Origin: Streptomyces sp. NBC_00557
Lineage (GTDB): Bacteria > Actinomycetota > Actinomycetes > Streptomycetales > Streptomycetaceae
Reading direction: 5' to 3'
Length of the DNA: 64,000 bases
Assembly (NCBI RefSeq): GCF_036345995.1
Contig: NZ_CP107796.1
Location: 3,658,001 to 3,722,000, forward strand
A model generated the notes under the pieces. It ran no database searches and had not been told where the DNA came from. It saw nothing but the letters and a program-made list of their open reading frames with translations. This document shows, piece by piece, positions 1 to 64,000 of this stretch. Made by a program: the position numbers and the translations under genes. Every line of letters starts with the position of its first letter. Within the stretch, counting starts at the first letter, position 1.

Positions 1-710
1 GCCGCGTCCCCGGAGCGCAGCGCGTTGTCGAGAGCGGCGCCGAGCAGCGGGCCGAGCATCCGGTCGGGGGCCTCGACGCCCGCGGTGCGCAGCAGCTCCA
101 TCGACTGCGCGACCAGGGTCACCAGGTGGTTCGCACCGAGGGCGAGCGCCGCGTGGTACAGCGGGCGGTTCTCCTCGCTGATCCACTCCGGCTCGCCGCC
201 CATCTCGATCACGAGCGCCTGGGCGGCCAGCCGCAGCTCCTCGGGCGCGGTGACGCCGAAGGAGCAGCCGGCCAGGCGCTGGACGTCCACCGGGGTGCCG
301 GTGAAGGTCATCGCGGGGTGCAGGGCCATCGGCAGCGCGCCCGCGCGCAGGGCCGGGTCGAGGACCTTGGCGCCGTAGCGGCCGGAGGTGTGCACGAGCA
401 GCTGTCCGGGCCGTACCGCACCGGTCTCGGCGAGTCCGGAGACCAGTCCGGGCAGGACGTCGTCGGGGACGGTGAGCAGCACCAGGTCGGCGCGGCCCAG
501 GACCTCGGCGGGCGGCACCAGCGGCACGTCCGGGAGCATGGTCTCGGCGCGCCGCCGGGAGGCGTCGGAGACGCCGGAGACGGCCACCGGGCGGTGTCCG
601 GCGAGCTGGAGGGACGCGGCGAGCGCGGGACCCACGCGGCCGGCGCCGACGACGCCGACGGTGAGCCGCGCGGGGCGGTCCTTGAGGTCTTGCTGGTGGA
701 CTGTACTCAC
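1..710 (-). CDS. Rossmann-like/DUF2520 domain protein (3' end beyond window)
   Basis: An NAD(P)-binding Rossmann protein of the DUF2520 type, resembling ketopantoate reductase or pyrroline-5-carboxylate reductase. I translated the minus strand directly. The GTG start at 710 is preceded by a GGAAGG ribosome site about 9 bases upstream. A dinucleotide-binding motif GAGRVG lies at residues 22-27, and a second block follows with the histidine-containing segment ALHPAMTFTGTPVD. The gene leaves the window at base 1, so about 236 residues are visible. In actinobacteria this family usually precedes panC, which suggests a link to pantothenate synthesis; panC would lie outside the window. The substrate is unknown. 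Confidence 0.85.
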   Translation of the reverse strand, partial: MSTVHQQDLKDRPARLTVGVVGAGRVGPALAASLQLAGHRPVAVSGVSDASRRRAETMLPDVPLVPPAEVLGRADLVLLTVPDDVLPGLVSGLAETGAVRPGQLLVHTSGRYGAKVLDPALRAGALPMALHPAMTFTGTPVDVQRLAGCSFGVTAPEELRLAAQALVIEMGGEPEWISEENRPLYHAALALGANHLVTLVAQSMELLRTAGVEAPDRMLGPLLGAALDNALRSGDA

Positions 711-799
711 GCGACGGCGGCCTTCCCGTTCCAGTCCGCTCTGGGTACCGGACGATTTCTCGTCATGTTAACGCTATCTCGGTCCGGAGCCGACCGGTC

Positions 800-814
800 G
801 TCCACAGGCTGTGG
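800..814. promoter_or_regulatory. Facing DnaA-box-like pair in a divergent promoter region
   Basis: In the 204-base gap between the DUF2520 gene and the aldolase gene lies GTCCACAGGCTGTGG. It holds two facing half-sites that resemble the Streptomyces DnaA box (TTGTCCACA), separated by GGC. The same 15 bases recur at 41260-41274. Binding by DnaA is an inference. The palindrome could instead be the site of another regulator. Confidence 0.4.
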
Positions 815-914
815 GTTACGCCACGCCCTCGCAGGCCCGCAAGAGCGGTGCGGCCGCGCGTCCGCGCGGCGAAATTCGGCTGTCCGTCCGGCCGCCGCGC
901 GGCATGATCCGCAC

Positions 915-2108
915 ATGAGCGATGAGGCGCGACCGGACGAAGAGCAGCGGGAACACCGGCAGGCGGAGCAGTCCCCGGAGGAGGCGATGCGGGCGCGGCG
1001 CCGTGCCGCCCGCGCGAAGGCGGAGCGCGTGCTGGCGCGCCAGGGCTTCGGGCGCACGATCCGGGAGCGGCTGGCGGACCTCCAGCAGGCGGCGCCCGAG
1101 GTGTACGACCTGGACCAGCCGGCGGACATCTACGGCAACGGGATCGTGGCGGACCTGGAGGAGCGCGTCGCGTCCCTGCTCGGCACGGAGGCGGCCGCGT
1201 TCTTCCCGACCGGCACGATGGCCCAGCAGGTGGCGCTGCGCTGCTGGGCGGCCCGCACCGGCGACCGCGCGGTGGCCCTGCACGCCCTGGCCCACCCGGA
1301 GGTGCACGAACGGCACGCCTTCAGCGAGGTCAGCGGGTTGCGCCCGGTGCGGGTGACCAGTGAGCCGCGGCTGCCGACCGCCGCCGAGATACGCGGCTTC
1401 GACGAGCCCTTCGGGGCGCTGATGCTGGAACTCCCCCTGCGCGACGCCGGTTTCGTGCTGCCCACCTGGGAGGAGCTGACCGAGGTGGTCGAGGCGGCGC
1501 GGGAGCGTGACGCGGTGGTGCACTTCGACGGCGCGCGCCTGTGGGAGAGCACGGTCCACTTCGGCCGCACGCTGGCGGAGATCGCCGACCTCGCGGACAG
1601 CGTGTACGTGTCGTTCTACAAGTCCCTCGACGGCTTCGGCGGTGCCGCGCTGGCCGGCCCGAAGACGCTGGTGGAGGAGGCGAAGACCTGGCGGCACCGG
1701 TACGGCGGCATGGTCTTCCAGCAGTTCCCGACGGTGCTGTCGGCGCTCGCCGGACTGGAGCGCGAGCTGCCCCGGCTGCCGGACTACGTGCGGCACGCGC
1801 GCGTGGTCGCCGCCGCGCTGCGCGAGGGTTTCGCCGCGGCCGGCCTGCCGTGGGCCCGCGTGCACCCCGAGGAACCCCACACCCACGACTTCCAGGTCTG
1901 GCTGCCGTACGAGCCCGACGTCCTCACGGAGGCGGCGGTGCGCCAGGCCGAGGAGACGGGGGCCTACCTCTTCACCGGCCCCTGGGACCGCGGCGGCCCC
2001 GGGCTGTCCTTCACCGAGGTCGCCGTGCGCTCCGAGGGCCTTCGGTGGACGGCGGACGACGTGCGGACGGCCGTCGCCGGCTTCGTCACGCGCCTGCCGG
2101 CGGTATGA
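915..2108 (+). CDS. Threonine aldolase / beta-eliminating lyase family PLP enzyme
   Basis: A fold-type I PLP enzyme of about 397 residues resembling low-specificity L-threonine aldolase, which cleaves threonine or allo-threonine to glycine and acetaldehyde. The likely PLP lysine is K236 in SFYKSLDG. The cofactor-binding aspartate lies in VVHFDGARLWE, and the substrate-loop motif YGNG is near residue 75. The N-terminal 50 residues are charged and helical, longer than in the simplest aldolases. The ATG at 915 is chosen because the upstream in-frame sequence overlaps the divergent DUF2520 gene and its promoter. The gene is monocistronic and convergent with the response regulator, 22 bases away. 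Other beta-eliminating lyase activities cannot be excluded. Confidence 0.85.
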   Translation: MSDEARPDEEQREHRQAEQSPEEAMRARRRAARAKAERVLARQGFGRTIRERLADLQQAAPEVYDLDQPADIYGNGIVADLEERVASLLGTEAAAFFPTGTMAQQVALRCWAARTGDRAVALHALAHPEVHERHAFSEVSGLRPVRVTSEPRLPTAAEIRGFDEPFGALMLELPLRDAGFVLPTWEELTEVVEAARERDAVVHFDGARLWESTVHFGRTLAEIADLADSVYVSFYKSLDGFGGAALAGPKTLVEEAKTWRHRYGGMVFQQFPTVLSALAGLERELPRLPDYVRHARVVAAALREGFAAAGLPWARVHPEEPHTHDFQVWLPYEPDVLTEAAVRQAEETGAYLFTGPWDRGGPGLSFTEVAVRSEGLRWTADDVRTAVAGFVTRLPAV

Positions 2109-2130
2109 CCGGCAAGCAGGGCTCCCGGAC

Positions 2131-2802
2131 TCACCCGTGGCCGCCCGCGCGGACCAGGCCGGTCTCGTAGGCCAGCACCACGACCTGGACCCGGTCGCGC
2201 AGGCCGAGCTTGGTGAGGATGCGGCCGACGTGGGTCTTCACCGTCGCCTCGCTCAGCACCAGCCGGGCCGCGATCTCGCCGTTGGACAGGCCCTGCGCGA
2301 CCAGCACCATGACCTCGCGCTCGCGGTCGGTGAGCCGGTCCAGCTCCTTGGCCTGCGGCTCCTTGCCGGTGGAGGGCAGCATCGGGGCGAAACGGTCCAG
2401 CAGGCGGCGGGTGGTGGACGGCGCCACGACCGCGTCGCCGCTGTGCACCGCGCGGATCGCCGCCAGCAGATCACCGGGCGGCACGTCCTTGAGCATGAAC
2501 CCGGAGGCGCCCGCCTTCAGCCCGGAGAACGCGTACTCGTCCAGGTCGAAGGTGGTCAGGATCAGCACCTTCGGCGGATCGGCCTCGGCGCAGATCCGCC
2601 GGGTGGCCTCCACACCGTCCAGCTTCGGCATGCGGACGTCCATCAGGACGACGTCGACGGGCGTGGACCGCAGCACCTGCAGGGCCTCGACGCCGTCGCC
2701 CGCCTCCGCGACGACCTCCATGTCCGGCTGGGCGGCGAGCACCATCCGGAACCCGGTGCGCAGCAGCACCTGGTCGTCGACGAGCATCACGCGGATCGCC
2801 AT
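2131..2802 (-). CDS. NarL/LuxR-family response regulator
   Basis: Two-component DNA-binding response regulator of 223 residues. The receiver domain (1-120) has acidic residues D9-D10, the phosphoacceptor D55 in VVLMDVRMP, and the conserved lysine in MLKDV. The LuxR-type HTH (about 155-215) contains LTDREREVMVLVAQGLSNGEIA. It lies 80 bases downstream of the histidine kinase gene on the same strand, so the pair is probably co-transcribed and cognate. The target regulon cannot be read from this sequence. The ATG at 2802 gives the usual family N-terminus MAIRVMLVDDQ. Confidence 0.93.
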   Translation of the reverse strand: MAIRVMLVDDQVLLRTGFRMVLAAQPDMEVVAEAGDGVEALQVLRSTPVDVVLMDVRMPKLDGVEATRRICAEADPPKVLILTTFDLDEYAFSGLKAGASGFMLKDVPPGDLLAAIRAVHSGDAVVAPSTTRRLLDRFAPMLPSTGKEPQAKELDRLTDREREVMVLVAQGLSNGEIAARLVLSEATVKTHVGRILTKLGLRDRVQVVVLAYETGLVRAGGHG

Positions 2803-2882
2803 CGGGCCTCTTTCGGTCGGGACGGGTGGTGCCGTGGTTCGGGCGGGGTCTGACAGGTGTGAATCGGGGGCGTGCGGCTGCG

Positions 2883-4088
2883 TCAGTGCGCCGGTTTGAG
2901 CGGGAGCAGGGCGCTGATGCGGAATCCTCCGCCCGGCCGCGGTCCGGCGTCCAGGGTGCCGCCCACCATGCCGACCCGCTCGCGCATGCCGATCAGGCCG
3001 TGCCCCTGGCCGTCGGCGCCGCCCTCCTCGTACAGCTCGTGCGGGGCGCCCTTGCCGTCGTCCTCGACGAGCAGGCCGAGCCCGTCGTCGAAGTAGACCA
3101 GCCGCACGCTCGCGCCCGCGTTGGGCCCGCCGTGCTTGCGGGTGTTGGTGAGCGCCTCCTGCACGATCCGGTACGCGGTCAGCTCCACGCCGCTCGGCAG
3201 CGGGCGCGGGGTGCCCTCGACCTTGAAGTCGACCGGGAGGCCGGCGTTGCGGCACTGCTCGACGAGCTCGTCGATCTGCTCGACGTCCGGCTGGGGGACG
3301 TACTCCCCGCCCTCCTGGTGCTCCCCGGTGCGCAGCACGCCCAGCAGGCGGCGCATCTCGGCGAGCGCCTGGCGGCCGGTGGAGGAGATCGTCTCCAGCG
3401 CCTTCCTGGCCTGGTCGGGGGCGGTGTCCAGGACGTACGCGGCGCCGTCGGCCTGCACCACCATCACCGACACGTTGTGTGCGACGACATCGTGCAACTC
3501 GCGCGCTATGCGGGCGCGTTCGGCGGCCACCGCGACCTTCGACTGCGCCTCGCGCTCCTTCTCCAGGCGGGCCGCGCGCTCCTCCAGCTGGGCGAAGTAG
3601 GCGCGCCGGGTCCGCATGGAGTCGCCGAGCACCCAGGCGAGCGCGAAGGGCACCGTCTGGAAGGCGACTATGGCGATCCGCCCGAGGAAGCCCGCGTGCT
3701 CGGCCGGCCAGCGCAGCTGGGCGAAGGCCGCCGCGCACAGGCTGACGACGAGCGCGAGCCGGGAGGCCCAGCGCGCGCCGACCGCCGCCACCGTGTAGGT
3801 GATCACCAGCATCGCGAAGTCGGCGACGGTCGTCTCGATGTCCAGCACCAGCTGGACCAGCCCGGTCGCGAGGGCGACCAGCAGCATCGGCTCCGGGAAA
3901 CGGCGGCGCAGCGCCACGACGACGCACAGCACGAAGGACACGGTCATCCCGGCGGCGACCGACATGTGGTGACCGGGCACCCCGCTCAGATTGACCACGC
4001 TCACACCGGACAGCCCGAACAGGGCGACCGCCCAGAAGGTGTCGACCCACGTGGGGTGGCGGCGGAGGAAGTCATAGAGGCGCTGCAC
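2883..4088 (-). CDS. Sensor histidine kinase, NarL-partner (HisKA_3) type
   Basis: Membrane sensor kinase of about 401 residues, partner of the response regulator downstream. The N-terminal third holds several hydrophobic segments with little extracytoplasmic sequence, which suggests sensing at the membrane. A short coiled region follows, then the HisKA_3 dimerisation box with the phosphoacceptor histidine in ARELHDVVAHNVSVM. A HATPase_c domain follows with the N box (EALTNTRKH), DDGKG and GHGLIGMRERV. I chose the GTG at 4088, giving MQRLYDFLRRHPTWVD. An in-frame TTG lies six codons upstream at 4106. The stimulus is unknown. Confidence 0.92.
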   Translation of the reverse strand: MQRLYDFLRRHPTWVDTFWAVALFGLSGVSVVNLSGVPGHHMSVAAGMTVSFVLCVVVALRRRFPEPMLLVALATGLVQLVLDIETTVADFAMLVITYTVAAVGARWASRLALVVSLCAAAFAQLRWPAEHAGFLGRIAIVAFQTVPFALAWVLGDSMRTRRAYFAQLEERAARLEKEREAQSKVAVAAERARIARELHDVVAHNVSVMVVQADGAAYVLDTAPDQARKALETISSTGRQALAEMRRLLGVLRTGEHQEGGEYVPQPDVEQIDELVEQCRNAGLPVDFKVEGTPRPLPSGVELTAYRIVQEALTNTRKHGGPNAGASVRLVYFDDGLGLLVEDDGKGAPHELYEEGGADGQGHGLIGMRERVGMVGGTLDAGPRPGGGFRISALLPLKPAH

Positions 4089-4206
4089 GTAACCCAGCGT
4101 AGGCAAACCAGATGCGTGCAGGGGTCAACCGGAGGGCCGATCCGGGCCCGGCGCGCGTACTCCGCAAGGTGGAGGAAGTGATCATCTGTGCGCCTAGTCT
4201 GGTGCG

Positions 4207-5403
4207 GTGACGGATGAGACGGCGCGGGAAACGGAACGGCGCGCCCGCGAGGGCGACGGACCGCGCGGCTGGCGCGGCTGGCGCGCGGCGGCTGAGGCGG
4301 CGCTGTACGGCCCCGGTGGCTTCTACCGCCGTCCGGAGGGCCCGGTCGGCCACTTCCGTACGTCCGTGCACGCCTCCCCGCTGTTCGCGCGGGCCGTGGC
4401 CCGGCTGCTGTGCCGGGTCGACGAGGCACTGGGCCGGCCGGCCGCGCTGGACTTCGTCGACATGGGCGCGGGGCGCGGTGAACTGGTCACCGGCGTGCTG
4501 GCCGCGCTGCCGGCGGACGTGGCCGCACGCGCGCGTGCGTACGCCGTTGAACGCGCCGGCCGCCCGGTCGGCCTCGACGAACGCGTCACCTGGCTCGACG
4601 CGCCCCCGGCCGCCGTCACGGGCCTGCTGTTCGCCAACGAGTGGCTGGACAACGTGCCCGTGGACGTCGTCGAGGTCGACCCCGCGGGCGTGCCCAGGCT
4701 GGTGCTGGTCGCCGACGACGGCACCGAGCGGCTCGGGGAGCCGGTGACCGGCGCGGACGCGGACTGGCTCGCCCGATGGTGGCCGCTGCCGCCCGAGGAG
4801 GGGCTGCGCGCGGAGATCGGACTGCCCCGCGACCTGGCGTGGGCGTCGGCGGTGCACCGGGTGGTGCGCGGGCTCGCGGTCGCCGTGGACTACGCGCACA
4901 CCGCCGACGCGCGCCCCCTGTTCGGCACGCTCACCGGCTTCCGCGCCGGCCGCGAGACGGCGCCGGTGCCCGACGGATCCTGCGACATCACGGCCCACGT
5001 CGCCCTGGACGCCTGCGCGACGGCCCCTACGGCGCACGCGCCTTCGGACACGCCGAGCACGGCCTCCGACGGGCCGCACGAGCCTTTGGCGACGCCGAGC
5101 ACACCCCCCGACGCGCCGCACGCGCCTCTGGTCACGCCGAGCACACCCCCGGGCGAGGCGCACGCCGTCTCCGGCCCGGCGCGCGCCCTGCCTGCCGCGC
5201 GCCTGCTCACCCAGCGCGCCGTCCTGCACGCGCTCGGCATCACCGGCGCACGCCCCCCGCTCGCGCTGGCCTCCACGGACCCCGCGGCCTACGTGCGCGC
5301 CCTCGCGGGCGCCGGGGAGGCCGCCGAACTCACCGCCCCGGGCGGGCTCGGCGACTTCGCCTGGCTGGTCCAGCCGGTCGGCATCGCCGACCCGCTCGCC
5401 TGA
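4207..5403 (+). CDS. MidA/NDUFAF7-family SAM-dependent methyltransferase
   Basis: Class I methyltransferase of 398 residues in the MidA/NDUFAF7 family. Visible family features are the N-terminal block GPGGFYRRP...GHFRTS, the SAM-binding motif [13 protein letters not shown], and the acidic segment [16 protein letters not shown]. In mitochondria NDUFAF7 dimethylates an arginine near the N-terminus of NDUFS2, the eukaryotic NuoD. The next gene here, convergent and only 30 bases away, encodes a NuoD homologue, so that protein is an obvious candidate substrate (inference). Residues 277-318 are a Pro/Ala-rich insert made of three 14-residue repeats absent from typical members. The GTG at 4207 is the start. 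Confidence 0.87.
5035..5160 (+). repeat. Three in-frame 42-base tandem repeats inside the MidA-like gene
   Basis: Units begin at 5035, 5077 and 5119, each at a CAC codon. They encode 14-residue repeats of the pattern HxPxxTPSTxxDxP. The period is a multiple of three, so the copy number could change without breaking the frame. The segment probably forms a flexible linker ahead of the C-terminal part of the methyltransferase. Confidence 0.8.
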
Positions 5404-5404
5404 G

Positions 5405-5427
5405 CCCGGCGACCGGCCCCCGCCGGG
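5405..5427. terminator. Bidirectional hairpin between the convergent midA-like and nuoD2 genes
   Basis: CCCGGCG (5405-5411) pairs with CGCCGGG (5421-5427) across a 9-base loop. It fills the 30-base gap between two convergent stop codons, so it can serve both strands. There is no U tract, as is usual for this kind of genome. Confidence 0.55.
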
Positions 5428-5433
5428 ACCGCC

Positions 5434-6585
5434 CTACTTGTCGATGTCGCCGACCACGAAGAACATCGAGCCCAGGATCGCCACCATGTCCGCCACCAGC
5501 GTCCCCGGCAGCAGCTCGGTCAGCGCCTGGATGTTGTTGTACGAGGCCGAGCGCAGCTTCAGCCGGTACGGCGTCTTCTCGCCCTTGCTGACCAGGTAGT
5601 AGCCGTTGATGCCGAGCGGGTTCTCGGTCCACGCGTACGTGTGCCCCTCGGGCGCCTTCAGCACCTTCGGCAGCCGCTGGTTGATCGGGCCGGGCGGCAG
5701 CTCGGCGATCCGGTCCAGGCAGGCGTCCGCGAGGTCGAGCGCGTTGTGGGTCTGCTCCAGCAGCACCTCGAAACGGGCGAGACAGTCCCCCTCGCCGCGG
5801 GTGGCGACCTTCAGGGTGCCCCCGAGGTCGCCGTACGCCAGGTACGGCTCGTCGCGGCGCAGGTCGAAGTCCACGCCCGACGCGCGCGCGATGGGCCCGC
5901 TGACCCCGTACGCGTGCACGGTCTCCGGCGCGAGCACCCCCACTCCGCGCGTGCGGCCGCGGAAGATCTCGTTGCCGAGGACCAGGTCGTCGAAGACGTC
6001 CATGCGCGAGCGCACGTCGGCGACGGCGGCACGCGCGCGTGCGGCCCATCCGGCCGGCAGGTCCTCCTTGAGGCCGCCGACCCGGTTGAACATGTAGTGC
6101 ATGCGCCCGCCGGAGACCTCCTCCATGACGTTCTGGAGCACCTCGCGCTCCCGGAACGCGTAGAACACCGGCGTGATCCCGCCCAGCTCCAGCGGGTAGG
6201 AGCCGAGGAACATCAGGTGGTTCAGGACCCGGTTCAGCTCGGCCAGCAGCGTGCGCGTCCACACCGCCCGCTCGGGCACCTCCATGCCGAGCATCCGCTC
6301 CACCGCGAGGACCACGCCCAGTTCGTTCGAGAACGCCGACAGCCAGTCGTGGCGGTTGGCGAGCACGATGATCTGGCGGTAGTCGCGCGCCTCGAAGAGC
6401 TTCTCCGCCCCGCGGTGCATATAGCCGATCACCGGCTCCGCGCGCACGATGCGCTCCCCGTCCAGCACCAGCCTGAGCCGCAGCACACCGTGCGTGGACG
6501 GATGCTGAGGCCCGATGTTGAGCACCATGTCGGTGCTTTCCGCGGCGCCGCCGATTCCGACCGTGGTCTCCGTCGTAGGAGTCAT
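5434..6585 (-). CDS. nuoD: Orphan NADH-quinone oxidoreductase subunit D (NuoD2)
   Basis: Homologue of the 49-kDa complex I subunit NuoD/NDUFS2, 383 residues, shorter than the usual 420-440. The N-terminal signature [17 protein letters not shown] (residues 23-39), the segment [12 protein letters not shown], and the C-terminal motifs [11 protein letters not shown] and [17 protein letters not shown] are intact. No other nuo gene is nearby, so this is a second, stand-alone NuoD; such paralogues occur in Streptomyces beside the complete nuo operon. It could replace NuoD in a complex I variant or serve another quinone-linked complex. It converges with the MidA-like methyltransferase. The ATG at 6585 lies 31 bases from the divergent PH-domain gene. 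Confidence 0.9.
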
Positions 6586-6616
6586 GGCCCCAGTTTCCCC
6601 TACGTACGCTGGCCCC

Positions 6617-7120
6617 ATGGAAACGGGGAGCCTTGACGAGGCCGGTATACCGGGGGCCGCGCCGGTGTGGCGGGGCCTGGAGCCCGCTCTGCTGCGGATG
6701 CGGCTGATGCTCGTGCTGGTGTGGGCGGCGGGGCTGGCCGTCGCCACCGGGCTGGTCCTGGGGCTGGCCGTGGGGCCCGCGTGGGCCGTGTTCGCGCTGG
6801 TGCCGGTGGCCGGCGGCGCATGGGGCCGGCGGCTGGTGGGGCGGAACTGGCGCTCGTGGCGGTACGCCGAGCGCGCGGACGACCTGCTGATCAGCCGCGG
6901 TGTCCTGTGGCACGAGCAGACGGTGGTGCCGTACGGGCGGATGCAGCTGGTGGAGGTCACCTCCGGGCCCGTCGAGCGGCGGTTCGGGCTGGCCACCGTG
7001 CAGCTGCACACGGCGGCCGCCGCGACCGACGCCACCATCCCCGGCCTGGACCCGGCCGAGGCGGAACGGCTGCGCGACCGGCTCACCGAGCTGGGCGAGG
7101 CACGTTCGGCGGGCCTGTGA
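6617..7120 (+). CDS. Membrane-anchored bacterial PH domain protein (YdbS-like)
   Basis: Protein of 167 residues with two hydrophobic segments (roughly residues 25-65) followed by a bacterial PH domain of the bPH2/DUF304 kind. The domain contains the typical stretches [20 protein letters not shown] and [20 protein letters not shown]. It is translationally coupled to the next gene, whose GTG start overlaps this TGA. In Bacillus the equivalent pair is ydbS-ydbT; the products form a membrane complex of unclear role. The ATG at 6617 is the first start after the divergent nuoD2 promoter region. Confidence 0.85.
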
Positions 7121-8502
7121 CCACCCCGGACCGCGGCGACGCGGCGGACACCACGCGCGTGTACCCCCCGGACACCCCGGCCGGCGCGGGCGCCCAGGAC
7201 GCGGAGGACCGCGCGGCCGTGACCGAGCGGCGGCTGCACCCCGTCACGCCCTTCCGCCGGGCCTGGGCGCCGGTCGCCGTGCTCGCCGGGTGGGCGGTGC
7301 ACGACCCGGACGCGACGCAGGCGCAGCTGGCGCGGCTGACCACCACCGCGCTGCTGCTCGGCCTCGCGGTGCTGGTGCCCGCGGCCGGTCTCTACGGATT
7401 CCTGTCCTGGTGGTTCACGCACTTCGCGGTCACCGGCACCGAACTGCGCATCCGCACGGGCCTGGTGTTCCGGCGCACCGCGCACATCCGGCTGGAGCGC
7501 ATCCAGGCCGTGGACGTCTCCCGGCCCCTCCTCGCGCGCGTGGCGGGCGTCGCCAAGCTGCGGATCGACGTCGTCGGCGCCGACGACAAGGACGAACTGG
7601 CCTTCCTCGGCGAGCAGGAGGCCCGCGCGCTGCGCGCGGAACTGCTCGCGCGCGCGGCGGGTTTCGCACCCGAGACGGCGCGTGAGGTCGGCGAGGCACC
7701 GGCGCACGTACTGCTGCGCGTGCCCCCGCGCGCGCTGGCGCTGTCCCTCGCATTGACGGGCGCGCCCTGGGTCTCGCTGGGCGCCGCGCTCGTCGTACCG
7801 GCCGTGCTGTGGCTCACCACCCACAGCCTGTGGACGGTTCTCGCGACCGCCCTGCCGCTGTTCGGCGCGGCCGGCGCGCGCAGCGCGGGACGGTTCGCCG
7901 CCGAGTTCGACTGGACGGTGAGCGAGTCGCCGGACGGGCTGCGCATCGACCGCGGGCTGCTGGACCGTACGCACGAGACCGTGCCGCCCGGCCGGGTGCA
8001 GACCGTGCGGCTGGTGGAGCCGCTGCTGTGGCGGCGGCTCGGCTGGGTGCGGGTGGAACTGGACGTGGCCGGGTCGGCGAACTCGGTGCTGGTGCCGGTC
8101 GCGCCCCGTCCGGTCGCCGAGTCGGTCCTCACGCGCGCGCTGCCGGGCGTGACGGTGCCTCAGGAACTGTCGGGGCCGCCCCGGCGGGCCCGCTGGTGCC
8201 TGCCGGTGTGGTGGCGCGGGCAGCGCCTCGCGGTCACCGGCTCCGTGTTCGCCGCCCGGCACGGCCTGTTGCGGCGCCGGCTCTCGCTGGTTCCGCACGC
8301 CAAGGTGCAGAGCGTCCGGCTGGCCCAGGGGCCCTGGCGGCGGCTGTGGCGGCTCGCCGAGGTCCATGTGGACACGGGGGCCGGCAGGACCGTGACGGCC
8401 GGGCTGCGGGACGCCGAGGAGGCCGTACGGCTGCTGCACGCCCAGGCGGAGAGGTCCCGCACGGGCCGCCGCGACGCCCGCCCCGACCGCTGGATGACCT
8501 GA
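7117..8502 (+). CDS. Bacterial PH domain membrane protein (YdbT-like)
   Basis: Membrane protein of 461 residues, partner of the preceding gene (4-base GTGA overlap). It carries repeated bPH2 domains. The first follows two hydrophobic helices and reads [20 protein letters not shown], then [18 protein letters not shown]. Two more copies of the same fold pattern ([12 protein letters not shown], then [24 protein letters not shown]) follow after further hydrophobic helices. This is the usual architecture of YdbT. Its role in the envelope is unknown. The gene ends inside a strong terminator hairpin. Confidence 0.85.
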
Positions 8503-8533
8503 GGCCCGGCTTCCGCGCGGGAAGCCGGGCCTC
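8501..8533. terminator. Strong bidirectional hairpin after the PH-domain operon
   Basis: GAGGCCCGGCTTCC (8501-8514) pairs perfectly over 14 bases with GGAAGCCGGGCCTC (8520-8533), leaving a 5-base loop. It lies between two convergent genes and serves both. Confidence 0.85.
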
Positions 8534-8554
8534 GTGGATCCGTGTGGCGCCGGG

Positions 8555-10003
8555 TCAGGACGCAGCGCTGCGCAGCCGCTGGACGTCGATCTGCTCGGTC
8601 TCGTCGTGCGCGGTCAGGTCGATGACCTGCCCGGTGCCGTCGGGCCGGGCATGGGCCTGCTTGAACCCGGCCTCGGCCTCGGCCTTGTGCACGGCGAGCG
8701 CCTCCTGGCCGACGACGTCCGCGAGGTCCTCGTTCTGCACCGACTCCAGCGCGGCCTTGGGCGCGCCCTTCTGGGTGCCGAAGAAGTCGAAGCCGCCCTC
8801 GACCACCGGGCGCCGGACGGGCGCGGCCGGTACGACGGCCACCGCGGTCGGCACCGTGAAGTGCCCGGCGGGCGGCGGGCCCACGGCCGTGGCGGGCTCG
8901 GCCGGCGTCACGGGGGCGGCGGCCGCGCGGGCGTGCCCGTCGGCCGCCTGAGGCTTCCCCTGCGCCTCCTCCTCCTGGGCGGCCGGTGCGTCGGCCTCGC
9001 TCCGGGAAGCCCCGGCGCCGTCCGCCCTGCCGTCCCGGGCACCGTCCGCCTCGGCCGCGGCAGCGGGTCCCGCCTCGGGCGCGCCTGCCGTACGGACGGT
9101 GTCCGCCCTGCCCGTCGCAACCGCGCCCGTGCCGCCGTCGGCCGGGCCGTCCGCGGGCTCACCGGACTCGGCGCGCGCCGGCTGCGGGGCCGTATCCGCA
9201 GAAGCCGCTGCTTCGGATTCGGCCGCCCCGGAAGCCACCGTGCCGGAAGCCGCCGTGTCGGAGACCGCCGTCTCGGAAGCCTCGGCCGCGGCCGTCTGCC
9301 CGGCGTCCGTACCGGAGTCGCCGCCAGAGTCGCCGCCGGTGTCGCTGCCGAAGCGGGCCAGGGCCGTCAGGGCCTGCTGGTAGAGCCAGGCGCCCTCGCG
9401 CGAGAACACCGCGTAGGCCACCGGCTCGTCCCCGGAGTCCGAACGCGCCTCACCGGCGGCCTGCTCCGGGGCGGCCTCCGCGTTCGCCTCGGCCGGCTCC
9501 GGCTCGGCGCGGCGCGCGGACGGCAGCGCGGGCGAGGACGACGGCGCGGTCGCCTCGATCTCCAGCAGCCGGCGTCCCTCCAGGGCGCTCGCGCGCTCGG
9601 TCTCCGCGGTGGCGTACCGGCGCAGCAGGGCCGCGTGCTCGTTGCGCAGGCCGGCCAGCTCCGCGCGCTTGGCGCGCAGCCGCTGCTCCAGCTTGGTGCG
9701 CAGCTCGCGCGACTCCTCCAGGTCGGTCTCCAGTTCGGCGAGCCGCTCCTCGTACCGCCATTCGTCGCCGGCACGCGCGCGTGTGAGCTCGGCGACCCGC
9801 TTGCCCGCCTGCGCGTCCCAGCGGCGCATCACGACGGCGCCGGCGACTGCGGTCGCCGCGGCGGCGGCCGCCAGCGCGCGCAGCACCATGGCCTCGGAGA
9901 ACACCCAGGGACCCAGCGCGCAGACGACGGAGACACCGGCGATGGCCGCCGGAGGCAACAGCCGGTGCAGGGGTGGGGAATGGCGGTGGCGTCCACGTGG
10001 CAT
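8555..10003 (-). CDS. Membrane protein with coiled coil and long acidic Ala/Pro-rich tail
   Basis: Protein of 482 residues with no catalytic domain I recognise. The N-terminus (MPRGRHRHS) is basic. Two hydrophobic segments follow at about residues 16-35 and 40-60, with little between them. Residues 65-130 form a strongly charged coiled coil rich in E, R and L ([20 protein letters not shown]). The remaining 300 residues are low-complexity A/E/S/T/G sequence with a more conserved-looking end containing [20 protein letters not shown] and [18 protein letters not shown]. The layout suggests a membrane-anchored scaffold or cell-envelope coiled-coil protein. Convergent with the PH-domain operon. Function unknown. 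Confidence 0.75.
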
Positions 10004-10099
10004 GGCCAGAAACTTACCGCGCGTAGGCGAATCGCGGACCCCCGCCCCGTAAAAACACGGCCACGAACACCGGCTTCACGAGACGTCAGGCACCCCGGC

Positions 10100-11227
10100 T
10101 CAGTGGGCGACCAGCCGCTGGCTCAGCCACTGCAGCATCGGCGGGATCTCGCGCCGCCAGGTGTTGAAGTTGTGCCCGCCGCTCGGGAGGATGATCGACG
10201 AAATCCTGGTCACGTTGGTCGCCTGCACGCTCTTGATGAATTTGAGCGTGTCCTTGTAGTTGTGCTCGCCCACCCGGCTGCTGGTGACGAGCAGCGACGT
10301 CTCGGGCGCGGACAGGTGCTTGATCGCCCAGAAGAGGTTGGCGCGATTCCGCAGATTCGTGTTGCCGCGGAAGAGGTCTCCGGTGGTGGGGTCGAGCGGC
10401 GCCTTGTAGTACGGCGACAGGCCGGCGGCGGCCGCATACGCCTTCGGGTGGTGCATGGCGATCTTCAGCGCGCAGTAGCCGCCGGTCGAGTCGCCGGCGA
10501 TGCCCCAGCTGGCGGGCGTCCTGTCGACCCGGTAGTGGGCGGTCACCGAGTCGCGCAGGTCCCGGGCGAAGAACGTCTCGGTCTGCGGTCCGCCGGGCAC
10601 GTCCACGCACTCCGTGTCGCGCGGCGGCGCCACGGTCGGACGCAGCATCACCAGGATCATCGGCTGCATCTTCCCGGCCTTGGCCAGCTGCAGCGCCGTA
10701 CTCGGGTAGTGCAGCTTGTCCACCAGCGCCTGAGCCGTGCCGGGGTAGCCGGTGAGGATGACGGACACCGGGAACGTGCGCGTGCGGTTCTGCGGCTGGA
10801 AGTACTCGGGGGGCAGATACACGAACGCCGGCGTGGCCAGGTGGGTCGTACGGCCGATGATGTCCACCTTCTGGACCTGCCCGGCGACCTGCGGCAGGGC
10901 GCTGCTCGCCCCGATGACCCGGGAGGTGGACACCACTTGTACGGGGCTGCCGGCGCCGCCGCCCGCTATGTGGTCGACGACCACTCCCTGCCCGGTCTCC
11001 TGGCCGAACAGGTCGGCCCAGCTGGCGTAGAAACCGAAGGCCTGGTTCACGGCGAGGCCCACCGAGGCGAAGAGCGCCACCTGGGTGCCGAGCAGCAGCC
11101 CGACGCGCCCGCTGACGGCCCGCCAGTTCCGCCTGGCCAGCCGCGGCCACCACCACACCGTGCCGAGGAAGAGGACGACGGCGAGGACGACCGCCAGCAC
11201 CAGCACCTTGTTGCTCGTCAGACCCAT
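10100..11227 (-). CDS. Membrane-anchored esterase-D/mycolyltransferase-like alpha/beta hydrolase
   Basis: Protein of 375 residues. Two or three hydrophobic helices at the N-terminus (residues 7-25 and 40-65) anchor an extracytoplasmic alpha/beta hydrolase domain of the putative esterase family (PF00756), which also includes antigen-85 mycolyltransferases. The nucleophile is in GIAGDSTGGY (near residue 246) and the catalytic histidine in LPSGGHNFNTW. It is divergent from the lysyltransferase gene, and the shared 205-base gap carries an ECF-type promoter. An acyl-transfer or esterase role in the envelope is likely; the substrate is unknown. The ATG at 11227 starts the first hydrophobic segment. 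Confidence 0.85.
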   Translation of the reverse strand: MGLTSNKVLVLAVVLAVVLFLGTVWWWPRLARRNWRAVSGRVGLLLGTQVALFASVGLAVNQAFGFYASWADLFGQETGQGVVVDHIAGGGAGSPVQVVSTSRVIGASSALPQVAGQVQKVDIIGRTTHLATPAFVYLPPEYFQPQNRTRTFPVSVILTGYPGTAQALVDKLHYPSTALQLAKAGKMQPMILVMLRPTVAPPRDTECVDVPGGPQTETFFARDLRDSVTAHYRVDRTPASWGIAGDSTGGYCALKIAMHHPKAYAAAAGLSPYYKAPLDPTTGDLFRGNTNLRNRANLFWAIKHLSAPETSLLVTSSRVGEHNYKDTLKFIKSVQATNVTRISSIILPSGGHNFNTWRREIPPMLQWLSQRLVAH

Positions 11228-11332
11228 GGGCTGTTACCTGCCTGCGCTCTCCGCCCGGCGCCCGCCCGCAACGTCGTCGCGCGGGCTTGCCCGGGGCTTT
11301 CCTTGGCCTTTGACCCGACTTTCCGGTGGGGA

Positions 11333-11359
11333 GTGAACCTGTCTCCCCGAGACACCGTC
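11333..11359 (+). promoter_or_regulatory. Candidate sigma-E-type (ECF) promoter of the lysyltransferase gene
   Basis: GTGAAC (11333-11338) is followed after 17 bases by CGTC (11356-11359). This fits the AAC...CGTC pattern of ECF sigma-E promoters in Streptomyces. The expected start of transcription, near 11366, lies upstream of all candidate ATG codons of the lysyltransferase. Sigma-E controls the cell-envelope stress response, which would suit an MprF-like gene. Identified by eye only. Confidence 0.45.
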
Positions 11360-11432
11360 CTAGAGGGCGCAATGTCGCCGGATGCCCGTATCGGGCCCGG
11401 GTTCAAGGTCTCTCGCAGAACTACGGGATGCG

Positions 11433-13271
11433 ATGTCTGTCAGGATAGATGGGGAAATGTCGGGCGGGGTTCCGAGCCGATCCAGCCGGGCGCGGCGCAT
11501 ACTGCGCGGCCCGCGCCCCGAGGCCGTCCCCGTGCTCGTCGGCAGGGCCGCCGCCCTCGTGGGCGTCCTGGACATTGCCGCGGGCGTGTTCCCGCGCTTC
11601 CGTCACAGCCGTATGCACGCCATCGCGGAAGTGCTGCCCGGCTCGTTCGGGCCGTTCGCGGCCGCGCTCTCGCTGAGCGCCGGCGTGCTGTTGCTGCTGC
11701 TCGCGCACGGGCTCAAACGGCGCAAGCGCCGGGCGTGGCGGGCCGCGGTCGCGCTGCTGCCGGCGGGCGCGGTGGCGCAGTTCGCGTACCGGCACTCGCT
11801 CGTCGGCGTGCTCATCGCCGTCGCGCTGCTCGTACCGCTGCTGCTCCACCGCGACCAGTTCGCCGCCCTGCCCGACCCGCGCAGCAGGTGGCGCGCACTC
11901 GCCAACTTCATCCTCATGAGCGCCGGCTCTCTCGTCCTCGGACTCGTCATCGTCAGCGTCCACCCGCACCGGACGATCGGCGACCCGAGCCTGGCCGATC
12001 GGCTGACGCACGTCGTCTACGGCCTGTTCGGCTTCGAAGGACCGGTCGACTACCAGGGCAACACGTCCTGGACCGTCGCCTTCTCCCTCGGCGCCCTCGG
12101 CTGGATCACCGCGGCCACCACCATCTACCTCGCCTTCCGCCCCGAACACCCCGCCGCCCGCCTCACCGAGGAGGACGAGTCCCGGCTGCGGGCCCTGCTG
12201 GACAAGCACGGCGGGCGCGACTCCCTCGGCCACTTCGCGCTGCGCCGCGACAAGGCCGTCGTCTTCTCCCCCAGCGGCAAGGCCGCCGTCACCTACCGCG
12301 TCGTCTCCGGCGTGATGCTCGCCAGCGGCGACCCCATCGGCGACGTCGAGGCCTGGCCCGGCGCCATCGAGCGCTTCATGGACGAGGCCAAGGCCCACTC
12401 CTGGACCCCCGCCGTCATGGGCTGCTCGGAGACGGGCGGCGAGGTGTGGACCCGCGAAACCGGCCTGGACGCCCTCGAACTGGGCGACGAGGCGGTGGTG
12501 GACGTCGCGGATTTCTCGCTCGCCGGACGCGCGATGCGCAACGTGCGACAAATGGTCAAACGCATCGAGCGAGCCGGCTACGAAACCCGGGTACGGCGCA
12601 TCCGTGACCTCGGCGACGCCGAACTGGAGCGCATCCGGCGGGCGGCGGAGGACTGGCGCGGCACCGACACCGAACGCGGCTTCTCCATGGCGCTCGGCCG
12701 CATCGGCGACCCCGCCGACGGCGACTGCCTGATCGCCACCGCGCACAAACAGGACGACGAACCCGGCGAGTACGGCGACCTGAAGGCGATCCTGCACTTC
12801 GTGCCCTGGGGCAGGGACGGCGCGTCGCTGGACCTCATGCGCCGCGACCGCAGCGCCGACCCCGGCATGAACGAACTGCTCATCGTCGCCGCCCTCCAGG
12901 CCGCGCCGAAGTTCGGCATCACCCGCATCTCGCTGAACTTCGCGATGTTCCGCTCCGCCCTCGCGCGCGGCGAGAAGATCGGCGCCGGTCCGGTGCTGCG
13001 CGCCTGGCGCGGGCTGCTGGTGTTCCTCTCGCGCTGGTTCCAGATCGAGTCGCTGTACAAGTTCAACGCCAAGTTCCAGCCGCGCTGGGAGCCCCGCTTC
13101 GTGGTCTACCGCAACAGCGCCGACCTGCCCCGCATCGGCTTCGCCGCCATGCAGGCGGAAGGCTTCGTCAACCTCGCCCTGCCGCTCCCGCGCTTCCTGC
13201 GCCGGCGCAGGGCGGCCGCCGAGCGCCCCTGCGCGCACACCATGGCGGAACGGGACGTCCGCGCGGCCTGA
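11433..13271 (+). CDS. MprF/LysX-like phosphatidylglycerol lysyltransferase domain protein (DUF2156)
   Basis: Membrane protein of about 612 residues. Several hydrophobic helices occupy residues 20-230. A cytoplasmic GNAT-like DUF2156 domain follows, with RDKAVVFSPSGKAAVTYRVV, ASGDPIGD and MRRDRSADPGMNELLIV; this last motif is typical of aminoacyl-phosphatidylglycerol synthases. Such enzymes move lysine or another amino acid from tRNA to phosphatidylglycerol, which makes the membrane less anionic and protects against cationic peptides. There is no lysyl-tRNA synthetase domain, unlike mycobacterial LysX. Start uncertain: ATG at 11382, 11433 or 11457. I prefer 11433, which leaves a leader after the predicted promoter. 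Confidence 0.85.
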   Translation: MSVRIDGEMSGGVPSRSSRARRILRGPRPEAVPVLVGRAAALVGVLDIAAGVFPRFRHSRMHAIAEVLPGSFGPFAAALSLSAGVLLLLLAHGLKRRKRRAWRAAVALLPAGAVAQFAYRHSLVGVLIAVALLVPLLLHRDQFAALPDPRSRWRALANFILMSAGSLVLGLVIVSVHPHRTIGDPSLADRLTHVVYGLFGFEGPVDYQGNTSWTVAFSLGALGWITAATTIYLAFRPEHPAARLTEEDESRLRALLDKHGGRDSLGHFALRRDKAVVFSPSGKAAVTYRVVSGVMLASGDPIGDVEAWPGAIERFMDEAKAHSWTPAVMGCSETGGEVWTRETGLDALELGDEAVVDVADFSLAGRAMRNVRQMVKRIERAGYETRVRRIRDLGDAELERIRRAAEDWRGTDTERGFSMALGRIGDPADGDCLIATAHKQDDEPGEYGDLKAILHFVPWGRDGASLDLMRRDRSADPGMNELLIVAALQAAPKFGITRISLNFAMFRSALARGEKIGAGPVLRAWRGLLVFLSRWFQIESLYKFNAKFQPRWEPRFVVYRNSADLPRIGFAAMQAEGFVNLALPLPRFLRRRRAAAERPCAHTMAERDVRAA

Positions 13272-13409
13272 GCCGCGCGGACCAGGGCACCGCGCAGACG
13301 AGCGGTGCGGCCGGGTACGGGCCCGGGCGGACGCCCCTCCCCCTCCAGCACGGGGCGGCCGCCCGGGCCGCCGCGCGTTCCGGACGCCCCCTGGGCCTAC
13401 GCTGAACGT

Positions 13410-14384
13410 ATGAACAACCTCAGCGGACGCGGGCACGTCGCCGGCCTTCCGGTATGGGACCGGTGCGCGGTCATGGGTGTCGTCAACGTGACCCCCGACT
13501 CCTTCTCCGACGGCGGCCGCTGGTTCGACACGACCGCCGCCGTCAAACACGGCCTGGAACTCGTCGCCCAGGGCGCGGACCTCGTCGACGTCGGCGGCGA
13601 GTCCACCCGCCCCGGCGCCACCCGGGTGGACGAGGCCGAGGAACTGCGGCGCGTCATCCCGGTCGTCCGGGGCCTCGCCTCCGAAGGCGTCGTCGTCTCC
13701 GTCGACACCATGCGCGCGTCCGTCGCCGAGCAGTCCCTCGCGGCCGGCGCGTCCCTCGTCAACGACGTCAGCGGCGGCCTCGCCGACCCCGCGATGATCC
13801 CGGTGGTCGCCGACGCGGGCGCCCCCTTCGTCGTCATGCACTGGCGCGGCTTCCTTCAGGGCGGCAACGTCAAGGGCGTCTACGAAGACGTCGTCACCGA
13901 AGTCCTGGACGAACTGCACGCGCGCGTGGAAGCCGTTCTGGCCGGCGGCATCGCCCCCGACCGCGTCGTCGTCGACCCCGGCCTCGGCTTCTCCAAGAAC
14001 GCCGAGCACGACCTCGCCCTCCTCGCCCACCTCGACCGCCTGCACGGCCTCGGCCACCCCCTGCTCGTGGCCGCCTCCCGCAAGCGGTTCCTCGGCCACG
14101 TCCTCGCCGGCCCGGACGGCGCGCCGCCGCCGGCCCGCGAACGGGACGCCGCCACGGCCGCCGTCTCCGCGCTCGCCGCGCAGTCCGGCGCCTGGGCGGT
14201 GCGCGTGCACGAGGTACGCGCCAGCGCCGACGCCGTACGAGTCGCACGCGCCGTGGAGGAGGCGCGCACGACAGGCCTGGTGCCGGGGGCGCAGGCGCTG
14301 CGCGCGGAGCGCGAACACGGGGTGTGCGGCAGCGGACGCACGCCGGGCGTCAGTGGCCGCCTCGGGGCGGAAGGAACCCGGTGA
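13410..14384 (+). CDS. folP: Dihydropteroate synthase
   Basis: Makes 7,8-dihydropteroate from pterin pyrophosphate and p-aminobenzoate; target of sulfonamides. The 324 residues include MGVVNVTPDSFSDGG (residues 22-36), GGESTRPGA, the loop VSVDTMRASVAE, and the C-terminal VAASRKRFLG and VRVHEV segments. The C-terminal 40 residues beyond the family core are low complexity. It begins the plus-strand folate cluster; the next gene starts within its stop codon. The ATG at 13410 is the start. Confidence 0.96.
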   Translation: MNNLSGRGHVAGLPVWDRCAVMGVVNVTPDSFSDGGRWFDTTAAVKHGLELVAQGADLVDVGGESTRPGATRVDEAEELRRVIPVVRGLASEGVVVSVDTMRASVAEQSLAAGASLVNDVSGGLADPAMIPVVADAGAPFVVMHWRGFLQGGNVKGVYEDVVTEVLDELHARVEAVLAGGIAPDRVVVDPGLGFSKNAEHDLALLAHLDRLHGLGHPLLVAASRKRFLGHVLAGPDGAPPPARERDAATAAVSALAAQSGAWAVRVHEVRASADAVRVARAVEEARTTGLVPGAQALRAEREHGVCGSGRTPGVSGRLGAEGTR

Positions 14385-14914
14385 GCGCCCCTCATACCGA
14401 CGTCGAGCAGGTGGAGGCGGCCAACACCGCCTTCTACGAGGCGATGGAGCGCGGCGACTTCGAGGAACTGTCCGCCCTCTGGCTCACCCCCGCCGACCTG
14501 GGCGTGGACGAGGAGTACCACGACCCGGCGGACACCGGGGTGGTCTCCTGCGTGCACCCCGGCTGGCCGGTGCTCACCGGGCGCGGCGAGGTCCTCAGGT
14601 CCTACGCCCTGATCATGGCCAACACCGACTACATCCAGTTCTTCCTCACCGACGTGCACGTCTCCGTCACCGGCGACACCGCGCTCGTGACCTGCACCGA
14701 GAACATCCTCAGCGGCGGCCCCGCCCCGGAGGACGGCGCGGAGCTGGGCCCGCTGGTCGGCCAGCTCGTCGTCGCCACGAACGTGTTCCGGCGCACACCC
14801 TCCGGCTGGAAGCTCTGGTCGCACCACGCCTCCCCCGTCCTCGCCGAGACCGACGACGAGGACGAGGAGACCGGCGTGAACGGCGTGAACCCGGACGACG
14901 GCCCCCTCGCCTGA
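14381..14914 (+). CDS. NTF2-like/SnoaL-fold protein in the folate operon
   Basis: Protein of 177 residues with the cone-shaped NTF2/SnoaL fold, related to the YybH/DUF4440 group. Visible blocks are VEAANTAFYEAMERGDFEEL, HPGWPVLTGRGEVLRSY and FRRTPSGWKLWSHHASP. The GTG start overlaps the folP stop by 4 bases, so the two are translationally coupled. The acidic C-terminal tail (ETDDEDEE) is extra. Proteins of this kind sit beside folP in other actinomycetes; whether it acts on a pterin intermediate is not known. Confidence 0.82.
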   Translation: MSAPHTDVEQVEAANTAFYEAMERGDFEELSALWLTPADLGVDEEYHDPADTGVVSCVHPGWPVLTGRGEVLRSYALIMANTDYIQFFLTDVHVSVTGDTALVTCTENILSGGPAPEDGAELGPLVGQLVVATNVFRRTPSGWKLWSHHASPVLAETDDEDEETGVNGVNPDDGPLA

Positions 14915-14968
14915 GCGGGCGGGCGCGGCACGGCGGCCGGGCGCCGACCGGGAAGTGGTTGGAATCAC

Positions 14969-14982
14969 CTACCCCTGGGTAG
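14969..14982. promoter_or_regulatory. 14-base palindrome upstream of folB
   Basis: CTACCC-CT-GGGTAG sits in the 260-base gap between the NTF2-like gene and folB. It is the only evident structured element there and is a candidate operator for a second promoter within the folate cluster. A G+C-rich short palindrome can occur by chance. Confidence 0.3.
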
Positions 14983-15174
14983 AAGCCGCTACCAGCCCAT
15001 GACACCGCCGGGTTTCTCCGGGGAAACGCGAGATGAACGCTCGTGGTCCAGACGCGGGCCCGCCTCCCGCGGCCCGGCTTTGTCAGTGGCCGCAGGTAGA
15101 TTCGTCTGCAGGCCGGTGTGCCGCCCGTACGTGGTACGGACCGGTCCTTCCCGACGATTGCAGGAGTGATTCGC

Positions 15175-15534
15175 GTGGATCGTGTCGCGCTGCGCGGCCT
15201 CAAGGCCCGCGGGCACCACGGTGTGTTCCCCAAGGAGCGCGAGGAGGGCCAGACCTTCATCGTGGACCTCGTCCTGGGGCTCGACACCCGTCCGGCCGCG
15301 GCCGACGACGACCTGGCGAAGACCGTCCACTACGGCATCGTGGCCGAGGAGGTCGTGGCGGTGGTCGAGGGCGAGCCGGTGGACCTCATCGAGACCCTCG
15401 CCGAACGGATCGCCCGGACCTGCCTGAAGCACGAAGGGGTACAGGAGGTCGAGGTCTGCGTCCACAAGCCGGACGCGCCGATCACCGTCCCCTTCGACGA
15501 CGTGACCGTCACCATCACCCGGAGCCGAGTATGA
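15175..15534 (+). CDS. folB: Dihydroneopterin aldolase
   Basis: Converts dihydroneopterin to 6-hydroxymethyl-dihydropterin and glycolaldehyde. The 119-residue protein has the family blocks MDRVALRGLKARGHHGVFP..EREEGQTFIVDL, TVHYGIVAEEV, and the catalytic-lysine region VEVCVHKPDAPI. Two in-frame GTG codons compete (15166 and 15175). The AGGAG at 15162-15166 is correctly spaced only for 15175. The folK start overlaps the stop codon. Confidence 0.95.
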   Translation: MDRVALRGLKARGHHGVFPKEREEGQTFIVDLVLGLDTRPAAADDDLAKTVHYGIVAEEVVAVVEGEPVDLIETLAERIARTCLKHEGVQEVEVCVHKPDAPITVPFDDVTVTITRSRV

Positions 15535-16142
15535 CCCGACCTTTCCTCCAGGGTCACAGTGACCCGACCGTCCAGCCGGTGCCCGCCTCGGTCGTCGAGA
15601 AGGTCGACGCCGCCGACACGACCCTGCAGAACCCGAAGTGGGCCGTCATCTCCATCGGCTCCAACCTCGGCAACCGCCTGGAGACCCTCCAGGGCGCCGT
15701 CGACGCGCTGGAGGACACCCCGGGCGTCCGCGTGAAGGCGGTCTCGCCGGTGTACGAGACCGAGCCGTGGGGCGTGGCGCCCGGCAGCCAGCCGTCGTAC
15801 TTCAACGCCGTCGTGGTCCTCAAGACCACCCTGCCCCCGGCCTCCCTGCTGGAGCGGGCCCATGCCATCGAGGAGGCGTACAAACGCGTCCGCGACGAGC
15901 ACTGGGGCCCGCGCACCCTGGACGTCGACATCGTCGCCTACGCCGACGTCACCTCCGACGACCCGCAGCTCACCCTGCCCCACCCGCGCGCCCACGAGCG
16001 CGCCTTCGTCCTCGCGCCCTGGCACGACGTGGACCCGGAGGCCCAGCTGCCCGGCCGCGGCCCGGTGGCCGAGCTGCTGTCGGCCGTCACCCGTGCGGGC
16101 GTCGAACCCCGCGCGGACCTGGAACTCCGACTGCCGGAATAG
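15531..16142 (+). CDS. folK: Hydroxymethyl-dihydropterin pyrophosphokinase
   Basis: Transfers pyrophosphate from ATP to 6-hydroxymethyl-dihydropterin, supplying FolP. The 203 residues contain ISIGSNLGNRLETL, SPVYETEPWGV, YFNAVVVLKT, and the signature GPRTLDVDIVAY with the magnesium-binding aspartates. An N-terminal extension of about 38 residues precedes the kinase core. The ATG overlaps the folB stop (ATGA), indicating coupled translation. Confidence 0.95.
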   Translation: MTRPFLQGHSDPTVQPVPASVVEKVDAADTTLQNPKWAVISIGSNLGNRLETLQGAVDALEDTPGVRVKAVSPVYETEPWGVAPGSQPSYFNAVVVLKTTLPPASLLERAHAIEEAYKRVRDEHWGPRTLDVDIVAYADVTSDDPQLTLPHPRAHERAFVLAPWHDVDPEAQLPGRGPVAELLSAVTRAGVEPRADLELRLPE

Positions 16143-16222
16143 TCGTTAAGGTCAAGACGACTCAGACGACAAGGTCGGTGAGACCGCGGTCCGCACCGGT
16201 CCGGGGGAGCTGAAGGGACACC

Positions 16223-16711
16223 GTGAGAGAGCTGCGCATCAGGGTGCTGGCGGGCGTGTTCGTCGTGGCCGGGATCCTGTCCTGGGCGGGCGCCCGCCTC
16301 TGGAACTCGATCGGGACCCTGCCCAGCGTCCCCCTGGCCGCCCCCATCGTCCTCGCACTGATCGCGGTGGTCCTGCTGTCGACGGCGCTCTCGCTGCGCG
16401 CCCGTCTGAAGGCCCAGCGCGAACGCCGCCCCGGCGCGAAGGGCGTCGACCCGCTGATGGCCGCCCGCGCGGTCGTCTTCGGCCAGGCCAGCGCTCTGGT
16501 CGCCGCGCTCGTCGCCGGCATGTACGGCGGCACGGGCGTCTTCCTGCTGGAGCTCCTGGACATTCCCACCCGCCGCGACCAGGCCATCTACGCCGGCTTC
16601 TCGGTCCTGGCCGGCATCGGCGTGATAGCGGCGGCCCTGTTCCTGGAGCGGGTGTGCAAACTCCCGGACGACGAGGACCAGAACACCCCGGGGGCGGAAC
16701 CGGCGGCGTGA
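16223..16711 (+). CDS. DUF3180 membrane protein
   Basis: Protein of 162 residues with four hydrophobic segments (about residues 8-25, 38-55, 80-100 and 122-142) and charged ends, matching the DUF3180 family that ends the fol cluster in many actinobacteria. The GTG at 16223 has a GAAGGGA ribosome site 5 bases upstream. The role is unknown; a link to folate metabolism rests only on gene order. The stop codon lies inside the terminator hairpin. Confidence 0.82.
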   Translation: MRELRIRVLAGVFVVAGILSWAGARLWNSIGTLPSVPLAAPIVLALIAVVLLSTALSLRARLKAQRERRPGAKGVDPLMAARAVVFGQASALVAALVAGMYGGTGVFLLELLDIPTRRDQAIYAGFSVLAGIGVIAAALFLERVCKLPDDEDQNTPGAEPAA

Positions 16712-16722
16712 CCGCCGGTTCC
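16696..16722. terminator. Bidirectional hairpin between the DUF3180 gene and folE
   Basis: GGAACCGGCGG (16696-16706) pairs perfectly with CCGCCGGTTCC (16712-16722) over a 5-base loop. It includes the DUF3180 stop codon and can end both convergent folate transcripts. Confidence 0.8.
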
Positions 16723-16736
16723 CGTCAGCACCCGGT

Positions 16737-17342
16737 TCAGCGCGCCATGATCAGGCTCATGGCCTCGTTCCGCGTCGCCGCGTCCCGCAGCTGCCCGCGC
16801 ACGGCGGACGTTATGGTCTTCGCGCCCGGCTTGCGGATGCCGCGCATGGACATGCACATGTGCTCGCACTCGACGACCACGATGACGCCCCGCGGCTCCA
16901 GGATCTCCATCAGCGAGTCCGCGATCTGCGTGGTGAGTCGTTCCTGCACCTGAGGCCGACGGGCGTAGACGTCCACCAGACGGGCCAGCTTCGACAGGCC
17001 GGTGATCTTCCCGGTGACGGACGGGATGTATCCGACGTGGGCGACGCCCCGGAACGGCACCAGATGATGCTCACAGGTCGAGTACACCTCGATGTCCTTC
17101 ACGAGCACCATTTCGTCGTGCCTGAGGTCGAACGTCGTCGTGAGCACGTCCTCGGGCTTCTGCCACAGGCCCGCGAAGATCTCCTTGTACGCCCGAGCCA
17201 CCCGCGCGGGAGTCTCGCGCAGGCCCTCCCGGTCCGGATCCTCCCCGACCGCGATCAGCAGTTCCCGCACGGCGTTCTCGGCGCGCTTCTCGTCGAAGTC
17301 GCCGACGGGGAGCTCGCCGTCCAGCGTCACGGGGTCGGTCAT
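16737..17342 (-). CDS. folE: GTP cyclohydrolase I
   Basis: Converts GTP to dihydroneopterin triphosphate, the first step of folate synthesis. The 201 residues show [16 protein letters not shown], the zinc and catalytic motifs [13 protein letters not shown] and [13 protein letters not shown], and [20 protein letters not shown]. It lies downstream of ftsH on the minus strand, separated by a strong hairpin, so it probably has its own promoter. The ATG at 17342 is the start. It faces the other folate genes end to end. Confidence 0.97.
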
Positions 17343-17407
17343 CTGGTTCCTCGTTCCTGTACCTCTTGCCGCGTGGCGGCGGCCACACGTCGGTTCTGCG
17401 GACATAC

Positions 17408-17451
17408 GAACGCCGCGCCCTCCAGGCTAAAACCTGGCGGGCGCGGCGTTC
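17408..17451. terminator. Long hairpin between ftsH and folE
   Basis: GAACGCCGCGCCC (17408-17420) pairs with GGGCGCGGCGTTC (17439-17451). CCAGG and CCTGG extend the stem inside, with one opposed mismatch, around the loop CTAAAA. It lies about 30 bases past the ftsH stop and marks the end of that transcript. Confidence 0.85.
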
Positions 17452-17478
17452 ATTCCAGGCCGGTTTGGCCTGAACTGC

Positions 17479-19518
<2,040 letters not shown>

Positions 19519-19734
19519 CCATACGGAGCGGTGCCGCCCCGTCCCTCCTGCCATAGTGAGTTTGATAAGACAGTTCTTCTGACGGTACCCCAGCGTGGTG
19601 GTCCGAAGCCGCACGAAGTCGCTTCGATGGCCGGGAAGGCCGTCTCTGCAAGCTTCAACGGCGCGGAACCCGCCGGGGTTCCCGATCGTCCTACAAGGCT
19701 TGCGCCGAGTGGCTCAACTCACGTCCCGGCCGGC

Positions 19735-20295
19735 TCAGCCGCCGTAGACGTGAGGCGCGAGCGTACCCACGAACGGCAGGTTGCGGTACTTCTCGGCGTA
19801 GTCGAGGCCGTAGCCGACGACGAACTCGTTCGGGATGTCGAATCCGACCCACTCGACGTCGATGGCGACCTTCGCGGCGTCCGGCTTGCGCAGCAGCGTG
19901 CACACCTTCAGGGAGGCGGGCTCGCGGGAGCCGAGGTTGTTGATCAGCCAGGACAGGGTCAGGCCGGAGTCGATGATGTCCTCGACGATCAGGACGTGCT
20001 TGCCCTTGATGTCGGTGTCGAGGTCCTTGAGGATCCGCACGACACCGGAGGACTGGGTGCCCGCGCCGTAGGAGGACACGGCCATCCAGTCCATGGTGAC
20101 GGGGGTGGACAGCGCCCGGGCGAGGTCCGCCATGACCATCACCGCGCCCTTGAGGACGCCGACGATGAGCAGGTCCTTGCCCGCGTACTCCGCGTCGATC
20201 TTCGCGGCCAGCTCGGCCAGCTTCGCGTCGATCTCTTCCTTGGTGATGAGCACCTGCTGGAGGTCGGCACCCATGTCTTTCGCGTCCACCCGCAT
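19735..20295 (-). CDS. hpt: Hypoxanthine phosphoribosyltransferase
   Basis: Purine salvage enzyme of 186 residues that makes IMP and GMP from hypoxanthine or guanine and PRPP. The PRPP loop is [17 protein letters not shown]. The N-terminal lysine-glycine motif is [12 protein letters not shown], and the base-binding loop includes [19 protein letters not shown]. The ATG at 20295 gives the standard N-terminus [13 protein letters not shown]. Lies between tilS and ftsH, a conserved bacterial order. Confidence 0.96.
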
Positions 20296-20384
20296 CACTT
20301 TCGGTCGTCCCGCACTTACGGCCGCAGTCCACGGCCACCGGCTGCCCGGCCGGCCGCCGGAGGGTCGCTCCGCGGGACCGGGTT

Positions 20385-21551
20385 TCAGCCTTGCCGAATC
20401 ACCAGTCTGCCACCCTGCCGCTGGGCGACGACCCGGCCCGGGAGATTGATGGCTCCCTGACCGCGCCAGCCGGTGATCAGGCGGTCGACTTCCTCGATGT
20501 GGCGGGCGAACAGCGAACCGGCCGGGGCGCCGGCCTCGATGGCGGCGCGGCGCAGGATGCGGCGGCGTACGGCGGGCGGGAGGGCGTAGAGCTTGGCGCA
20601 CTCCAGCAGGCCCGCGGCGTCGCGTACGGAGGCTTCCGCCTGGCTGGCCCAGGCGTCGAGGGCGTCGGCGTCGTCGCGGGAGAGCTGGGCGGTGCGGGCG
20701 AGCGCCTCCACGACCCCTTTGCCGAGGGCCTTCTCCAGGGCGGGCAGGCCTTCGTGGCGCAGCCGGGAGCGGGTGTAGGCGGGGTCGGTGTTGTGAGGAT
20801 CGTCCCAGACCGGGAGGGACTGGGCCATGCAGGCCTTGCGGGCGGTCTGCCGGTCGAGCTCCAGGAAGGGGCGCCGGTAGCGGCCGCCGGCCCCCGAGAC
20901 CGCGGCCATGCCGGACAGGGAGCGGATGCCGGAGCCGCGGGCGAGGCCGAGCAGGACGGTTTCGGCCTGGTCGTCGCGGGTGTGGCCGAGCAGGATCGCG
21001 GTGGCGCCGTGGCGTTCGGCGACGGCGTCGAGGGCGGCGTAGCGGGCGTCGCGGGCGGCGGCTTCGGGCCCGCCGTCGCGGCCGACGGTCACGGCGACGG
21101 ACTCGACGGGGTCGAGGCCGAGTTCGCGCAGGCGCTGGGCGACCTCGTCGGCGCGGAGGTCGGAGCCGGGCTGGAGGCCGTGGTCGACGGTGACGCCGCC
21201 GGCGCGGATGCCGAGCTTGGGCGCTTCGAAGGCGAGGGCGGAGGCGAGGGCCATGGAGTCGGCGCCGCCGGAGCAGGCGACGAGCACGAGCGGGGAGCCG
21301 AGCGGGGAGGGGGGCCGCTCGGTGGTCCGGTGCGGGTGCCGGCCGCCGGCCTGCCGGCCGGGGCCGGCGGCGATCGGGCGTGCGGGGGCGCCGGCGGTCA
21401 GCGCGCCGGGGCGGCCGGCCCAGGCCTGCCCGCCGAGGCCGCTGAGGGCCTGACGTCCAGGGGCGCCGGAGCCCTGGTGGTCGTTGAGGATGTCATGGAG
21501 GACGCGGCGAACCGCCAGGCGTATCGCCGCGACCGCAGGATGGGGACCCAT
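20385..21551 (-). CDS. tilS: tRNA(Ile)-lysidine synthase
   Basis: Adds lysine to C34 of the CAU-anticodon tRNA(Ile), changing its codon from AUG to AUA. The PP-loop signature is [18 protein letters not shown]. Further family motifs are [30 protein letters not shown] and [19 protein letters not shown]. Residues 28-85 are a Gly/Ala/Arg/Pro-rich insert between the N-terminal helix and the PP-loop that the catalytic core does not need. It is the first gene of the tilS-hpt-ftsH-folE series. The ATG is at 21551. Confidence 0.94.
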
Positions 21552-21744
21552 GTCCGGTTCCCTTCATGAAGTTTTCGGGGGCGGGCCCCCGAGTTCGGTC
21601 ACTCAGAGTGTGTAGATGGTGACAGAACCGGGGCGTTCCCCGAGCATTGCACGCCTACGCATGGCTCACGGTCCCTCGGACGGGTGATTGGAGGGGCGTT
21701 CGACTGCCGTCGGCCGGATTCGTTTCACGACGTGTCCATGCCGT

Positions 21745-22878
21745 TCACGACTCGGCCTTGCGGTGCACCCGCGCGACCCAGTCCGCCGGTTTGGCGATCT
21801 CCGCCTTCGTGGGCAGGGTGTTGGGCGAGGTCCACACGCGGTTGAACCCGTCGGTGCCGACCTGTTCGACGACGGCCCGCACGAACCGTTCGCCGTCCCG
21901 GTACTGCCTGAGTTTGGCATCCAGACCGAGCAGCTTGCGCAGCGCGAGGTCGAGGCGGGAGGCGCCCTTGGCGCGGCGCTGCTGGAACTTCTCGCGGATC
22001 TCCGCGACGGTCGGTACGACGCTGGGGCCGACGCCGTCCATCACGTAGTCGGCGTGGCCCTCCAGCAGGGACATGACGGCGGTGAGGCGGCTGAGGATCT
22101 CCCGCTGGGCGGGGGTCTGCACCAGCTCCACGAAGGAGCGGCCGGCGTCCTCGTCCTCGCCCTCGGGGCGGCCGCCGACGAGGGACTGGGCGGCTTCCCT
22201 GATGCGCTCCAGGAAGGTCATCGGGTCGACGTCGGTCTCCGCCAAGAACGACTGGATTTCGCCCTCCAGGTGGTCGCGCAGCCAGGGCACGGCCGTGAAC
22301 TGGGTGCGGTGGGTCTCCTCGTGCAGGCACACCCACAGCCGGAAGTCGTGCGGTTCGACGTCGAGTTCGCGCTCGACGTGGACGATGTTCGGCGCGACGA
22401 GCAGCAGCCGGCCGCCGCCGTTCTCGCCGGCCGGCAGGTCGCGGCCGGCCGGGGCGAACGTCTCGTACTGGCCGAGGACGCGGGAGGACAGGAACGACAG
22501 CAGCATGCCGAGTTCGACGCCGGTGACCTTGCCGCCGACGGTGCCGAGCACCGCGCCGGCGGGGTTGCCGGACCGGCGCTGCTGCATCTTCTCCAGCAGC
22601 GGCCTGAGGATCTCGCGGAAGCCGGCGACGTTGGCGCGGACCCAGCCGGGGCGGTCGACGACCAGGACGGGGGTGTCGTGGGTCTCGTCGGTGCCCATAC
22701 GAGTGAAGCCCCGGACGTGTTCCTCCGAGGCCTTGGCGTGCCGGCGCAGCTCCGCGACGACGGCGCGGGCCTCGTCGCGGCTGACGTCGGGGCCCGGGCG
22801 TACGAGCCGCGTCGCGGTCGCCACCGCGAGGTTCCAGTCGACCATCCCGGGAGATGCGGTGCCACCGAAGCCAGTCAT
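21745..22878 (-). CDS. DUF2342 zinc-dependent metalloprotease-like protein
   Basis: Actinobacterial DUF2342 protein of 377 residues, sometimes called F420-associated. The zinc motif HEETH is in WVCLHEETHRTQF, and a downstream E-H pair in LEGHADYVMDGVG may supply further ligands, as in related zincins. Other conserved-looking parts are NRVWTSPNTLPTKAEI and GQYETFAP. It sits between dacB and tilS, its usual place in actinobacteria. No membrane segment or signal peptide is visible. Substrate unknown. The ATG at 22878 is chosen because the upstream in-frame sequence is low-complexity spacer. Confidence 0.85.
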   Translation of the reverse strand: MTGFGGTASPGMVDWNLAVATATRLVRPGPDVSRDEARAVVAELRRHAKASEEHVRGFTRMGTDETHDTPVLVVDRPGWVRANVAGFREILRPLLEKMQQRRSGNPAGAVLGTVGGKVTGVELGMLLSFLSSRVLGQYETFAPAGRDLPAGENGGGRLLLVAPNIVHVERELDVEPHDFRLWVCLHEETHRTQFTAVPWLRDHLEGEIQSFLAETDVDPMTFLERIREAAQSLVGGRPEGEDEDAGRSFVELVQTPAQREILSRLTAVMSLLEGHADYVMDGVGPSVVPTVAEIREKFQQRRAKGASRLDLALRKLLGLDAKLRQYRDGERFVRAVVEQVGTDGFNRVWTSPNTLPTKAEIAKPADWVARVHRKAES

Positions 22879-23164
22879 GCTGCCAACCGTACGGGAACGT
22901 CCCCACTTGGGGCAGTCCGTGTGAGGTCGGCAGGGGCCGGGGGCCGACGGGGGCGGGGCCTGGCGGGGTGGGGCCTGGTGGGGACGGGGCCTCGTGGGAT
23001 CGGGGTGCGTTCGCGGGCCGCGACCCGGCGGGCGGGCAGACACGCAAGGAGCGCGGGAGGCTGACGGCCTGGCGGACAGGCCGGGGAGAGGCACAACGGC
23101 GGGCAAGCACGCGAGAGGGACAAGCGGCGGGCAAGCAGGCGGGGGGCGCACGGTGTGGGCGGGC
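22879..23164. other. G-rich spacer without a gene
   Basis: No coding sequence is supported here. On the plus strand 22935-23000 has several imperfect copies of GGGGCCTNGTGGG separated by further G runs, which might form a quadruplex. At 23090-23145 there are repeats around GCGGGCAAGCA. The promoter of the DUF2342 gene should lie near the left end. Confidence 0.6.
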
Positions 23165-23189
23165 GGCCGGCCTGGGTCGCAGGCCGGCC
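23165..23189. terminator. dacB terminator hairpin
   Basis: GGCCGGCCTG (23165-23174) and CAGGCCGGCC (23180-23189) form a perfect 10-base stem with a 5-base loop, 13 bases past the dacB stop. Confidence 0.75.
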
Positions 23190-23202
23190 GTTGCCGCGGC
23201 GG

Positions 23203-24798
23203 TCAGCGGCAGCCGCAGGCCGCGAGGGCCGTCGCCGCCTTGTCCAGGGCCGACTCCGCTGCCAGGGGGTCGGTGGTGCCGGACGCCATGAAGGCGAAGG
23301 CGAGGAGGCGGCCGTCGGCGTCGACGACGGTGCCGGCGAGGGTGTTCACGCCGGTCAGCGTGCCGGTCTTGGCGCGTACGACGCCCGCCGCGCTGTCGGT
23401 GTAGCGGTCGGCCAGCGTGCCGGTGAAGCCGGCCACGGGCAGGCCGGTGAGGACGGGGCGCAGGCCGGGGCGGCCGGGGTCGCCGGCGGTGACCAGAAGG
23501 CCGGTGAGGAGGCCGGCGGTGAGCCGGTCGTCGCGGTCGAGGCCGCTGCCGTCGTGGAAGGAGGCGCCGGTCATCGGCAGGCCCAGCTTGGTCAGCCGTG
23601 CGGCGATTGCCTTGGCGCCGCCCGCGAAGCTGCCGGGCTGCCCGCTGGTGAGGGCCGTCTGGCGGGCGAGCGCCTCGGCGATGTCGTTGTCGCTGTCGGT
23701 CAGCATGCGCTCGACGATGTCGGACAGCGGGGGTGAGGAGACCGTGGCGAGGGTCTGCGCGCGCGTGCTCGCCTTGGAGGGGCCGGGGGGCGTGGTGGTG
23801 ATGCCGGCGTCCTTCAGGAAGGCCGCGAACTTGCTCGCCGCGTCCTTCGCGGGGTCGCTCACCCGGGGCGCCGGGCCGCTGCTGGAGCCGTCGGTGCGGC
23901 CCTCGTCGGCGATCAGGGGGCTGACCGGCGCGAGGTTGTCGTTGACGCCGATGGGGTGCAGCTGGGGGCCGGAGTACAGGGTCGTGTCGTAGGAGAGCGT
24001 GACCTTGCGGATGCCTCGCCGGTGCAGGGCCTGGGCGGTGTGCGCCGCCAGGTCGCGCAGGCTGGCCCAGCCGTCGCTCTTGCTGCGCGCGGTGAGGGTG
24101 GGGTCGCCGCCGCCGACGAGGATCAGTTCGCCGGTGTCGGCTTCGAGGGCGGCGCGGGTGGTGAAGCGGTGGTCGGGGCCGAGCGCGGACAGGGCGGCGA
24201 CGGCGGTGGCGATCTTCGTGGTGGAGGCGGGGGTGAGGGCCTCGCCGGCGTCGGTGCCGTAGAGGCGCTTGCCGGTGGCCACGTCGACGACGGCCGCCGC
24301 GCGGGTGCCGCCCAGCGCGGGGGCGCTGAGGAGGGGCTTGAGGACGTCGGAGAGGGGCTTTCCGTCCGGCGGGGCCTTCTTGGTGCCGACGGCCGCCACG
24401 GGGCCGTCGAGGCCCACCAGGACGGGTGCGGCGCTCGGCGCGGTCCGGGCCGTGCCCGGCGCGGTGCCGGTACGGCCGTGATCTGTGCCACCCGGCTGCT
24501 CCAGGGCGACCGCCCGGTCCCGCTCGGCCGTACGCTGACCGTTGGCGTCCCAGGGTCCGGCCGCGGTCACCACACCGGCGGCGAGCGCCAGGCCGGCGGT
24601 GGCGGCGCCCGCGGTGTACTGCCAGGTCCTGATGCTTCCCGGACGCGGGAGCCGCGGGGTCCGGGGCCGCAGGGCCCGCGCCAGCCGCGCGACCCGCGGC
24701 CCGGCGGCGGCACCGGCCCGCGCCAGACGCGGTCGTACGGCGTTCGCGATCCGCTCCACCTGCGGTCTCGCGGACTGCCACGGCCTCAGCTCTGGCAC
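23203..24798 (-). CDS. dacB: D-alanyl-D-alanine carboxypeptidase/endopeptidase (PBP4 family, class C)
   Basis: Penicillin-binding protein of about 531 residues that trims and cleaves peptidoglycan cross-links outside the membrane. After a basic cytoplasmic stretch, one hydrophobic helix (about residues 60-82) anchors it. The catalytic motifs are STTK near residue 193, SDN in LTDSDNDIAEAL near 368, and KTG in VRAKTGTLTG near 476. The PBP4-type insertion domain lies between the first two. Two GTG codons compete, at 24804 and 24798; only 24798 is 9 bases from the AAGGGG ribosome site. Divergent from ppa. Confidence 0.94.
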   Translation of the reverse strand: MPELRPWQSARPQVERIANAVRPRLARAGAAAGPRVARLARALRPRTPRLPRPGSIRTWQYTAGAATAGLALAAGVVTAAGPWDANGQRTAERDRAVALEQPGGTDHGRTGTAPGTARTAPSAAPVLVGLDGPVAAVGTKKAPPDGKPLSDVLKPLLSAPALGGTRAAAVVDVATGKRLYGTDAGEALTPASTTKIATAVAALSALGPDHRFTTRAALEADTGELILVGGGDPTLTARSKSDGWASLRDLAAHTAQALHRRGIRKVTLSYDTTLYSGPQLHPIGVNDNLAPVSPLIADEGRTDGSSSGPAPRVSDPAKDAASKFAAFLKDAGITTTPPGPSKASTRAQTLATVSSPPLSDIVERMLTDSDNDIAEALARQTALTSGQPGSFAGGAKAIAARLTKLGLPMTGASFHDGSGLDRDDRLTAGLLTGLLVTAGDPGRPGLRPVLTGLPVAGFTGTLADRYTDSAAGVVRAKTGTLTGVNTLAGTVVDADGRLLAFAFMASGTTDPLAAESALDKAATALAACGCR

Positions 24799-24883
24799 GA
24801 CCACCAGCCCCTTTCGCGATCACATACCTGCGTGAGGGACACTTAACCACCAGAACTATGTGCTGATCATGGAGGAGCCACCG

Positions 24884-25375
24884 GTGGAGTTCGACGTCAC
24901 GATCGAGATCCCGAAGGGTTCGCGCAACAAGTACGAGGTGGACCACGAGACCGGTCGGATCCGCCTGGACCGTCGTCTCTTCACCTCGACCGCCTACCCG
25001 ACCGACTACGGCTTCGTCGAGAACACCCTCGGCGAGGACGGCGACCCGCTGGACGCGCTGGTCATCCTGGACGAGCCGACCTTCCCGGGCTGCCTGATCC
25101 GCTGCCGCGCGATCGGCATGTTCCGCATGACGGACGAGGCGGGCGGCGACGACAAGCTGCTGTGCGTTCCGGCCACCGACCCGCGCGTGGAGCACCTGCG
25201 CGACATCCACCACGTGTCGGAGTTCGACCGCCTGGAGATCCAGCACTTCTTCGAGGTGTACAAGGACCTGGAGCCCGGCAAGTCGGTCGAGGGCGCCAAC
25301 TGGGTCGGCCGCACGGACGCCGAGGCGGAGATCGAGCGGTCGTACAAGCGCTTCAAGGAGCAGGGCGGCCACTGA
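24884..25375 (+). CDS. ppa: Inorganic pyrophosphatase, soluble family I
   Basis: Hydrolyses pyrophosphate to phosphate in the cytoplasm. The 163 residues contain [13 protein letters not shown], the signature DGDPLDALV with its metal-binding aspartates, and [13 protein letters not shown]. The GTG at 24884 follows GGAGGAG at a spacing of 7-8 bases; an upstream ATG at 24860 lacks such a site. It is divergent from dacB and ends at a strong hairpin. Confidence 0.97.
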
Positions 25376-25394
25376 CCGGCCGGTTTGTCTTCCG

Positions 25395-25430
25395 CGGGCC
25401 GCGGCACCCTGCCCGGGGTGGCGCGGCCCG
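25395..25430 (+). terminator. ppa terminator
   Basis: CGGGCCGCG-G-CACCC (25395-25409) pairs with GGGTG-G-CGCGGCCCG (25416-25430), a 15-base stem with one mismatch, followed by TTTG. It lies 20 bases past the ppa stop. Confidence 0.8.
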
Positions 25431-25490
25431 TTTGCGTACTCATGCGCATACTGAGGCCTACGGAAGGTGTCGTTCAGGAAGCGGTGCGAG

Positions 25491-27149
25491 GTGACGGAGG
25501 CGGAGGACCGCAAGCCGCGGTCCGACGAGGCGCGGTACGACCCGGAGATCACGTCCGAGTTCGCGATTCCGGAGGGCATCGAGGTACCCGAGGGCGGCGG
25601 TGAGGCGGAGACGACATCGGAGTTCGCCCTGCCCAAGGGCCTTCAGACGCCGCAGCCGCCCGGCGCCGAGCCGGAGGGGTCGGCGTTCAGCCCGCCGCGC
25701 ACCTACGGCGCCAGGGAGGTTCCGCCCGCGTTCACCCCGGCCACCGGGGTGCCGCTGGTCAGCCTGGTCAAGGACGCGCCGTGGCAGGACCGGATGCGCA
25801 CGATGCTGCGGCTGCCGGTGGCCGAGCGGCCCGCGCCGGAGCCGGTGCAGCGCGCCGAGGAGGAGGAGGGCCCCGCGGTCCCGCGCGTGCTCGACCTGAC
25901 CCTGCGTATCGGGGAGCTGCTGCTGGCCGGCGGCGAGGGCGCGGAGGACGTGGAGGCCGCGATGTTCGCGGTGTGCCGCTCCTACGGCCTGGACCGCTGC
26001 GAGCCGAACGTCACCTTCACGCTGCTGTCGATCTCGCACCAGCCGTCGCTGGTGGACGACCCGGTGACGGCCTCGCGGACGGTACGGCGGCGGGGCACCG
26101 ACTACACACGGCTCGCGGCCGTGTTCCGGCTGGTGGACGACCTGACCGACCCGGAGACCCACGTCTCCCTGGAGGAGGCCTACCGGCGGCTGGCGGAGAT
26201 CCGCCGCAACCGGCACCCCTATCCGGGCTGGGCGCTGACCCTGGCCAGCGGGCTGCTGGCCGGTGCGGCCTCCCTGCTGGTCGGCGGTGATCCGATCGTG
26301 TTCGTCGCGGCGGCGCTCGGCGCGATGCTCGGCGACCGGCTGGCCTGGCTGTGCGCGGGGCGGGGGCTGCCGGAGTTCTACCAGTTCATGGTGGCCGCGA
26401 TGCCGCCCGCGATGATCGGCGTGGCGTTCTCGCTGGCGCACGTCGACGTGAAGGCGTCCGCCGTCGTCACCGGTGGGCTGTTCGCGCTGCTGCCCGGCCG
26501 GGCGCTGGTGGCGGGCGTCCAGGACGGCCTGACCGGCTTCTACATCACCGCCTCCGCCCGTCTGCTGGAGGTCCTGTACTTCTTCGTGGGCATCGTCGCC
26601 GGTGTGCTGGTCGTCCTGTACTTCGGCGTGAAGGTCGGCGGCAGCCTCAACCCGGACGCGGCGCTCGTCACCGACGAACGGCCGCTGATCCAGATCGCGG
26701 CGTCCATGCTGCTGTCGCTGACCTTCGCGGTGCTGCTCCAGCAGGAGCGGTCGACCGTGCTGTGGGTGACGCTCAACGGGGGCGTGGCGTGGACGGTGTA
26801 CGGCGCGATGCACTACGTCGCCCACATCTCGCCGGTGGCGTCGACCGCTGTGGCGGCGGGGCTGGTGGGGCTGTTCGGGCAGCTGCTGTCCCGGTACCGG
26901 TTCGCGTCCGCGCTGCCGTACACGACGGCGGCGATCGGGCCGCTGCTGCCGGGCTCGGCGACCTACTTCGGGTTGTTGAACATGGCCCAGAACCAGGTCG
27001 ACAAGGGGCTGGTGTCGCTGGCCAACGCGGCGTCCCTGGCCATGGCGATCGCCATCGGGGTGAACCTGGGGTCGGAGGTCTTCCGGCTGTTCCTGCGGGT
27101 CGGGTATCCCGGCAAGCGCCGGGCGGCCAAGCGGACCCGGGGATTCTGA
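25491..27149 (+). CDS. Threonine/serine exporter family protein (ThrE-like)
   Basis: Membrane protein of about 552 residues. The first 120 residues are acidic and disordered, with two copies of an xTSEFAxPxG motif (ITSEFAIPEG, TTSEFALPKG). A conserved cytoplasmic domain of the ThrE/PF06738 type follows (RIGELLLAGGEGAEDVEAAM, RSYGLDRCEPNVTF), then about ten membrane helices from residue 240 onward. The DUF3815 half contains LLPGSATYFGLLNM. Corynebacterial ThrE exports threonine and serine. The GTG at 25491 has AGGAAG 9 bases upstream; the GTG at 25467 overlaps its own Shine-Dalgarno-like bases. Confidence 0.87.
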   Translation: MTEAEDRKPRSDEARYDPEITSEFAIPEGIEVPEGGGEAETTSEFALPKGLQTPQPPGAEPEGSAFSPPRTYGAREVPPAFTPATGVPLVSLVKDAPWQDRMRTMLRLPVAERPAPEPVQRAEEEEGPAVPRVLDLTLRIGELLLAGGEGAEDVEAAMFAVCRSYGLDRCEPNVTFTLLSISHQPSLVDDPVTASRTVRRRGTDYTRLAAVFRLVDDLTDPETHVSLEEAYRRLAEIRRNRHPYPGWALTLASGLLAGAASLLVGGDPIVFVAAALGAMLGDRLAWLCAGRGLPEFYQFMVAAMPPAMIGVAFSLAHVDVKASAVVTGGLFALLPGRALVAGVQDGLTGFYITASARLLEVLYFFVGIVAGVLVVLYFGVKVGGSLNPDAALVTDERPLIQIAASMLLSLTFAVLLQQERSTVLWVTLNGGVAWTVYGAMHYVAHISPVASTAVAAGLVGLFGQLLSRYRFASALPYTTAAIGPLLPGSATYFGLLNMAQNQVDKGLVSLANAASLAMAIAIGVNLGSEVFRLFLRVGYPGKRRAAKRTRGF

Positions 27150-27209
27150 GCGCCTGGCAGCCCGGGGTCCGATCGCGGGTGCGGGTGCGCGGTGGCCGTC
27201 CCCGCGTCC

Positions 27210-28154
27210 CTACGGGGCGCGGTACTCGCCCTGGCTGCGGTCGTAGGGGTACGGGTACTGCTGCTGCGCGTACTGCTGGTGGTCGTAGTACTGCTGGTCC
27301 CAGTCCTGCTGCTGCGGCTGCTGCGGCTGCTGGTGCCAGCCCTGCTGCTGCGGCTGCTGCGGCTGCTGGTGCCAGCCCTGCTGCGGCTGGTACGGCTGCT
27401 GCGCGTACGGGTCGCCGTAGTGCTGCTCGTACGGCTGGTCCGGCTCGATGCGGCGCAGTTGGGCGGTCTCGGTGTCCGTGGCCGGTGCGTACGGCTGCCG
27501 GGGCGCCTGGGTCTGCTGCGGAGCCTGCGCGGCCTTCTTCTCCTTGCCGCGGGCCCGCAGGAACTCGATCGCGATCGGGACCACGGAGACGAGGACGATC
27601 AGGATGAGGATCGCCTCGATGTTGTTCTTGACGAAGGGGATGTTGCCCAGCCAGGAGCCGAGCAGGGTGACGCCCGCGCCCCACAGGGTGCCGCCGATGA
27701 CGTTGAAGAGCAGGAACGAGCGGTACCGCATACCGCTGACGCCGGCGATGATCGGCGTGAACGTGCGGACCACGGGCACGAAGCGGGCCAGGACCAGGGA
27801 CTTCGGGCCGTACTTCTCGAAGAACTCGTGCGCCTTGGTGACGTTCTCCTGCTTGAACAGGCGGGAGTCCGGGCGGTTGAACAGGGACGGGCCGACCTTC
27901 TTGCCGAACATGTAGCCCGCCTGGTCGCCGAGGACGGCGGCGAGGCAGATCAGGGCGATCGCGCCCCACAGCGGGAAGTCCATCTGGTGCGAGGTGATCA
28001 GCAGACCGCAGGTGAACAGCAGCGAGTCGCCCGGCAGGAAGAAGCCGATGAGCAGGCCGGACTCGGCGAAGACGACGAGCAGCAGGCCCCAGATGCCGTA
28101 GGTGCCGAGGAGGTGGTTGGGATCCAGCCAGCTCGGGCCGAGGGCGAGTGTCAT
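27210..28154 (-). CDS. DedA/VTT-domain membrane protein with Gln-rich tail
   Basis: DedA family protein of 314 residues. The VTT (SNARE-associated) domain covers residues 15-195 with GLLIGFFLPGDSLLF, the re-entrant arginine motif ARFVPVVRTFTPIIAG, and FNVIGGTLWGAG. DedA proteins affect undecaprenyl-phosphate or phospholipid flipping and membrane-potential homeostasis. The C-terminal 115 residues are a Q/P/Y/W-rich cytoplasmic tail with a tandem repeat of GWHQQPQQPQQQ. The ATG is at 28154. Convergent with the ThrE-like gene. Confidence 0.88.
   Translation of the reverse strand: MTLALGPSWLDPNHLLGTYGIWGLLLVVFAESGLLIGFFLPGDSLLFTCGLLITSHQMDFPLWGAIALICLAAVLGDQAGYMFGKKVGPSLFNRPDSRLFKQENVTKAHEFFEKYGPKSLVLARFVPVVRTFTPIIAGVSGMRYRSFLLFNVIGGTLWGAGVTLLGSWLGNIPFVKNNIEAILILIVLVSVVPIAIEFLRARGKEKKAAQAPQQTQAPRQPYAPATDTETAQLRRIEPDQPYEQHYGDPYAQQPYQPQQGWHQQPQQPQQQGWHQQPQQPQQQDWDQQYYDHQQYAQQQYPYPYDRSQGEYRAP
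27300..27390 (-). repeat. 36-base tandem repeat in the DedA tail
   Basis: Two full 36-base units (27300-27335, 27336-27371) and part of a third encode WHQQPQQPQQQ(G/D). The CAG-rich coding strand could change length by slippage without shifting the frame. Confidence 0.75.
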
Positions 28155-28304
28155 CACGGGTCCGGGCTCCTGAAGGGTGAGGCGGCTTCGGCGGCTGGTC
28201 TCGGGGGAATGGCCGTACAAAGCTATCAACGCGAGCTGACCGCCCCAGGTTCCACCGGTGTCTCCAGGATGCACTGTGCGATGACCGGGTGAAAGCTGTG
28301 GCTC

Positions 28305-28670
28305 ATGGGACTCGATGACTACGGCGGCGGCCAGGGGCCCCAGCCCGATGTGCTGGTCGTGACGACGAACGACGTGCCCGGACACCGGGTGCAGCAGGTG
28401 ATCGGCGAGGTCTTCGGGCTCACCGTGCGCTCGCGGCACCTGGGCAGCCAGATCGGCGCCGGTCTGAAGTCGATGATCGGCGGCGAGCTGAAGGGCCTCA
28501 CCAAGACGCTGGTGCAGACCCGCAACCAGGCCATGGAGCGGCTGGTGGAGCAGGCACGCGCGCGTGGCGCCAACGCGGTGCTCGCCTTCCGGTTCGACGT
28601 GACCGAGGCCGCGGACGTGGGCACCGAGGTGTGCGCCTACGGCACGGCGGTGGTCGTGGCCCGGGAGTGA
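28305..28670 (+). CDS. YbjQ/UPF0145 family protein
   Basis: Small cytoplasmic protein of 121 residues of the YbjQ (heavy-metal-binding-domain-like) family. Typical parts are VLVVTTNDVPGHRVQQVIGE, GLTVRSRHLGSQIGAGLKS, ERLVEQARARGANAVLAFRF, and a C-terminal strand ending GTAVVV. These proteins form homopentameric rings; their role is not established. Divergent from the DedA gene and convergent with tipA. The ATG is at 28305. Confidence 0.85.
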   Translation: MGLDDYGGGQGPQPDVLVVTTNDVPGHRVQQVIGEVFGLTVRSRHLGSQIGAGLKSMIGGELKGLTKTLVQTRNQAMERLVEQARARGANAVLAFRFDVTEAADVGTEVCAYGTAVVVARE

Positions 28671-28698
28671 CCCCCGTGCAGTCCCGGGCCGGGGCCGG

Positions 28699-29133
28699 TC
28701 AGGAGGCGTGCCGGTCCGCGTTGGCGAGGATCGCGGCGCGCAGGTGCTCGGCGAGGCCGGGGCGCAGGGAGTCGTAGAACGCCTTGAAGCGCTCGTCGGA
28801 GACGTACATCTCCGCGAAGCACCGGTGCATCTCGTAGGGGACCTCGAAGTAGTACCTGCTGATGTGCTGCCGGTGTTCCTCGGCCAGGCCCATGGCCGCC
28901 TCGCCGGCCGGCTGCTCCCCGGCGGCCACCAGCTCCGCGTAGCGCCGGCCCCAGTCGTCGACCTCGGCCTGGATGCGCTTCCAGTCCTCCTTGGTGTAGG
29001 TGGCGGCGCGGCGCTGCGACTCGGCGTAGGCCTCGGTGCCGCCCCAGCGCTGTTCGGCCTCCTCGCGGTACTGCTCGGGGTCCTTGTCCCCGAACACCTC
29101 GAACCGCTCCTCCGGCGTCAGGTTGATGCCCAT
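28699..29133 (-). CDS. Internal-start short form, TipAS-like thiopeptide-binding protein
   Basis: The ATG at 29133 in the tipA frame is preceded by a perfect GGAGG with 8-base spacing. It would give a 144-residue protein starting MGINLTPEE, the same first residues and length as S. lividans TipAS, which is translated independently from the tipA mRNA. The short form lacks the DNA-binding domain and sequesters drug. This is a gene within a gene, not an annotation alternative for the long form. Confidence 0.8.
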   Translation of the reverse strand: MGINLTPEERFEVFGDKDPEQYREEAEQRWGGTEAYAESQRRAATYTKEDWKRIQAEVDDWGRRYAELVAAGEQPAGEAAMGLAEEHRQHISRYYFEVPYEMHRCFAEMYVSDERFKAFYDSLRPGLAEHLRAAILANADRHAS

Positions 29134-29478
29134 CGTGCGTGCCTCCATGGCGTGCTCCACGGCCGCGGCCATCTTCTGGAGCTTCTCGATCCGGGCGGTC
29201 AGCAGTTCGTGCTGGCGGCGCAGGTGCGCGCGCGGGTCCGCGTCCGGGTCGTCGAGCAGGACCGCGACCTCCTCGAGCGGGAAGCCGAGCTCCCGGTAGA
29301 ACAGGATCTGCTGGAGCCGGTCGAGGTCGGCGTCGGTGTAGCGCCGGTGGCCGGCGTACGTGCGCTCGCTGGGCACGAGCAGGCCGATCTCGTCGTAGTG
29401 GTGCAGGGTGCGCACCGTCACTCCGGCGAACCCCGCGACCTCTCCCACGGAGTAGACCCGTCCCTCGGGGTGGCTCAC
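28699..29478 (-). CDS. tipA: TipA-type MerR-family regulator, long form (TipAL-like)
   Basis: MerR-family activator of 259 residues. The N-terminal winged helix (residues 7-75) has YSVGEVAGFAGVTVRTLHHY, then a dimerisation helix to about 112. Residues 116-259 match the TipAS drug-binding domain of Streptomyces lividans: MGINLTPEERFEVFGD, TYTKEDWKRIQ, EMHRCFAEMYVSDERF, AAILANADRH. The cysteine in HRCFAEMY corresponds to the one that binds thiostrepton covalently in TipAS. TipAL activates its own promoter when it binds thiopeptides. The GTG at 29478 has GGAG 7 bases upstream. Its promoter palindrome is intact. Confidence 0.93.
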   Translation of the reverse strand: MSHPEGRVYSVGEVAGFAGVTVRTLHHYDEIGLLVPSERTYAGHRRYTDADLDRLQQILFYRELGFPLEEVAVLLDDPDADPRAHLRRQHELLTARIEKLQKMAAAVEHAMEARTMGINLTPEERFEVFGDKDPEQYREEAEQRWGGTEAYAESQRRAATYTKEDWKRIQAEVDDWGRRYAELVAAGEQPAGEAAMGLAEEHRQHISRYYFEVPYEMHRCFAEMYVSDERFKAFYDSLRPGLAEHLRAAILANADRHAS

Positions 29479-29506
29479 TTTCCGCTCCTTCGGTCGGTGT
29501 GCCTCC

Positions 29507-29537
29507 ACGCTGAGGCCTCACGCCACGTGAGGTGCAA
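29507..29537 (-). promoter_or_regulatory. tipA promoter with MerR-type operator in a 19-base spacer
   Basis: On the minus strand the -35 box TTGCAC (29537-29532) and the -10 box CAGCGT (29512-29507) are separated by 19 bases, the long spacing typical of MerR-activated promoters. Between them lies the palindrome CCTCACG-CCA-CGTGAGG in plus-strand reading (29516-29532), overlapping the last base of the -35. From memory, the S. lividans tipA promoter has the same -35, -10 and palindrome arms. Confidence 0.88.
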
Positions 29538-29598
29538 GCCGGTTCTGGTTCAGCATGTTCGGCACTGTATGGGCTTTTTGTCCGCTTATGGTGAGCCC

Positions 29599-30888
29599 GT
29601 GGCCCAGGAAACCGACGCGCCGCAGGCGCCCCCGACCGCCCCTACGGCGCCGGCTCGGGCCCTGCTGCCGTTCATCCTGCCCGGCGTGGTGGTGGGCGTG
29701 GGCGCGAGCCTGGTGTACGTCGGGGCCAGCGTGGCGGCGGAGCGGCTCCAGCACGTGCTGTGGGGGCCGGTGCCGGACGCGCTGGGGCTGGGCCGCTTCT
29801 CGGCGGTGTGGATGTTCACCGTGCTGGTGGCGACCGGCGTCGCGGTCGGGCTGGTGGTGTGGAAGGCACCCGGCCACGCCGGTCCCGACCCGGCCACCCT
29901 CAGCCTGAACGCCCCGGTGCTGCCGCCGGCCGTGCTGCCGGGCCTGGTGCTGGCCGCCGGGCTGATGCTGGCGGGCGGCCCGAGCCTCGGCCCGGAGAAC
30001 CCGGTCATCGCGGTGAACGTGGGCCTCACGGCCTGGCTCGGCGGGCGCCTGATGCCCCGGGCACCGGGCGAAGTGTGGCCGGTACTGGCCGAGTCGGCGA
30101 CGATCGGCGCGCTGTTCGGGACACCGGTGGCGGCGGCGCTGGTCATCTCCGAGGCGCTCGCCGGCCGCCCGATGCGGGGCCGGCTGTGGGACAACCTGTT
30201 CGCGCCGCTGACCGCCGGGGCCTGCGGGGCCGTGACGACCACCCTGGTGGCCCGGCCGAGCTTCGACCTGGGGCTGCCGCCCCTGGGGCACCCGCGGACG
30301 GGGGACGTGCTGGCGGCCGTGGTGATCGCCCCGGCGGCGGCGCTGCTCGGCATGGCCGCCGTGTACGCCTTCCCGTACGTCCACGCGGTCTTCCGGCGGC
30401 TGCGGCACCCGATGCTGATGCTTCCGGCCGGCGGGGTCGTGCTGGCCGCTCTGGGAGTCCTGGGCGGCCCTCTGACGCTCTTCAAGGGGCTGTCGGAGGT
30501 CGGCGAGCTGGCCCGGCGTCCGGACGGCTGGTCGGCGGGGCAGTTCGCCGCGATGGCGGTGGTGAAGCTGGCGGCGCTGCTCGTCGCCGCGTCCTCGGGC
30601 TTCCGCGGCGGCCGCATCTTCCCGGCGGTCTTCGTCGGCACGGCCCTGGGACTGTGCGCCCACGCGCTCGTGCCGGCCGTGCCTCCGGCGGTGGGCGTGG
30701 CCACGGCCGTCCTGGGCATGCTCCTCGCGGTCACCCGGCAGGGCTGGGTGAGCCTGTTCACCGCCGCCGTGCTCGTGTCCTCGCCCGGCGTGCTCGCCCT
30801 GCTGTGCATCGCTTCCCTGCCCGCCTGGTTGCTGGTGACGGGGCGTCCGCAGATGCAGTTGGGCGGGGACGGGGCACCAGTCCGCTGA
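29599..30888 (+). CDS. YfeO-like ClC-family ion channel/transporter
   Basis: Membrane protein of about 429 residues of the ClC superfamily, YfeO branch, with about ten hydrophobic segments. The ion-path motif in the first half reads GGPSLGPENPVIAVN, like GVSLGPEHP in YfeO. The second-half motif is SSGFRGGRIFPAVFVG. The classical gating-glutamate motif GREGP is replaced by GPENP. Gene gadB follows 32 bases downstream, probably in one operon. Start uncertain: a -10-like TATGGT at 29587-29592 would place transcription start at the GTG of 29599, making it leaderless; the ATG at 29569 is the alternative. Confidence 0.85.
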   Translation: MAQETDAPQAPPTAPTAPARALLPFILPGVVVGVGASLVYVGASVAAERLQHVLWGPVPDALGLGRFSAVWMFTVLVATGVAVGLVVWKAPGHAGPDPATLSLNAPVLPPAVLPGLVLAAGLMLAGGPSLGPENPVIAVNVGLTAWLGGRLMPRAPGEVWPVLAESATIGALFGTPVAAALVISEALAGRPMRGRLWDNLFAPLTAGACGAVTTTLVARPSFDLGLPPLGHPRTGDVLAAVVIAPAAALLGMAAVYAFPYVHAVFRRLRHPMLMLPAGGVVLAALGVLGGPLTLFKGLSEVGELARRPDGWSAGQFAAMAVVKLAALLVAASSGFRGGRIFPAVFVGTALGLCAHALVPAVPPAVGVATAVLGMLLAVTRQGWVSLFTAAVLVSSPGVLALLCIASLPAWLLVTGRPQMQLGGDGAPVR

Positions 30889-30920
30889 CATCCCCTGACC
30901 GGCTCCCCTGGAGGCAGTTG

Positions 30921-32327
30921 ATGGCCCTGCACAAAGGTCCCGAGAAGCACGACGAGCGGACGATGTCCGTCAACCCCTTCTTCGGGGAGGCGGATCCGGT
31001 CGGCGGCATGACCGAGGCCCCGCCCACGCACCGGCTCCCGGACGCGCCGATGCCGCCGTCCACGGCGTACCAGCTCGTCCACGACGAGCTGATGCTGGAC
31101 GGCAACTCCCGGCTGAACCTGGCCACGTTCGTCACCACCTGGATGGAGCCGCAGGCCGGGGTGCTGATGGGAGAGTGCCGGGACAAGAACATGATCGACA
31201 AGGACGAGTACCCGCGCACCGCCGAACTGGAGCGGCGCTGCGTGGCGATGCTCGCCGACCTGTGGAACGCGCCGGACCCGGCGTCCGCGGTGGGCTGTTC
31301 GACCACCGGCTCCAGCGAGGCCTGCATGCTCGCCGGGATGGCGCTCAAGCGGCGCTGGGCCCGGCGTAACGCCGACCGCTACCCGGGCGCCCGGCCCAAC
31401 CTGGTCATGGGCGTCAACGTGCAGGTGTGCTGGGAGAAGTTCTGCAACTTCTGGGAGGTGGAGGCCCGGCAGGTGCCCATGGAGGGCGACCGCTTCCATC
31501 TGGACCCGCAGGCCGCCGTGGAACTGTGCGACGAGAACACCATCGGCGTCGTCGGCATCCTCGGCTCCACCTTCGACGGCTCCTACGAGCCGGTCGCCGA
31601 CCTGTGCGCCGCTCTGGACGCCTTCCAGGAGCGCACCGGGCTCGACATCCCCGTGCACGTGGACGGCGCGTCCGGCGGCATGGTGGCGCCCTTCCTGGAC
31701 CCGGACCTGGTCTGGGACTTCCGGCTGCCGCGGGTGGCCTCGATCAACGCCTCGGGGCACAAGTACGGGCTGGTGTACCCGGGGGTCGGCTGGGCGCTGT
31801 GGCGGGACAAGGAGGCGCTGCCCGAGGAGCTGGTCTTCCGGGTCAACTACCTCGGCGGCGAGATGCCGACCTTCGCCCTCAACTTCTCCCGGCCCGGCGC
31901 CCAGGTGGTCGCGCAGTACTACACCTTCCTGCGCCTGGGCCGCGAGGGATACCGCGCGGTGCAGCGGTCCACGCGGGGCGTGGCGACCTCGCTCGCCGGG
32001 GGGATCGAGGCGCTCGGCGACTTCCGGCTGCTGACCCGGGGCGACCAGCTGCCGGTCTTCGCCTTCACCACCGCCCCGGACGTGACGGCGTACGACGTGT
32101 TCGACGTCTCCCGGCGGCTGCGCGAGCGCGGCTGGCTGGTGCCGGCGTACACCTTCCCGGCGAACCGGGAGGACCTGTCCGTGCTGCGGGTCGTGTGCCG
32201 CAACGGCTTCTCCCACGACCTGGCCGACCTGTTCCTGGACGACCTGACCCGGCTCCTGCCCGAGCTGCGCCGGCAGCCGCACCCCCTGACCCACGACAAG
32301 GCGGCGGCCACCGGCTTCCACCACTGA
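30921..32327 (+). CDS. gadB: Glutamate decarboxylase
   Basis: PLP-dependent group II decarboxylase of 468 residues converting glutamate and a proton to GABA and CO2. It has the Gad hallmarks ARNMIDKDEYP-like (DKNMIDKDEYPRTAELE), GCSTTGSSEACMLAGMALK, HVDGASGGMVAPF and the PLP lysine K281 in INASGHKYGLVYPG. The C-terminal histidine near FHH resembles the pH-gating tail of E. coli GadB. GGAGG lies 8 bases before the ATG at 30921. Coupled with the upstream ClC-type channel, it could contribute to proton consumption or chloride balance. Confidence 0.95.
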   Translation: MALHKGPEKHDERTMSVNPFFGEADPVGGMTEAPPTHRLPDAPMPPSTAYQLVHDELMLDGNSRLNLATFVTTWMEPQAGVLMGECRDKNMIDKDEYPRTAELERRCVAMLADLWNAPDPASAVGCSTTGSSEACMLAGMALKRRWARRNADRYPGARPNLVMGVNVQVCWEKFCNFWEVEARQVPMEGDRFHLDPQAAVELCDENTIGVVGILGSTFDGSYEPVADLCAALDAFQERTGLDIPVHVDGASGGMVAPFLDPDLVWDFRLPRVASINASGHKYGLVYPGVGWALWRDKEALPEELVFRVNYLGGEMPTFALNFSRPGAQVVAQYYTFLRLGREGYRAVQRSTRGVATSLAGGIEALGDFRLLTRGDQLPVFAFTTAPDVTAYDVFDVSRRLRERGWLVPAYTFPANREDLSVLRVVCRNGFSHDLADLFLDDLTRLLPELRRQPHPLTHDKAAATGFHH

Positions 32328-32360
32328 GCCACCGGGGACCCTCCCTGCCGCTCCGGTGGC

Positions 32361-32407
32361 GTGCACGCGCGCGTGGCGGGCGGCTTGCGCACCACGCGCG
32401 CGTGCAC
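32361..32407. terminator. gadB terminator, perfect 16-base stem
   Basis: GTGCACGCGCGCGTGG (32361-32376) and CCACGCGCGCGTGCAC (32392-32407) are exact reverse complements around a 15-base loop, between convergent genes. Confidence 0.85.
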
Positions 32408-32435
32408 GGATGCCGTACGCCCGCCCGCCCGGGGC

Positions 32436-32984
32436 TCACTCCCAGGAGCCGCCCTGTTCCCGGGCGACCAGCTCGAAGGCGGTGCTGCCGTCCAGGGACT
32501 CGCGGATGATGTCGGCGTGGCCGGCGTGCCGGGCCGTCTCGCGGATCAGGTGCAGACACACCCAGCGCAGCGAGACCCGGCCCTCCGGCGGGAACCAGGG
32601 GTCCGGCGGCAGCGGGAAGGTGTCGTCCAGGCTGGGCGCCGAGCGGATGAACTTCTCCGTCTCGGCGGCGACCTGCTCCCAGTACGCCAGCTGCGAGGCG
32701 ACCGTCTCCTCGCCGACCAGCTGGAAGCTCTCGTGCCAGTTCGACGCGTCGCGCCGGACGGCCGGGGGCTCCTGCCGGGCCCGCGCGATCCACATCTGCT
32801 CCACCTCGGCGACATGCTTGAGCAGGCCGCCGAGCGACAGCTCGCTGGCGCTGGGGCGGGAGCGAGCCTGCTCCTCGGTCAGTCCGAGCAGGGCCCGGCG
32901 GATCCCGCCGCGCTGCTCCTCGAGGAACGCGAGCAGCGCCCCGCGCTCGTCGCCCTGCGCCTCCGCCGGTACGTGCTTGACCAT
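32436..32984 (-). CDS. DinB/DUF664 family protein
   Basis: Four-helix-bundle protein of 182 residues of the DinB superfamily (DUF664 type). The metal-binding histidines are expected in the helix with LLKHVAEVEQMW and in the C-terminal LIRETARHAGHADIIRES. Streptomyces has many such proteins; some are mycothiol- or bacillithiol-dependent transferases, but the substrate here is unknown. Monocistronic; ATG at 32984. Confidence 0.88.
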   Translation of the reverse strand: MVKHVPAEAQGDERGALLAFLEEQRGGIRRALLGLTEEQARSRPSASELSLGGLLKHVAEVEQMWIARARQEPPAVRRDASNWHESFQLVGEETVASQLAYWEQVAAETEKFIRSAPSLDDTFPLPPDPWFPPEGRVSLRWVCLHLIRETARHAGHADIIRESLDGSTAFELVAREQGGSWE

Positions 32985-33044
32985 GGCCGGCCGCCTCTCC
33001 TCGCCGTCACCGGGGCCCCCTGCCCCCTGACACCGACGACGCTA

Positions 33045-33081
33045 CGGGCCATTGAGGTCAGCTCGTGTCCTCAATGGCCCG
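33045..33081. terminator. Hairpin after the aldehyde dehydrogenase gene
   Basis: CGGGCCATTGAGG (33045-33057) pairs perfectly with CCTCAATGGCCCG (33069-33081) across an 11-base loop. It lies 49 bases past the dehydrogenase stop. Because it also lies 61 bases upstream of the DinB gene, it could instead be a DinB operator. Confidence 0.6.
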
Positions 33082-33129
33082 GTTTCTCGACGAGAACGCG
33101 GCTGCGGCCGAGAGGTCCGCGATCGGCGG

Positions 33130-34590
33130 CTAGAACGGGAAGCCGCTGCGTCCGTGCTGCACCGAGATCCACTTGACGGTGGTGAAGGCCTCCAGGGTCG
33201 TGTCGCCGTTCAGGCGGCCGACGCCGGAGTGCTTCTCGCCGCCGAACGGCACGATCGGCTCGTCGTGGACCGTGCCGTCGTTCACGTGGAACATGCCGGT
33301 GTCGACCTGCTTGGCGAAGGCGACGCCCCGCTCGACGTCCCCGGTGTGGACGGCGCCGCTGAGGCCGTACGGGGTGTCGTTGACGATGCGCAGCGCCTCC
33401 TCCTCGCCGTCGAACGGGATGAGGAAGACGACCGGCCCGAACACCTCCTGCTGGAGCAGCGCGGAGTCGGCGGGGACGTCGGTGAGGACGCTGGGAGCCA
33501 CCAGGTTGCCCTCCGTGGCCCCCCGCACCAGGGCCGTGGCGCCCTCGGCGAGCGCCTGCTCCACGGCGCCGGACACGGCGTTCGCCTGCTGGCTGTTGAT
33601 CACCGGGCCGATGACGGTCTGCGGGTCGCGCGGGTCGCCGACCTTCAGCGACTTCACCTTGGCGACGAACTTCTCGGTGAACTCCGCCGCGATCGCACGG
33701 TCCACCAGCACCCGGTTGGCGGCCATGCAGACCTGGCCCTGGTGCACGAACCGGCTGAAGACCGCCGCGTCCACCGCGTAGTCGACGTCGGCGTCGTCCA
33801 GGACCACCAGCGCGCTGTTGCCGCCCAGTTCGAGCACCGAGCGCTTGAAGTTCGCGGCGCAGACGGTGGCCACGTGCCGGCCGACCTTGTCGGAACCGGT
33901 GAAGGAGATGACCCGCGGCACCGGGTGCTCGAGGAACGCGTCGCCGATCTCGGCGATGTCGGTGACGACCACGTTGAGCAGGCCGCCGGGCAGCCCGGCG
34001 TCCTCGAAGATCTTCGCGAGCAGGGTGCCGCCGGCGATCGGGGTGTTCTGGTGCGGCTTGAGGACCACGGCGTTGCCGAGCGCGAGCGCCGGCGCCACCG
34101 ACTTGATCGACAGCAGGAACGGGAAGTTGAAGGGGCTGATCACGCCCACGACGCCCACCGGCACCCGGTAGACGCGGTTCTCCTTGCCGTCGGCCGGGGA
34201 GGGCAGGATCCGGCCCTCGGGGCGCAGCGCCAGGTTGATCGACTCGCGCAGGAACTCCTTGGCGAGGTGGAGCTCGAAACCGGCCTTCACGCGCGTGCCG
34301 CCCAGTTCCGCGATGATCAGGTCGGCTATCTCCTGCTCGCGGTCCTCTATGAGCCGCAGGGCCTTCTCGAAGACCGCGCGGCGCGCGTAGGGGTTGGTCC
34401 CGGCCCACTTCTTCTGGGCGCGGGCGGCGGCCCGGTAGGCCTGGTCGACCTCGTCGACCGTGGCCACCGTGATCGAGGCCAGCTTCTCGTCGTCGTAGGG
34501 GTTGAAGTCGATGACGTCCCACGAGCCGGTGCCCGGTCGCCATTCACCGTCGATGTACTGCTGGGCCAGGTCGCTGAAGTAGGACGACAT
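33130..34590 (-). CDS. NAD(P)-dependent aldehyde dehydrogenase
   Basis: Aldehyde dehydrogenase of 486 residues that oxidises an aldehyde to its acid. The catalytic cysteine is C288 in HQGQVCMAANRVLV and the general base E254 in LELGGNSALVVL. NFPFLLSIKSVAPALALGNAVVLKP and ISFTGSDKVGRHV form the cofactor site. The overall sequence resembles benzaldehyde/vanillin dehydrogenases (GGTRVKAGFELHLAKE). The ATG at 34590 is preceded by a GGAG-like site; an in-frame ATG four codons upstream is less likely. The native substrate is not evident from the neighbours. Confidence 0.92.
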   Translation of the reverse strand: MSSYFSDLAQQYIDGEWRPGTGSWDVIDFNPYDDEKLASITVATVDEVDQAYRAAARAQKKWAGTNPYARRAVFEKALRLIEDREQEIADLIIAELGGTRVKAGFELHLAKEFLRESINLALRPEGRILPSPADGKENRVYRVPVGVVGVISPFNFPFLLSIKSVAPALALGNAVVLKPHQNTPIAGGTLLAKIFEDAGLPGGLLNVVVTDIAEIGDAFLEHPVPRVISFTGSDKVGRHVATVCAANFKRSVLELGGNSALVVLDDADVDYAVDAAVFSRFVHQGQVCMAANRVLVDRAIAAEFTEKFVAKVKSLKVGDPRDPQTVIGPVINSQQANAVSGAVEQALAEGATALVRGATEGNLVAPSVLTDVPADSALLQQEVFGPVVFLIPFDGEEEALRIVNDTPYGLSGAVHTGDVERGVAFAKQVDTGMFHVNDGTVHDEPIVPFGGEKHSGVGRLNGDTTLEAFTTVKWISVQHGRSGFPF

Positions 34591-34659
34591 GTGATCCCTC
34601 AATCACTCGCGGAGGCAGAACCCGGTCACGGTCTGATCACACGTCATCGTACTTGTGTT

Positions 34660-35520
34660 TCAAGAGAGTTGAAGGAGACCTCGGAGAAGGTCGCGGCTCT
34701 CGCTGGGGCCGGGGCTGTCCTGCTGGAGCTCCTTCAGCGCCTGCTCGTACTGGGCGACGTCCTCGCGTTTGTCCAGGTACAGGGCGCTGGTCAGCTGCTC
34801 CATGTAGACGACGTCGGACAGATCGGCGTCGGGGAAGCTGAGGATGGTGAAGGCGCCGCTCTCGCCGGAGTGCCCGCCGAAGCTGAACGGCATGATCTGC
34901 AGCCGTACGTTGGGCCGCTCGGAGATGTCGATCAGGTGCTGCAGCTGGCCGCGCATCACGGCGCGGTCGCCGTAGGGGCGGCGCAGGGCGGCCTCGTCGA
35001 GCACGATGTGGAACTCGGGGGCGCTGTTCGCGAACAGGTGCTTCTGCCGCTCCAGGCGCAGGGCGACCCGGCGTTCCACGTCGGCCGGGCTCGCGCCCTT
35101 CATGCCGCGCCGGACCACCGCCCGGGCGTAGTCCTCGGTCTGGAGCAGGCCGTGCACGAACTGCACCTCGTAGACGCGGATGAGGGAGGCGGCGCCCTCC
35201 AGGCCCACATAGGTGGGGAACCAGCTGGGCAGGACGTCGGTGTAACTGTGCCACCAGCCGGCCACGTTGGCCTCCCGGGCGAGGGACAGCAGCGACTCGC
35301 GCTCGGTCTCGTCGGTGATGCCGTACAGCGTCAGCAGGTCCTCGACGTCCCTGGTCTTGAAGCTCACCCGGCCCAGCTCCATCCGGCTGATCTTCGACTC
35401 GGAGGCGCGGATCGAGTAGCCCGCCGCCTCACGCGTGATCCCGCGCGCTTCCCGCAGTCGCCTGAGTTGCGAGCCGAGCAGCATCCGCCGCACCACCGAT
35501 CCGGGCTCTCCCGCGCTCAC
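34660..35520 (-). CDS. XRE-family regulator with DUF5753 domain (WhiJ-like)
   Basis: DNA-binding protein of about 286 residues of the Streptomyces WhiJ/Scr type. The HTH_31 domain is at residues 12-70 (LGSQLRRLREARGITREAAGYSI). The C-terminal DUF5753 domain is marked by ANVAGWWHSYTDVLPSWFPTYVGLE, RVYEVQFVHGLLQTEDYARA and LDEAALRRPYGDRAVMRGQL. Such regulators sit with a small ATPase and a DUF397 protein, as here. The GTG at 35520 has GGGAGG 9 bases upstream; a TTG at 35538 would add six residues. It is divergent from the ATPase gene, whose promoter carries the shared element at 35727-35754. Confidence 0.9.
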   Translation of the reverse strand: MSAGEPGSVVRRMLLGSQLRRLREARGITREAAGYSIRASESKISRMELGRVSFKTRDVEDLLTLYGITDETERESLLSLAREANVAGWWHSYTDVLPSWFPTYVGLEGAASLIRVYEVQFVHGLLQTEDYARAVVRRGMKGASPADVERRVALRLERQKHLFANSAPEFHIVLDEAALRRPYGDRAVMRGQLQHLIDISERPNVRLQIMPFSFGGHSGESGAFTILSFPDADLSDVVYMEQLTSALYLDKREDVAQYEQALKELQQDSPGPSESRDLLRGLLQLS

Positions 35521-35726
35521 CTTCGTCAGCCTCCCCAACCGTCTTCAGGGCCCGCAGTCTGCCACTAAAACACTTCGAGCTGTACTCGTCCGGTTACAGA
35601 AACGGAAAGAGAGGGCCGTTTCCGCGCGGGTGCCGTCGGGAAGAGGTCAGGACCTGTGGCGGCAATCGCCGACAAGATGGCGGAAAAAATGACCAAGAAG
35701 CGGTACGAGCACGGCGATTTCGGTCA

Positions 35727-35754
35727 CGTGCACGTGCATCTGCCCTTGCATCTG
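35727..35754 (+). promoter_or_regulatory. Shared 28-base TGCA-repeat element, copy 1 (ATPase promoter)
   Basis: The plus strand reads CGTGCACGTGCAT-C-TGC-CCT-TGCATCTG, containing three TGCA tetramers. 25 of its 28 positions match the element at 36764-36791 in front of the DUF397 gene. It lies 74 bases upstream of the ATPase ATG and 206 bases upstream of the XRE start, in a 308-base divergent gap. Probably the operator of the WhiJ-like regulator (inference). Confidence 0.65.
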
Positions 35755-35828
35755 GTGTGCGCATCCGAAACCATGGTGCCGCGCCACCGCTGCATCGCAA
35801 CGACCGCGAATTCCCGGGAGTGCCTCGC

Positions 35829-36323
35829 ATGGGGACGAATGGATCGACCATGCTCAAGCCGTTACGGCAGGGCCTTCCGCCGCTGGATCCCGCGGCCGTG
35901 TCCAATGCCGCCTCCTGCGCCCTGCCCGCCCGTTACGAAGCGGTGCGCGAGGCCCGGAGATTCACCCGCTGCACTCTCGACCAGTGGGGTGTGGGCGACC
36001 GCTTCGACGACATATGCCTCGTCGTCTCGGAACTCGTCACCAACGCCCTGCGCCACGGCCTCACCGCCGACGCGGCACGCCCCGAACACGCCTCGTCCGT
36101 ACGGCTGCACCTGATGCGCTGGACCGAGCGGCTGGTGTGCGCGGTGCGCGACCCGAGCCACGAGACGCCGGTGCCGCGCGACTCGGACGACTTCTCCGCC
36201 GAGTCCGGGCGCGGCCTCTTTCTGGTCGACTCCTTCGCCGACAGCTGGGGCTGGCACCCCATCGCGGGCACTCTGCACGGCAAGGTCGTCTGGGCGCTGT
36301 TCCGGCTCCAGCAGAGCGGCTGA
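35829..36323 (+). CDS. RsbW-like small ATP-binding (HATPase_c) protein
   Basis: Protein of about 164 residues containing only a GHKL/HATPase_c fold, as in anti-sigma factors and in the ATPase members of the whiJ/abaA-type clusters. The N box is VVSELVTNALRHG, and the G1-like region reads ESGRGLFLVDSFADSWGW. There is no histidine phosphoacceptor domain. The ATG at 35829 has GGGAG 8 bases upstream; the earlier GTG at 35757 would place the start at the end of the operator. Its partner might be a sigma factor or the neighbouring XRE/DUF397 proteins. Confidence 0.87.
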   Translation: MGTNGSTMLKPLRQGLPPLDPAAVSNAASCALPARYEAVREARRFTRCTLDQWGVGDRFDDICLVVSELVTNALRHGLTADAARPEHASSVRLHLMRWTERLVCAVRDPSHETPVPRDSDDFSAESGRGLFLVDSFADSWGWHPIAGTLHGKVVWALFRLQQSG

Positions 36324-36411
36324 CGCGCTACGGCACCGACGCACGCGCGGTGTCTACGCGCGTACACCCCGACATCGTTGCCAACGCCCCGAGCAGGGGT
36401 GCCGTAGGGCG

Positions 36412-36681
36412 TCAGCCCGCTATCAGGTGGTCGAACTCGCCGTCCTTGACGCCGAGGAGCATGGCCTCGATCTCCGCGCGCGTATAGACGAGCGCCGGGC
36501 CGTCGGGGAAACGCGAGTTGCGCACGGCGACGTCGCCGCCCGGAAGTCTCGCGAACTCCACACAGGATCCCTGTGAGTTGCTGTGCCGGCTCTTCTGCCA
36601 GGCCACTCCGACCAGCTGCTCGGCAGCCATGCCGTTGTACACGTCGTACCCCCCGTACACGCCGTCAACGTCGCGGTCCAC
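36412..36681 (-). CDS. DUF397 protein
   Basis: Small protein of 89 residues with a complete DUF397 domain: VAWQKSRHSNSQGSCVEFAR, then GDVAVRNSRFPDGPALVYT and FDHLIAG. DUF397 proteins pair with XRE-DUF5753 regulators in Streptomyces and modulate or antagonise them. The GTG at 36681 has GGGAG 6 bases upstream; an internal ATG at 36630 gives a 72-residue form that also covers the domain. It converges with the ATPase gene. Its promoter holds copy 2 of the shared element. Confidence 0.9.
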   Translation of the reverse strand: MDRDVDGVYGGYDVYNGMAAEQLVGVAWQKSRHSNSQGSCVEFARLPGGDVAVRNSRFPDGPALVYTRAEIEAMLLGVKDGEFDHLIAG

Positions 36682-36763
36682 AGGTCGCTCCCCGGTGGTG
36701 CACTGGCTGGTGTGGCCATAGATGCTGTGGTCAACTGACCCGGATCATAACCTTGTTCACGTG

Positions 36764-36791
36764 CAGATGCATGAGCAAATGCACGTGCACG
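36764..36791 (-). promoter_or_regulatory. Shared 28-base TGCA-repeat element, copy 2 (DUF397 promoter)
   Basis: On the minus strand it reads CGTGCACGTGCAT-T-TGC-TCA-TGCATCTG, differing from copy 1 at three positions. It lies 82 bases upstream of the DUF397 start, almost the same distance and in the same orientation toward the gene as copy 1. The rest of the 269-base gap holds only the hairpin at 36902-36918. Confidence 0.65.
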
Positions 36792-36901
36792 GCGGGTGTT
36801 CCCACGGTTACAGGTTTGACGTCCGCTTTACCGAAGCCGCCCTGTGACCTGTGCCGTCCGATCGCTCGTCGCAGCCGGGGCGCACGGTCCTGTCGTCGCG
36901 G

Positions 36902-36918
36902 GGCCGGGACCCCCGGCC
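36902..36918. terminator. Hairpin after the VOC-ArsR-SRPBCC operon
   Basis: GGCCGGG (36902-36908) pairs with CCCGGCC (36912-36918) around a 3-base loop, 32 bases past the SRPBCC stop. Short but perfect. Confidence 0.5.
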
Positions 36919-36950
36919 GAAGGCTGTGGGAGCGACTGTGAGGACAGGAC

Positions 36951-37430
36951 CTAGCCGAGTCGCTCCAGCGTCTGCCCCAGAGCGGGAAGGACATGCCCCC
37001 GCCACCCCCCGTCCATGATCTTCCGCGCCATCAGCTGAGCCGGATCGTCCGGATCGAAACCTTCGTGCACCAGGAAAAGACGCGTTCCACGCCCTTCCTG
37101 TTCCAGGGTCCAGGTGATGGTCCACTCCGCGGGGTTGGCCGGATCGGCGTCGGCCCAGCGGACGGACAGCATCCGCTCGATGTCGTAGGCCAGCACCCGC
37201 ACCTCGACGACCCCGGAGAAGCGAGTGCTGGGACGCGGGACTGACGTCATCCGGTACCGGTGGCCCACCTGGAGCCGGAAGCCCTCGGCGCCGGGCATCT
37301 GCCACTGCGCCAGCAGTCGGGGGTCGGTCAGGGCGCGCCAGACCTTGGCGGGCGGGTGCGGGAAGAACTGGTCGACGCGGATGGTGGTCAGGTCGTCCGC
37401 GTCCTGCTCACTGCCGGGTTCGGTGCTCAT
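36951..37430 (-). CDS. SRPBCC/AHSA1-type ligand-binding protein
   Basis: START/Bet v1-like protein of 159 residues of the AHSA1 group: IRVDQFFPHPPAKVWRALTD, LLAQWQMPGA, and WTITWTLEQEGRGTRLFLVHEGF. It is the last gene of the VOC-ArsR-SRPBCC operon, a common pairing in which the ArsR regulator and a SRPBCC protein are co-transcribed. I chose the ATG at 37430 (MSTEPGSEQ). A 27-base duplication creates a second in-frame start at 37469 (MAGHEHRTGSEP), which would overlap the arsR end, so the start is uncertain. Confidence 0.87.
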   Translation of the reverse strand: MSTEPGSEQDADDLTTIRVDQFFPHPPAKVWRALTDPRLLAQWQMPGAEGFRLQVGHRYRMTSVPRPSTRFSGVVEVRVLAYDIERMLSVRWADADPANPAEWTITWTLEQEGRGTRLFLVHEGFDPDDPAQLMARKIMDGGWRGHVLPALGQTLERLG

Positions 37431-37461
37431 GAGTGGCTCACTGCCGGTTCGGTGCTCATGA
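37406..37461. repeat. Tandem 27/26-base duplication at the ArsR-SRPBCC junction
   Basis: 37406-37432 and 37436-37461 are identical except for one missing G in the second copy. The repeat contains the start region of the SRPBCC gene. In the upstream copy the ATG overlaps the arsR TGA, but the one-base deletion makes that frame stop after ten codons (MSTEPAVSHS). Confidence 0.85.
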
Positions 37462-37803
37462 CCGGCCATCGTCGGGCAGCCGGTCGAGCAGCTCGCCGAG
37501 GTCCTTCAGCCGGTCGCGCCAGAACCGCTCGTACGGGTGGAGCCACTCCTGCACCTCGGCGAGGGGGGCGGCCTGGAGCCGGTAGATACGCTGCCGGCCG
37601 GAGCGCTGCTCGGAGACCAGGCCGGCCTCCCTCAGCACCCTGAGGTGTTCCGACAGGCTCGGGCGGCGCATGTCGAAGTGGTCGGCCAGGGCCTGGACGG
37701 GCTGCGGCCCGCGCTCGCGCAGCAGCCGCAGCACCTCGCGGCGGGTGGCGTTGGCGAGCGCGGCGAAGACGCGGTCCTCGGCGGCGGTACCCGTCCCGTT
37801 CAT
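37456..37803 (-). CDS. ArsR-family winged-helix regulator
   Basis: Repressor of 115 residues. The winged helix contains ALANATRREVLRLLRERG, QALADHFDMRRPSLSEHLRVLREAGLV and the wing RSGRQRIYRLQ. No cysteine metal site is present, so it belongs to the metal-independent ArsR group that travels with SRPBCC genes. It is the second gene of the operon, 7 bases after the VOC gene, and probably represses the promoter at 38192-38221. Confidence 0.92.
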   Translation of the reverse strand: MNGTGTAAEDRVFAALANATRREVLRLLRERGPQPVQALADHFDMRRPSLSEHLRVLREAGLVSEQRSGRQRIYRLQAAPLAEVQEWLHPYERFWRDRLKDLGELLDRLPDDGRS

Positions 37804-37810
37804 GGAGCGG

Positions 37811-38185
37811 TCAGAAGCCTTCCTTCTCCGTCAGCAGCATCAGACCGTTGCCGTCGGGATCCGCGAAGGAGGCCATCCGCCCCCAGGGCATGTCGTCCGG
37901 CCCCTGCACGGGGATCCCGGCCGCGGTCAGCCGCGCGCAGTCCGCGTCGACGTCGGTCGTCACCAACATGATCCCGCGCGCGGACCCGGGCTCGAAACCG
38001 CCCATGCCGGGCCCGGAGAGCGTGAAGACGGTCTGTGCGCCCTCGGGGGCCACCTGGAGCCAGCGGCCCTGGGGCATGTCCCGGTCGGCGGTGACCTGGA
38101 AACCGAGGACGTCCCGGTAGAAGCGCAGGGCGCGGTCCTGGTCGGAGACGGGGAGGGTGACGAATGAGGCGTGTGTGATGGTCAT
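37811..38185 (-). CDS. VOC-fold (glyoxalase/dioxygenase-like) protein
   Basis: Protein of 124 residues with the paired beta-alpha-beta VOC fold: VTLPVSDQDRALRFYRDVLGF, then MLVTTDVDADCARLTAAGI and FADPDGNGLMLLTEK. Members include glyoxalases, antibiotic-binding proteins and dioxygenases; the activity here is unknown. First gene of the operon. The ATG at 38185 lies only 6 bases after the -10 box, so the mRNA probably has no leader. Confidence 0.9.
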   Translation of the reverse strand: MTITHASFVTLPVSDQDRALRFYRDVLGFQVTADRDMPQGRWLQVAPEGAQTVFTLSGPGMGGFEPGSARGIMLVTTDVDADCARLTAAGIPVQGPDDMPWGRMASFADPDGNGLMLLTEKEGF

Positions 38186-38191
38186 GGGTCG

Positions 38192-38240
38192 AGGATAGGT
38201 AGGAAGAATCCTACGCGTCAAACGTAGGGGGATTCCTACG
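38192..38240 (-). promoter_or_regulatory. Leaderless promoter with two ArsR-type operators
   Basis: On the minus strand the -35 TTGACG (38221-38216) and -10 TATCCT (38197-38192) are 18 bases apart, and the ATG follows after 6 bases. The palindrome GTAGGA-AGAA-TCCTAC (38199-38214) fills the spacer. A second, CGTAGG-GGGATT-CCTACG (38223-38240), lies just upstream of the -35. The two are 25 bases apart centre to centre. The layout indicates repression, probably by the ArsR protein of the operon. Confidence 0.75.
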
Positions 38241-38271
38241 TATGGGGGTTGAGCTGGGGAGGGAGCCGCGG

Positions 38272-38388
38272 GTGGCATGGCTGTCTCGGGGGGCGGCATG
38301 GCCGTCTCGTGGTGGCATGGCCTTTTCGGGGCTGCATGGCCATCTCGGGGTGGCGTGGCCGTCTCGGGGGCATGGCCGTCTCGGGGGC
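38272..38388. repeat. Six degenerate GGCATGGCCGTCTCGG repeats in a noncoding gap
   Basis: The 511-base gap 38186-38696 has no supported gene. After the operators it contains six copies of a roughly 16-base unit with variable spacing (first at 38274, last ending near 38383). A second block (about 38436-38545) repeats GGCCCGGGAGTyTGGCT and GGCTCGGC. The promoter of the lipoprotein gene should lie near 38600-38690. Confidence 0.7.
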
Positions 38389-38696
38389 CGTGCTTGTGGT
38401 GGTCTGCTGTGGTGGGCTGCGGCGGGAGCAGGTGGGCGGCTCGGTGGCCCGGGAGTCTGGCTGGGCGGCTCGGCCGACTCGGCGGGCCGGGAGTTTGGCT
38501 CGGCGGCCCGGGAGTTCGGCTCGGCGGCTGGGTCGGCTGGAAGTCTGGCTGGGCCCGCGGCATGGGCTTGCGGCGGGCTTTACGGTGCTCTCAACCGATT
38601 CCTGTCCTGTGTTCGGAGGTCCTCCGGTAACTGCTGGTAGCTTGCTGCGAGCCGTCCGGGCGAGGACGGCCGGCCGCTACAGCTTGGGAGCTTTCG

Positions 38697-39290
38697 GTGA
38701 CTTCTGCGACTGCTGCGACTGGCACAACCGGCATGGCTGACGCACCCGGTTCCGCCGCCTCCGTCGGTTCAGGCGGGTCCGCCGGAACCGCTCGCTCGGC
38801 GACGGCGCGGACCGCGGCACTGGCCGTGGGCTTGGTGGGCGCGCTCGCCGCACTGACCGCATGCAGCGGAGGAGGGGACGGCGGCGACAAGACCGCCGGC
38901 TCCACGACGCCGAGCGCAACCGCCACGGCCTCTGCCTCCTCGGGAGCGGGCTCCGGAACCGCGACCGGAGCCGCCGGCAAGCTCGAGGGCAGCTGGATCA
39001 CCACCAGCGGCGGCAAGATCGTGGCGCTGGTGGTCACCGGGAACAAGGCCGGCCTCTTCGTGACCGGCCGGAAGGCCTGGTGCCAGGGGTCCGCCGGCCC
39101 GCAGGCAGGGACCCAGACGATCCGTCTGAGCTGCCCCGACGGCAACAAGGACCGGACCACCGGCACGGTCGACTCGGTCGACGCCAAGAGCATGACGGTG
39201 AACTGGTCGGGCGCGGTCGGCAAGGAGACGTACACCAGGGCGGAGGGCGGCAAGCTGCCTTCGGCGCTGCCGACCAAGGCGAAGGGGTGA
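38697..39290 (+). CDS. Putative lipoprotein of unknown function
   Basis: Protein of 197 residues. A long Ala/Ser/Gly-rich N-terminus leads to a hydrophobic stretch and the lipobox LTAC-S near residue 55. A Ser/Thr/Ala-rich linker follows, then a small domain (residues 90-195) with LEGSWITTSGGKIVALVVTGNKAGLFVTG and two cysteines (WCQG, LSCPDG) that may form a disulfide. The GTG at 38697 follows GGGAG by 6-7 bases. I do not recognise the family; the domain looks like a small beta-barrel. Confidence 0.75.
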   Translation: MTSATAATGTTGMADAPGSAASVGSGGSAGTARSATARTAALAVGLVGALAALTACSGGGDGGDKTAGSTTPSATATASASSGAGSGTATGAAGKLEGSWITTSGGKIVALVVTGNKAGLFVTGRKAWCQGSAGPQAGTQTIRLSCPDGNKDRTTGTVDSVDAKSMTVNWSGAVGKETYTRAEGGKLPSALPTKAKG

Positions 39291-39465
39291 CCGTGGGCGG
39301 TGGACGAGTGCGGTGCCCGCGTGAGGGCGTCAGCCGGGTGAACCGGTGTGAGCCGAGTGAGGCGTTCCACCTGAAGCGGTGATTCCTCCGGGGGTGGGCG
39401 AACGGCGCCGCGGCGCAGACGCCATGATGCAGGGGCACCGTCACAACCTCGATGGGACCTGCCTC

Positions 39466-39981
39466 ATGCGCGCCATTCCGCTCACCGTCACGGCCCTCGC
39501 CGCCGCCCTGCTGCTGACCGCCTGCAACGGCGGTGGGAGCAAGAGCGGCAACAAGAACAGTTCCGCCTGCGAGATCGGCGGGGTGTCCGTGCAGATCGGC
39601 TCGGCGAGCGTGGCGCCGAAGGCCGGCGACACGGGCGAAGTTCCGGTCAGCATCACCAACCAGAGCAAGCCGTGCACCCTGGACCACTTCGCGAACATCA
39701 CCCTGACCGCCGGCGACACCAAGGCGGACGTACCGGCGCTCAAGGGGGCGAAGGCCCAGAGGCTGAAGCTCGCCAAGGGCGACTCGGCGTCCTTCACCAT
39801 CGCGTATGTGCGCGGCGCGGCGGGTGACAAGAACGCCCTGGATGCCAGGACCGTGAAGATCACCCTGCCCGGCACCACCGCCTCCCGGAGCTTCCCCTGG
39901 TCGTACGGCCCCGTCGCCGTCCAGTCCGGCGGAAGCCGCCCGAACGCCTCCGTGACCGCCTTCCAGCAGGTCGGCGACTGA
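39466..39981 (+). CDS. DUF4232-type lipoprotein
   Basis: Exported protein of 171 residues. The signal peptide MRAIPLTVTALAAALLLTAC ends in a lipobox cysteine. A glycine/asparagine linker leads to a domain with SVQIGSASVAPKAGDTGEVPVSITNQ, CTLDHFANITL and a final beta-rich half resembling DUF4232. The ATG at 39466 gives a compact signal peptide; an ATG at 39424 would add a polar stretch before it. Function unknown. The gap to the previous gene (175 bases) shows nothing distinctive. Confidence 0.8.
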   Translation: MRAIPLTVTALAAALLLTACNGGGSKSGNKNSSACEIGGVSVQIGSASVAPKAGDTGEVPVSITNQSKPCTLDHFANITLTAGDTKADVPALKGAKAQRLKLAKGDSASFTIAYVRGAAGDKNALDARTVKITLPGTTASRSFPWSYGPVAVQSGGSRPNASVTAFQQVGD

Positions 39982-40106
39982 GTGCCACGCGGTCGCCGGG
40001 GCACGGCCCGGGGTGCCGGCTCCGGACCGTCGCGCCGGGCTGAGGCGTCGTCCTGAGGTGCCGTCGCCTCGGCCCTGCGCCGGAGGCGATCCCCGGCCGG
40101 AGACCG

Positions 40107-41216
40107 TCACTCCAGACGGCGGTGGGCCCTGACCTGCGCGCGGTCCGCCGCTCGGGCGCCCTCCGTCCACCCGGCCGCGTCGCTCACCCCGCGCAGCCGG
40201 GTCGTGGTGGTCTCCGGGAACATGCGCTCCAGCCGGTCCGTCACGGCTGTCTGTCTCGTGGCGAGGACCGGCAGCAGGTCCCGGCCGACCTGCGTCTCGG
40301 CGGCGGCCGCGAGCCGGTCGCCGACGCGATGGGCGTAGGCGGCCAGGAACGACTGCCGGAACGTCTTGGTCCGCTTCCGCCCGCCGGCTCTCTGGGCGGC
40401 CTCCGCCTTGGTCATCGCGTGCGTGGCCTGCACAAGCAGCGAGGTGTAGAGCAGTTCGACCGCTTCCAGGTCCGCCTCGAATCCGACGACCGTGGAGAAG
40501 CCGAGCGGTTCGTTCCACACCGCGCGGCAGTTGTTCGCGCCGGCCACGGCGTCGAGCAGGATCGCCTTGGCCTGTTCGTACGGCGGCTCGACGCCGATGC
40601 GGCAGGCGCCGGGCGCGTCCGGGGCGGGCGCCTCGGCGGCGAGCAGCGCCTCGTCGACGCTGTGCCGCGCCATCAGCTCCTGCGCCTTCGCGCTGAGCGC
40701 CTCCGCCTCCTCCGGATACCCTGTCGCCTCGGCCTTGGCGAGCAGCGCGCGGATCCGGGCGAGCATGCGGGAGGCGGTGGGGCCGGGGGCGCGGCGGGGC
40801 TCCTCCTCCAGGGGCTCCAGGGCCGGCAGCCGCAGCAGCAGCCGGTACAGCTCCAGCGTGATCGTGGCCTGCGAGAAGCGGTCCGGCTCGCGGGCCGGGC
40901 CCTCGGGCAGCTCCGCCAGCTGGGCGGCCCAGCGGCGCCCGCGCGGGCGGTCCCGCCCGGCCTGCGCGCGGATCAGCGCGGCGGCCAGGCGCACGTGCGC
41001 GTCCGTGAGCTCGCGCCGCACGAGCCGTACGACATCGGCGGGCTGCCAACCGCGCCGCCAGGCCGTCGCCACGAACTCCTCGCCCCGCCGCGCGAGTTCG
41101 GCGTCCGCGGCGGTGTCGGCGGCGAGCAGCGAGGCGCCCGTGTCGAGGCCGGTGTCGGTGTCGTCGTAGAGAGCGGCCCGAAACGCCCTCTCGACCGTGC
41201 TGGCAGTCCTGGTCAC
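40107..41216 (-). CDS. DUF2786-domain protein
   Basis: Cytoplasmic protein of about 369 residues. The DUF2786 motif is near residue 150: ASRMLARIRALLAKAEATGYPEEAEALSAKAQELMARHSVD. A longer C-terminal region continues with ANNCRAVWNEPLGFSTVVGFEADLEAVELLYTSLLVQATHAM and RTKTFRQSFLAAYAHRVGDRL, typical of phage- and actinomycete-type members. Function unknown. The GTG at 41216 is favoured: upstream in-frame sequence is low complexity and contains the DnaA-box-like pair. Confidence 0.82.
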   Translation of the reverse strand: MTRTASTVERAFRAALYDDTDTGLDTGASLLAADTAADAELARRGEEFVATAWRRGWQPADVVRLVRRELTDAHVRLAAALIRAQAGRDRPRGRRWAAQLAELPEGPAREPDRFSQATITLELYRLLLRLPALEPLEEEPRRAPGPTASRMLARIRALLAKAEATGYPEEAEALSAKAQELMARHSVDEALLAAEAPAPDAPGACRIGVEPPYEQAKAILLDAVAGANNCRAVWNEPLGFSTVVGFEADLEAVELLYTSLLVQATHAMTKAEAAQRAGGRKRTKTFRQSFLAAYAHRVGDRLAAAAETQVGRDLLPVLATRQTAVTDRLERMFPETTTTRLRGVSDAAGWTEGARAADRAQVRAHRRLE

Positions 41217-41257
41217 ACCGTCGATCGTGCCATGCCCCACCGACAGCGCGCCGAGCG

Positions 41258-41278
41258 TTGTCCACAGGCTGTGGATGA
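41258..41278. promoter_or_regulatory. Facing DnaA boxes upstream of the DUF2786 gene
   Basis: TTGTCCACA (41258-41266), an exact match to the Streptomyces DnaA-box consensus, faces TGTGGATGA (41270-41278) across GGC. It lies 42 bases upstream of the DUF2786 start. The 15-base centre is identical to the element at 800-814. Confidence 0.5.
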
Positions 41279-41325
41279 AGCGTCCGAGGCGGCGGATCCG
41301 ACCCGCGCGGGCGCCCCGCATCGGG

Positions 41326-41402
41326 GCCCGCGCGACGCCGTCGGCCACCATTCCGGAGACCGGCCCCCGCCCGCGCGACGCCGTCGGCCGCCGCTCCGGA
41401 GA
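41326..41402. repeat. 34-base direct repeat, two copies 43 bases apart
   Basis: 41326-41359 and 41369-41402 match at 31 of 34 positions (GCCCGCGCGACGCCGTCGGC at the left of each, CCGGAGA at the right). It lies in the 253-base gap between the DUF2786 and S41 peptidase genes, where no gene is supported. Confidence 0.7.
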
Positions 41403-41469
41403 AACTGGACCCCGCGGGCGTCCGCCAGGGGACCCGGAGCGATAGCCGCCGACGAAGGCGGCCGCGCCG

Positions 41470-42396
41470 TCAGGTCCGGGCCGACGATGCGCCGGCCGCC
41501 AGCTGGAGGGCCCGGTCGAGGGCCGTGTCGGCCGGGCAGGGGACGTCGGGGCGGACGCCGGTGCCCTCCCAGTTGGTGCCGGTGACGGGGTTGATCGAGC
41601 GGCCGACCGGGACCGTGGCCTCCAGGTGCGGGTGTACCTCCCAGCCCTCGCGCGGATGCGCGCCGCCGCGCGTGGTCTCGCCCACGACCACCGCCCGCCC
41701 CAACTGCTGCAGGTCGTAGGCGAGTTCCTCGCCGCCGGAGAAGGTGCGGCGGCTGGTGAGGACATACACCGGCTTGTCCCCGCCGAAGCGGGCGCCCGGC
41801 ACGTGGGGAAGGGTCCAGGACTGCTCGTAGCGGTCACCGGCGCGAAAGTACTGGGTGTTGAGATGGGTCCGCTGGTCCAGGAGGTAGCTGCACGCGAACG
41901 CCACCGCGTCCGGGTCGCCGCCGACCGTGCCCCTGAGGTCCAGGATCAGCGTGCACGCGCGCGTGGCCAGCGTGAACGCCGCCGACAACGGCTCCGCCGA
42001 CCAGGCCAAGGGGAACAGCAGCGGGGTGAGTTCGAGCACCGCGGCCCCGCCGTCCAGGAGCTGCACACGCGGCACTCCGCCCAGGGAAGCCGTGAACGTG
42101 CGGCGGAGTTGGGCCTGGTCGACCGGCCCCTCGCCCTTCTCCAGTGGTTCGGGATGGAATTTCAGGCTCAGATGCCGGTCGCCGTTCTCCGACTGCAGGT
42201 CGGCCGTGACCCGGGTGCCGAGTTCCGCCGGGTCGGCGGTGTCGTACGCCCCCTGGGCCAGCCGGCCGCGCAGCCGGGCCGCGAGCCGGTCCGCCACCTC
42301 GGGGAAGACGTAGTGGTCGAGGACGAGTCGGGCCGTCTCCTCGATGACGGCCTGAACATCGGTGACGGGGGCGGGCGTTGCTGTCGGTGTGGTCAT
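41470..42396 (-). CDS. S41-family peptidase
   Basis: Protein of 308 residues resembling the S41 (tail-specific protease / IRBP-like) family. The N-terminal helical IRBP-type domain has LVLDHYVFPEVADRLAARL. The protease core has LILDLRGTVGGDPDAVAF and the nucleophile serine in TFSGGEELAYDLQ, with a downstream GETTRGGAHP and RPDVPCPADTALDRAL. No signal peptide is visible, so it may act in the cytoplasm. Divergent from a winged-helix regulator with a palindrome between them, which probably controls it. ATG at 42396. Confidence 0.88.
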   Translation of the reverse strand: MTTPTATPAPVTDVQAVIEETARLVLDHYVFPEVADRLAARLRGRLAQGAYDTADPAELGTRVTADLQSENGDRHLSLKFHPEPLEKGEGPVDQAQLRRTFTASLGGVPRVQLLDGGAAVLELTPLLFPLAWSAEPLSAAFTLATRACTLILDLRGTVGGDPDAVAFACSYLLDQRTHLNTQYFRAGDRYEQSWTLPHVPGARFGGDKPVYVLTSRRTFSGGEELAYDLQQLGRAVVVGETTRGGAHPREGWEVHPHLEATVPVGRSINPVTGTNWEGTGVRPDVPCPADTALDRALQLAAGASSART

Positions 42397-42424
42397 GAGC
42401 GAGGAGTAGAGCACCGGGCTTGCC

Positions 42425-42450
42425 AAAGCGTCAAGGAAATTAGACGCTTT
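42425..42450. promoter_or_regulatory. Palindromic operator between the S41 peptidase and its regulator
   Basis: AAAGCGTC (42425-42432) and GACGCTTT (42443-42450) are perfect inverted repeats separated by 10 bases, in the 59-base divergent gap. The regulator ATG follows 5 bases later. Likely bound by the winged-helix protein encoded to the right. Confidence 0.65.
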
Positions 42451-42455
42451 ACGCC

Positions 42456-42983
42456 ATGACCGGACCCGAGCCACCCGAGAACGGCGCCGACGGCGTGCTG
42501 GACATCTCCACGCCCGAGCAGTTCGCCGCGCTCGCCCACCCGCTGCGCCAGCGCCTGCTCTTCGCACTGACCCATGAAGCCGCCACGATCAGCCAGTTGG
42601 CGGTGCGCCTCGGCGTGGCCAAGGGCAGCGTGGCGCACCACCTGAAGACGCTGCACGCGGCGGGGCTGGTGCGTATCACGCAGACCCGCAAGGTCCGGGG
42701 CGGCACCGAGCAGTACTACCGGCGGACCGCGCGCCGGCTGAGGATCGCCGAGCCGCGCGCGGCCGACCGGGCGGCTCTGTTGAACGCCGTCGCCCAGGAG
42801 GTCGAGCGCTCCCCCGACGACCACCTGCTGAGCCTGCGCCACCTGCGCCTGAGCCCCGAACGGGCCCGGAGGTTGCGCGAGACGCTGGCCGAGCTGGTGG
42901 ACGAGGCGGAGGAGGACGGCGCCGACCAGCCGGTGCACGGCGTGCTGGTGGTGATGTACGAACAGGAGCGGGAACGGCCCTGA
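42456..42983 (+). CDS. ArsR-like winged-helix transcriptional regulator
   Basis: Protein of 175 residues. The HTH_20/ArsR-type domain lies at residues 17-85: EQFAALAHPLRQRLLFALTHE, SQLAVRLGVAKGSVAHHLKTLHAAGLV, and the wing RGGTEQYYRRT. The C-terminal helices form a dimerisation or effector region (LRLSPERARRLRETLAELVDEAEED). Divergent from the S41 peptidase gene, which is its likely target. The ATG at 42456 is very close to the operator. Confidence 0.88.
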   Translation: MTGPEPPENGADGVLDISTPEQFAALAHPLRQRLLFALTHEAATISQLAVRLGVAKGSVAHHLKTLHAAGLVRITQTRKVRGGTEQYYRRTARRLRIAEPRAADRAALLNAVAQEVERSPDDHLLSLRHLRLSPERARRLRETLAELVDEAEEDGADQPVHGVLVVMYEQERERP

Positions 42984-43110
42984 GCCGACGAGGGACTGCT
43001 CTCCGGGAAGCTCGCCTCACTGCTGCGGCGCAACCGCCGGGTGGCCCGGGGTCTGGACCACTTCGGGGGGACGGTGTTCGCCGGGCTCGCGGTGCGCGCG
43101 ACATGTCAAC
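42984..43110 (+). pseudogene. Remnant of the C-terminus of a LysE/RhtB-type exporter
   Basis: Directly after the regulator stop codon the same frame continues with LLSGKLASLLRRNRRVARGL and then DHFGGTVFAGLAVR. The LRR..RVxRxLDxxxGTVFxGLxVRL pattern is the usual end of LysE-family exporters. Only about 40 residues remain, with no start and no membrane helices upstream, so this is a decayed fragment whose original gene was probably controlled by the neighbouring regulator. Recognition is by eye. Confidence 0.5.
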
Positions 43111-43147
43111 CATCGGTTGACAGCCATGGGGGCGCAACCTACGGTTG
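43104..43147 (+). promoter_or_regulatory. Leaderless promoter covered by two TCAACC/GGTTGA palindromes
   Basis: The -35 TTGACA (43117-43122) and -10 TACGGT (43140-43145) are 17 bases apart. Transcription should start at or next to the ATG at 43152, and no ribosome site is present. TGTCAACC-ATC-GGTTGACA (43104-43122) is a perfect palindrome that includes the -35. CAACC-TAC-GGTTG (43135-43147) repeats its core over the -10. The two centres are 28 bases apart. The arrangement implies tight autoregulation. Confidence 0.75.
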
Positions 43148-43151
43148 ACAC

Positions 43152-43916
43152 ATGGCGACCAACCCGAACATCACGGCATCCGTACGCCTCGACGACCTCA
43201 TCGAGGCCATCAAGAAGGCCCACAACGAACCCCTCGAGCAGCTCCAGGACGCGGTGATCGCCGCCGATCACCTCGGTGACGTGGCCGACCACCTGATCGG
43301 CCACTTCGTGGACCAGGCACGGCGCTCCGGCGCGTCCTGGACGGAGATCGGCCGGAGCATGGGCGTCACCCGGCAGGCGGCGCAGAAGCGGTTCGTGCCC
43401 AAGGAGTCCGCCGGCCTCGGCCCCGAGGACTTCAGCCGGTACACCCCGCGCGCGCGGAACGTGGTCATCGCCGCGCACAACGAAGCGGTGGCGGCTCGCA
43501 ACACCGAGGGCCGGCCCGAGCACCTGGTCCTCGGACTGCTCGCCGAACCGGACGGCCTGGCCGCGAAGGCGATCACCGCTCAGGGCGTGCTCCTCGACTC
43601 CGTACGGCAGGCCGCGACCGCCGCGCTCCCGCCCGCCGCGGAGAAGGCCCCGGACCTCGTCCCCTACGGCCCCGACGCCAAGAAAGCCCTGGAACTCACC
43701 TTCCGCGAGGCCCTGCGGCTCGGCCACAACTACATCGGCACCGAGCACATCCTGCTGGCGCTCCTGGAGCAGGAGAACGGCGAGGGCGTCCTCAGCGGCC
43801 TCGGCATCACCAAGGCCGCGACCGAGGAGCACATCGCCGAGATGCTGTCGCTGCTGCTGGAGCAGACGAAGGCGGCGACGGGGAAGGAGGCCGGACCGAC
43901 CTCCTCCGAAAAGTGA
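43152..43916 (+). CDS. HTH plus Clp N-terminal domain protein (ClpC2-like)
   Basis: Protein of 254 residues. The N-terminal part (1-85) contains a helix-turn-helix-like stretch SWTEIGRSMGVTRQAAQKRF. Residues 95-245 form a Clp-N domain with its two repeats: FSRYTPRARNVVIAAHNEAV, RPEHLVLGLLAEPDGLAAKA, then ALELTFREALRLGHNYIGTEHILLALLEQENG. It has no AAA+ ATPase module. The architecture matches mycobacterial ClpC2, which binds ClpC1-targeting cyclic peptides (cyclomarin class) and represses its own promoter. Twin palindromes cover the promoter here. A role as an antibiotic or substrate sensor is inferred. Confidence 0.87.
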   Translation: MATNPNITASVRLDDLIEAIKKAHNEPLEQLQDAVIAADHLGDVADHLIGHFVDQARRSGASWTEIGRSMGVTRQAAQKRFVPKESAGLGPEDFSRYTPRARNVVIAAHNEAVAARNTEGRPEHLVLGLLAEPDGLAAKAITAQGVLLDSVRQAATAALPPAAEKAPDLVPYGPDAKKALELTFREALRLGHNYIGTEHILLALLEQENGEGVLSGLGITKAATEEHIAEMLSLLLEQTKAATGKEAGPTSSEK

Positions 43917-43977
43917 GACAGCGGACTGAAACCGCAGGTCGGAGCGATTGTCAGACCCGGCTGCCACACTCGCAGTC

Positions 43978-45678
43978 ATGACGGACCGGTGGGCGCTCGC
44001 ACCGGCCGAGGACGGAGGCGTGGAGATCGCCCCCCTCGGCCCGGACGGGCTGCCCGCCGGGCCGGTGCGGCGGGAGAGCGATCTCGCCGGGGCGGTGCGG
44101 AGCCGCCCGGAGGTGACCCGCTGGGTGTGGCGGTCCACCCCCGAGGTCTACCCGCGTCTGCTCGCCACGGGGGTGCGAGTGGAGCGGTGCTACGACATCG
44201 AGGACGCCGAGACACTCCTGCTGGGCCACGAGGGCCGGTACGGCGAGCCGCGCTCGGCCGCCGCCGCCCTGGCCCGCCTCCGGGGCGGCCCCGTGCCGCC
44301 CGACCCGCCCCAGCGCCCGGCCGAACCGGGCGCCCAGTCCCCGCTGTTCGAGCCCACCGGGGCCCGCCTGCCGCTGACCGACCTCCTCGCGGTCTACGCC
44401 GAGCAGCTCAGGCGGCACCAGCGGACCGCCCACCCCGACCGGATGCGGCTGCTGACGGCCGCCGAGTCGGCCGGGATGCTGGTGGCCGCCGAGATGAACC
44501 ACGCGGGCGTGCCGTGGAGCGCCGAGGTCCACCGCCGCCTGCTGCACGAACTGCTCGGCGAGCGGTACGCGGGCGGCGGCGAGCCGCGCCGCCTCGCCGA
44601 GCTGGCCGACGAGATCTCCGCCGCCTTCGGCCGCCGGGTGCGCCCGGACCTGCCCGCCGATGTGATCAAGGCCTTCGCCCAGGCCGGCATCAAGGTGAAG
44701 TCCACCCGCCGCTGGGAGATCCGGTCCGTCGACCACCCGGCCGTGGAACCCCTGCTGGAGTACAAGAAGCTGTACCGCATCTGGGTGGCGCACGGCTGGT
44801 CCTGGTTGCAGGACTGGGTGCGCGACGGCCGTTTCCGTCCCGAGTTCCTCGCGGGCGGCACGGTCACCGGGCGCTGGGTGACCAACGGCGGAGGCGGCCT
44901 GCAGATCCCCAAGGTGATCCGCCGGGCCGTGGTCGCCGACCCCGGCTGGCGGCTGGTGGTGGCCGACGCCGACCAGATGGAGCCGCGCGTGCTCGCCGCG
45001 ATCTCCCGTGACCCCGGCCTGATGGAAGTCGCCGGCCGGGACGGCGACCTCTACCAGTCCGTCTCCGACCGAGCCTTCTCCGGTGACCGCAACCAGGCCA
45101 AGCTCGCCGTGCTCGGCGCGATCTACGGCCAGACCTCGGGGGACGGCCTGAAGAACCTCGCCGCGCTGCGCCGCCGCTTCCCCCAGGCCGTCGCGTACGT
45201 CGACGAGGCGGCCCGCGCGGGTGAGGAGGGCCGGCTGGTGCGCACGTGGCTGGGCCGTACCTGCCCGCCCGCCGCCGGCGCCGGCGAGGACGCCGCGGAG
45301 GAGGCGGGCATCCCCGTCGGCGACGACGACACCGACCCGCGGGGCGACGGCCAGGCGCCCTGGGTGCCCGGCTACGCCTCCACCAACTCCCGGGCGCGCG
45401 GCCGCTTCGCGCGGAACTTCGTCGTCCAGGGCAGCGCCGCCGACTGGGCGCTGCTGATGCTCGCCGGGCTGCGCCGGGCCTGCGCGGACCTCAAGGCCGA
45501 GCTGGTCTTCTTCCAGCACGACGAGGTGATCGTGCACTGCCCCGCCGAGGAGGCCGACACGGTCGTCCAGGCCATCCGGTCCTCCGCCGACCTCGCCGGG
45601 CGACTGACCTTCGGCGACACACCGGTGCGCTTTCCGTTCACGACGGCGGTGGTGGAGTGCTATGCCGACGCCAAGTGA
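43978..45678 (+). CDS. PolA-like family A DNA polymerase (bifunctional 3'-5' exonuclease/polymerase type)
   Basis: Family A DNA polymerase of 566 residues, shorter than housekeeping Pol I (about 900). Motif A is LVVADADQMEPRVLA, motif B RNQAKLAVLGAIYGQ with the conserved R, K and YG, and motif C FFQHDEVIVHC. The thumb region has GIKVKSTRRWEI. The 3'-5' exonuclease-like N-terminal part is degenerate, and there is no 5' nuclease domain. Streptomyces carries this as a second polymerase beside PolA, perhaps for repair. The ATG at 43978 follows the ClpC2-like gene by 61 bases. Confidence 0.9.
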   Translation: MTDRWALAPAEDGGVEIAPLGPDGLPAGPVRRESDLAGAVRSRPEVTRWVWRSTPEVYPRLLATGVRVERCYDIEDAETLLLGHEGRYGEPRSAAAALARLRGGPVPPDPPQRPAEPGAQSPLFEPTGARLPLTDLLAVYAEQLRRHQRTAHPDRMRLLTAAESAGMLVAAEMNHAGVPWSAEVHRRLLHELLGERYAGGGEPRRLAELADEISAAFGRRVRPDLPADVIKAFAQAGIKVKSTRRWEIRSVDHPAVEPLLEYKKLYRIWVAHGWSWLQDWVRDGRFRPEFLAGGTVTGRWVTNGGGGLQIPKVIRRAVVADPGWRLVVADADQMEPRVLAAISRDPGLMEVAGRDGDLYQSVSDRAFSGDRNQAKLAVLGAIYGQTSGDGLKNLAALRRRFPQAVAYVDEAARAGEEGRLVRTWLGRTCPPAAGAGEDAAEEAGIPVGDDDTDPRGDGQAPWVPGYASTNSRARGRFARNFVVQGSAADWALLMLAGLRRACADLKAELVFFQHDEVIVHCPAEEADTVVQAIRSSADLAGRLTFGDTPVRFPFTTAVVECYADAK

Positions 45679-45841
45679 GACCTGTGCGGGCGCACTCCGA
45701 GCAGTGACCGGGGGCCGCCGGGCAGGCATGCGGGGCTGCCGGGCAGGCATCGGGGGCGGTGCGGGGATTCTCCGGTGGCTTCGGAAAGGCCGCGGCCAAG
45801 CGCTCCGGTCGCTTCGAAGGGGCCCCGGCGAAGCACTCCGG

Positions 45842-48800
45842 TCACTCCGCGAGAAGGTCCCGCAGCTCCGCCACGATCGCCTGCTCGTCGGTGCCGTCCA
45901 GTGCCGCGAGCGCGGCACGCCAGGTGTCGTACGCCTCGGTCCGCCGGCCTCGCGCGCTCAGCAGCAGCCCGTGCTGGTGCCGGGCCAGGCCGCCCATGTA
46001 GCGGTCGGCGCGGGCGTCGGCCCGGCGCAGCAGCTCGGCGCACTCGCGGGCCGCCCGCTCGGTCTCGCCGAGCTGCCGCAGCGCACGGACCAGGCCGAGC
46101 CGGGTCTGGGACTCGCCGTGCCAGTCGCCGTGATCGCCGAGGATGCGCAGGCTCTCCTCGAAGTGCCGGGCGGCGGCGGCCGGTTCGCCGAGGGTGAGAT
46201 GGGCGTAACCGATGTTGCAGTGCGCCGAGTGCTGCACGATGACGGCGCCGAGTTCGTTCCCGATCGCCAGGGAGAGCCTGTGCTGCTCGATGGCGGCGCG
46301 CGGATCGGTGTGCTCGTAGAGGTTGCCGAGGTGGCTGTGGGTGACGGCCTCTCCGTACGGGTCGTTCAACTGCCGCGAGTACGCAAGGCTCTGCCGCAGC
46401 GCCTCCTCGGACTCCGCGTACCGCCCGAGCCCCTCCAGGAGCAGTCCCCGGTTGTTCAGGGAGCGCCTGATCCTGGAAAGGACACCGAGCTGCCGCCAGA
46501 TCTCCAGGGACCGGTCGGTGAGGGCGAGGGCGTCCTTCTGCCGGCCGGTGAGGAAGTGCATGGCCGCCAGGTCGCCCAGTGCGTAGGCCTCGGCCGCCGC
46601 GTCCCCGAGCCGCCGCGCCGCCCCGAGCGCGGCCCGCCCCAGCACCTCCATCTCGGCCACCCGGCCGGCGCGCTGGACATAGGGGAAGAGCAGCCGGGCG
46701 AGCGTCGACAGATGGGCGGCCCGCACCGGATCCGCCGTATCCGCGTTCCGGGACACCAGGGCGACGACGTTCTCCAGCTCGACGTCGCCCCACCCATGGG
46801 CTTGCTCGGCCGATTCGAAGCGGGCCAGCCCGGCCACGTCGGCCGCGTGCTCCGGCGGCTGCGCGGAGGTCGGCCGACGCCGGTCGTCCAGGTCGATCCC
46901 GGCCTCCACGACAGCCTCCAGCACCCGCTCGGCGACGGCGGCGTACCAGCGGAGAGCGGTGAGGTCGGGCGCGGATGCGGGACCGTGACCGGGAGCGCGA
47001 CCGTGGTCGGGAGCGGGACCGTGCTCCCGAGGGTGACCGTGCTCCTGAGCGGGGATCGCGGGCGGGTCGGGTGCGGCTGCGGAACCGGCCACAGCGGTGC
47101 GCGCGGACGCTGCTCCGGTGGCGGGTGCGGCAGGCGGCGTGGACACGGCGGTGGAGGCAGTCGTGGCGGCGTGCGCGGCTCGGACGGCCTGATCCGGACA
47201 CGAGCCGGAGCACGACCCGACGCCGGGGGCGGTGCCGGACACGGCTCCGGACTCCGTACCGGGCAGCGCCCCCGCCCCCGTGCCGGACCCTGTACCGACC
47301 GACGCATCCGCGCCCGCGCTGGACACCGTGCCGGACCCGGTACCGACCGACGCATCCGGCCTCGTGCCGGACACCGCGCCGGACCCGGTACCGACCGACG
47401 CATCCGGCCTCGTGCCGGACACCGCGCCGGACCCGGTACCGACCGACGCATCCGTCCTCGTGCCGGACACCGCGCCGGACCCGGTACCGAGCGAAGCCCC
47501 GGGCTCCCTTCGGCCCTTCTCCTCCTCCCCCGCGTCCGCGTCCGCCAGTTCGCGGGCGAAGTCGCGGACCAGGTCGTGGGGGGCGTAGCGGCCGTAGGTG
47601 GTCTCCTCCAGGAGGGCGACGTCGACCAGGCGGTCCAGGGCGGCTTCGGCGCGGCGTTCGTCGATGCCGGTGAGGCGGGCGATCAGGGGGGCGCCGTAGG
47701 TCGGCAGGTCGAGCGCGCCGATGCGGCGCAGGGCGAGGGCCGCGTCCCGGTCCGCCTCACGCTGGGCGGCGGCGAGCGCGTCGTGGGCGACGGCCAGGGA
47801 ACGCCGGACGCTCAGGTCGTCGTACTCGAGGTGGCGCAAGCGCCCGCCGGTCTCGGCGAGTTGGCCCGCGAGCACGTCCGGGGTGAGGGCGCGGCGGGCG
47901 GCGAGCCTGGCGGCCACGACACGCAGCGCCAGCGGCAGCCGGCCGGTCAGCTCGACCAGCGCGTGACCGGCGTCCAGCCCCTCGCGTCCGCTCACCGCGC
48001 GCAGCAGTGCCGCGCTGTCCTCGCCGGTCAGCGGGCCGAGCGGGAAGCGTCGGGCGCCGTCGAGTGCGGTCAGCGGCGAGCGGCTGGTGACGATCACCGC
48101 GCAGCCGGGTCCGGCCGGCAGCAGAGGCCGTACCTGGGCCGCGGTCGCCGCGTCGTCCAGTACCAGCAGCACACGGGCGGGGGCGAGCAGCGAGCGGAGC
48201 AACGCGGCCGCCGCGTCCGGGTGTTCGGGGATGCTGCGCGGCGCGACGCCGAGGTCCCGGAGCAGCGCGGCGAGCGCCTGGACGGAGGTGAGCGGGGTCA
48301 TGCCCGGCGTGGCGCCGTGCAGGTTGACGTACAACTGCCCATCGGTGAAACGTTCCCGCAGCTCATGTGCGACGTGCAGCGCGAGTGCGCTCTTGCCGAC
48401 GCCCGCCATGCCGCTGAGCACGGCGACGGCGGGTGCCGGGGCGGCCGGCTCGGTGAGCGCCTGCCGCAGTGCCCGGCGTACGTCGACGCGCCCGGTGAAG
48501 TGCGCGGGCGGTGGCGGGAGTTGGGCGGGTCGCGGAGCCGGCCGGGTGTCCGACGGGACGCCGTCCTCCCGCCCGGACGGGGTTTCCGCCGGCTCCTCCG
48601 TGCCGCCCAAGTCATCGGCCGCGCCGACCTGTTGGTGTACGGCGCCCGCCTGACGGCTGTCGCGTTCCTCCTCCGCCCGCTGTCCGCCCTCGTCGCTCCC
48701 TCGCAGCACCTCGACGTGCGCCTCGCGGACCGCGGGGCCGGGCTCGACGCCGAGTTCCTCGATCAGGCGGGCGCGCAGATCGCGGTGGACGGCGAGGGCC

Positions 48801-49576
48801 TCGGCGTGGCGGCCGGTGCGGTGCAGCGCGAGCATGAGCTGGCGGTGGTAGGCCTCGCGCAGCGGGTACTCGGCGACCAGCGCCGCGAGTTCCGGCACGA
48901 TGCCGGCCAACCGTGAGCCGCCGAGGGCGAGTTCGGCGTCGTAGCGCCATTCCAGCAGCAGCCGGCGCGCCTCCTGGAGGCGCTGCACCAGGGCATAACC
49001 GCCGAGGTCGGCCGGCAGCCCGCTGAGCGGGGTGCCGCGCCAGAGCGCGAGTGCGGCAGCACAGGCCCGTACGACACCGGGCCAGTCTCCGCGGGCGTGG
49101 GCGGCACGCGCCTCGGCGACCCGGGCGTCGAAGACGTGCACGTCCAACTCGCCCTGGTCGACGCGCAGGAGGTACCCCGGCGGGACGGCCCTGAGCCGGT
49201 CGGGGTCGTCCAGGAGGCGGCGCAGCCGGGTGACGTGGTTGTGCAGGGACGCCTGTGCGGACACGGGCGGCGCCCCGCCCCACAGGGCGTCCTTCAGCGA
49301 CTCCACCGACACCACGCGGCCCGGTTCCAGCAACAGCGCGGCGAGCAGGGCGCGCACCTTGGGACTGCCGATGGCGCGAACGCCGTTGTCGAAGGTGTCG
49401 TCCGGGACTTGGCGCGGCGTCGCGAGGGCGGCGGAGGCGGACGTGCGGGTACGGGTACCGGCGGCAGCCGGGTCGCCGGAATGGGCGTCGGAGCTGTTGC
49501 ACGAGATCCCGAACGGCGGTCGGTCGTACAGGACGGGCGGCCCCAGCAGCCCGAACCGCAGCTCGCACCGCCGCAT
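45842..49576 (-). CDS. AfsR-type SARP regulator (BTAD, NB-ARC, TPR)
   Basis: Large regulator of about 1,244 residues. Residues 1-115 are an OmpR-like DNA-binding domain (FGLLGPPVLYD...GSPKVRALLAALLLEPGRVV, DALWGGAPP, ASLHNHVTRLRRLL). The BTAD follows to about 290. The NB-ARC P-loop GMAGVGKSALALH lies near residue 389, with LVLDDAATAAQV, IVTSRS and GRLPLALRV after it. Six or more TPR-like helices fill residues 860-1,240. Between the ATPase and TPR parts is a Gly/Ser/Thr-rich repeat linker (about 695-781). AfsR-type proteins activate secondary metabolism or development. The ATG at 49576 has GGAG 6 bases upstream; M at 49684 would add 36 residues. Confidence 0.9.
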   Translation of the reverse strand: MRRCELRFGLLGPPVLYDRPPFGISCNSSDAHSGDPAAAGTRTRTSASAALATPRQVPDDTFDNGVRAIGSPKVRALLAALLLEPGRVVSVESLKDALWGGAPPVSAQASLHNHVTRLRRLLDDPDRLRAVPPGYLLRVDQGELDVHVFDARVAEARAAHARGDWPGVVRACAAALALWRGTPLSGLPADLGGYALVQRLQEARRLLLEWRYDAELALGGSRLAGIVPELAALVAEYPLREAYHRQLMLALHRTGRHAEALAVHRDLRARLIEELGVEPGPAVREAHVEVLRGSDEGGQRAEEERDSRQAGAVHQQVGAADDLGGTEEPAETPSGREDGVPSDTRPAPRPAQLPPPPAHFTGRVDVRRALRQALTEPAAPAPAVAVLSGMAGVGKSALALHVAHELRERFTDGQLYVNLHGATPGMTPLTSVQALAALLRDLGVAPRSIPEHPDAAAALLRSLLAPARVLLVLDDAATAAQVRPLLPAGPGCAVIVTSRSPLTALDGARRFPLGPLTGEDSAALLRAVSGREGLDAGHALVELTGRLPLALRVVAARLAARRALTPDVLAGQLAETGGRLRHLEYDDLSVRRSLAVAHDALAAAQREADRDAALALRRIGALDLPTYGAPLIARLTGIDERRAEAALDRLVDVALLEETTYGRYAPHDLVRDFARELADADAGEEEKGRREPGASLGTGSGAVSGTRTDASVGTGSGAVSGTRPDASVGTGSGAVSGTRPDASVGTGSGTVSSAGADASVGTGSGTGAGALPGTESGAVSGTAPGVGSCSGSCPDQAVRAAHAATTASTAVSTPPAAPATGAASARTAVAGSAAAPDPPAIPAQEHGHPREHGPAPDHGRAPGHGPASAPDLTALRWYAAVAERVLEAVVEAGIDLDDRRRPTSAQPPEHAADVAGLARFESAEQAHGWGDVELENVVALVSRNADTADPVRAAHLSTLARLLFPYVQRAGRVAEMEVLGRAALGAARRLGDAAAEAYALGDLAAMHFLTGRQKDALALTDRSLEIWRQLGVLSRIRRSLNNRGLLLEGLGRYAESEEALRQSLAYSRQLNDPYGEAVTHSHLGNLYEHTDPRAAIEQHRLSLAIGNELGAVIVQHSAHCNIGYAHLTLGEPAAAARHFEESLRILGDHGDWHGESQTRLGLVRALRQLGETERAARECAELLRRADARADRYMGGLARHQHGLLLSARGRRTEAYDTWRAALAALDGTDEQAIVAELRDLLAE
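47292..47483 (-). repeat. Four 48-base tandem repeats in the SARP gene
   Basis: Units begin at 47292, 47340, 47388 and 47436, with degenerate copies on both sides (47232-47291 and 47484 onward). Each encodes 16 residues of the pattern DASVGTGSGAVSGTRP. The period is a multiple of three, so expansion or contraction keeps the frame. Confidence 0.85.
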
Positions 49577-49801
49577 CTCGCGCTCCACTGCCTTCCCGCC
49601 GACCGCCTTTCCGCCGACTGCCTTTGCACGCTGCCGGGGCCGGCCGCGCTCCGCGACGGACCCTCGCCCGCCTGTCTGACGCAATTCCGCCCTGCACAGG
49701 GCTGTTTCGCGCCACCGTCTGCCGGCCGGACGAGGCAGGGATCAGCCTGCCACGGGCCCGTTCCGACAGACCGCTGACGAATTCCAGCCAGGGGGTCCGT
49801 C

Positions 49802-49843
49802 AGCCTACGGCAAACCGTTGGCCACATGTTAGCGATCCGTTGG
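49802..49843 (-). promoter_or_regulatory. Candidate SARP promoter with heptamer repeats 22 bases apart
   Basis: On the minus strand CCAACGG occurs at 49843-49837 and again at 49821-49815, exactly 22 bases apart. A -10-like TAGGCT (49807-49802) follows 7 bases after the second copy. SARP operators are direct heptamer repeats at 11- or 22-base spacing ending about 8 bases before the -10. It lies about 225 bases upstream of the SARP start, suggesting autoregulation. The rest of the gap 49577-50087 holds only the hairpin at 49937-49989. Confidence 0.4.
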
Positions 49844-49936
49844 CGCGTCCTGATCAGATCATTTCCATCGGATCTGGATCTACGGCGCGCGCGTATGACG
49901 CGTAACTCGGGGGAGTGTCGCCGCAGTCCGGGTCCG

Positions 49937-49989
49937 GGGACGCAAGGGGCCCCGGTCGGCGGAGGTGAACGCCCGGGGCCCCGCGTCCC
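49937..49989. terminator. Strong hairpin between the glycosyltransferase and SARP genes
   Basis: GGGACGC-AA-GGGGCCCCGG (49937-49955) pairs with CCGGGGCCCCGCGTCCC (49973-49989) over 17 base pairs with a two-base bulge. It separates the glycosyltransferase transcript from the SARP promoter. Confidence 0.8.
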
Positions 49990-50087
49990 GTTCCCTTCTC
50001 CCGCCGGCTTCGCCCACTCTGCGCCGGGCATCATCCACCGGCGTGCCCCTCTCGCGAACCCCTCCCGGCCCGGCAGGCGTCCCCGCC

Positions 50088-50981
50088 TCAGATCACCGGC
50101 GGACGCCCCAGCCTGGTCAGCCGCCACACCGTTCGCCAGCGCATGGGGCGGCGTTCGCCCGCCGGTTCGCGGAGTCCTTCCACGAACCCGCCGAACCAGG
50201 CTTTGAGCCCGGCCGGCGAACGTGTGCGGGCGAGCGTGAGCAGCGTCCACACCCCGAGGTGCACGGGGACGAGCGGCCACGGCAGCCGGCGCCGGACGAG
50301 CCAGACGCGGTTGCGGGCGTTGACGCGGTAGTAGATGGCGTGCCGGGCCGGTGAGGTCTTGGGGTGCTGGAGGAGCAGCTCCGGTGCGTAGAGGATCTTC
50401 CAGCCGGCGTCGACGGCGCGCCAGGCGAGGTCGGTCTCCTCGTGCGCGAAGAAGAACTCGGCGGGCCAGTCCCCGGTCTCCGCCAGCATCGCCATGCTCA
50501 GGGCGTGCCCGCCGCCGAGGAAGCCGGTGACGTAACCGCCGCGCATCGGGTCGGAGTCGCCGACGCGGGGCACGTGCCGCTGCTGGGTCTCGCCGTGCTC
50601 GTCGGCGATGCGGAAGCCGACGATGCCGAGGCGGGGGTCGGCGGCGTACAGGTCCCGTACCCGGCTCAGCACATCGGCGTCGACGAGCAGGCCGTCGTCG
50701 TCCAGTTCCACCACGACGTCCACGTCGCCGTACTCCCGCAGCCGGGCGAGCGCGACGTTGCGGCCGCCCGGACAGCCGAGGTTCTCCTCGACGTCGATGG
50801 TGGTGACCTCGCCGGGCAGGGAGAGCCGGCGGGCGAACTCGGGCAGCCGGCAGCCGTTGCCGACGATCACGATGCGGGCGGGGGCGAGGTCCTGCTTGGC
50901 CACGGACTCCAGCAGGGCGTCGACCTCGGCGGGCCGATTCCCCATGGTCACCACGGCGACGGCGATCCTCGGCTCCACCAC
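50088..50981 (-). CDS. Family 2 glycosyltransferase
   Basis: GT-A fold glycosyltransferase of 297 residues. The nucleotide-sugar site has AVAVVTMGNRPAEVDALLESV, VENLGCPGGRNVAL, and the metal-binding DDDG in VVVELDDDGLLVDADVL. The acceptor side has FFFAHEETDLAWRAVDAGWKI with the likely catalytic ED-like residues. A C-terminal hydrophobic patch may contact the membrane. This resembles rhamnosyl/galactofuranosyl transferases of cell-wall polysaccharides; the donor is unknown. Starts at the GTG of 50981; a second GTG follows directly. Downstream of the cell-wall-binding protein gene in the same direction. Confidence 0.9.
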   Translation of the reverse strand: MVEPRIAVAVVTMGNRPAEVDALLESVAKQDLAPARIVIVGNGCRLPEFARRLSLPGEVTTIDVEENLGCPGGRNVALARLREYGDVDVVVELDDDGLLVDADVLSRVRDLYAADPRLGIVGFRIADEHGETQQRHVPRVGDSDPMRGGYVTGFLGGGHALSMAMLAETGDWPAEFFFAHEETDLAWRAVDAGWKILYAPELLLQHPKTSPARHAIYYRVNARNRVWLVRRRLPWPLVPVHLGVWTLLTLARTRSPAGLKAWFGGFVEGLREPAGERRPMRWRTVWRLTRLGRPPVI

Positions 50982-51185
50982 GTAACCTCACCCCATCCGG
51001 CCGACGGCGGCACCGCGCCCTGACCGCGCGGCGCCCGCCGTTCACCAAGATGTTGCCTCACCTACGGCCGTTGCTCGGGAACCGATCCGCTTTGCATCCT
51101 TTTTGCGGTGCTTTGCCTGCGCCGGACGAGCCCGACCCCAGGGCCTGCCCGCACCGCCGAGGAGCTCCCGCAGGCCCTGCCGGCG

Positions 51186-51215
51186 GCCTGGGCCGCCGCC
51201 GTCGGCGACCCAGGC
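51186..51215. terminator. Hairpin after the cell-wall-binding protein gene
   Basis: GCCTGGG (51186-51192) pairs with CCCAGGC (51209-51215) around a 16-base G+C-rich loop that can pair further. It lies 7 bases past the stop. Confidence 0.5.
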
Positions 51216-51222
51216 GCGGCAG

Positions 51223-53241
51223 TCACCTCTTGATCGTCACCCGGAGAGGGGCCAGGTCCGGGCTTGCGGCGGGCTTGTAGCTGCCGGCGGACAGCGGCTG
51301 AGCAGCCGTGGTCTGTGGCACCACGCCCTTGTAGTACGGCGTGTAGACGTAGTGGGTGCCCACTCCGATGGCCGCACCGATCTTGGGAATGACGGACGCG
51401 TCGACCGATCCCGTGCCGCCGAAGACGGCCACGTGGTACATGCTCGACGACATGCGCATCAGGTACCGCTTGGTGTCGTACGACAGCGAGGTGGTGTCGG
51501 TCCACAGCAGCGGACCGTACGTGGTCATCGCCGACGACGCGGAGACGCCGCCGCGCCAGCTGCCCACGGAGGCCACCGCGGCGTTCGAGGGCAGCGACCA
51601 CCACAGGTCGGCGAGCTGCATGGCGTTCGACTGCGGGGTGCCGCCGGCGACCCGGTAATAGCTGTACTTGCTGGGCCAGTTCGGCATCTTGCCGGCGTTG
51701 TAGGCCTTGGCCAGCGCCGACTCGGCGTCGGTCCCCACCGTGATGATCTTCGTCGTGCTGGGACTGTACTTGTTGAGGTACCCGTAGACCGACGACGTCA
51801 TGGTCGTACCGTCGGTCAGCACGAGGGTCGCGGTTCCGGAGCCGCCCATGGAACCGGCGGCGGAGCTCGCGGCCAGGGCGTTGTGGTAGTCGGTGCCGGT
51901 TGCCACGAAGACGTACTTCGGCGTGCTGGTGACGGTCTTGGCCACGGCCACGGAGGTGGAGCAGCGCGAGGTGCCGGACAGCCGCTTGGCCACGTATCCG
52001 AGCGAGGTCACCTTGGACGCCACCGTGCTGTTGAGGATGGTGCTCCCGCCGATCAGGTAGACCGTCTTCCCCTTCGGCAGCATGCGCTTGAGCTCCGTCT
52101 GCACCGGGGAGTCCAGGCCTGTGCCGGAGGTCATGAGCACCGGCCCCCGCTTCTTGCCGGCCAGCGATGTCGCGGTCGTGGCGTACGCCGAGTCGGACTT
52201 GCTGATGAGCACGGCCGCCTTGGCGTTCTCCAGGCCGGGAGTGCTCGTACCGACGGTGTTCCAGGTCCACTTGGACGCGGCGATGTTCGTGTCGTAGGAG
52301 TCGGAGCCCCAGACACGGGAGATCGCGTTGTCACGGAGCGGCTGCCAGGCGACGTTGGTGCCATCGGCCATGGGCACCTGCGTCTCCGTGGCCGTGCCGA
52401 GGTCGTGGATCCAGACCTGCGGGCCCTGGGGGACGTCCGGGTTGCCGGAGACGTAGATGTCGTACGCGATCCGGTCGCCCTGTGGCGACCAGGCGGGACG
52501 GTTGTGGTCGGTCGCGTCCGTGGTGAGCTGGGTCACCCCGGTGCCGTCGGTCCTCACCGTGAAGAGCTGCTTGTGACCGTCGATCCGTCGCGTGAAGGCC
52601 ACCGACCTGCCGTCGGGGGAGATGCTCGGCTCGCTCGCGTCGTCGGCCACCTTGGTGAACGCGCCGGAACGGCCGTTGTAGACCCAGACGGCCGGGGTGC
52701 CGGCGGTGGCGCAGCTCGTCCCCGTCCGTACGAAGGCGAGCATGCCGTTCACCGCGCCGCTCGGCTGGGAGTCGCAGCCGTCGGCATCGGTGCCGAACAG
52801 GGCCTTGGGCGTGCGGGTGCCGTCGGCGGCGGTCAGTCGCAGCCGGCCGCCGGCCGTGAAGACGATGTCACCGCCGCCGTACCAGAAGGTCGGATCGTGC
52901 GGATGCCAGCCGCTGCCCGACGGCATGGGGATACGGATGCCGATGTCCTCGGAATCGGCCCATGCCGTGCCGATGTAGTCGCCGTTCACGAACGCGACCT
53001 GACTGCCGTCGGCGGACCAGGCGCCCTGGTTTCCGGACGTGCTGAACTGGGACTGCCAGGACCCGTCGGTGTTGATGAAGTGCATCCAGCCGCCGACGTC
53101 CGTGTACAGCAGCTTCCCGTCTCCGGCCTGCCCGCTGCTCTGGACGGCCGCCGCCGGACCCGGAAGCGTGGCGACGAGCCCCGCCGCGAGCGCGGCGGCG
53201 CCGGTGAGCGCCGCAAGTATGCGGCGCGTAAGCATGTTCAT
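51223..53241 (-). CDS. Secreted beta-propeller protein with cell-wall-binding (CWB2) repeats
   Basis: Exported protein of 672 residues. The signal peptide (1-32) has a basic start, MNMLTRRILA, and ends AAAVQ. Residues 40-310 contain TolB/PD40-like propeller blades such as GNQGAWSADGSQVAFVN, ASEPSISPDGRSVAFTR and NRPAWSPQGDRIAYD. Residues 325-640 hold three CWB2 (PF04122) repeats, marked by RVWGSDSYDTNIAAS, VYLIGGSTILNSTVAS and HVAVFGGTGSVDASV. CWB2 domains attach surface proteins to cell-wall polymers in Clostridia and occur in actinomycete exoproteins. No enzymatic domain is visible; it may be an adhesin or sensor. The ATG at 53241 is the start; a second ATG at 53235 is possible. Confidence 0.88.
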   Translation of the reverse strand: MNMLTRRILAALTGAAALAAGLVATLPGPAAAVQSSGQAGDGKLLYTDVGGWMHFINTDGSWQSQFSTSGNQGAWSADGSQVAFVNGDYIGTAWADSEDIGIRIPMPSGSGWHPHDPTFWYGGGDIVFTAGGRLRLTAADGTRTPKALFGTDADGCDSQPSGAVNGMLAFVRTGTSCATAGTPAVWVYNGRSGAFTKVADDASEPSISPDGRSVAFTRRIDGHKQLFTVRTDGTGVTQLTTDATDHNRPAWSPQGDRIAYDIYVSGNPDVPQGPQVWIHDLGTATETQVPMADGTNVAWQPLRDNAISRVWGSDSYDTNIAASKWTWNTVGTSTPGLENAKAAVLISKSDSAYATTATSLAGKKRGPVLMTSGTGLDSPVQTELKRMLPKGKTVYLIGGSTILNSTVASKVTSLGYVAKRLSGTSRCSTSVAVAKTVTSTPKYVFVATGTDYHNALAASSAAGSMGGSGTATLVLTDGTTMTSSVYGYLNKYSPSTTKIITVGTDAESALAKAYNAGKMPNWPSKYSYYRVAGGTPQSNAMQLADLWWSLPSNAAVASVGSWRGGVSASSAMTTYGPLLWTDTTSLSYDTKRYLMRMSSSMYHVAVFGGTGSVDASVIPKIGAAIGVGTHYVYTPYYKGVVPQTTAAQPLSAGSYKPAASPDLAPLRVTIKR

Positions 53242-53618
53242 GTGCCCCCACAAGTGAATGAATGGCCGCCGTGCCCCTCCCCCAAGGTGAACGGACGGCG
53301 TCGTGATCGTCCGCACGGCAGCGGCGAAACAGTAGCGGCAGGCCGCGGCATCTGTGAAGGCAGTGGCCACACGGGTAAAGCGCTGGTCGGAGGGCGGACC
53401 GGACGGCCGGACAGGCGGCGGTGCCCGGCTCTGCCCTCCCGTACGTCGCCGCCGAGCCGATTCCCGGCGGGCGATGGCGCGTGGTGCGAGCCGGCGCCCG
53501 AGTCGACCGGCGACCGCTGGAAGAGCGGATCCCGGACGTCATCGCGGGTGATGGGCTGGAAGAGGGGATGCGATGCGCCGTGGGGGAGACCACTTCGTGC
53601 CGCGTCCACTGAACGAGA
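53242..53618. other. Noncoding gap with one weak small reading frame
   Basis: This gap lies between the propeller-protein gene and the tRNA-Thr terminator. A plus-strand GTG at 53421 opens a 63-residue frame to 53612 with about 80% G/C at third positions, but it has no clear ribosome site or recognisable domain. I see no other element. The promoter of the propeller gene should lie near 53260-53340. Confidence 0.5.
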
Positions 53619-53651
53619 AAGCCCAGCTCAGAGACTTTCCGAGCTGGGCTT
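53619..53651 (-). terminator. tRNA-Thr terminator
   Basis: AAGCCCAGCTC (53619-53629) pairs perfectly with GAGCTGGGCTT (53641-53651). On the minus strand the stem is followed by TTCTCGTT. It lies directly downstream of the tRNA. Confidence 0.85.
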
Positions 53652-53654
53652 CAG

Positions 53655-53731
53655 TGGAGCCGCTTTCGGGATTCGAACCCGAGACCTACGCATTACGAGT
53701 GCGTTGCTCTGGCCATCTGAGCTAAAGCGGC
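53655..53731 (-). tRNA. tRNA-Thr (anticodon CGU)
   Basis: The minus strand folds as a complete cloverleaf: acceptor GCCGCTT/AAGCGGC, D arm GCTC...GAGC, anticodon stem ACGCA/TGCGT with loop CTCGTAA (anticodon CGT, reading ACG threonine codons), and T arm with GGTTCGAATCC. The discriminator base is T, and the CCA end is encoded (53657-53655). A terminator hairpin follows. Confidence 0.96.
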
Positions 53732-53838
53732 GTGCTGCCCGCACCATGGTGCGATCGGCAACGTCGGTAAGTCTACACAGTTTCCCGGGGTGCTTCGTAC
53801 CGGCCCCGGAGCGCGTGGCTCCGGGGTCGGCGGCGGGG

Positions 53839-55437
53839 CTATGAGCAGCGCTTTCCGGCGGGTGGCGGGGTGCCTCGCAGCAAGTAGGCGCGGATCGCCG
53901 AGTCGATGCAGGTGCTGCCGCGGCCGAAGGCGGTGTGGCCGTCGCCGGCGTAGGTCAGCAGGCGGCCCGAGGAGAGCTGGCGGGCCAGGGAGAGGGCCCA
54001 GCGGTACGGGGTCGCCGGGTCGCGGGTGGTGCCGACCACCACGATCGGCGCCGCGCCCTGCGCCTCGATGCGGTGCGGCTCGCCCGTGGCCTTCACCGGC
54101 CAGTACGCGCAGTTCAGCGAGGACCAGGCCAGGACCTCGCCGAAGACCGGGGACGCCTTCTCGAAGGCCGGCAGCGCCTGCTCGACCTGTTCGGGGCCGG
54201 TGAAGGCCGGCGGCAGGTCCAGGCAGTTCACGGCGGCGTTGGCCATCATCAGGTTGCTGTAGTGACCGCCGGCGTCGCGTTCGTAGTAGCTGTCGGAGAG
54301 CGCGAGCAGGCCCGCGCCGTCGTTGCCCTTCATCGCCGAGGTCAGGGCCTCGCGCAGCTGCTGCCAGGTGCCCTGGTCGTACATCGCCGCGATCACTCCG
54401 GTCGTGGCCAGAGCCTCGCCCAGCTTGCGGCCGTCCGGATCGCCCGCCGGGATGGGGTGCGCGTCGAGCTTCCGGAAGAACGCCTCCAGGTGGCCGCCGA
54501 CCTGTGCGGGGGTCGTGCCGGCGGTGCCGAGCGGGCAGTCGGCGTGCCGTACGCAGTCCTTCGCGAACGCCTGGAAGGCGGTCTCGAAGCCGGCGGTCTG
54601 GTCCAGGTTCATCCGCCGGGCGTCCAGCGCCGGGTCCATCGCGCCGTCCAGCACCATCCGGCCGACCCGGCCGGGGAACAGGCCCGCGTACGTCGCCCCG
54701 AGGAACGTGCCGTACGACGCTCCCACGTAGTTCAGTTTCGGATCGCCCAGCACCGCCCGCAGGATGTCCATGTCCCGCGCCGCCTCGACGGTGGAGACGT
54801 GCCGCAGCAGGCGCGCCGAGTGCGCCCCGCAGCTCTCGGCGAACGTCCTGTCCGCCGTGACCAGCGCCGCCCGCTCCTTCGCGTTGTCGGGCGTCAGGTC
54901 GGTCTGCGCGTACGCGTCCATGCGGCGGCCGTCCAGGCATTCGACGGGCTCGCTGCGGGCGACGCCCCGCGGGTCCATGGCGACCATGTCGTAGTGGGCG
55001 CGGACGTCGGCCGGATAGCCGGCACCGGCGTAACTCTGCAGGTAGGCGATCGCCGAGCCGCCGGGACCGCCCGGGTTGACCAGCAGCGAACCGAGCGGCC
55101 TGCCCTTGCCGGCTGCCTTCTTGCGGGCGACGGCGAGCCGGACGTCTCCCGCACCGGGCCTGGCGTAGTCGAGCGGGGCCTTCATCGTCGCGCACTGGAA
55201 ACCGGAGACACCGCAGGCACGCCAGTGCAGTGTCTGCGTGTAGTACGGCGACAGCGCCGACGGTGTCGCGCGCGGCAGCGCGGCCAGCGCGGCGTCCACC
55301 GTCCCGCCGGCCGAGGTCGAGCTCCCGGCGGAGCAGGCGGACAGGAGCAGGGCGGCGGCCGTGAACAGGGTGGCCGTGAGGCGGGCCGTCCGGGTACGGA
55401 TGCCCCGGGTCCGGCGGAGGGATGGCCTGGTGTGCAT
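53839..55437 (-). CDS. Lipoprotein alpha/beta hydrolase, tripeptidyl-aminopeptidase-like
   Basis: Exported serine hydrolase of 532 residues related to the Streptomyces SlpD/SlpE and tripeptidyl aminopeptidase family. The signal peptide ends in the lipobox LLSAC. The N-terminal part has LLVNPGGPGGSAI (oxyanion region), the nucleophile in NYVGASYGTFLGATYA (near residue 239), the acid in VVVGTTRDPATPYRWA, and the histidine in AGDGHTAFGR. The cap domain has paired cysteines (DCVRHADCPLG). It probably removes N-terminal peptides outside the membrane. The ATG at 55437 lies 119 bases downstream of holB. Confidence 0.93.
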   Translation of the reverse strand: MHTRPSLRRTRGIRTRTARLTATLFTAAALLLSACSAGSSTSAGGTVDAALAALPRATPSALSPYYTQTLHWRACGVSGFQCATMKAPLDYARPGAGDVRLAVARKKAAGKGRPLGSLLVNPGGPGGSAIAYLQSYAGAGYPADVRAHYDMVAMDPRGVARSEPVECLDGRRMDAYAQTDLTPDNAKERAALVTADRTFAESCGAHSARLLRHVSTVEAARDMDILRAVLGDPKLNYVGASYGTFLGATYAGLFPGRVGRMVLDGAMDPALDARRMNLDQTAGFETAFQAFAKDCVRHADCPLGTAGTTPAQVGGHLEAFFRKLDAHPIPAGDPDGRKLGEALATTGVIAAMYDQGTWQQLREALTSAMKGNDGAGLLALSDSYYERDAGGHYSNLMMANAAVNCLDLPPAFTGPEQVEQALPAFEKASPVFGEVLAWSSLNCAYWPVKATGEPHRIEAQGAAPIVVVGTTRDPATPYRWALSLARQLSSGRLLTYAGDGHTAFGRGSTCIDSAIRAYLLRGTPPPAGKRCS

Positions 55438-55556
55438 CAGGCGAGCGTAACGCTCCGCGATGCACCGGATGCGGTGCGTGGGAATTGTCGCCTCGTACGG
55501 GGGACACCCCCGGCTCGGCACGGCGACGGCGCCGGCCGGTCTCCCGGCGTGGCGTC

Positions 55557-56762
55557 TCAGCCCGCCCGCAGCGCCATCGTCATCGCCTCGACCGCCAGCA
55601 GCGGGGCCACGTTGCGGTCCAGGGCCTCCCGGCAGGCCGCGATCGCCTCGATGCGGCGGAGCGTCGATTCCGGAGTGCTGCCGCGCGCCAGCCGGTCCAG
55701 GGCGTCCTGCGCGTCCTCGTTGGCGATCGCCACGCGGGAGCCCAGCTGCAGGGCGAGGACGTCGCGGTAGAAGGCGGTGAGGTCGCCGAGGGCGACGTCG
55801 AGGCTGTCGCGCTGCGTGCGCGTTCTGCGGCGCTTCTGCATGTCCTCGAGGTCCTTCATCACCCCCGCCGTGCCGCGCGGCAGCCGGCCGCCCTGGGCCG
55901 CGCCGAGCGCCGCCTTCAGCTCCTCGGCCTCCTTGCCGTCCATCTCCTCGGCGAGCTGCTTGGCGTCCTCGGCGGCCGCGTCGACCAGCTCCTGGGCGGC
56001 CTTCAGGCAGGCGCCGACCTCGTCGAGCCGCAGGGGCAGCTTCAGCACGGCCGCGCGGCGCTCGCGGGCCGCCGGGTCCGTGGCCAGGCGCCGGGCGCGG
56101 TCGACGTGCCCCTGGGTGGCGCGGGCGACGGCCACCGCCACCTCGGGCTCGATGCCGTCGCGCCGCATCAGCATGTCGGCGACCGCGTCCACGGACGGCG
56201 TGCGCAGGTTCAGGTGGCGGCAGCGGGAGCGGATGGTGGGCAGGACGTCCTCGATGGAGGGGGCGCACAGCAGCCAGACCGTGCGGGGTGCGGGCTCCTC
56301 CACCGCCTTCAGGACGGCGTTGGCCGACTTCTCGTTCAGCCGCTCGGCGTCCTCGACCAGGATGATCTGCCAGCGGCCGTTCGCCGGGGCGGTGAACGAC
56401 TTGCGGACCGTGTCCCGCATGTCCTTCACCAGGATCTCGGAGCCGACCGCGGCCACCGAGGTGACGTCCGCGTGGGTGCCGAGCAGCGCGGTGTGGCAGC
56501 CGTCGCAGAAGCCGCAGCCGGGGGCGCCGCCGAGGGCGCGGTCGGGGCTCACGCACTGCAGGGCCGCGGCGAAGGCCCTGGCCGCCTGGTTCCGGCCCGC
56601 GCCGGGCGGGCCCGTGAACAGCCAGGCGTGCGTCATCCGCGACGCCTCGGGCAGCGGCTCGTCGGCGGCGGCGGCCGTGACGAGGGCGTCGGCGTCCCGC
56701 GCGGCCGCGTCGAGCACCGCGCTCACCTTCTCCTGCCCGACGAGGTCGTCCCACACCGTCAT
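55557..56762 (-). CDS. holB: DNA polymerase III subunit delta'
   Basis: Clamp-loader subunit of 401 residues. The AAA+ fold has a degenerate P-loop, TGPPGAGRNQAARAFAAAL, in which the usual GKT/S is lost, as normal for delta'. The zinc module is CVSPD...CGFCDGCH. Further motifs are VEDAERLNEKSANAVLKAVEEP and the SRC motif in TIRSRCRHL. It follows the tmk fusion gene on the same strand, a conserved order in actinobacteria (topA-tmk-holB). ATG at 56762. Confidence 0.93.
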   Translation of the reverse strand: MTVWDDLVGQEKVSAVLDAAARDADALVTAAAADEPLPEASRMTHAWLFTGPPGAGRNQAARAFAAALQCVSPDRALGGAPGCGFCDGCHTALLGTHADVTSVAAVGSEILVKDMRDTVRKSFTAPANGRWQIILVEDAERLNEKSANAVLKAVEEPAPRTVWLLCAPSIEDVLPTIRSRCRHLNLRTPSVDAVADMLMRRDGIEPEVAVAVARATQGHVDRARRLATDPAARERRAAVLKLPLRLDEVGACLKAAQELVDAAAEDAKQLAEEMDGKEAEELKAALGAAQGGRLPRGTAGVMKDLEDMQKRRRTRTQRDSLDVALGDLTAFYRDVLALQLGSRVAIANEDAQDALDRLARGSTPESTLRRIEAIAACREALDRNVAPLLAVEAMTMALRAG

Positions 56763-56919
56763 GGGTCACGCCGCCCTTCCGTCACACTCCGCGTTCCGGG
56801 ATCCATTGTGCGGGTGGGCACTGACAACGGGGGCCTGGCACCGGGTTCGACGGACGAGGGCCAGAGGGTCTGGCGGACGTGAGCCAGAGGGTCCGGCGGA
56901 CGTCGCGGATCCGGTGGCG

Positions 56920-59900
56920 TCAGCCGCGCCGGCCCCGGCCGCGGCCCTTGCGGCCCTGCTCCTCGTCCTGGTCGCCGTGCTCGCGCTCGTCGTACGACCC
57001 CAGCAGTTCGTCCGCGAGCGACGGCAGGTCGTCCAGCGGGGTCTCCTCGGCCCAGTCGGGGCGCGGCCGGCGGCGCGGGGCGCCGTCGGCGTCGATCTGC
57101 GGCATCTCGCGTGTACGGTCCTCGGAGCCGTCGGGACCCGCGGCGGACCGCTCGTCCCGGAAGAAGCCGGGAGGCACCCGGCCCGCCGGGTCGTCACTCC
57201 GCACGGGCGGCAGTACGGCCGTCTCGTCCGCCGCACCCGGGACCACCGGCGGCAGTACGGCCGTCTCGTCCGCCGCACCCGGGGTCACCGGCGGCAGCAC
57301 CGCGGTCTCGTCCGCCGCACCCGGAACGACCGGCGGCAGCACCGCGGTCTCGTCCGCCGCGCCCGGGACCTGCGGCTGCGGCAGCTCGGCCGTCACCTCG
57401 GGGTCGGCGCCGGACTCGCGCGCCTGGGCGGCCCGGCGGTCCCGGGCGCCCTCGGGCTGGTCGGCCTCGTCCCGCACGGGACGCAGCACCGTCGTCTCGT
57501 CCGTGCCCGCGCCGCGCCCCGCAGGGTCGTCGGAGCCCGGCGACACCACCGGCGTCGGGACCGTCGCCGCGTCCGGGAACACGCCCGGCGCGGGCGGCAG
57601 GGGTGCCGTGGAACGGCGGGCCGCCGTGTCGGCCGCCGCCGCTGCCTCGGCCGCCTGCCTGCGGGCCTCCTCGGCGCGCAGCAGCGCCTCCTCGGCCTTG
57701 CGCTGCGCCTCCAGCCGCCGTGCCTCCTCCTCGGCGCGCAGCCTGGCCTGGCGGGCCTCCTCCTCGGCGCGCAGCCGGGCCTCCTCCTCGGCCTGCTTGC
57801 GGCGCCGTTCCTCCTCGGCCCTGCGGCGGGCCTCCTCCTCGGCGCGGGCCTTCTCCTCGGCGAGCAGCCGCTGCCGCTCCTCCTCCGCGCGCCGGGCCGC
57901 CTCCGCCGCCCGCTGCCGGGCCTCCTCGGCCTGCCGTTCGGCCTCGCGGCGCTGCGCCTCCTCCAGCTCGCGGCGCTTGCGTTCCTCCTCCTCGGCGCGC
58001 AGCCGGGCCAGCGCCTCCTGGCGCTCGCGCTCCAGGCGCTCCTCCTCGGCCTTGCGCGCGGCCTCTTCCTCGGCCTTGCGGCGGGCCTCCTCCTCGGCCT
58101 TGCGCCGCGCCTCCTCCTGGGCCTTGATCTCGGCCTCGGACAGCGGGAGCAGGGTGTCCAGCCGGTGCCGGATGACGGTCGTGACGGCCTCGGCCTCCTG
58201 GCCCGCGTCCACGACCAGGTAGCGGCCGGGGTCGGCGGCGGCCAGCGTGAGGAATCCGGACCGCACGCGCGCGTGGAACTCCGCCGGCTCCGACTCCAGA
58301 CGGTCCGGCGCCTCGGTGAACCGCTCGCGGGCCGTCTCCGGGGAGACGTCCAGCAGGACGGTCAGGTTCGGGACGAGCCCGTTGGTCGCCCAGCGGTTGA
58401 TGCGGGCGATCTCGGTCGGGGACAGGTCGCGGCCAGCGCCCTGGTAGGCGACGGACGAGTCGATGTAGCGGTCCGAGATCACCACCGCGCCGCGCTCCAG
58501 GGCGGGCCGTACGACGGTGTCGACGTGCTCGGCGCGGTCGGCGGCGTACAGCAGTGCCTCCGCGCGGTGGGACAAGCCCGCCGAGGACACGTCCAGCAGG
58601 ATCGAGCGCAGCCGCTTGCCGACGGGGGTGGCCCCCGGCTCGCGGGTGAGCACGACCTCGTGGCCCTTGGCGCGGATCCACTCGGCGAGTGCCTCGGCCT
58701 GGGTGGACTTGCCGGCGCCGTCGCCGCCCTCCAGGGCGATGAAGAAACCGTTCGTCGCCGGTGCCTCGACCGGGTCGTCGCCGCCGAGCAGCGCGTCCTT
58801 CAGGTCCTGGCGCAGCGGGATGCCGGAGCGGTCGTCGACCTTGGCGAGCACCAGCACGGCCACGGGCAGCAGCAGCGCGCCGACGAGCATCAGGGTGAAG
58901 GAGGCGCCGCCGTGCGCGAAGACGAACCTGCCGTCCTGCAGCCGGTGCCGGCCGATGAGCCCGGCGACGACGGGCGCGATCAGGGCGCCGAGCGCTATGA
59001 AGACCCGGACGACCGCGTGCAGGTGCTCGGTGACACGGGCCCGGCGGTAGTCCTCGGTCTCCTGGTCGAGCAGGGCGTGCCCGGTGTTGGCGGCCACGCC
59101 CGCGCCGACGCCGGCCAGGGCGACGATCAGCAGGACCGTGGTGACGTCCGGGACCAGCCCGGCGGCCAGCAGGGCGATGCCGGTGAAGGCGATGGCCAGG
59201 GCGAGCAGCCGGCGGCGCGAGAGCGAGGGCAGCACGGCGGGGGCGGTGCGGATGCCGACGGCGACGCCGCCGGTCAGGCCCAGCACCAGCAGGCCGTACA
59301 GGACCGGGCCGCCGCCCAGGTCGGTGGCGTGCAGCACGCACACCGAGACGGCCGCCGCGATGGCCCCGGCCACGGCGGCGCAGGCCGGGACGAGCAGCGG
59401 GATCGCGCCCGTGCGGCCCTTGTCCACGCCGGTGCCGGTGCGCGGGCGGCGCAGGCCCTCCAGCGGGGACCGCGCGCGGGGGGTGCGCACCGCGGGCAGT
59501 TCGAGGAAGGTCAGCAGGGACAGGGAGGCCGCGAACAGTCCGGCCGCCACATACGACCCGAGGGCCGCGTGGTGCTGGTCGAACCAGGCCACCCCGGTGC
59601 CCAGGAGATTGTTCAGCAGGCCGGCGACGACGAGCGCGGCGGCGGCCAGCGGGACGGCGGCGAATCCGGTGCGCAGCGAGAGGCGGCGCAGGGCGTCCAT
59701 GTGGTCGGGAAGCGGCCGTACGGTGGCCCCCTCCGGGGGCGGGCCGGGCAGCAGGGCCGGGGCCGCGCTCTCCCGGCACACCGTCCACAGGCGCTCGGCG
59801 ACGCCGGTGACGAAGGCGGTGACGAGGAGGACGGCCGGTGCGTTGTCCCGGGTCCAGTCGATCCACAGGGGGGCGACGATCAGCAGGGCGGCGCGCACGC

Positions 59901-60273
59901 CGTCGGCGCCGACCATGGTCCAGCGGCGGTCGAGCGGGCCCTCCTGGGCGGTGAGCGAGCTCAGGGGGCCGAGGAGGACCGCGCCGAAGAGCAGTGCGGC
60001 GAGGACGCGCGCCGCGAAGACCGTCGCCACTGCGAACGCGACTCCCCGGTATCCGCCTCCGAAGGCGCCCTGGGCGATCGCCGCCTGGAGGACCAGGAGG
60101 ACCAGGACGAGGAGTGCGAGGGTGTCGCCGACACTGCTGACCAGCTGTGCGCTCCACAAGCGCCTCAGCTGAGGTCGGCGCAGCAGGGAACGGACGGCGC
60201 GCTCGCGGGAGTCCGCGACCAGGGCGTCGTCCGGAGCTGTGGTGGGGGCCGTTGGCTGCTCGGCTCGCGTCAT
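56920..60273 (-). CDS. tmk: Thymidylate kinase fused to an N-terminal MFS membrane domain and a C-terminal coiled coil
   Basis: Protein of 1,117 residues in four parts. Residues 35-500 form about twelve membrane helices of MFS type. Residues 510-705 are dTMP kinase: P-loop ALEGGDGAGKSTQ, the DRX motif REPGATPVGKRLR, SDRYIDSSVAYQG. It phosphorylates dTMP to dTDP. Residues 715-880 are a highly charged E/A/R coiled coil. Residues 880-1,117 are disordered, with TDETTVLRPV and four repeats of ADETAVLPPV. The same MFS-Tmk fusion is known in other Streptomyces. Why a soluble nucleotide kinase should be tied to a transporter-like domain is unknown. ATG at 60273. Confidence 0.92.
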   Translation of the reverse strand: MTRAEQPTAPTTAPDDALVADSRERAVRSLLRRPQLRRLWSAQLVSSVGDTLALLVLVLLVLQAAIAQGAFGGGYRGVAFAVATVFAARVLAALLFGAVLLGPLSSLTAQEGPLDRRWTMVGADGVRAALLIVAPLWIDWTRDNAPAVLLVTAFVTGVAERLWTVCRESAAPALLPGPPPEGATVRPLPDHMDALRRLSLRTGFAAVPLAAAALVVAGLLNNLLGTGVAWFDQHHAALGSYVAAGLFAASLSLLTFLELPAVRTPRARSPLEGLRRPRTGTGVDKGRTGAIPLLVPACAAVAGAIAAAVSVCVLHATDLGGGPVLYGLLVLGLTGGVAVGIRTAPAVLPSLSRRRLLALAIAFTGIALLAAGLVPDVTTVLLIVALAGVGAGVAANTGHALLDQETEDYRRARVTEHLHAVVRVFIALGALIAPVVAGLIGRHRLQDGRFVFAHGGASFTLMLVGALLLPVAVLVLAKVDDRSGIPLRQDLKDALLGGDDPVEAPATNGFFIALEGGDGAGKSTQAEALAEWIRAKGHEVVLTREPGATPVGKRLRSILLDVSSAGLSHRAEALLYAADRAEHVDTVVRPALERGAVVISDRYIDSSVAYQGAGRDLSPTEIARINRWATNGLVPNLTVLLDVSPETARERFTEAPDRLESEPAEFHARVRSGFLTLAAADPGRYLVVDAGQEAEAVTTVIRHRLDTLLPLSEAEIKAQEEARRKAEEEARRKAEEEAARKAEEERLERERQEALARLRAEEEERKRRELEEAQRREAERQAEEARQRAAEAARRAEEERQRLLAEEKARAEEEARRRAEEERRRKQAEEEARLRAEEEARQARLRAEEEARRLEAQRKAEEALLRAEEARRQAAEAAAAADTAARRSTAPLPPAPGVFPDAATVPTPVVSPGSDDPAGRGAGTDETTVLRPVRDEADQPEGARDRRAAQARESGADPEVTAELPQPQVPGAADETAVLPPVVPGAADETAVLPPVTPGAADETAVLPPVVPGAADETAVLPPVRSDDPAGRVPPGFFRDERSAAGPDGSEDRTREMPQIDADGAPRRRPRPDWAEETPLDDLPSLADELLGSYDEREHGDQDEEQGRKGRGRGRRG
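57207..57374 (-). repeat. Four 42-base tandem repeats in the tmk tail
   Basis: Units begin at 57207, 57249, 57291 and 57333. Each encodes PGAADETAVLPPV(V/T). Each repeat presents one threonine in an acidic ETAVL context. Confidence 0.85.
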
Positions 60274-60470
60274 GCGTTCAGCCTATCCGCAGCCGCCGAC
60301 ACCACACCCGCCTCTCCTGGCATGCGCACGCCCCGACACCAAAGTGATGCCGAGGCGTTCACTTGCGAAGCGGAAGTGGTGCGACCACGGCCCCCTGTCG
60401 CCGTCCGGAGCGCGTGCCGGCCTTGTGCGCCCCCTGAAGCCGGCCTCGTCCGCCCCCTCGGTGGCAGGAG

Positions 60471-60504
60471 GCCGCCGACCCCTGAGAAACCAGGAGTCGG
60501 CGGC
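60471..60504. terminator. topA terminator
   Basis: GCCGCCGAC (60471-60479) pairs with GTCGGCGGC (60496-60504) around a 16-base loop, 10 bases past the topA stop. The rest of the 240-base gap to tmk shows no gene. Confidence 0.75.
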
Positions 60505-60513
60505 TCGGCGGCG

Positions 60514-63366
60514 TCAGTCCTCGGAGCCGGAAGCCGTGGCCTTGGCAGCCGTCGCCTTCTTGGCGGTCGTCTTCTTGGCCGCCGTCTTCTTCGCGGCAGC
60601 GCTCGTCGTCGTCTTCTTCGCCGCCGTCTTCTTGGCGGCGGTCTTCTTGGCCGGGGCCGCCTTCTTGGCCGTGGCCTTGGTGGCGGCCTTCTTCGCCGTC
60701 TTCTTGGCGGGGGCCTTCGCGCGCTTCTCGGCGAGCAGTTCGAAGCCGCGCTCGGGGGTGATCGTCTCCACGCTGTCGCCGGAGCGCAGGGTCGCGTTGG
60801 TCTCGCCGTCGGTGACGTACGGACCGAAGCGGCCGTCCTTGACCACGACCGGCTTGCCGGAGACCGGGTCCTCGCCCAGCTCCTTCAGCGGCGGCTTGGC
60901 GGCGGCCCGACCGCGCTGCTTGGGCTGGGCGTAGATCGCCTGCGCCTCCTCCAGCGTGATCGTGAAGAGCTGGTCCTCGGACTGCAGCGAGCGCGAGTCC
61001 GTGCCCTTCTTCAGGTAGGGGCCGTAGCGGCCGTTCTGCGCGGTGATCTCCTGCCCGTCGGCGTCGGTACCGACGACGCGCGGCAGCGACATCAGCTTCA
61101 GGGCGTCGTCGAGCGTCACCGTGTCGAGCGACATCGACTTGAACAGCGACGCCGTGCGCGGCTTGACCGCGTTCTTGCCGGTCTTCGGGGTGCCTTCGGG
61201 GAGGACCTCGGTGACGTAGGGGCCGTAGCGGCCCTTCTTGGCGACGATCGTGTGGCCGGTGGCCGGGTCGGTGCCCAGCTCCCGGTCGCCGCTGGGCTCG
61301 GCCAGCAGCTTCTCGGCCAGCTCGACGGTCAGCTCGTCCGGCGCCAGGTCGGCCGGGATGTCGGCGCGCTGGTGCTCCTCGGTGTCCTTCTCGCCGCGCT
61401 CGATGTAGGGACCGAAACGGCCCACCCGGAGCACGATGTCGTTGCCCACCGGGAACGACGACACCTCGCGGGCGTCGATCGCGCCCAGGTCGGTCACCAG
61501 CTCCTTGAGACCGCCGAGGTGGTCCCCGTCGCCGTTGCCGGCCTCGGCGGCGTCACCGACGCCGTTGTGCCCCTCACCGAAGTAGAAGCGCTTCAGCCAC
61601 GGCACGGCCTGGGCCTGACCGGCGGCGATGCGGTCGAGGTCGTCCTCCATCTTGGCGGTGAAGTCGTAGTCGACGAGCCGCCCGAAGTGCTTCTCCAGGA
61701 GGTTGACCACGGCGAAGGACAGGAAGGACGGCACCAGGGCCGTGCCCTTCTTGAAGACGTAGCCGCGGTCGAGGATCGTGCCGATGATCGACGCGTACGT
61801 CGACGGGCGGCCGATCTCGCGCTCTTCCAGCTCCTTGACCAGGGAGGCCTCGGTGTAGCGGGCCGGGGGCTTGGTGGCGTGGCCGTCGGCCGTGATCTCC
61901 TCGGCGGACAGCGCGTCGCCCTCGGCGACCTGCGGCAGCCGGCGCTCGCGGTCGTCCAGCTCGGCGTTCGGGTCGTCGGCGCCCTCGACGTAGGCCTTCA
62001 GGAAGCCGTGGAAGGTGATCGTCTTGCCGGACGCGCTGAACTCGACGTCCCGGCCGTCGGCGGCGGTGCCGCCGATCCTCACGGTCACGCTGTTGCCGGT
62101 CGCGTCCTTCATCTGGGAGGCGACGGTCCGCTTCCAGATCAGCTCGTACAACTTGAACTGGTCGCCGGTCAGGCCGGTCTCGGCGGGGGTGCGGAAGCGA
62201 TCGCCCGAGGGCCGGATCGCCTCGTGGGCCTCCTGCGCGTTCTTGACCTTGGCGGCGTACGTGCGCGGCTGCGGCGGGAGGTAGTCGGCGCCGTAGAGCT
62301 GGGTGACCTGCGCGCGGGCCGCCGCGATCGCCGTGTCGCTCAGCGTCGTGGAGTCCGTACGCATGTACGTGATGTAGCCGTTCTCGTACAGCTTCTGCGC
62401 GATCTGCATGGTCGCCTTCGCGCCGAAGCCGAGCTTGCGGCTGGCCTCCTGCTGCAGCGTCGTCGTGCGGAAGGGGGCGTACGGCGAGCGGCGGTACGGC
62501 TTGGACTCGACGGAGCGCACGGAGAAGCGGGTGTTCTCCAGCGCGGCGGCGAGGGCGCGGGCGGTCGCCTCGTCGAGGTGGAGGGTGTTCTCGCTCTTCA
62601 GCTGTCCCAGGGAGTCGAAGTCGCGGCCCTGCGCGACCCGCCTGCCGTCGACGGTCTGCAGGCGGGCGACCAGCGACGACGGATCCGACGGGTCTCCCGC
62701 GCGGCCGGTCGCGAAGGTGCCCGTCAGGTCCCAGTACTCGGCGGAACGGAAGGCGATGCGCTCGCGTTCCCGCTCGACCACGAGTCGTGTGGCGACGGAC
62801 TGGACACGGCCGGCCGACAGCCGGGGCATGACCTTCTTCCACAGGACCGGCGAGACCTCGTAGCCGTAGAGGCGGTCGAGGATGCGGCGGGTCTCCTGGG
62901 CGTCGACCAGCTTCTTGTTGAGCTGGCGCGGGTTGGCGACGGCCTCGCGGATCGCGTCCTTGGTGATCTCGTGGAAGACCATCCGCTTGACCGGGATCTT
63001 CGGCTTGAGGACCTCCTGGAGGTGCCAGGCGATCGCCTCGCCCTCCCGGTCCTCATCGGTGGCGAGGAACAGCTCGTCGGAGTCCTTCAGCAGATCCTTG
63101 AGCTTCTTGACCTGCGCCTTCTTGTCAGCGTTGATCACATAGATCGGCTGGAAGTCATGGTCTACGTCCACACCGAGGCGGCGGACGTCGCCGGTGTACT
63201 TCTCCGGCACCTCCGCGGCGCCGTTGGGAAGGTCGCGGATGTGCCCGACGCTCGCCTCGACTACATAGCCGGGGCCGAGGTAGCCCTTGATCGTCTTCGC
63301 CTTGGCAGGCGACTCGACGATGACGAGTCGGCGGCCGCCCTGTGCGGTCTCGCTGGTCGGGGACAA
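60514..63366 (-). CDS. topA: DNA topoisomerase I (type IA)
   Basis: Relaxes negative supercoils. The 950-residue protein has a Toprim domain (RRLVIVESPAKAKTIKGYLG, FLATDEDREGEAIAWHL), the catalytic tyrosine Y334 in YITYMRTDST, and the gate domains. The C-terminal half has repeated non-zinc domains (KGRYGPYVTE, NGRYGPYLKKG, DGRFGPYVTDGE) in place of the E. coli zinc fingers. The last 65 residues are alternating Lys/Ala repeats (PAKKTAAKKTAAKKTT) that bind DNA and raise processivity in Streptomyces TopA. It starts with a TTG at 63366, preceded by GAGAAGAG; this gives the usual N-terminus MSPTSETAQGG. Confidence 0.97.
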   Translation of the reverse strand: MSPTSETAQGGRRLVIVESPAKAKTIKGYLGPGYVVEASVGHIRDLPNGAAEVPEKYTGDVRRLGVDVDHDFQPIYVINADKKAQVKKLKDLLKDSDELFLATDEDREGEAIAWHLQEVLKPKIPVKRMVFHEITKDAIREAVANPRQLNKKLVDAQETRRILDRLYGYEVSPVLWKKVMPRLSAGRVQSVATRLVVERERERIAFRSAEYWDLTGTFATGRAGDPSDPSSLVARLQTVDGRRVAQGRDFDSLGQLKSENTLHLDEATARALAAALENTRFSVRSVESKPYRRSPYAPFRTTTLQQEASRKLGFGAKATMQIAQKLYENGYITYMRTDSTTLSDTAIAAARAQVTQLYGADYLPPQPRTYAAKVKNAQEAHEAIRPSGDRFRTPAETGLTGDQFKLYELIWKRTVASQMKDATGNSVTVRIGGTAADGRDVEFSASGKTITFHGFLKAYVEGADDPNAELDDRERRLPQVAEGDALSAEEITADGHATKPPARYTEASLVKELEEREIGRPSTYASIIGTILDRGYVFKKGTALVPSFLSFAVVNLLEKHFGRLVDYDFTAKMEDDLDRIAAGQAQAVPWLKRFYFGEGHNGVGDAAEAGNGDGDHLGGLKELVTDLGAIDAREVSSFPVGNDIVLRVGRFGPYIERGEKDTEEHQRADIPADLAPDELTVELAEKLLAEPSGDRELGTDPATGHTIVAKKGRYGPYVTEVLPEGTPKTGKNAVKPRTASLFKSMSLDTVTLDDALKLMSLPRVVGTDADGQEITAQNGRYGPYLKKGTDSRSLQSEDQLFTITLEEAQAIYAQPKQRGRAAAKPPLKELGEDPVSGKPVVVKDGRFGPYVTDGETNATLRSGDSVETITPERGFELLAEKRAKAPAKKTAKKAATKATAKKAAPAKKTAAKKTAAKKTTTSAAAKKTAAKKTTAKKATAAKATASGSED

Positions 63367-63634
63367 CTTCGCTCTTCTCTCCGGTCGACGCTTGGGCCTC
63401 CCCAGGCCTTGGTCCCGGGGTCGCGGCGTACTGCTGGCACGTGTGACGCTGCGGAGTGTGACGGTACATCCCGCCCCCGTGTCAAACGGGAAAAGCCCAC
63501 AACGGCCACTCGAACGGTAACCCGACTACCGGCATTCCTGCCGCCCGGACTGCCGGGTACCCACGCGCGGCATGTCCGGAGCGTGGCGCTCCCCTTACTC
63601 TCGCCGCACGGGCGCCATCATGCGCCCGCCGATG

Positions 63635-63832
63635 TCAGAGCCGCGTGAGGCAGTACACGCCGAGGGCCAGCGCGCCGGCCCCGGCCACGCTCGCGAGCGC
63701 CGCCGATGCGATGTGGTTCACACCGAGGGCCACCGGCTCCCGGCGCCTGAGGCGGGTGCCGGTCCAGGCCAGCAAAGCGCCTCCGAACAGGGCGAACACC
63801 GTTCCCGTGAAGATCGCCGGCCCGCTGTCCAT
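63635..63832 (-). CDS. Small membrane protein of unknown function
   Basis: Protein of 65 residues with two hydrophobic helices (about 6-22 and 42-62) and a basic loop, GTRLRRREPVALG, between them. The ATG at 63832 is preceded by a G-rich stretch (GGGCGGGGG) that can act as the ribosome site; a GTG or ATG farther upstream would add a polar arginine-rich segment. It lies 268 bases upstream of topA in the same direction. That gap shows no further gene. I do not recognise the family. Confidence 0.6.
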   Translation of the reverse strand: MDSGPAIFTGTVFALFGGALLAWTGTRLRRREPVALGVNHIASAALASVAGAGALALGVYCLTRL

Positions 63833-64000
63833 CCCCCGCCCGCCCTTCCTCGCCGTCCGGCCCTGCCCGCTCCGCGAGACTGGCACGGGCGGGCGACGCG
63901 CGGGCCACATCAGGGTGAACGGAGAGCCACCGTGATATCGAACACAGAGGCGAAAAACTCCCCGAGTGGGCGCGGCGCCATATTTTTCCGGCCGTTTTCC

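What the first reader, a model, noticed from the sequence alone, without database searches (positions are those of the whole stretch)
43104..43916. ClpC2-like drug or substrate sensor that probably represses its own leaderless promoter
Seen: an HTH-like segment fused to a Clp-N double repeat without ATPase. The promoter has consensus-like -35 TTGACA and -10 TACGGT with the start codon at the expected transcription start. A perfect 19-base palindrome covers the -35, and its core repeats over the -10. Known: mycobacterial ClpC2 has this architecture, binds ClpC1-poisoning cyclic peptides through the Clp-N domain and autorepresses. Inference: this Streptomyces protein is a self-regulated sponge for ClpC-targeting natural products or for Clp substrates such as phospho-arginine proteins. 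That would be a protease-adaptor resistance circuit little studied in the genus that makes such peptides.
Basis: partly seen in the sequence, partly recalled or inferred. Interest (0 to 1): 0.8.

Follow-up and report, generated by a model that had tools for sequence, protein, structure and literature searches.

The report
Self-repressing ClpC2 decoy and its kin
This soil bacterium carries a protein that copies the docking head of a protein-destroying machine and probably switches off its own gene through a DNA-gripping domain; the same grip and switch turn up attached to docking parts of two different machines, which points to a general decoy strategy.

Summary
43152-43916(+) encodes a 254-aa protein: a helix-turn-helix (HTH) domain plus two Clp_N repeats, no ATPase. 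Two operators (43104-43122; 43132-43150) hold the -35 and -10 of an apparently leaderless promoter. It is a Streptomyces orthologue of mycobacterial ClpC2, whose operator, autorepression and cyclomarin-sponge role are already published (PMC10030653), so the gene itself is a new member of a known kind; the drug-sensor part is untested here.

What is new: (1) 126 of 126 orthologues examined keep both operators. (2) The HTH, not the Clp_N domain as proposed in print, very probably reads them: relatives sharing only the HTH have the same GTCAA half-sites; half-site bases change with the recognition helix (ClpC2 QAAQK: GTCAAC; QSAWE: GTCAGG); 13 of 14 paralogues that lost one or both of the published 'DNA-binding' arginines keep operators. 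(3) The same HTH and paired operators are coupled to the ClpX zinc-binding domain (73 of 73 further loci) and, as a two-gene operon, to a separate Clp_N protein (37 of 38 loci; one in this genome). I read this as a modular family of self-repressing decoys of Clp-unfoldase N-domains. No experiment was done.

The parts
43104..43122 (+). Operator 1 (TGTCAACC-ATC-GGTTGACA); its right half contains the -35
   Evidence: conserved in 126/126 orthologues
43117..43122 (+). -35 element TTGACA inside operator 1
   Evidence: TTGAC in site 1 of 126/126 orthologues
43132..43150 (+). Operator 2 (GCGCAACCTACGGTTGACA), left arm degenerate, 28 bp from operator 1
   Evidence: spacing 28 (85), 29 (39) or 23 (2) among 126 orthologues
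43140..43145 (+). -10 element TACGGT inside operator 2, 17-nt spacer, 7 nt before the start codon (leaderless transcript inferred)
   Evidence: TANNNT in site 2 of 124/126 orthologues, spacer 17 or 18
43152..43916 (+). clpC2-like gene, 254 aa, no ATPase module
43152..43421 (+). N-terminal dimerisation/HTH domain (residues 1-90); dimer pair D46-R57
   Evidence: 8ada match; D46 and R57 126/126; low-confidence AF2 model
43338..43394 (+). HTH proper, residues 63-81; recognition helix T73-RQAAQKRF81, proposed reader of GTCAAC
   Evidence: conservation, covariation with half-sites
43431..43847 (+). Clp_N double repeat (about residues 94-232), copy of the ClpC N-domain; contact positions F94 and Y172

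Best explanation
The gene encodes a ClpC2-type autorepressor and decoy. Shown by sequence: a dimer-type HTH domain fused to a copy of the ClpC N-terminal domain, with two operators that overlap the -35 and -10 of a promoter placed so that transcription should begin at the start codon. Inferred: a dimer held together by the D46-R57 domain sets two HTH recognition helices on successive major grooves of GTCAAC-N5-GTTGAC (half-sites 11 bp apart), two dimers cover the promoter, and the gene stays off. When the Clp_N domain is occupied by something that would otherwise dock on ClpC (a ClpC-poisoning peptide, an unfolded or adaptor-bound substrate, or a foreign protein), DNA binding weakens and the decoy is made in quantity, shielding ClpC. 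The HTH reads the bases; the Clp_N part is the sensor. The same HTH and paired operators are reused with the ClpX zinc-binding domain in cis and with a separate Clp_N protein in a two-gene operon, so ClpC2 looks like one member of a modular family of self-repressing N-domain decoys.
For: Architecture and homology. Two operators in 126/126 orthologues with constant promoter geometry. Residues 45-81 are the most conserved 37-residue window (mean identity 0.956; best window elsewhere 0.861); Q75, A76, Q78, K79 126/126. Homologues found with the N-domain alone: 21 of 40 loci have GTCAA-N6/N7-TTGAC (at most 1 mismatch) upstream; dinucleotide shuffles give about 0.2 loci per spacing; spacings 4, 5, 8, 9, 10 give none. 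Recognition helix against half-site GTCA-b5-b6: QAAQK 384/384 A, 382/384 C; QAAWE 34/36 G at b6; QSAWE 51/52 G and 52/52 G; further set, six loci shared with the first set removed, QSAWE 256/258 G and 256/258 G. Of 14 paralogues with R185 and/or R189 replaced, 13 keep GTCAA-N7/N8-TTGAC sites, five of them with both replaced; D46 and R/K57 are kept in 22/22 sequences. ClpX zinc finger + HTH: 73/73 non-overlapping loci with a site; over all 79, 145 sites in 13,430 upstream bases against 3 in 159,714 elsewhere. Split HTH + Clp_N: 37/37 scanned downstream genes are Clp_N; 37/38 loci with a site; 55 sites at spacing 6, none at 4, 5, 7-10; in this 9.02-Mb genome GTCAACN4GTTGAC occurs exactly twice, both there, control 0. 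Published biochemistry of the mycobacterial orthologue: autorepression, derepression by cyclomarin, complementation with dimer-deficient R57A raises expression 4.6-fold.
Against: No experiment on this protein. Published EMSA: R185A/R189A in the Clp_N domain weakens DNA binding, and complementation with the equivalent double mutant raises expression 2.0-fold, so the CTD may contribute contacts or allostery. RelI, a structurally solved relative, showed no sign of DNA binding, and no inverted repeats were found upstream of it (passages). Helix/half-site covariation rests on few independent transitions, because classes are largely clades; QAAQQ helices have mixed b6 (T17, C25, G8 of 50), and L142/L143 (Q at position 78) have G at base 6 in several halves. 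19 of 40 HTH relatives had no site by my criterion, and paralogues L098 and L151 have none. The NTD model is poor (pLDDT 55.8). No ligand evidence; Y172 replaces a contact Phe.
Confidence: 0.8

Rival explanations
1. The Clp_N domain itself reads the operator (published model for Mtb ClpC2: helix 174-189 with R185 and R189), the N-terminal domain only dimerises, and the ligand blocks the DNA site directly.
For: R185A/R189A weakens EMSA binding, and complementation with the equivalent double mutant raises expression 2.0-fold; both arginines are kept in ClpC2 orthologues (125/126 and 124/126).
Against: R185 is also in this genome's ClpC1; mycobacterial ClpC1 binds the probe weakly and with little specificity. 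13 of 14 paralogues lacking one or both arginines keep the operators. Proteins with no Clp_N domain have the same kind of half-sites. Half-site bases follow the HTH helix. The paper reports the CTD variant and R57A in support of dimer formation being needed for high affinity.
Confidence: 0.12
2. The protein is mainly a holdase or substrate buffer for heat and proteotoxic stress; natural products only mimic its clients.
For: Clp_N is a substrate-docking domain; milder heat induction and casein data in mycobacteria. A match at E<=1.1e-81 in 96 of 121 same-genus genomes (my count), so not tied to one biosynthetic cluster.
Against: No client known; does not explain by itself why both ClpC and ClpX docking domains were recruited to the same repressor, though a general buffer would fit.
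Confidence: 0.4
3. Defence or immunity sensor: the decoy catches phage- or competitor-encoded proteins that bind Clp N-domains.
For: Decoy logic; different unfoldases covered (ClpC and ClpX); [quoted passage not shown] subtilis (cited).
Against: Defence genes in the neighbourhood were not searched for; the gene is widespread and lies beside a DNA polymerase A family gene in 27 of the 29 closest loci, which looks like a fixed chromosomal place.
Confidence: 0.15
4. Ordinary transcription factor with a regulon beyond itself.
For: HTH domain; three further exact GTCAA-N7-TTGAC sites exist in the genome.
Against: Only 4 exact sites in 9.02 Mb, equal to the reversed-pattern control (4); two of the four lie before HTH-family genes (one of these weakly), the other two show no such link. 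Sites with mismatches were not searched genome-wide.
Confidence: 0.07

Closest known systems
Mycobacterial ClpC2 (Rv2667 / M. smegmatis ClpC2), Taylor et al. 2023, PMC10030653 (passages; sections 7, 11, 13 read)
   Same: Domain order, D46-R57 dimer pair, R185/R189, double operator CGTCAAC-n5-GTTGACG overlapping -35/-10, leaderless layout, proposed self-repression and decoy role
   Different: Outer operator base is T/A instead of C/G here; left arm of site 2 degenerate; second cyclomarin-contact Phe is Tyr172; DNA reading is assigned here to the HTH instead of the Clp_N domain
RelI antitoxin of RelS-RelI (Rv2664), PMC13284704 (passages; section 22 read)
   Same: Homologous HTH segment (9sdc, residues 34-87, E=4.4e-5); that paper already calls the ClpC2 segment an HTH and lists DUF3887 and DUF2812 fusions of RelI homologues
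   Different: 85 aa, neutralises a toxin, no DNA binding seen; the section read lists no ClpX-domain or split Clp_N forms
ClpX zinc-binding domain + HTH proteins (named by sources only as 'ClpX C4-type zinc finger protein', e.g. Pseudofrankia sp. DC12, P0122; Planotetraspora, Herbidospora and others)
   Same: Same HTH class, GTCARG operators before the gene, mostly in pairs
Two-gene HTH + Clp_N operon (L299-L336; own genome L329)
   Same: HTH, Clp_N partner, operators mostly in pairs, -35/-10 layout in L329 like that of clpC2
   Different: HTH and Clp_N are separate proteins; half-sites one bp closer (N4)
ClpC1 AAA+ unfoldase; also the Clp-ATPase 'ClpC2' of S. hawaiiensis, PMC9765437 (passages)
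   Same: Clp_N double repeat (41% identity to own ClpC1)
   Different: No ATPase here; that paper uses the name ClpC2 for a Clp-ATPase working with ClpP

Membership tests
ClpC2 (Rv2667-type) | N-terminal domain homologous to Rv2667 4-72 | tested here: met
   8ada, residues 7-72, E=4.7e-27
ClpC2 (Rv2667-type) | ClpC N-domain double repeat, no AAA+ module | tested here: met
   Clp_N only, 254 aa
ClpC2 (Rv2667-type) | Dimer pair D46-R57 | tested here: met
   present; 126/126 each
ClpC2 (Rv2667-type) | Operator GTCAAC-n5-GTTGAC just before the ORF, often doubled (published outer base C/G) | tested here: met
   site 1 exact core with outer T/A, site 2 with a degenerate left arm; two sites in 126/126 orthologues
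ClpC2 (Rv2667-type) | Cyclomarin-contact residues (Mtb Q94, F96, F172, E181) | tested here: inconclusive
   E92, F94, Y172, E181 at the aligned positions
ClpC2 (Rv2667-type) | Binds its promoter; ligand lifts repression | not testable with these tools
   needs EMSA and reporter
AAA+ Clp unfoldase (ClpC1; S. hawaiiensis 'ClpC2') | AAA+ modules | tested here: not met
   no AAA+ Pfam match, ORF ends at residue 254
RelI-type antitoxin | RelS-like toxin gene next door | tested here: not met
   the three neighbours scanned are S41 peptidase, ArsR-like regulator and DNA polymerase A family

The most novel reading that the evidence does not exclude
Actinobacteria use one small HTH-dimer repressor as a socket for decoy copies of the docking domains of different Clp unfoldases (ClpC Clp_N in cis; Clp_N in trans; ClpX zinc-binding domain in cis). 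Each copy represses only itself through operators over its own promoter, with operator specificity set by two recognition-helix positions and by half-site spacing, so that coexisting copies (two in this genome) do not cross-talk. Together they form a protease-protection layer covering both ClpC and ClpX.
Probability: 0.5. Interest if true: 0.85.

Novelty: new variant of a known kind. Interest (0 to 1): 0.7.

Why it matters
If right, the published picture of how ClpC2 binds DNA needs correcting (HTH instead of Clp_N), which changes how ligand-induced derepression must work: allostery or dimer geometry instead of direct overlap. It also predicts that ClpX, for which I know of no sponge (recall), has one in many actinobacteria, and gives half-site and spacing rules that can be tested quickly by gel shift. 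It bears on why ClpC-targeting peptides differ in potency and on how producers and their neighbours tolerate them.

Tried and rejected

Definitions and rows dropped. Orthologues are loci with at least 47% identity in my local tblastn (126; one, L105, is interrupted); L002 and L004 were left out; 28 of the 96 strong rows were not fetched. A site's orthologue count is GTCAA-N7-TTGAC with at most one mismatch or the core CAAY-N5-RTTG. In one search seven ClpX-type loci fetched twice were removed (still counted them). In one search one of 80 loci (L257) had no HTH by my expression and was dropped; on re-checking, six of the 80 (L219, L229, L269, L270, L276, L283) proved to be loci already in the class sample, so the set is not fully independent, and one search gives the figures without them. 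In one search the downstream gene of L327 was not found and left out (37 of 38), and for L304 I chose the other overlapping frame by eye, which favours the Clp_N count by one. The 38 split loci are the 30 loci returned and 8 more rows that I picked from it; one search reports matches in 136 of 246 genomes. From I fetched 40 of the best-scoring non-ClpC2 rows, not all. The N6 sites before L169 and L179 were noticed by eye; L179's are counted as L299.

Full report
WHAT IS THERE. The ORF 43152-43916(+) encodes 254 residues: an N-terminal domain homologous to the solved N-terminal domain of Mtb ClpC2 (8ada, E=4.7e-27) and a ClpC-type N-domain (PF02861, two stretches, E=2.8e-24), with no ATPase module. 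The nearest named protein is from Streptomyces (97% identity, P0001). Upstream lie TGTCAACCATCGGTTGACA (43104-43122) and GCGCAACCTACGGTTGACA (43132-43150), 28 bp apart. The first contains TTGACA (43117-43122), the second TACGGT (43140-43145); spacer 17 nt, ATG 7 nt after the -10. CAAC-N5-GTTG occurs only at these two places in 64 kb; 0 of 20,000 shuffles of the upstream region had two copies, 66 had at least one. A generic sigma-70 scan did not report this promoter.

CONSERVATION. Searches of 121 same-genus and 246 same-class genomes (the sets overlap) gave orthologues; 96 of the 121 have a match at E<=1.1e-81 (my count from the table; one of these, G017, is cut short, and a further genome, G010, has an interrupted copy). 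Of the orthologues whose upstream DNA I fetched, 126 of 126 have two operators, 28 bp (85), 29 bp (39) or 23 bp (2) apart; TTGAC is in site 1 of all; TANNNT is in site 2 of 124; the spacer is 17 (85) or 18 (39); the first in-frame start codon lies 7 (89), 8 (32) or 9 (1) nt after the -10, and 2 had none in range. The operator pair, the promoter and the leaderless start are thus one conserved unit. Within the protein, residues 45-81 form the most conserved 37-residue window (mean identity 0.956; the best window elsewhere, 176-212, has 0.861), and D46 and R57, the published dimer pair, are invariant.

WHAT WAS ALREADY KNOWN. Taylor et al. 2023 (PMC10030653; passages, sections 7, 11 and 13) showed for the mycobacterial protein that ClpC2 represses its own gene, that cyclomarin binding lifts repression, and that it acts as a sponge; they described the operator CGTCAAC-n5-GTTGACG, its second copy, its overlap with -35 and -10, and the leaderless inference, in seven species, none of them a Streptomyces (legend). 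A 2026 paper (PMC12913811, passages) found that three peptides bind Mtb ClpC2 but only the cyclomarin induces it. The window gene is therefore a new member of a known kind.

WHICH PART READS THE DNA. Taylor et al. placed DNA binding in the Clp_N domain (helix 174-189, R185 and R189) and gave the N-terminal domain a dimerisation role. The RelI paper (PMC13284704; passages; section 22) calls the N-terminal segment an HTH. I tested the matter by comparison. First, relatives found with the N-terminal domain only: of 40 loci fetched, 21 have GTCAA-N6-TTGAC (9 loci) or GTCAA-N7-TTGAC (12 loci), with at most one mismatch, within 330 bp upstream of the HTH; dinucleotide shuffles give about 0.2 loci per spacing, and spacings 4, 5, 8, 9, 10 give none. 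The other 19 had no site by this criterion. 20 of the 40 were scanned with Pfam: L142, L143 and L144 have Clp_N; L151 (not scanned) resembles L143, and L141 aligns with ClpC2 without a Pfam match. Second, the half-site GTCA-b5-b6 follows the recognition helix: QAAQK (ClpC2; 113 of 122 genes with an exact GTCA..TGAC site) A 384/384 and C 382/384; QAAWE (10 of 12) b5 A22/G13/C1 and b6 G 34/36; QSAWE (14 of 15) G 51/52 and G 52/52; QAAQQ (15 of 24) is mixed (b6 T17, C25, G8). Third, among 14 paralogues with R185 and/or R189 replaced, 13 keep GTCAA operators at N7 (N8 in L096): eight lack R189 only (R/D, R/E), five lack both (L003 E/Q, L096 S/G, L141 E/A, L142 E/E, L143 E/Q); L151 (A/Q) has no site; L003, L142 and L143 have one mismatch per site. 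D46 and R/K57 are kept in 22 of 22 sequences. Fourth, R185 is also present in this genome's ClpC1, whose mycobacterial counterpart binds the probe weakly and with little specificity. The likeliest reading is that the HTH reads the bases and the Clp_N arginines help indirectly. The classes are largely clades, so the number of independent changes is small.

A TWO-GENE FORM, ALSO IN THIS GENOME. A short HTH (helix RQAVHKK and like) is followed by a separate Clp_N gene. Of 38 loci (L299-L336), the 37 with a downstream ORF found all score as Clp_N in Pfam; 37 of 38 have at least one upstream core site and 23 have pairs 27-29 bp apart; with at most one mismatch there are 55 upstream sites at spacing 6, none at 4, 5, 7-10, one each at 3 and 11, and one at spacing 6 in 108,230 other bases. 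The window's genome has one (L329, contig C1 about 2,769,500-2,769,770, minus strand): CGTCAACCCTGGTTGACA and TGTCAACGTAAGTTGACA, then CC and ATG, with a -35/-10 layout like that of clpC2. GTCAACN4GTTGAC occurs exactly twice in the 9.02-Mb genome, both here; the reversed control occurs 0 times.

HOW IT MOST LIKELY WORKS. Shown: architecture, operator and promoter geometry, their conservation, and the link of half-site to HTH class. Inferred: dimer HTH binding, occlusion of RNA polymerase, ligand-induced release, decoy function. The ligand in Streptomyces is unknown. F94 is kept and Y172 replaces F172 (Y in 67 and F in 58 of 126), so cyclomarin binding cannot be assumed.

LIMITS. No bench data on this protein; NTD model of low confidence; published arginine mutants argue for some CTD role; the absence of papers on the ClpX-domain and split forms rests on the listings only, in an open-licence library.

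Noticed in passing
L329 (G000:C1 about 2,769,500-2,769,770, minus strand): The window's own genome has a two-gene HTH + Clp_N operon with two GTCAAC-N4-GTTGAC operators, the only two in the genome.
   Followed up: yes
L003 (G000:C2, 343-kb contig): A second HTH+Clp_N paralogue (32% identity) on the small contig; two one-mismatch operators (AGGCAAGCCAGGCTTGACA, TGTCAATGAGTACTTGCCT) before its ATG.
   Followed up: partly
L004/L184 (G000:C1:6878102-6878118): An HTH-only gene beside a gene whose product begins like methionyl-tRNA formyltransferase (name from recall) has one of the genome's four exact GTCAA-N7-TTGAC sites, roughly 55-75 nt before an internal ATG; weak.
   Followed up: partly
L145, L148, L173: HTH-like proteins with the ClpX zinc finger at the C-terminal end instead (Pfam match in L173; the other two by eye); no operators found.
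   Followed up: no
L156, L171: HTH + DUF3887 proteins; L156 has a palindromic GTAAAG-type site, suggesting a shifted specificity with Phe in the recognition helix.
   Followed up: no
L149, L152, L158, L159, L161, L170, L177: HTH proteins with a conserved WPYPSY..WLGG-type N-terminus and N6 operators; function unknown.
   Followed up: no
L096: A Clp_N paralogue whose two operators both have an 8-nt instead of a 7-nt centre between GTCAA and TTGAC.
   Followed up: no
L316, L328: Split-type loci whose Clp_N gene is about 330 aa; L316 also matches AHSA1/Polyketide_cyc2, and one search counts two such members.
   Followed up: no
L060, L065: Two clpC2 promoters with operators only 23 bp apart.
   Followed up: no
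window and table: clpC1 lies about 52 kb from clpC2 in this genome, and similar distances appear in several other same-genus genomes.
   Followed up: no
43978-45678: The downstream DNA polymerase A family gene is kept beside clpC2 in 27 of the 29 closest loci.
   Followed up: partly
PDB entries 9p2p, 9p39 and 9p4h hold a ClpC2 very close to this one (E=7.7e-64); no paper with the code 9p2p was found.
   Followed up: partly
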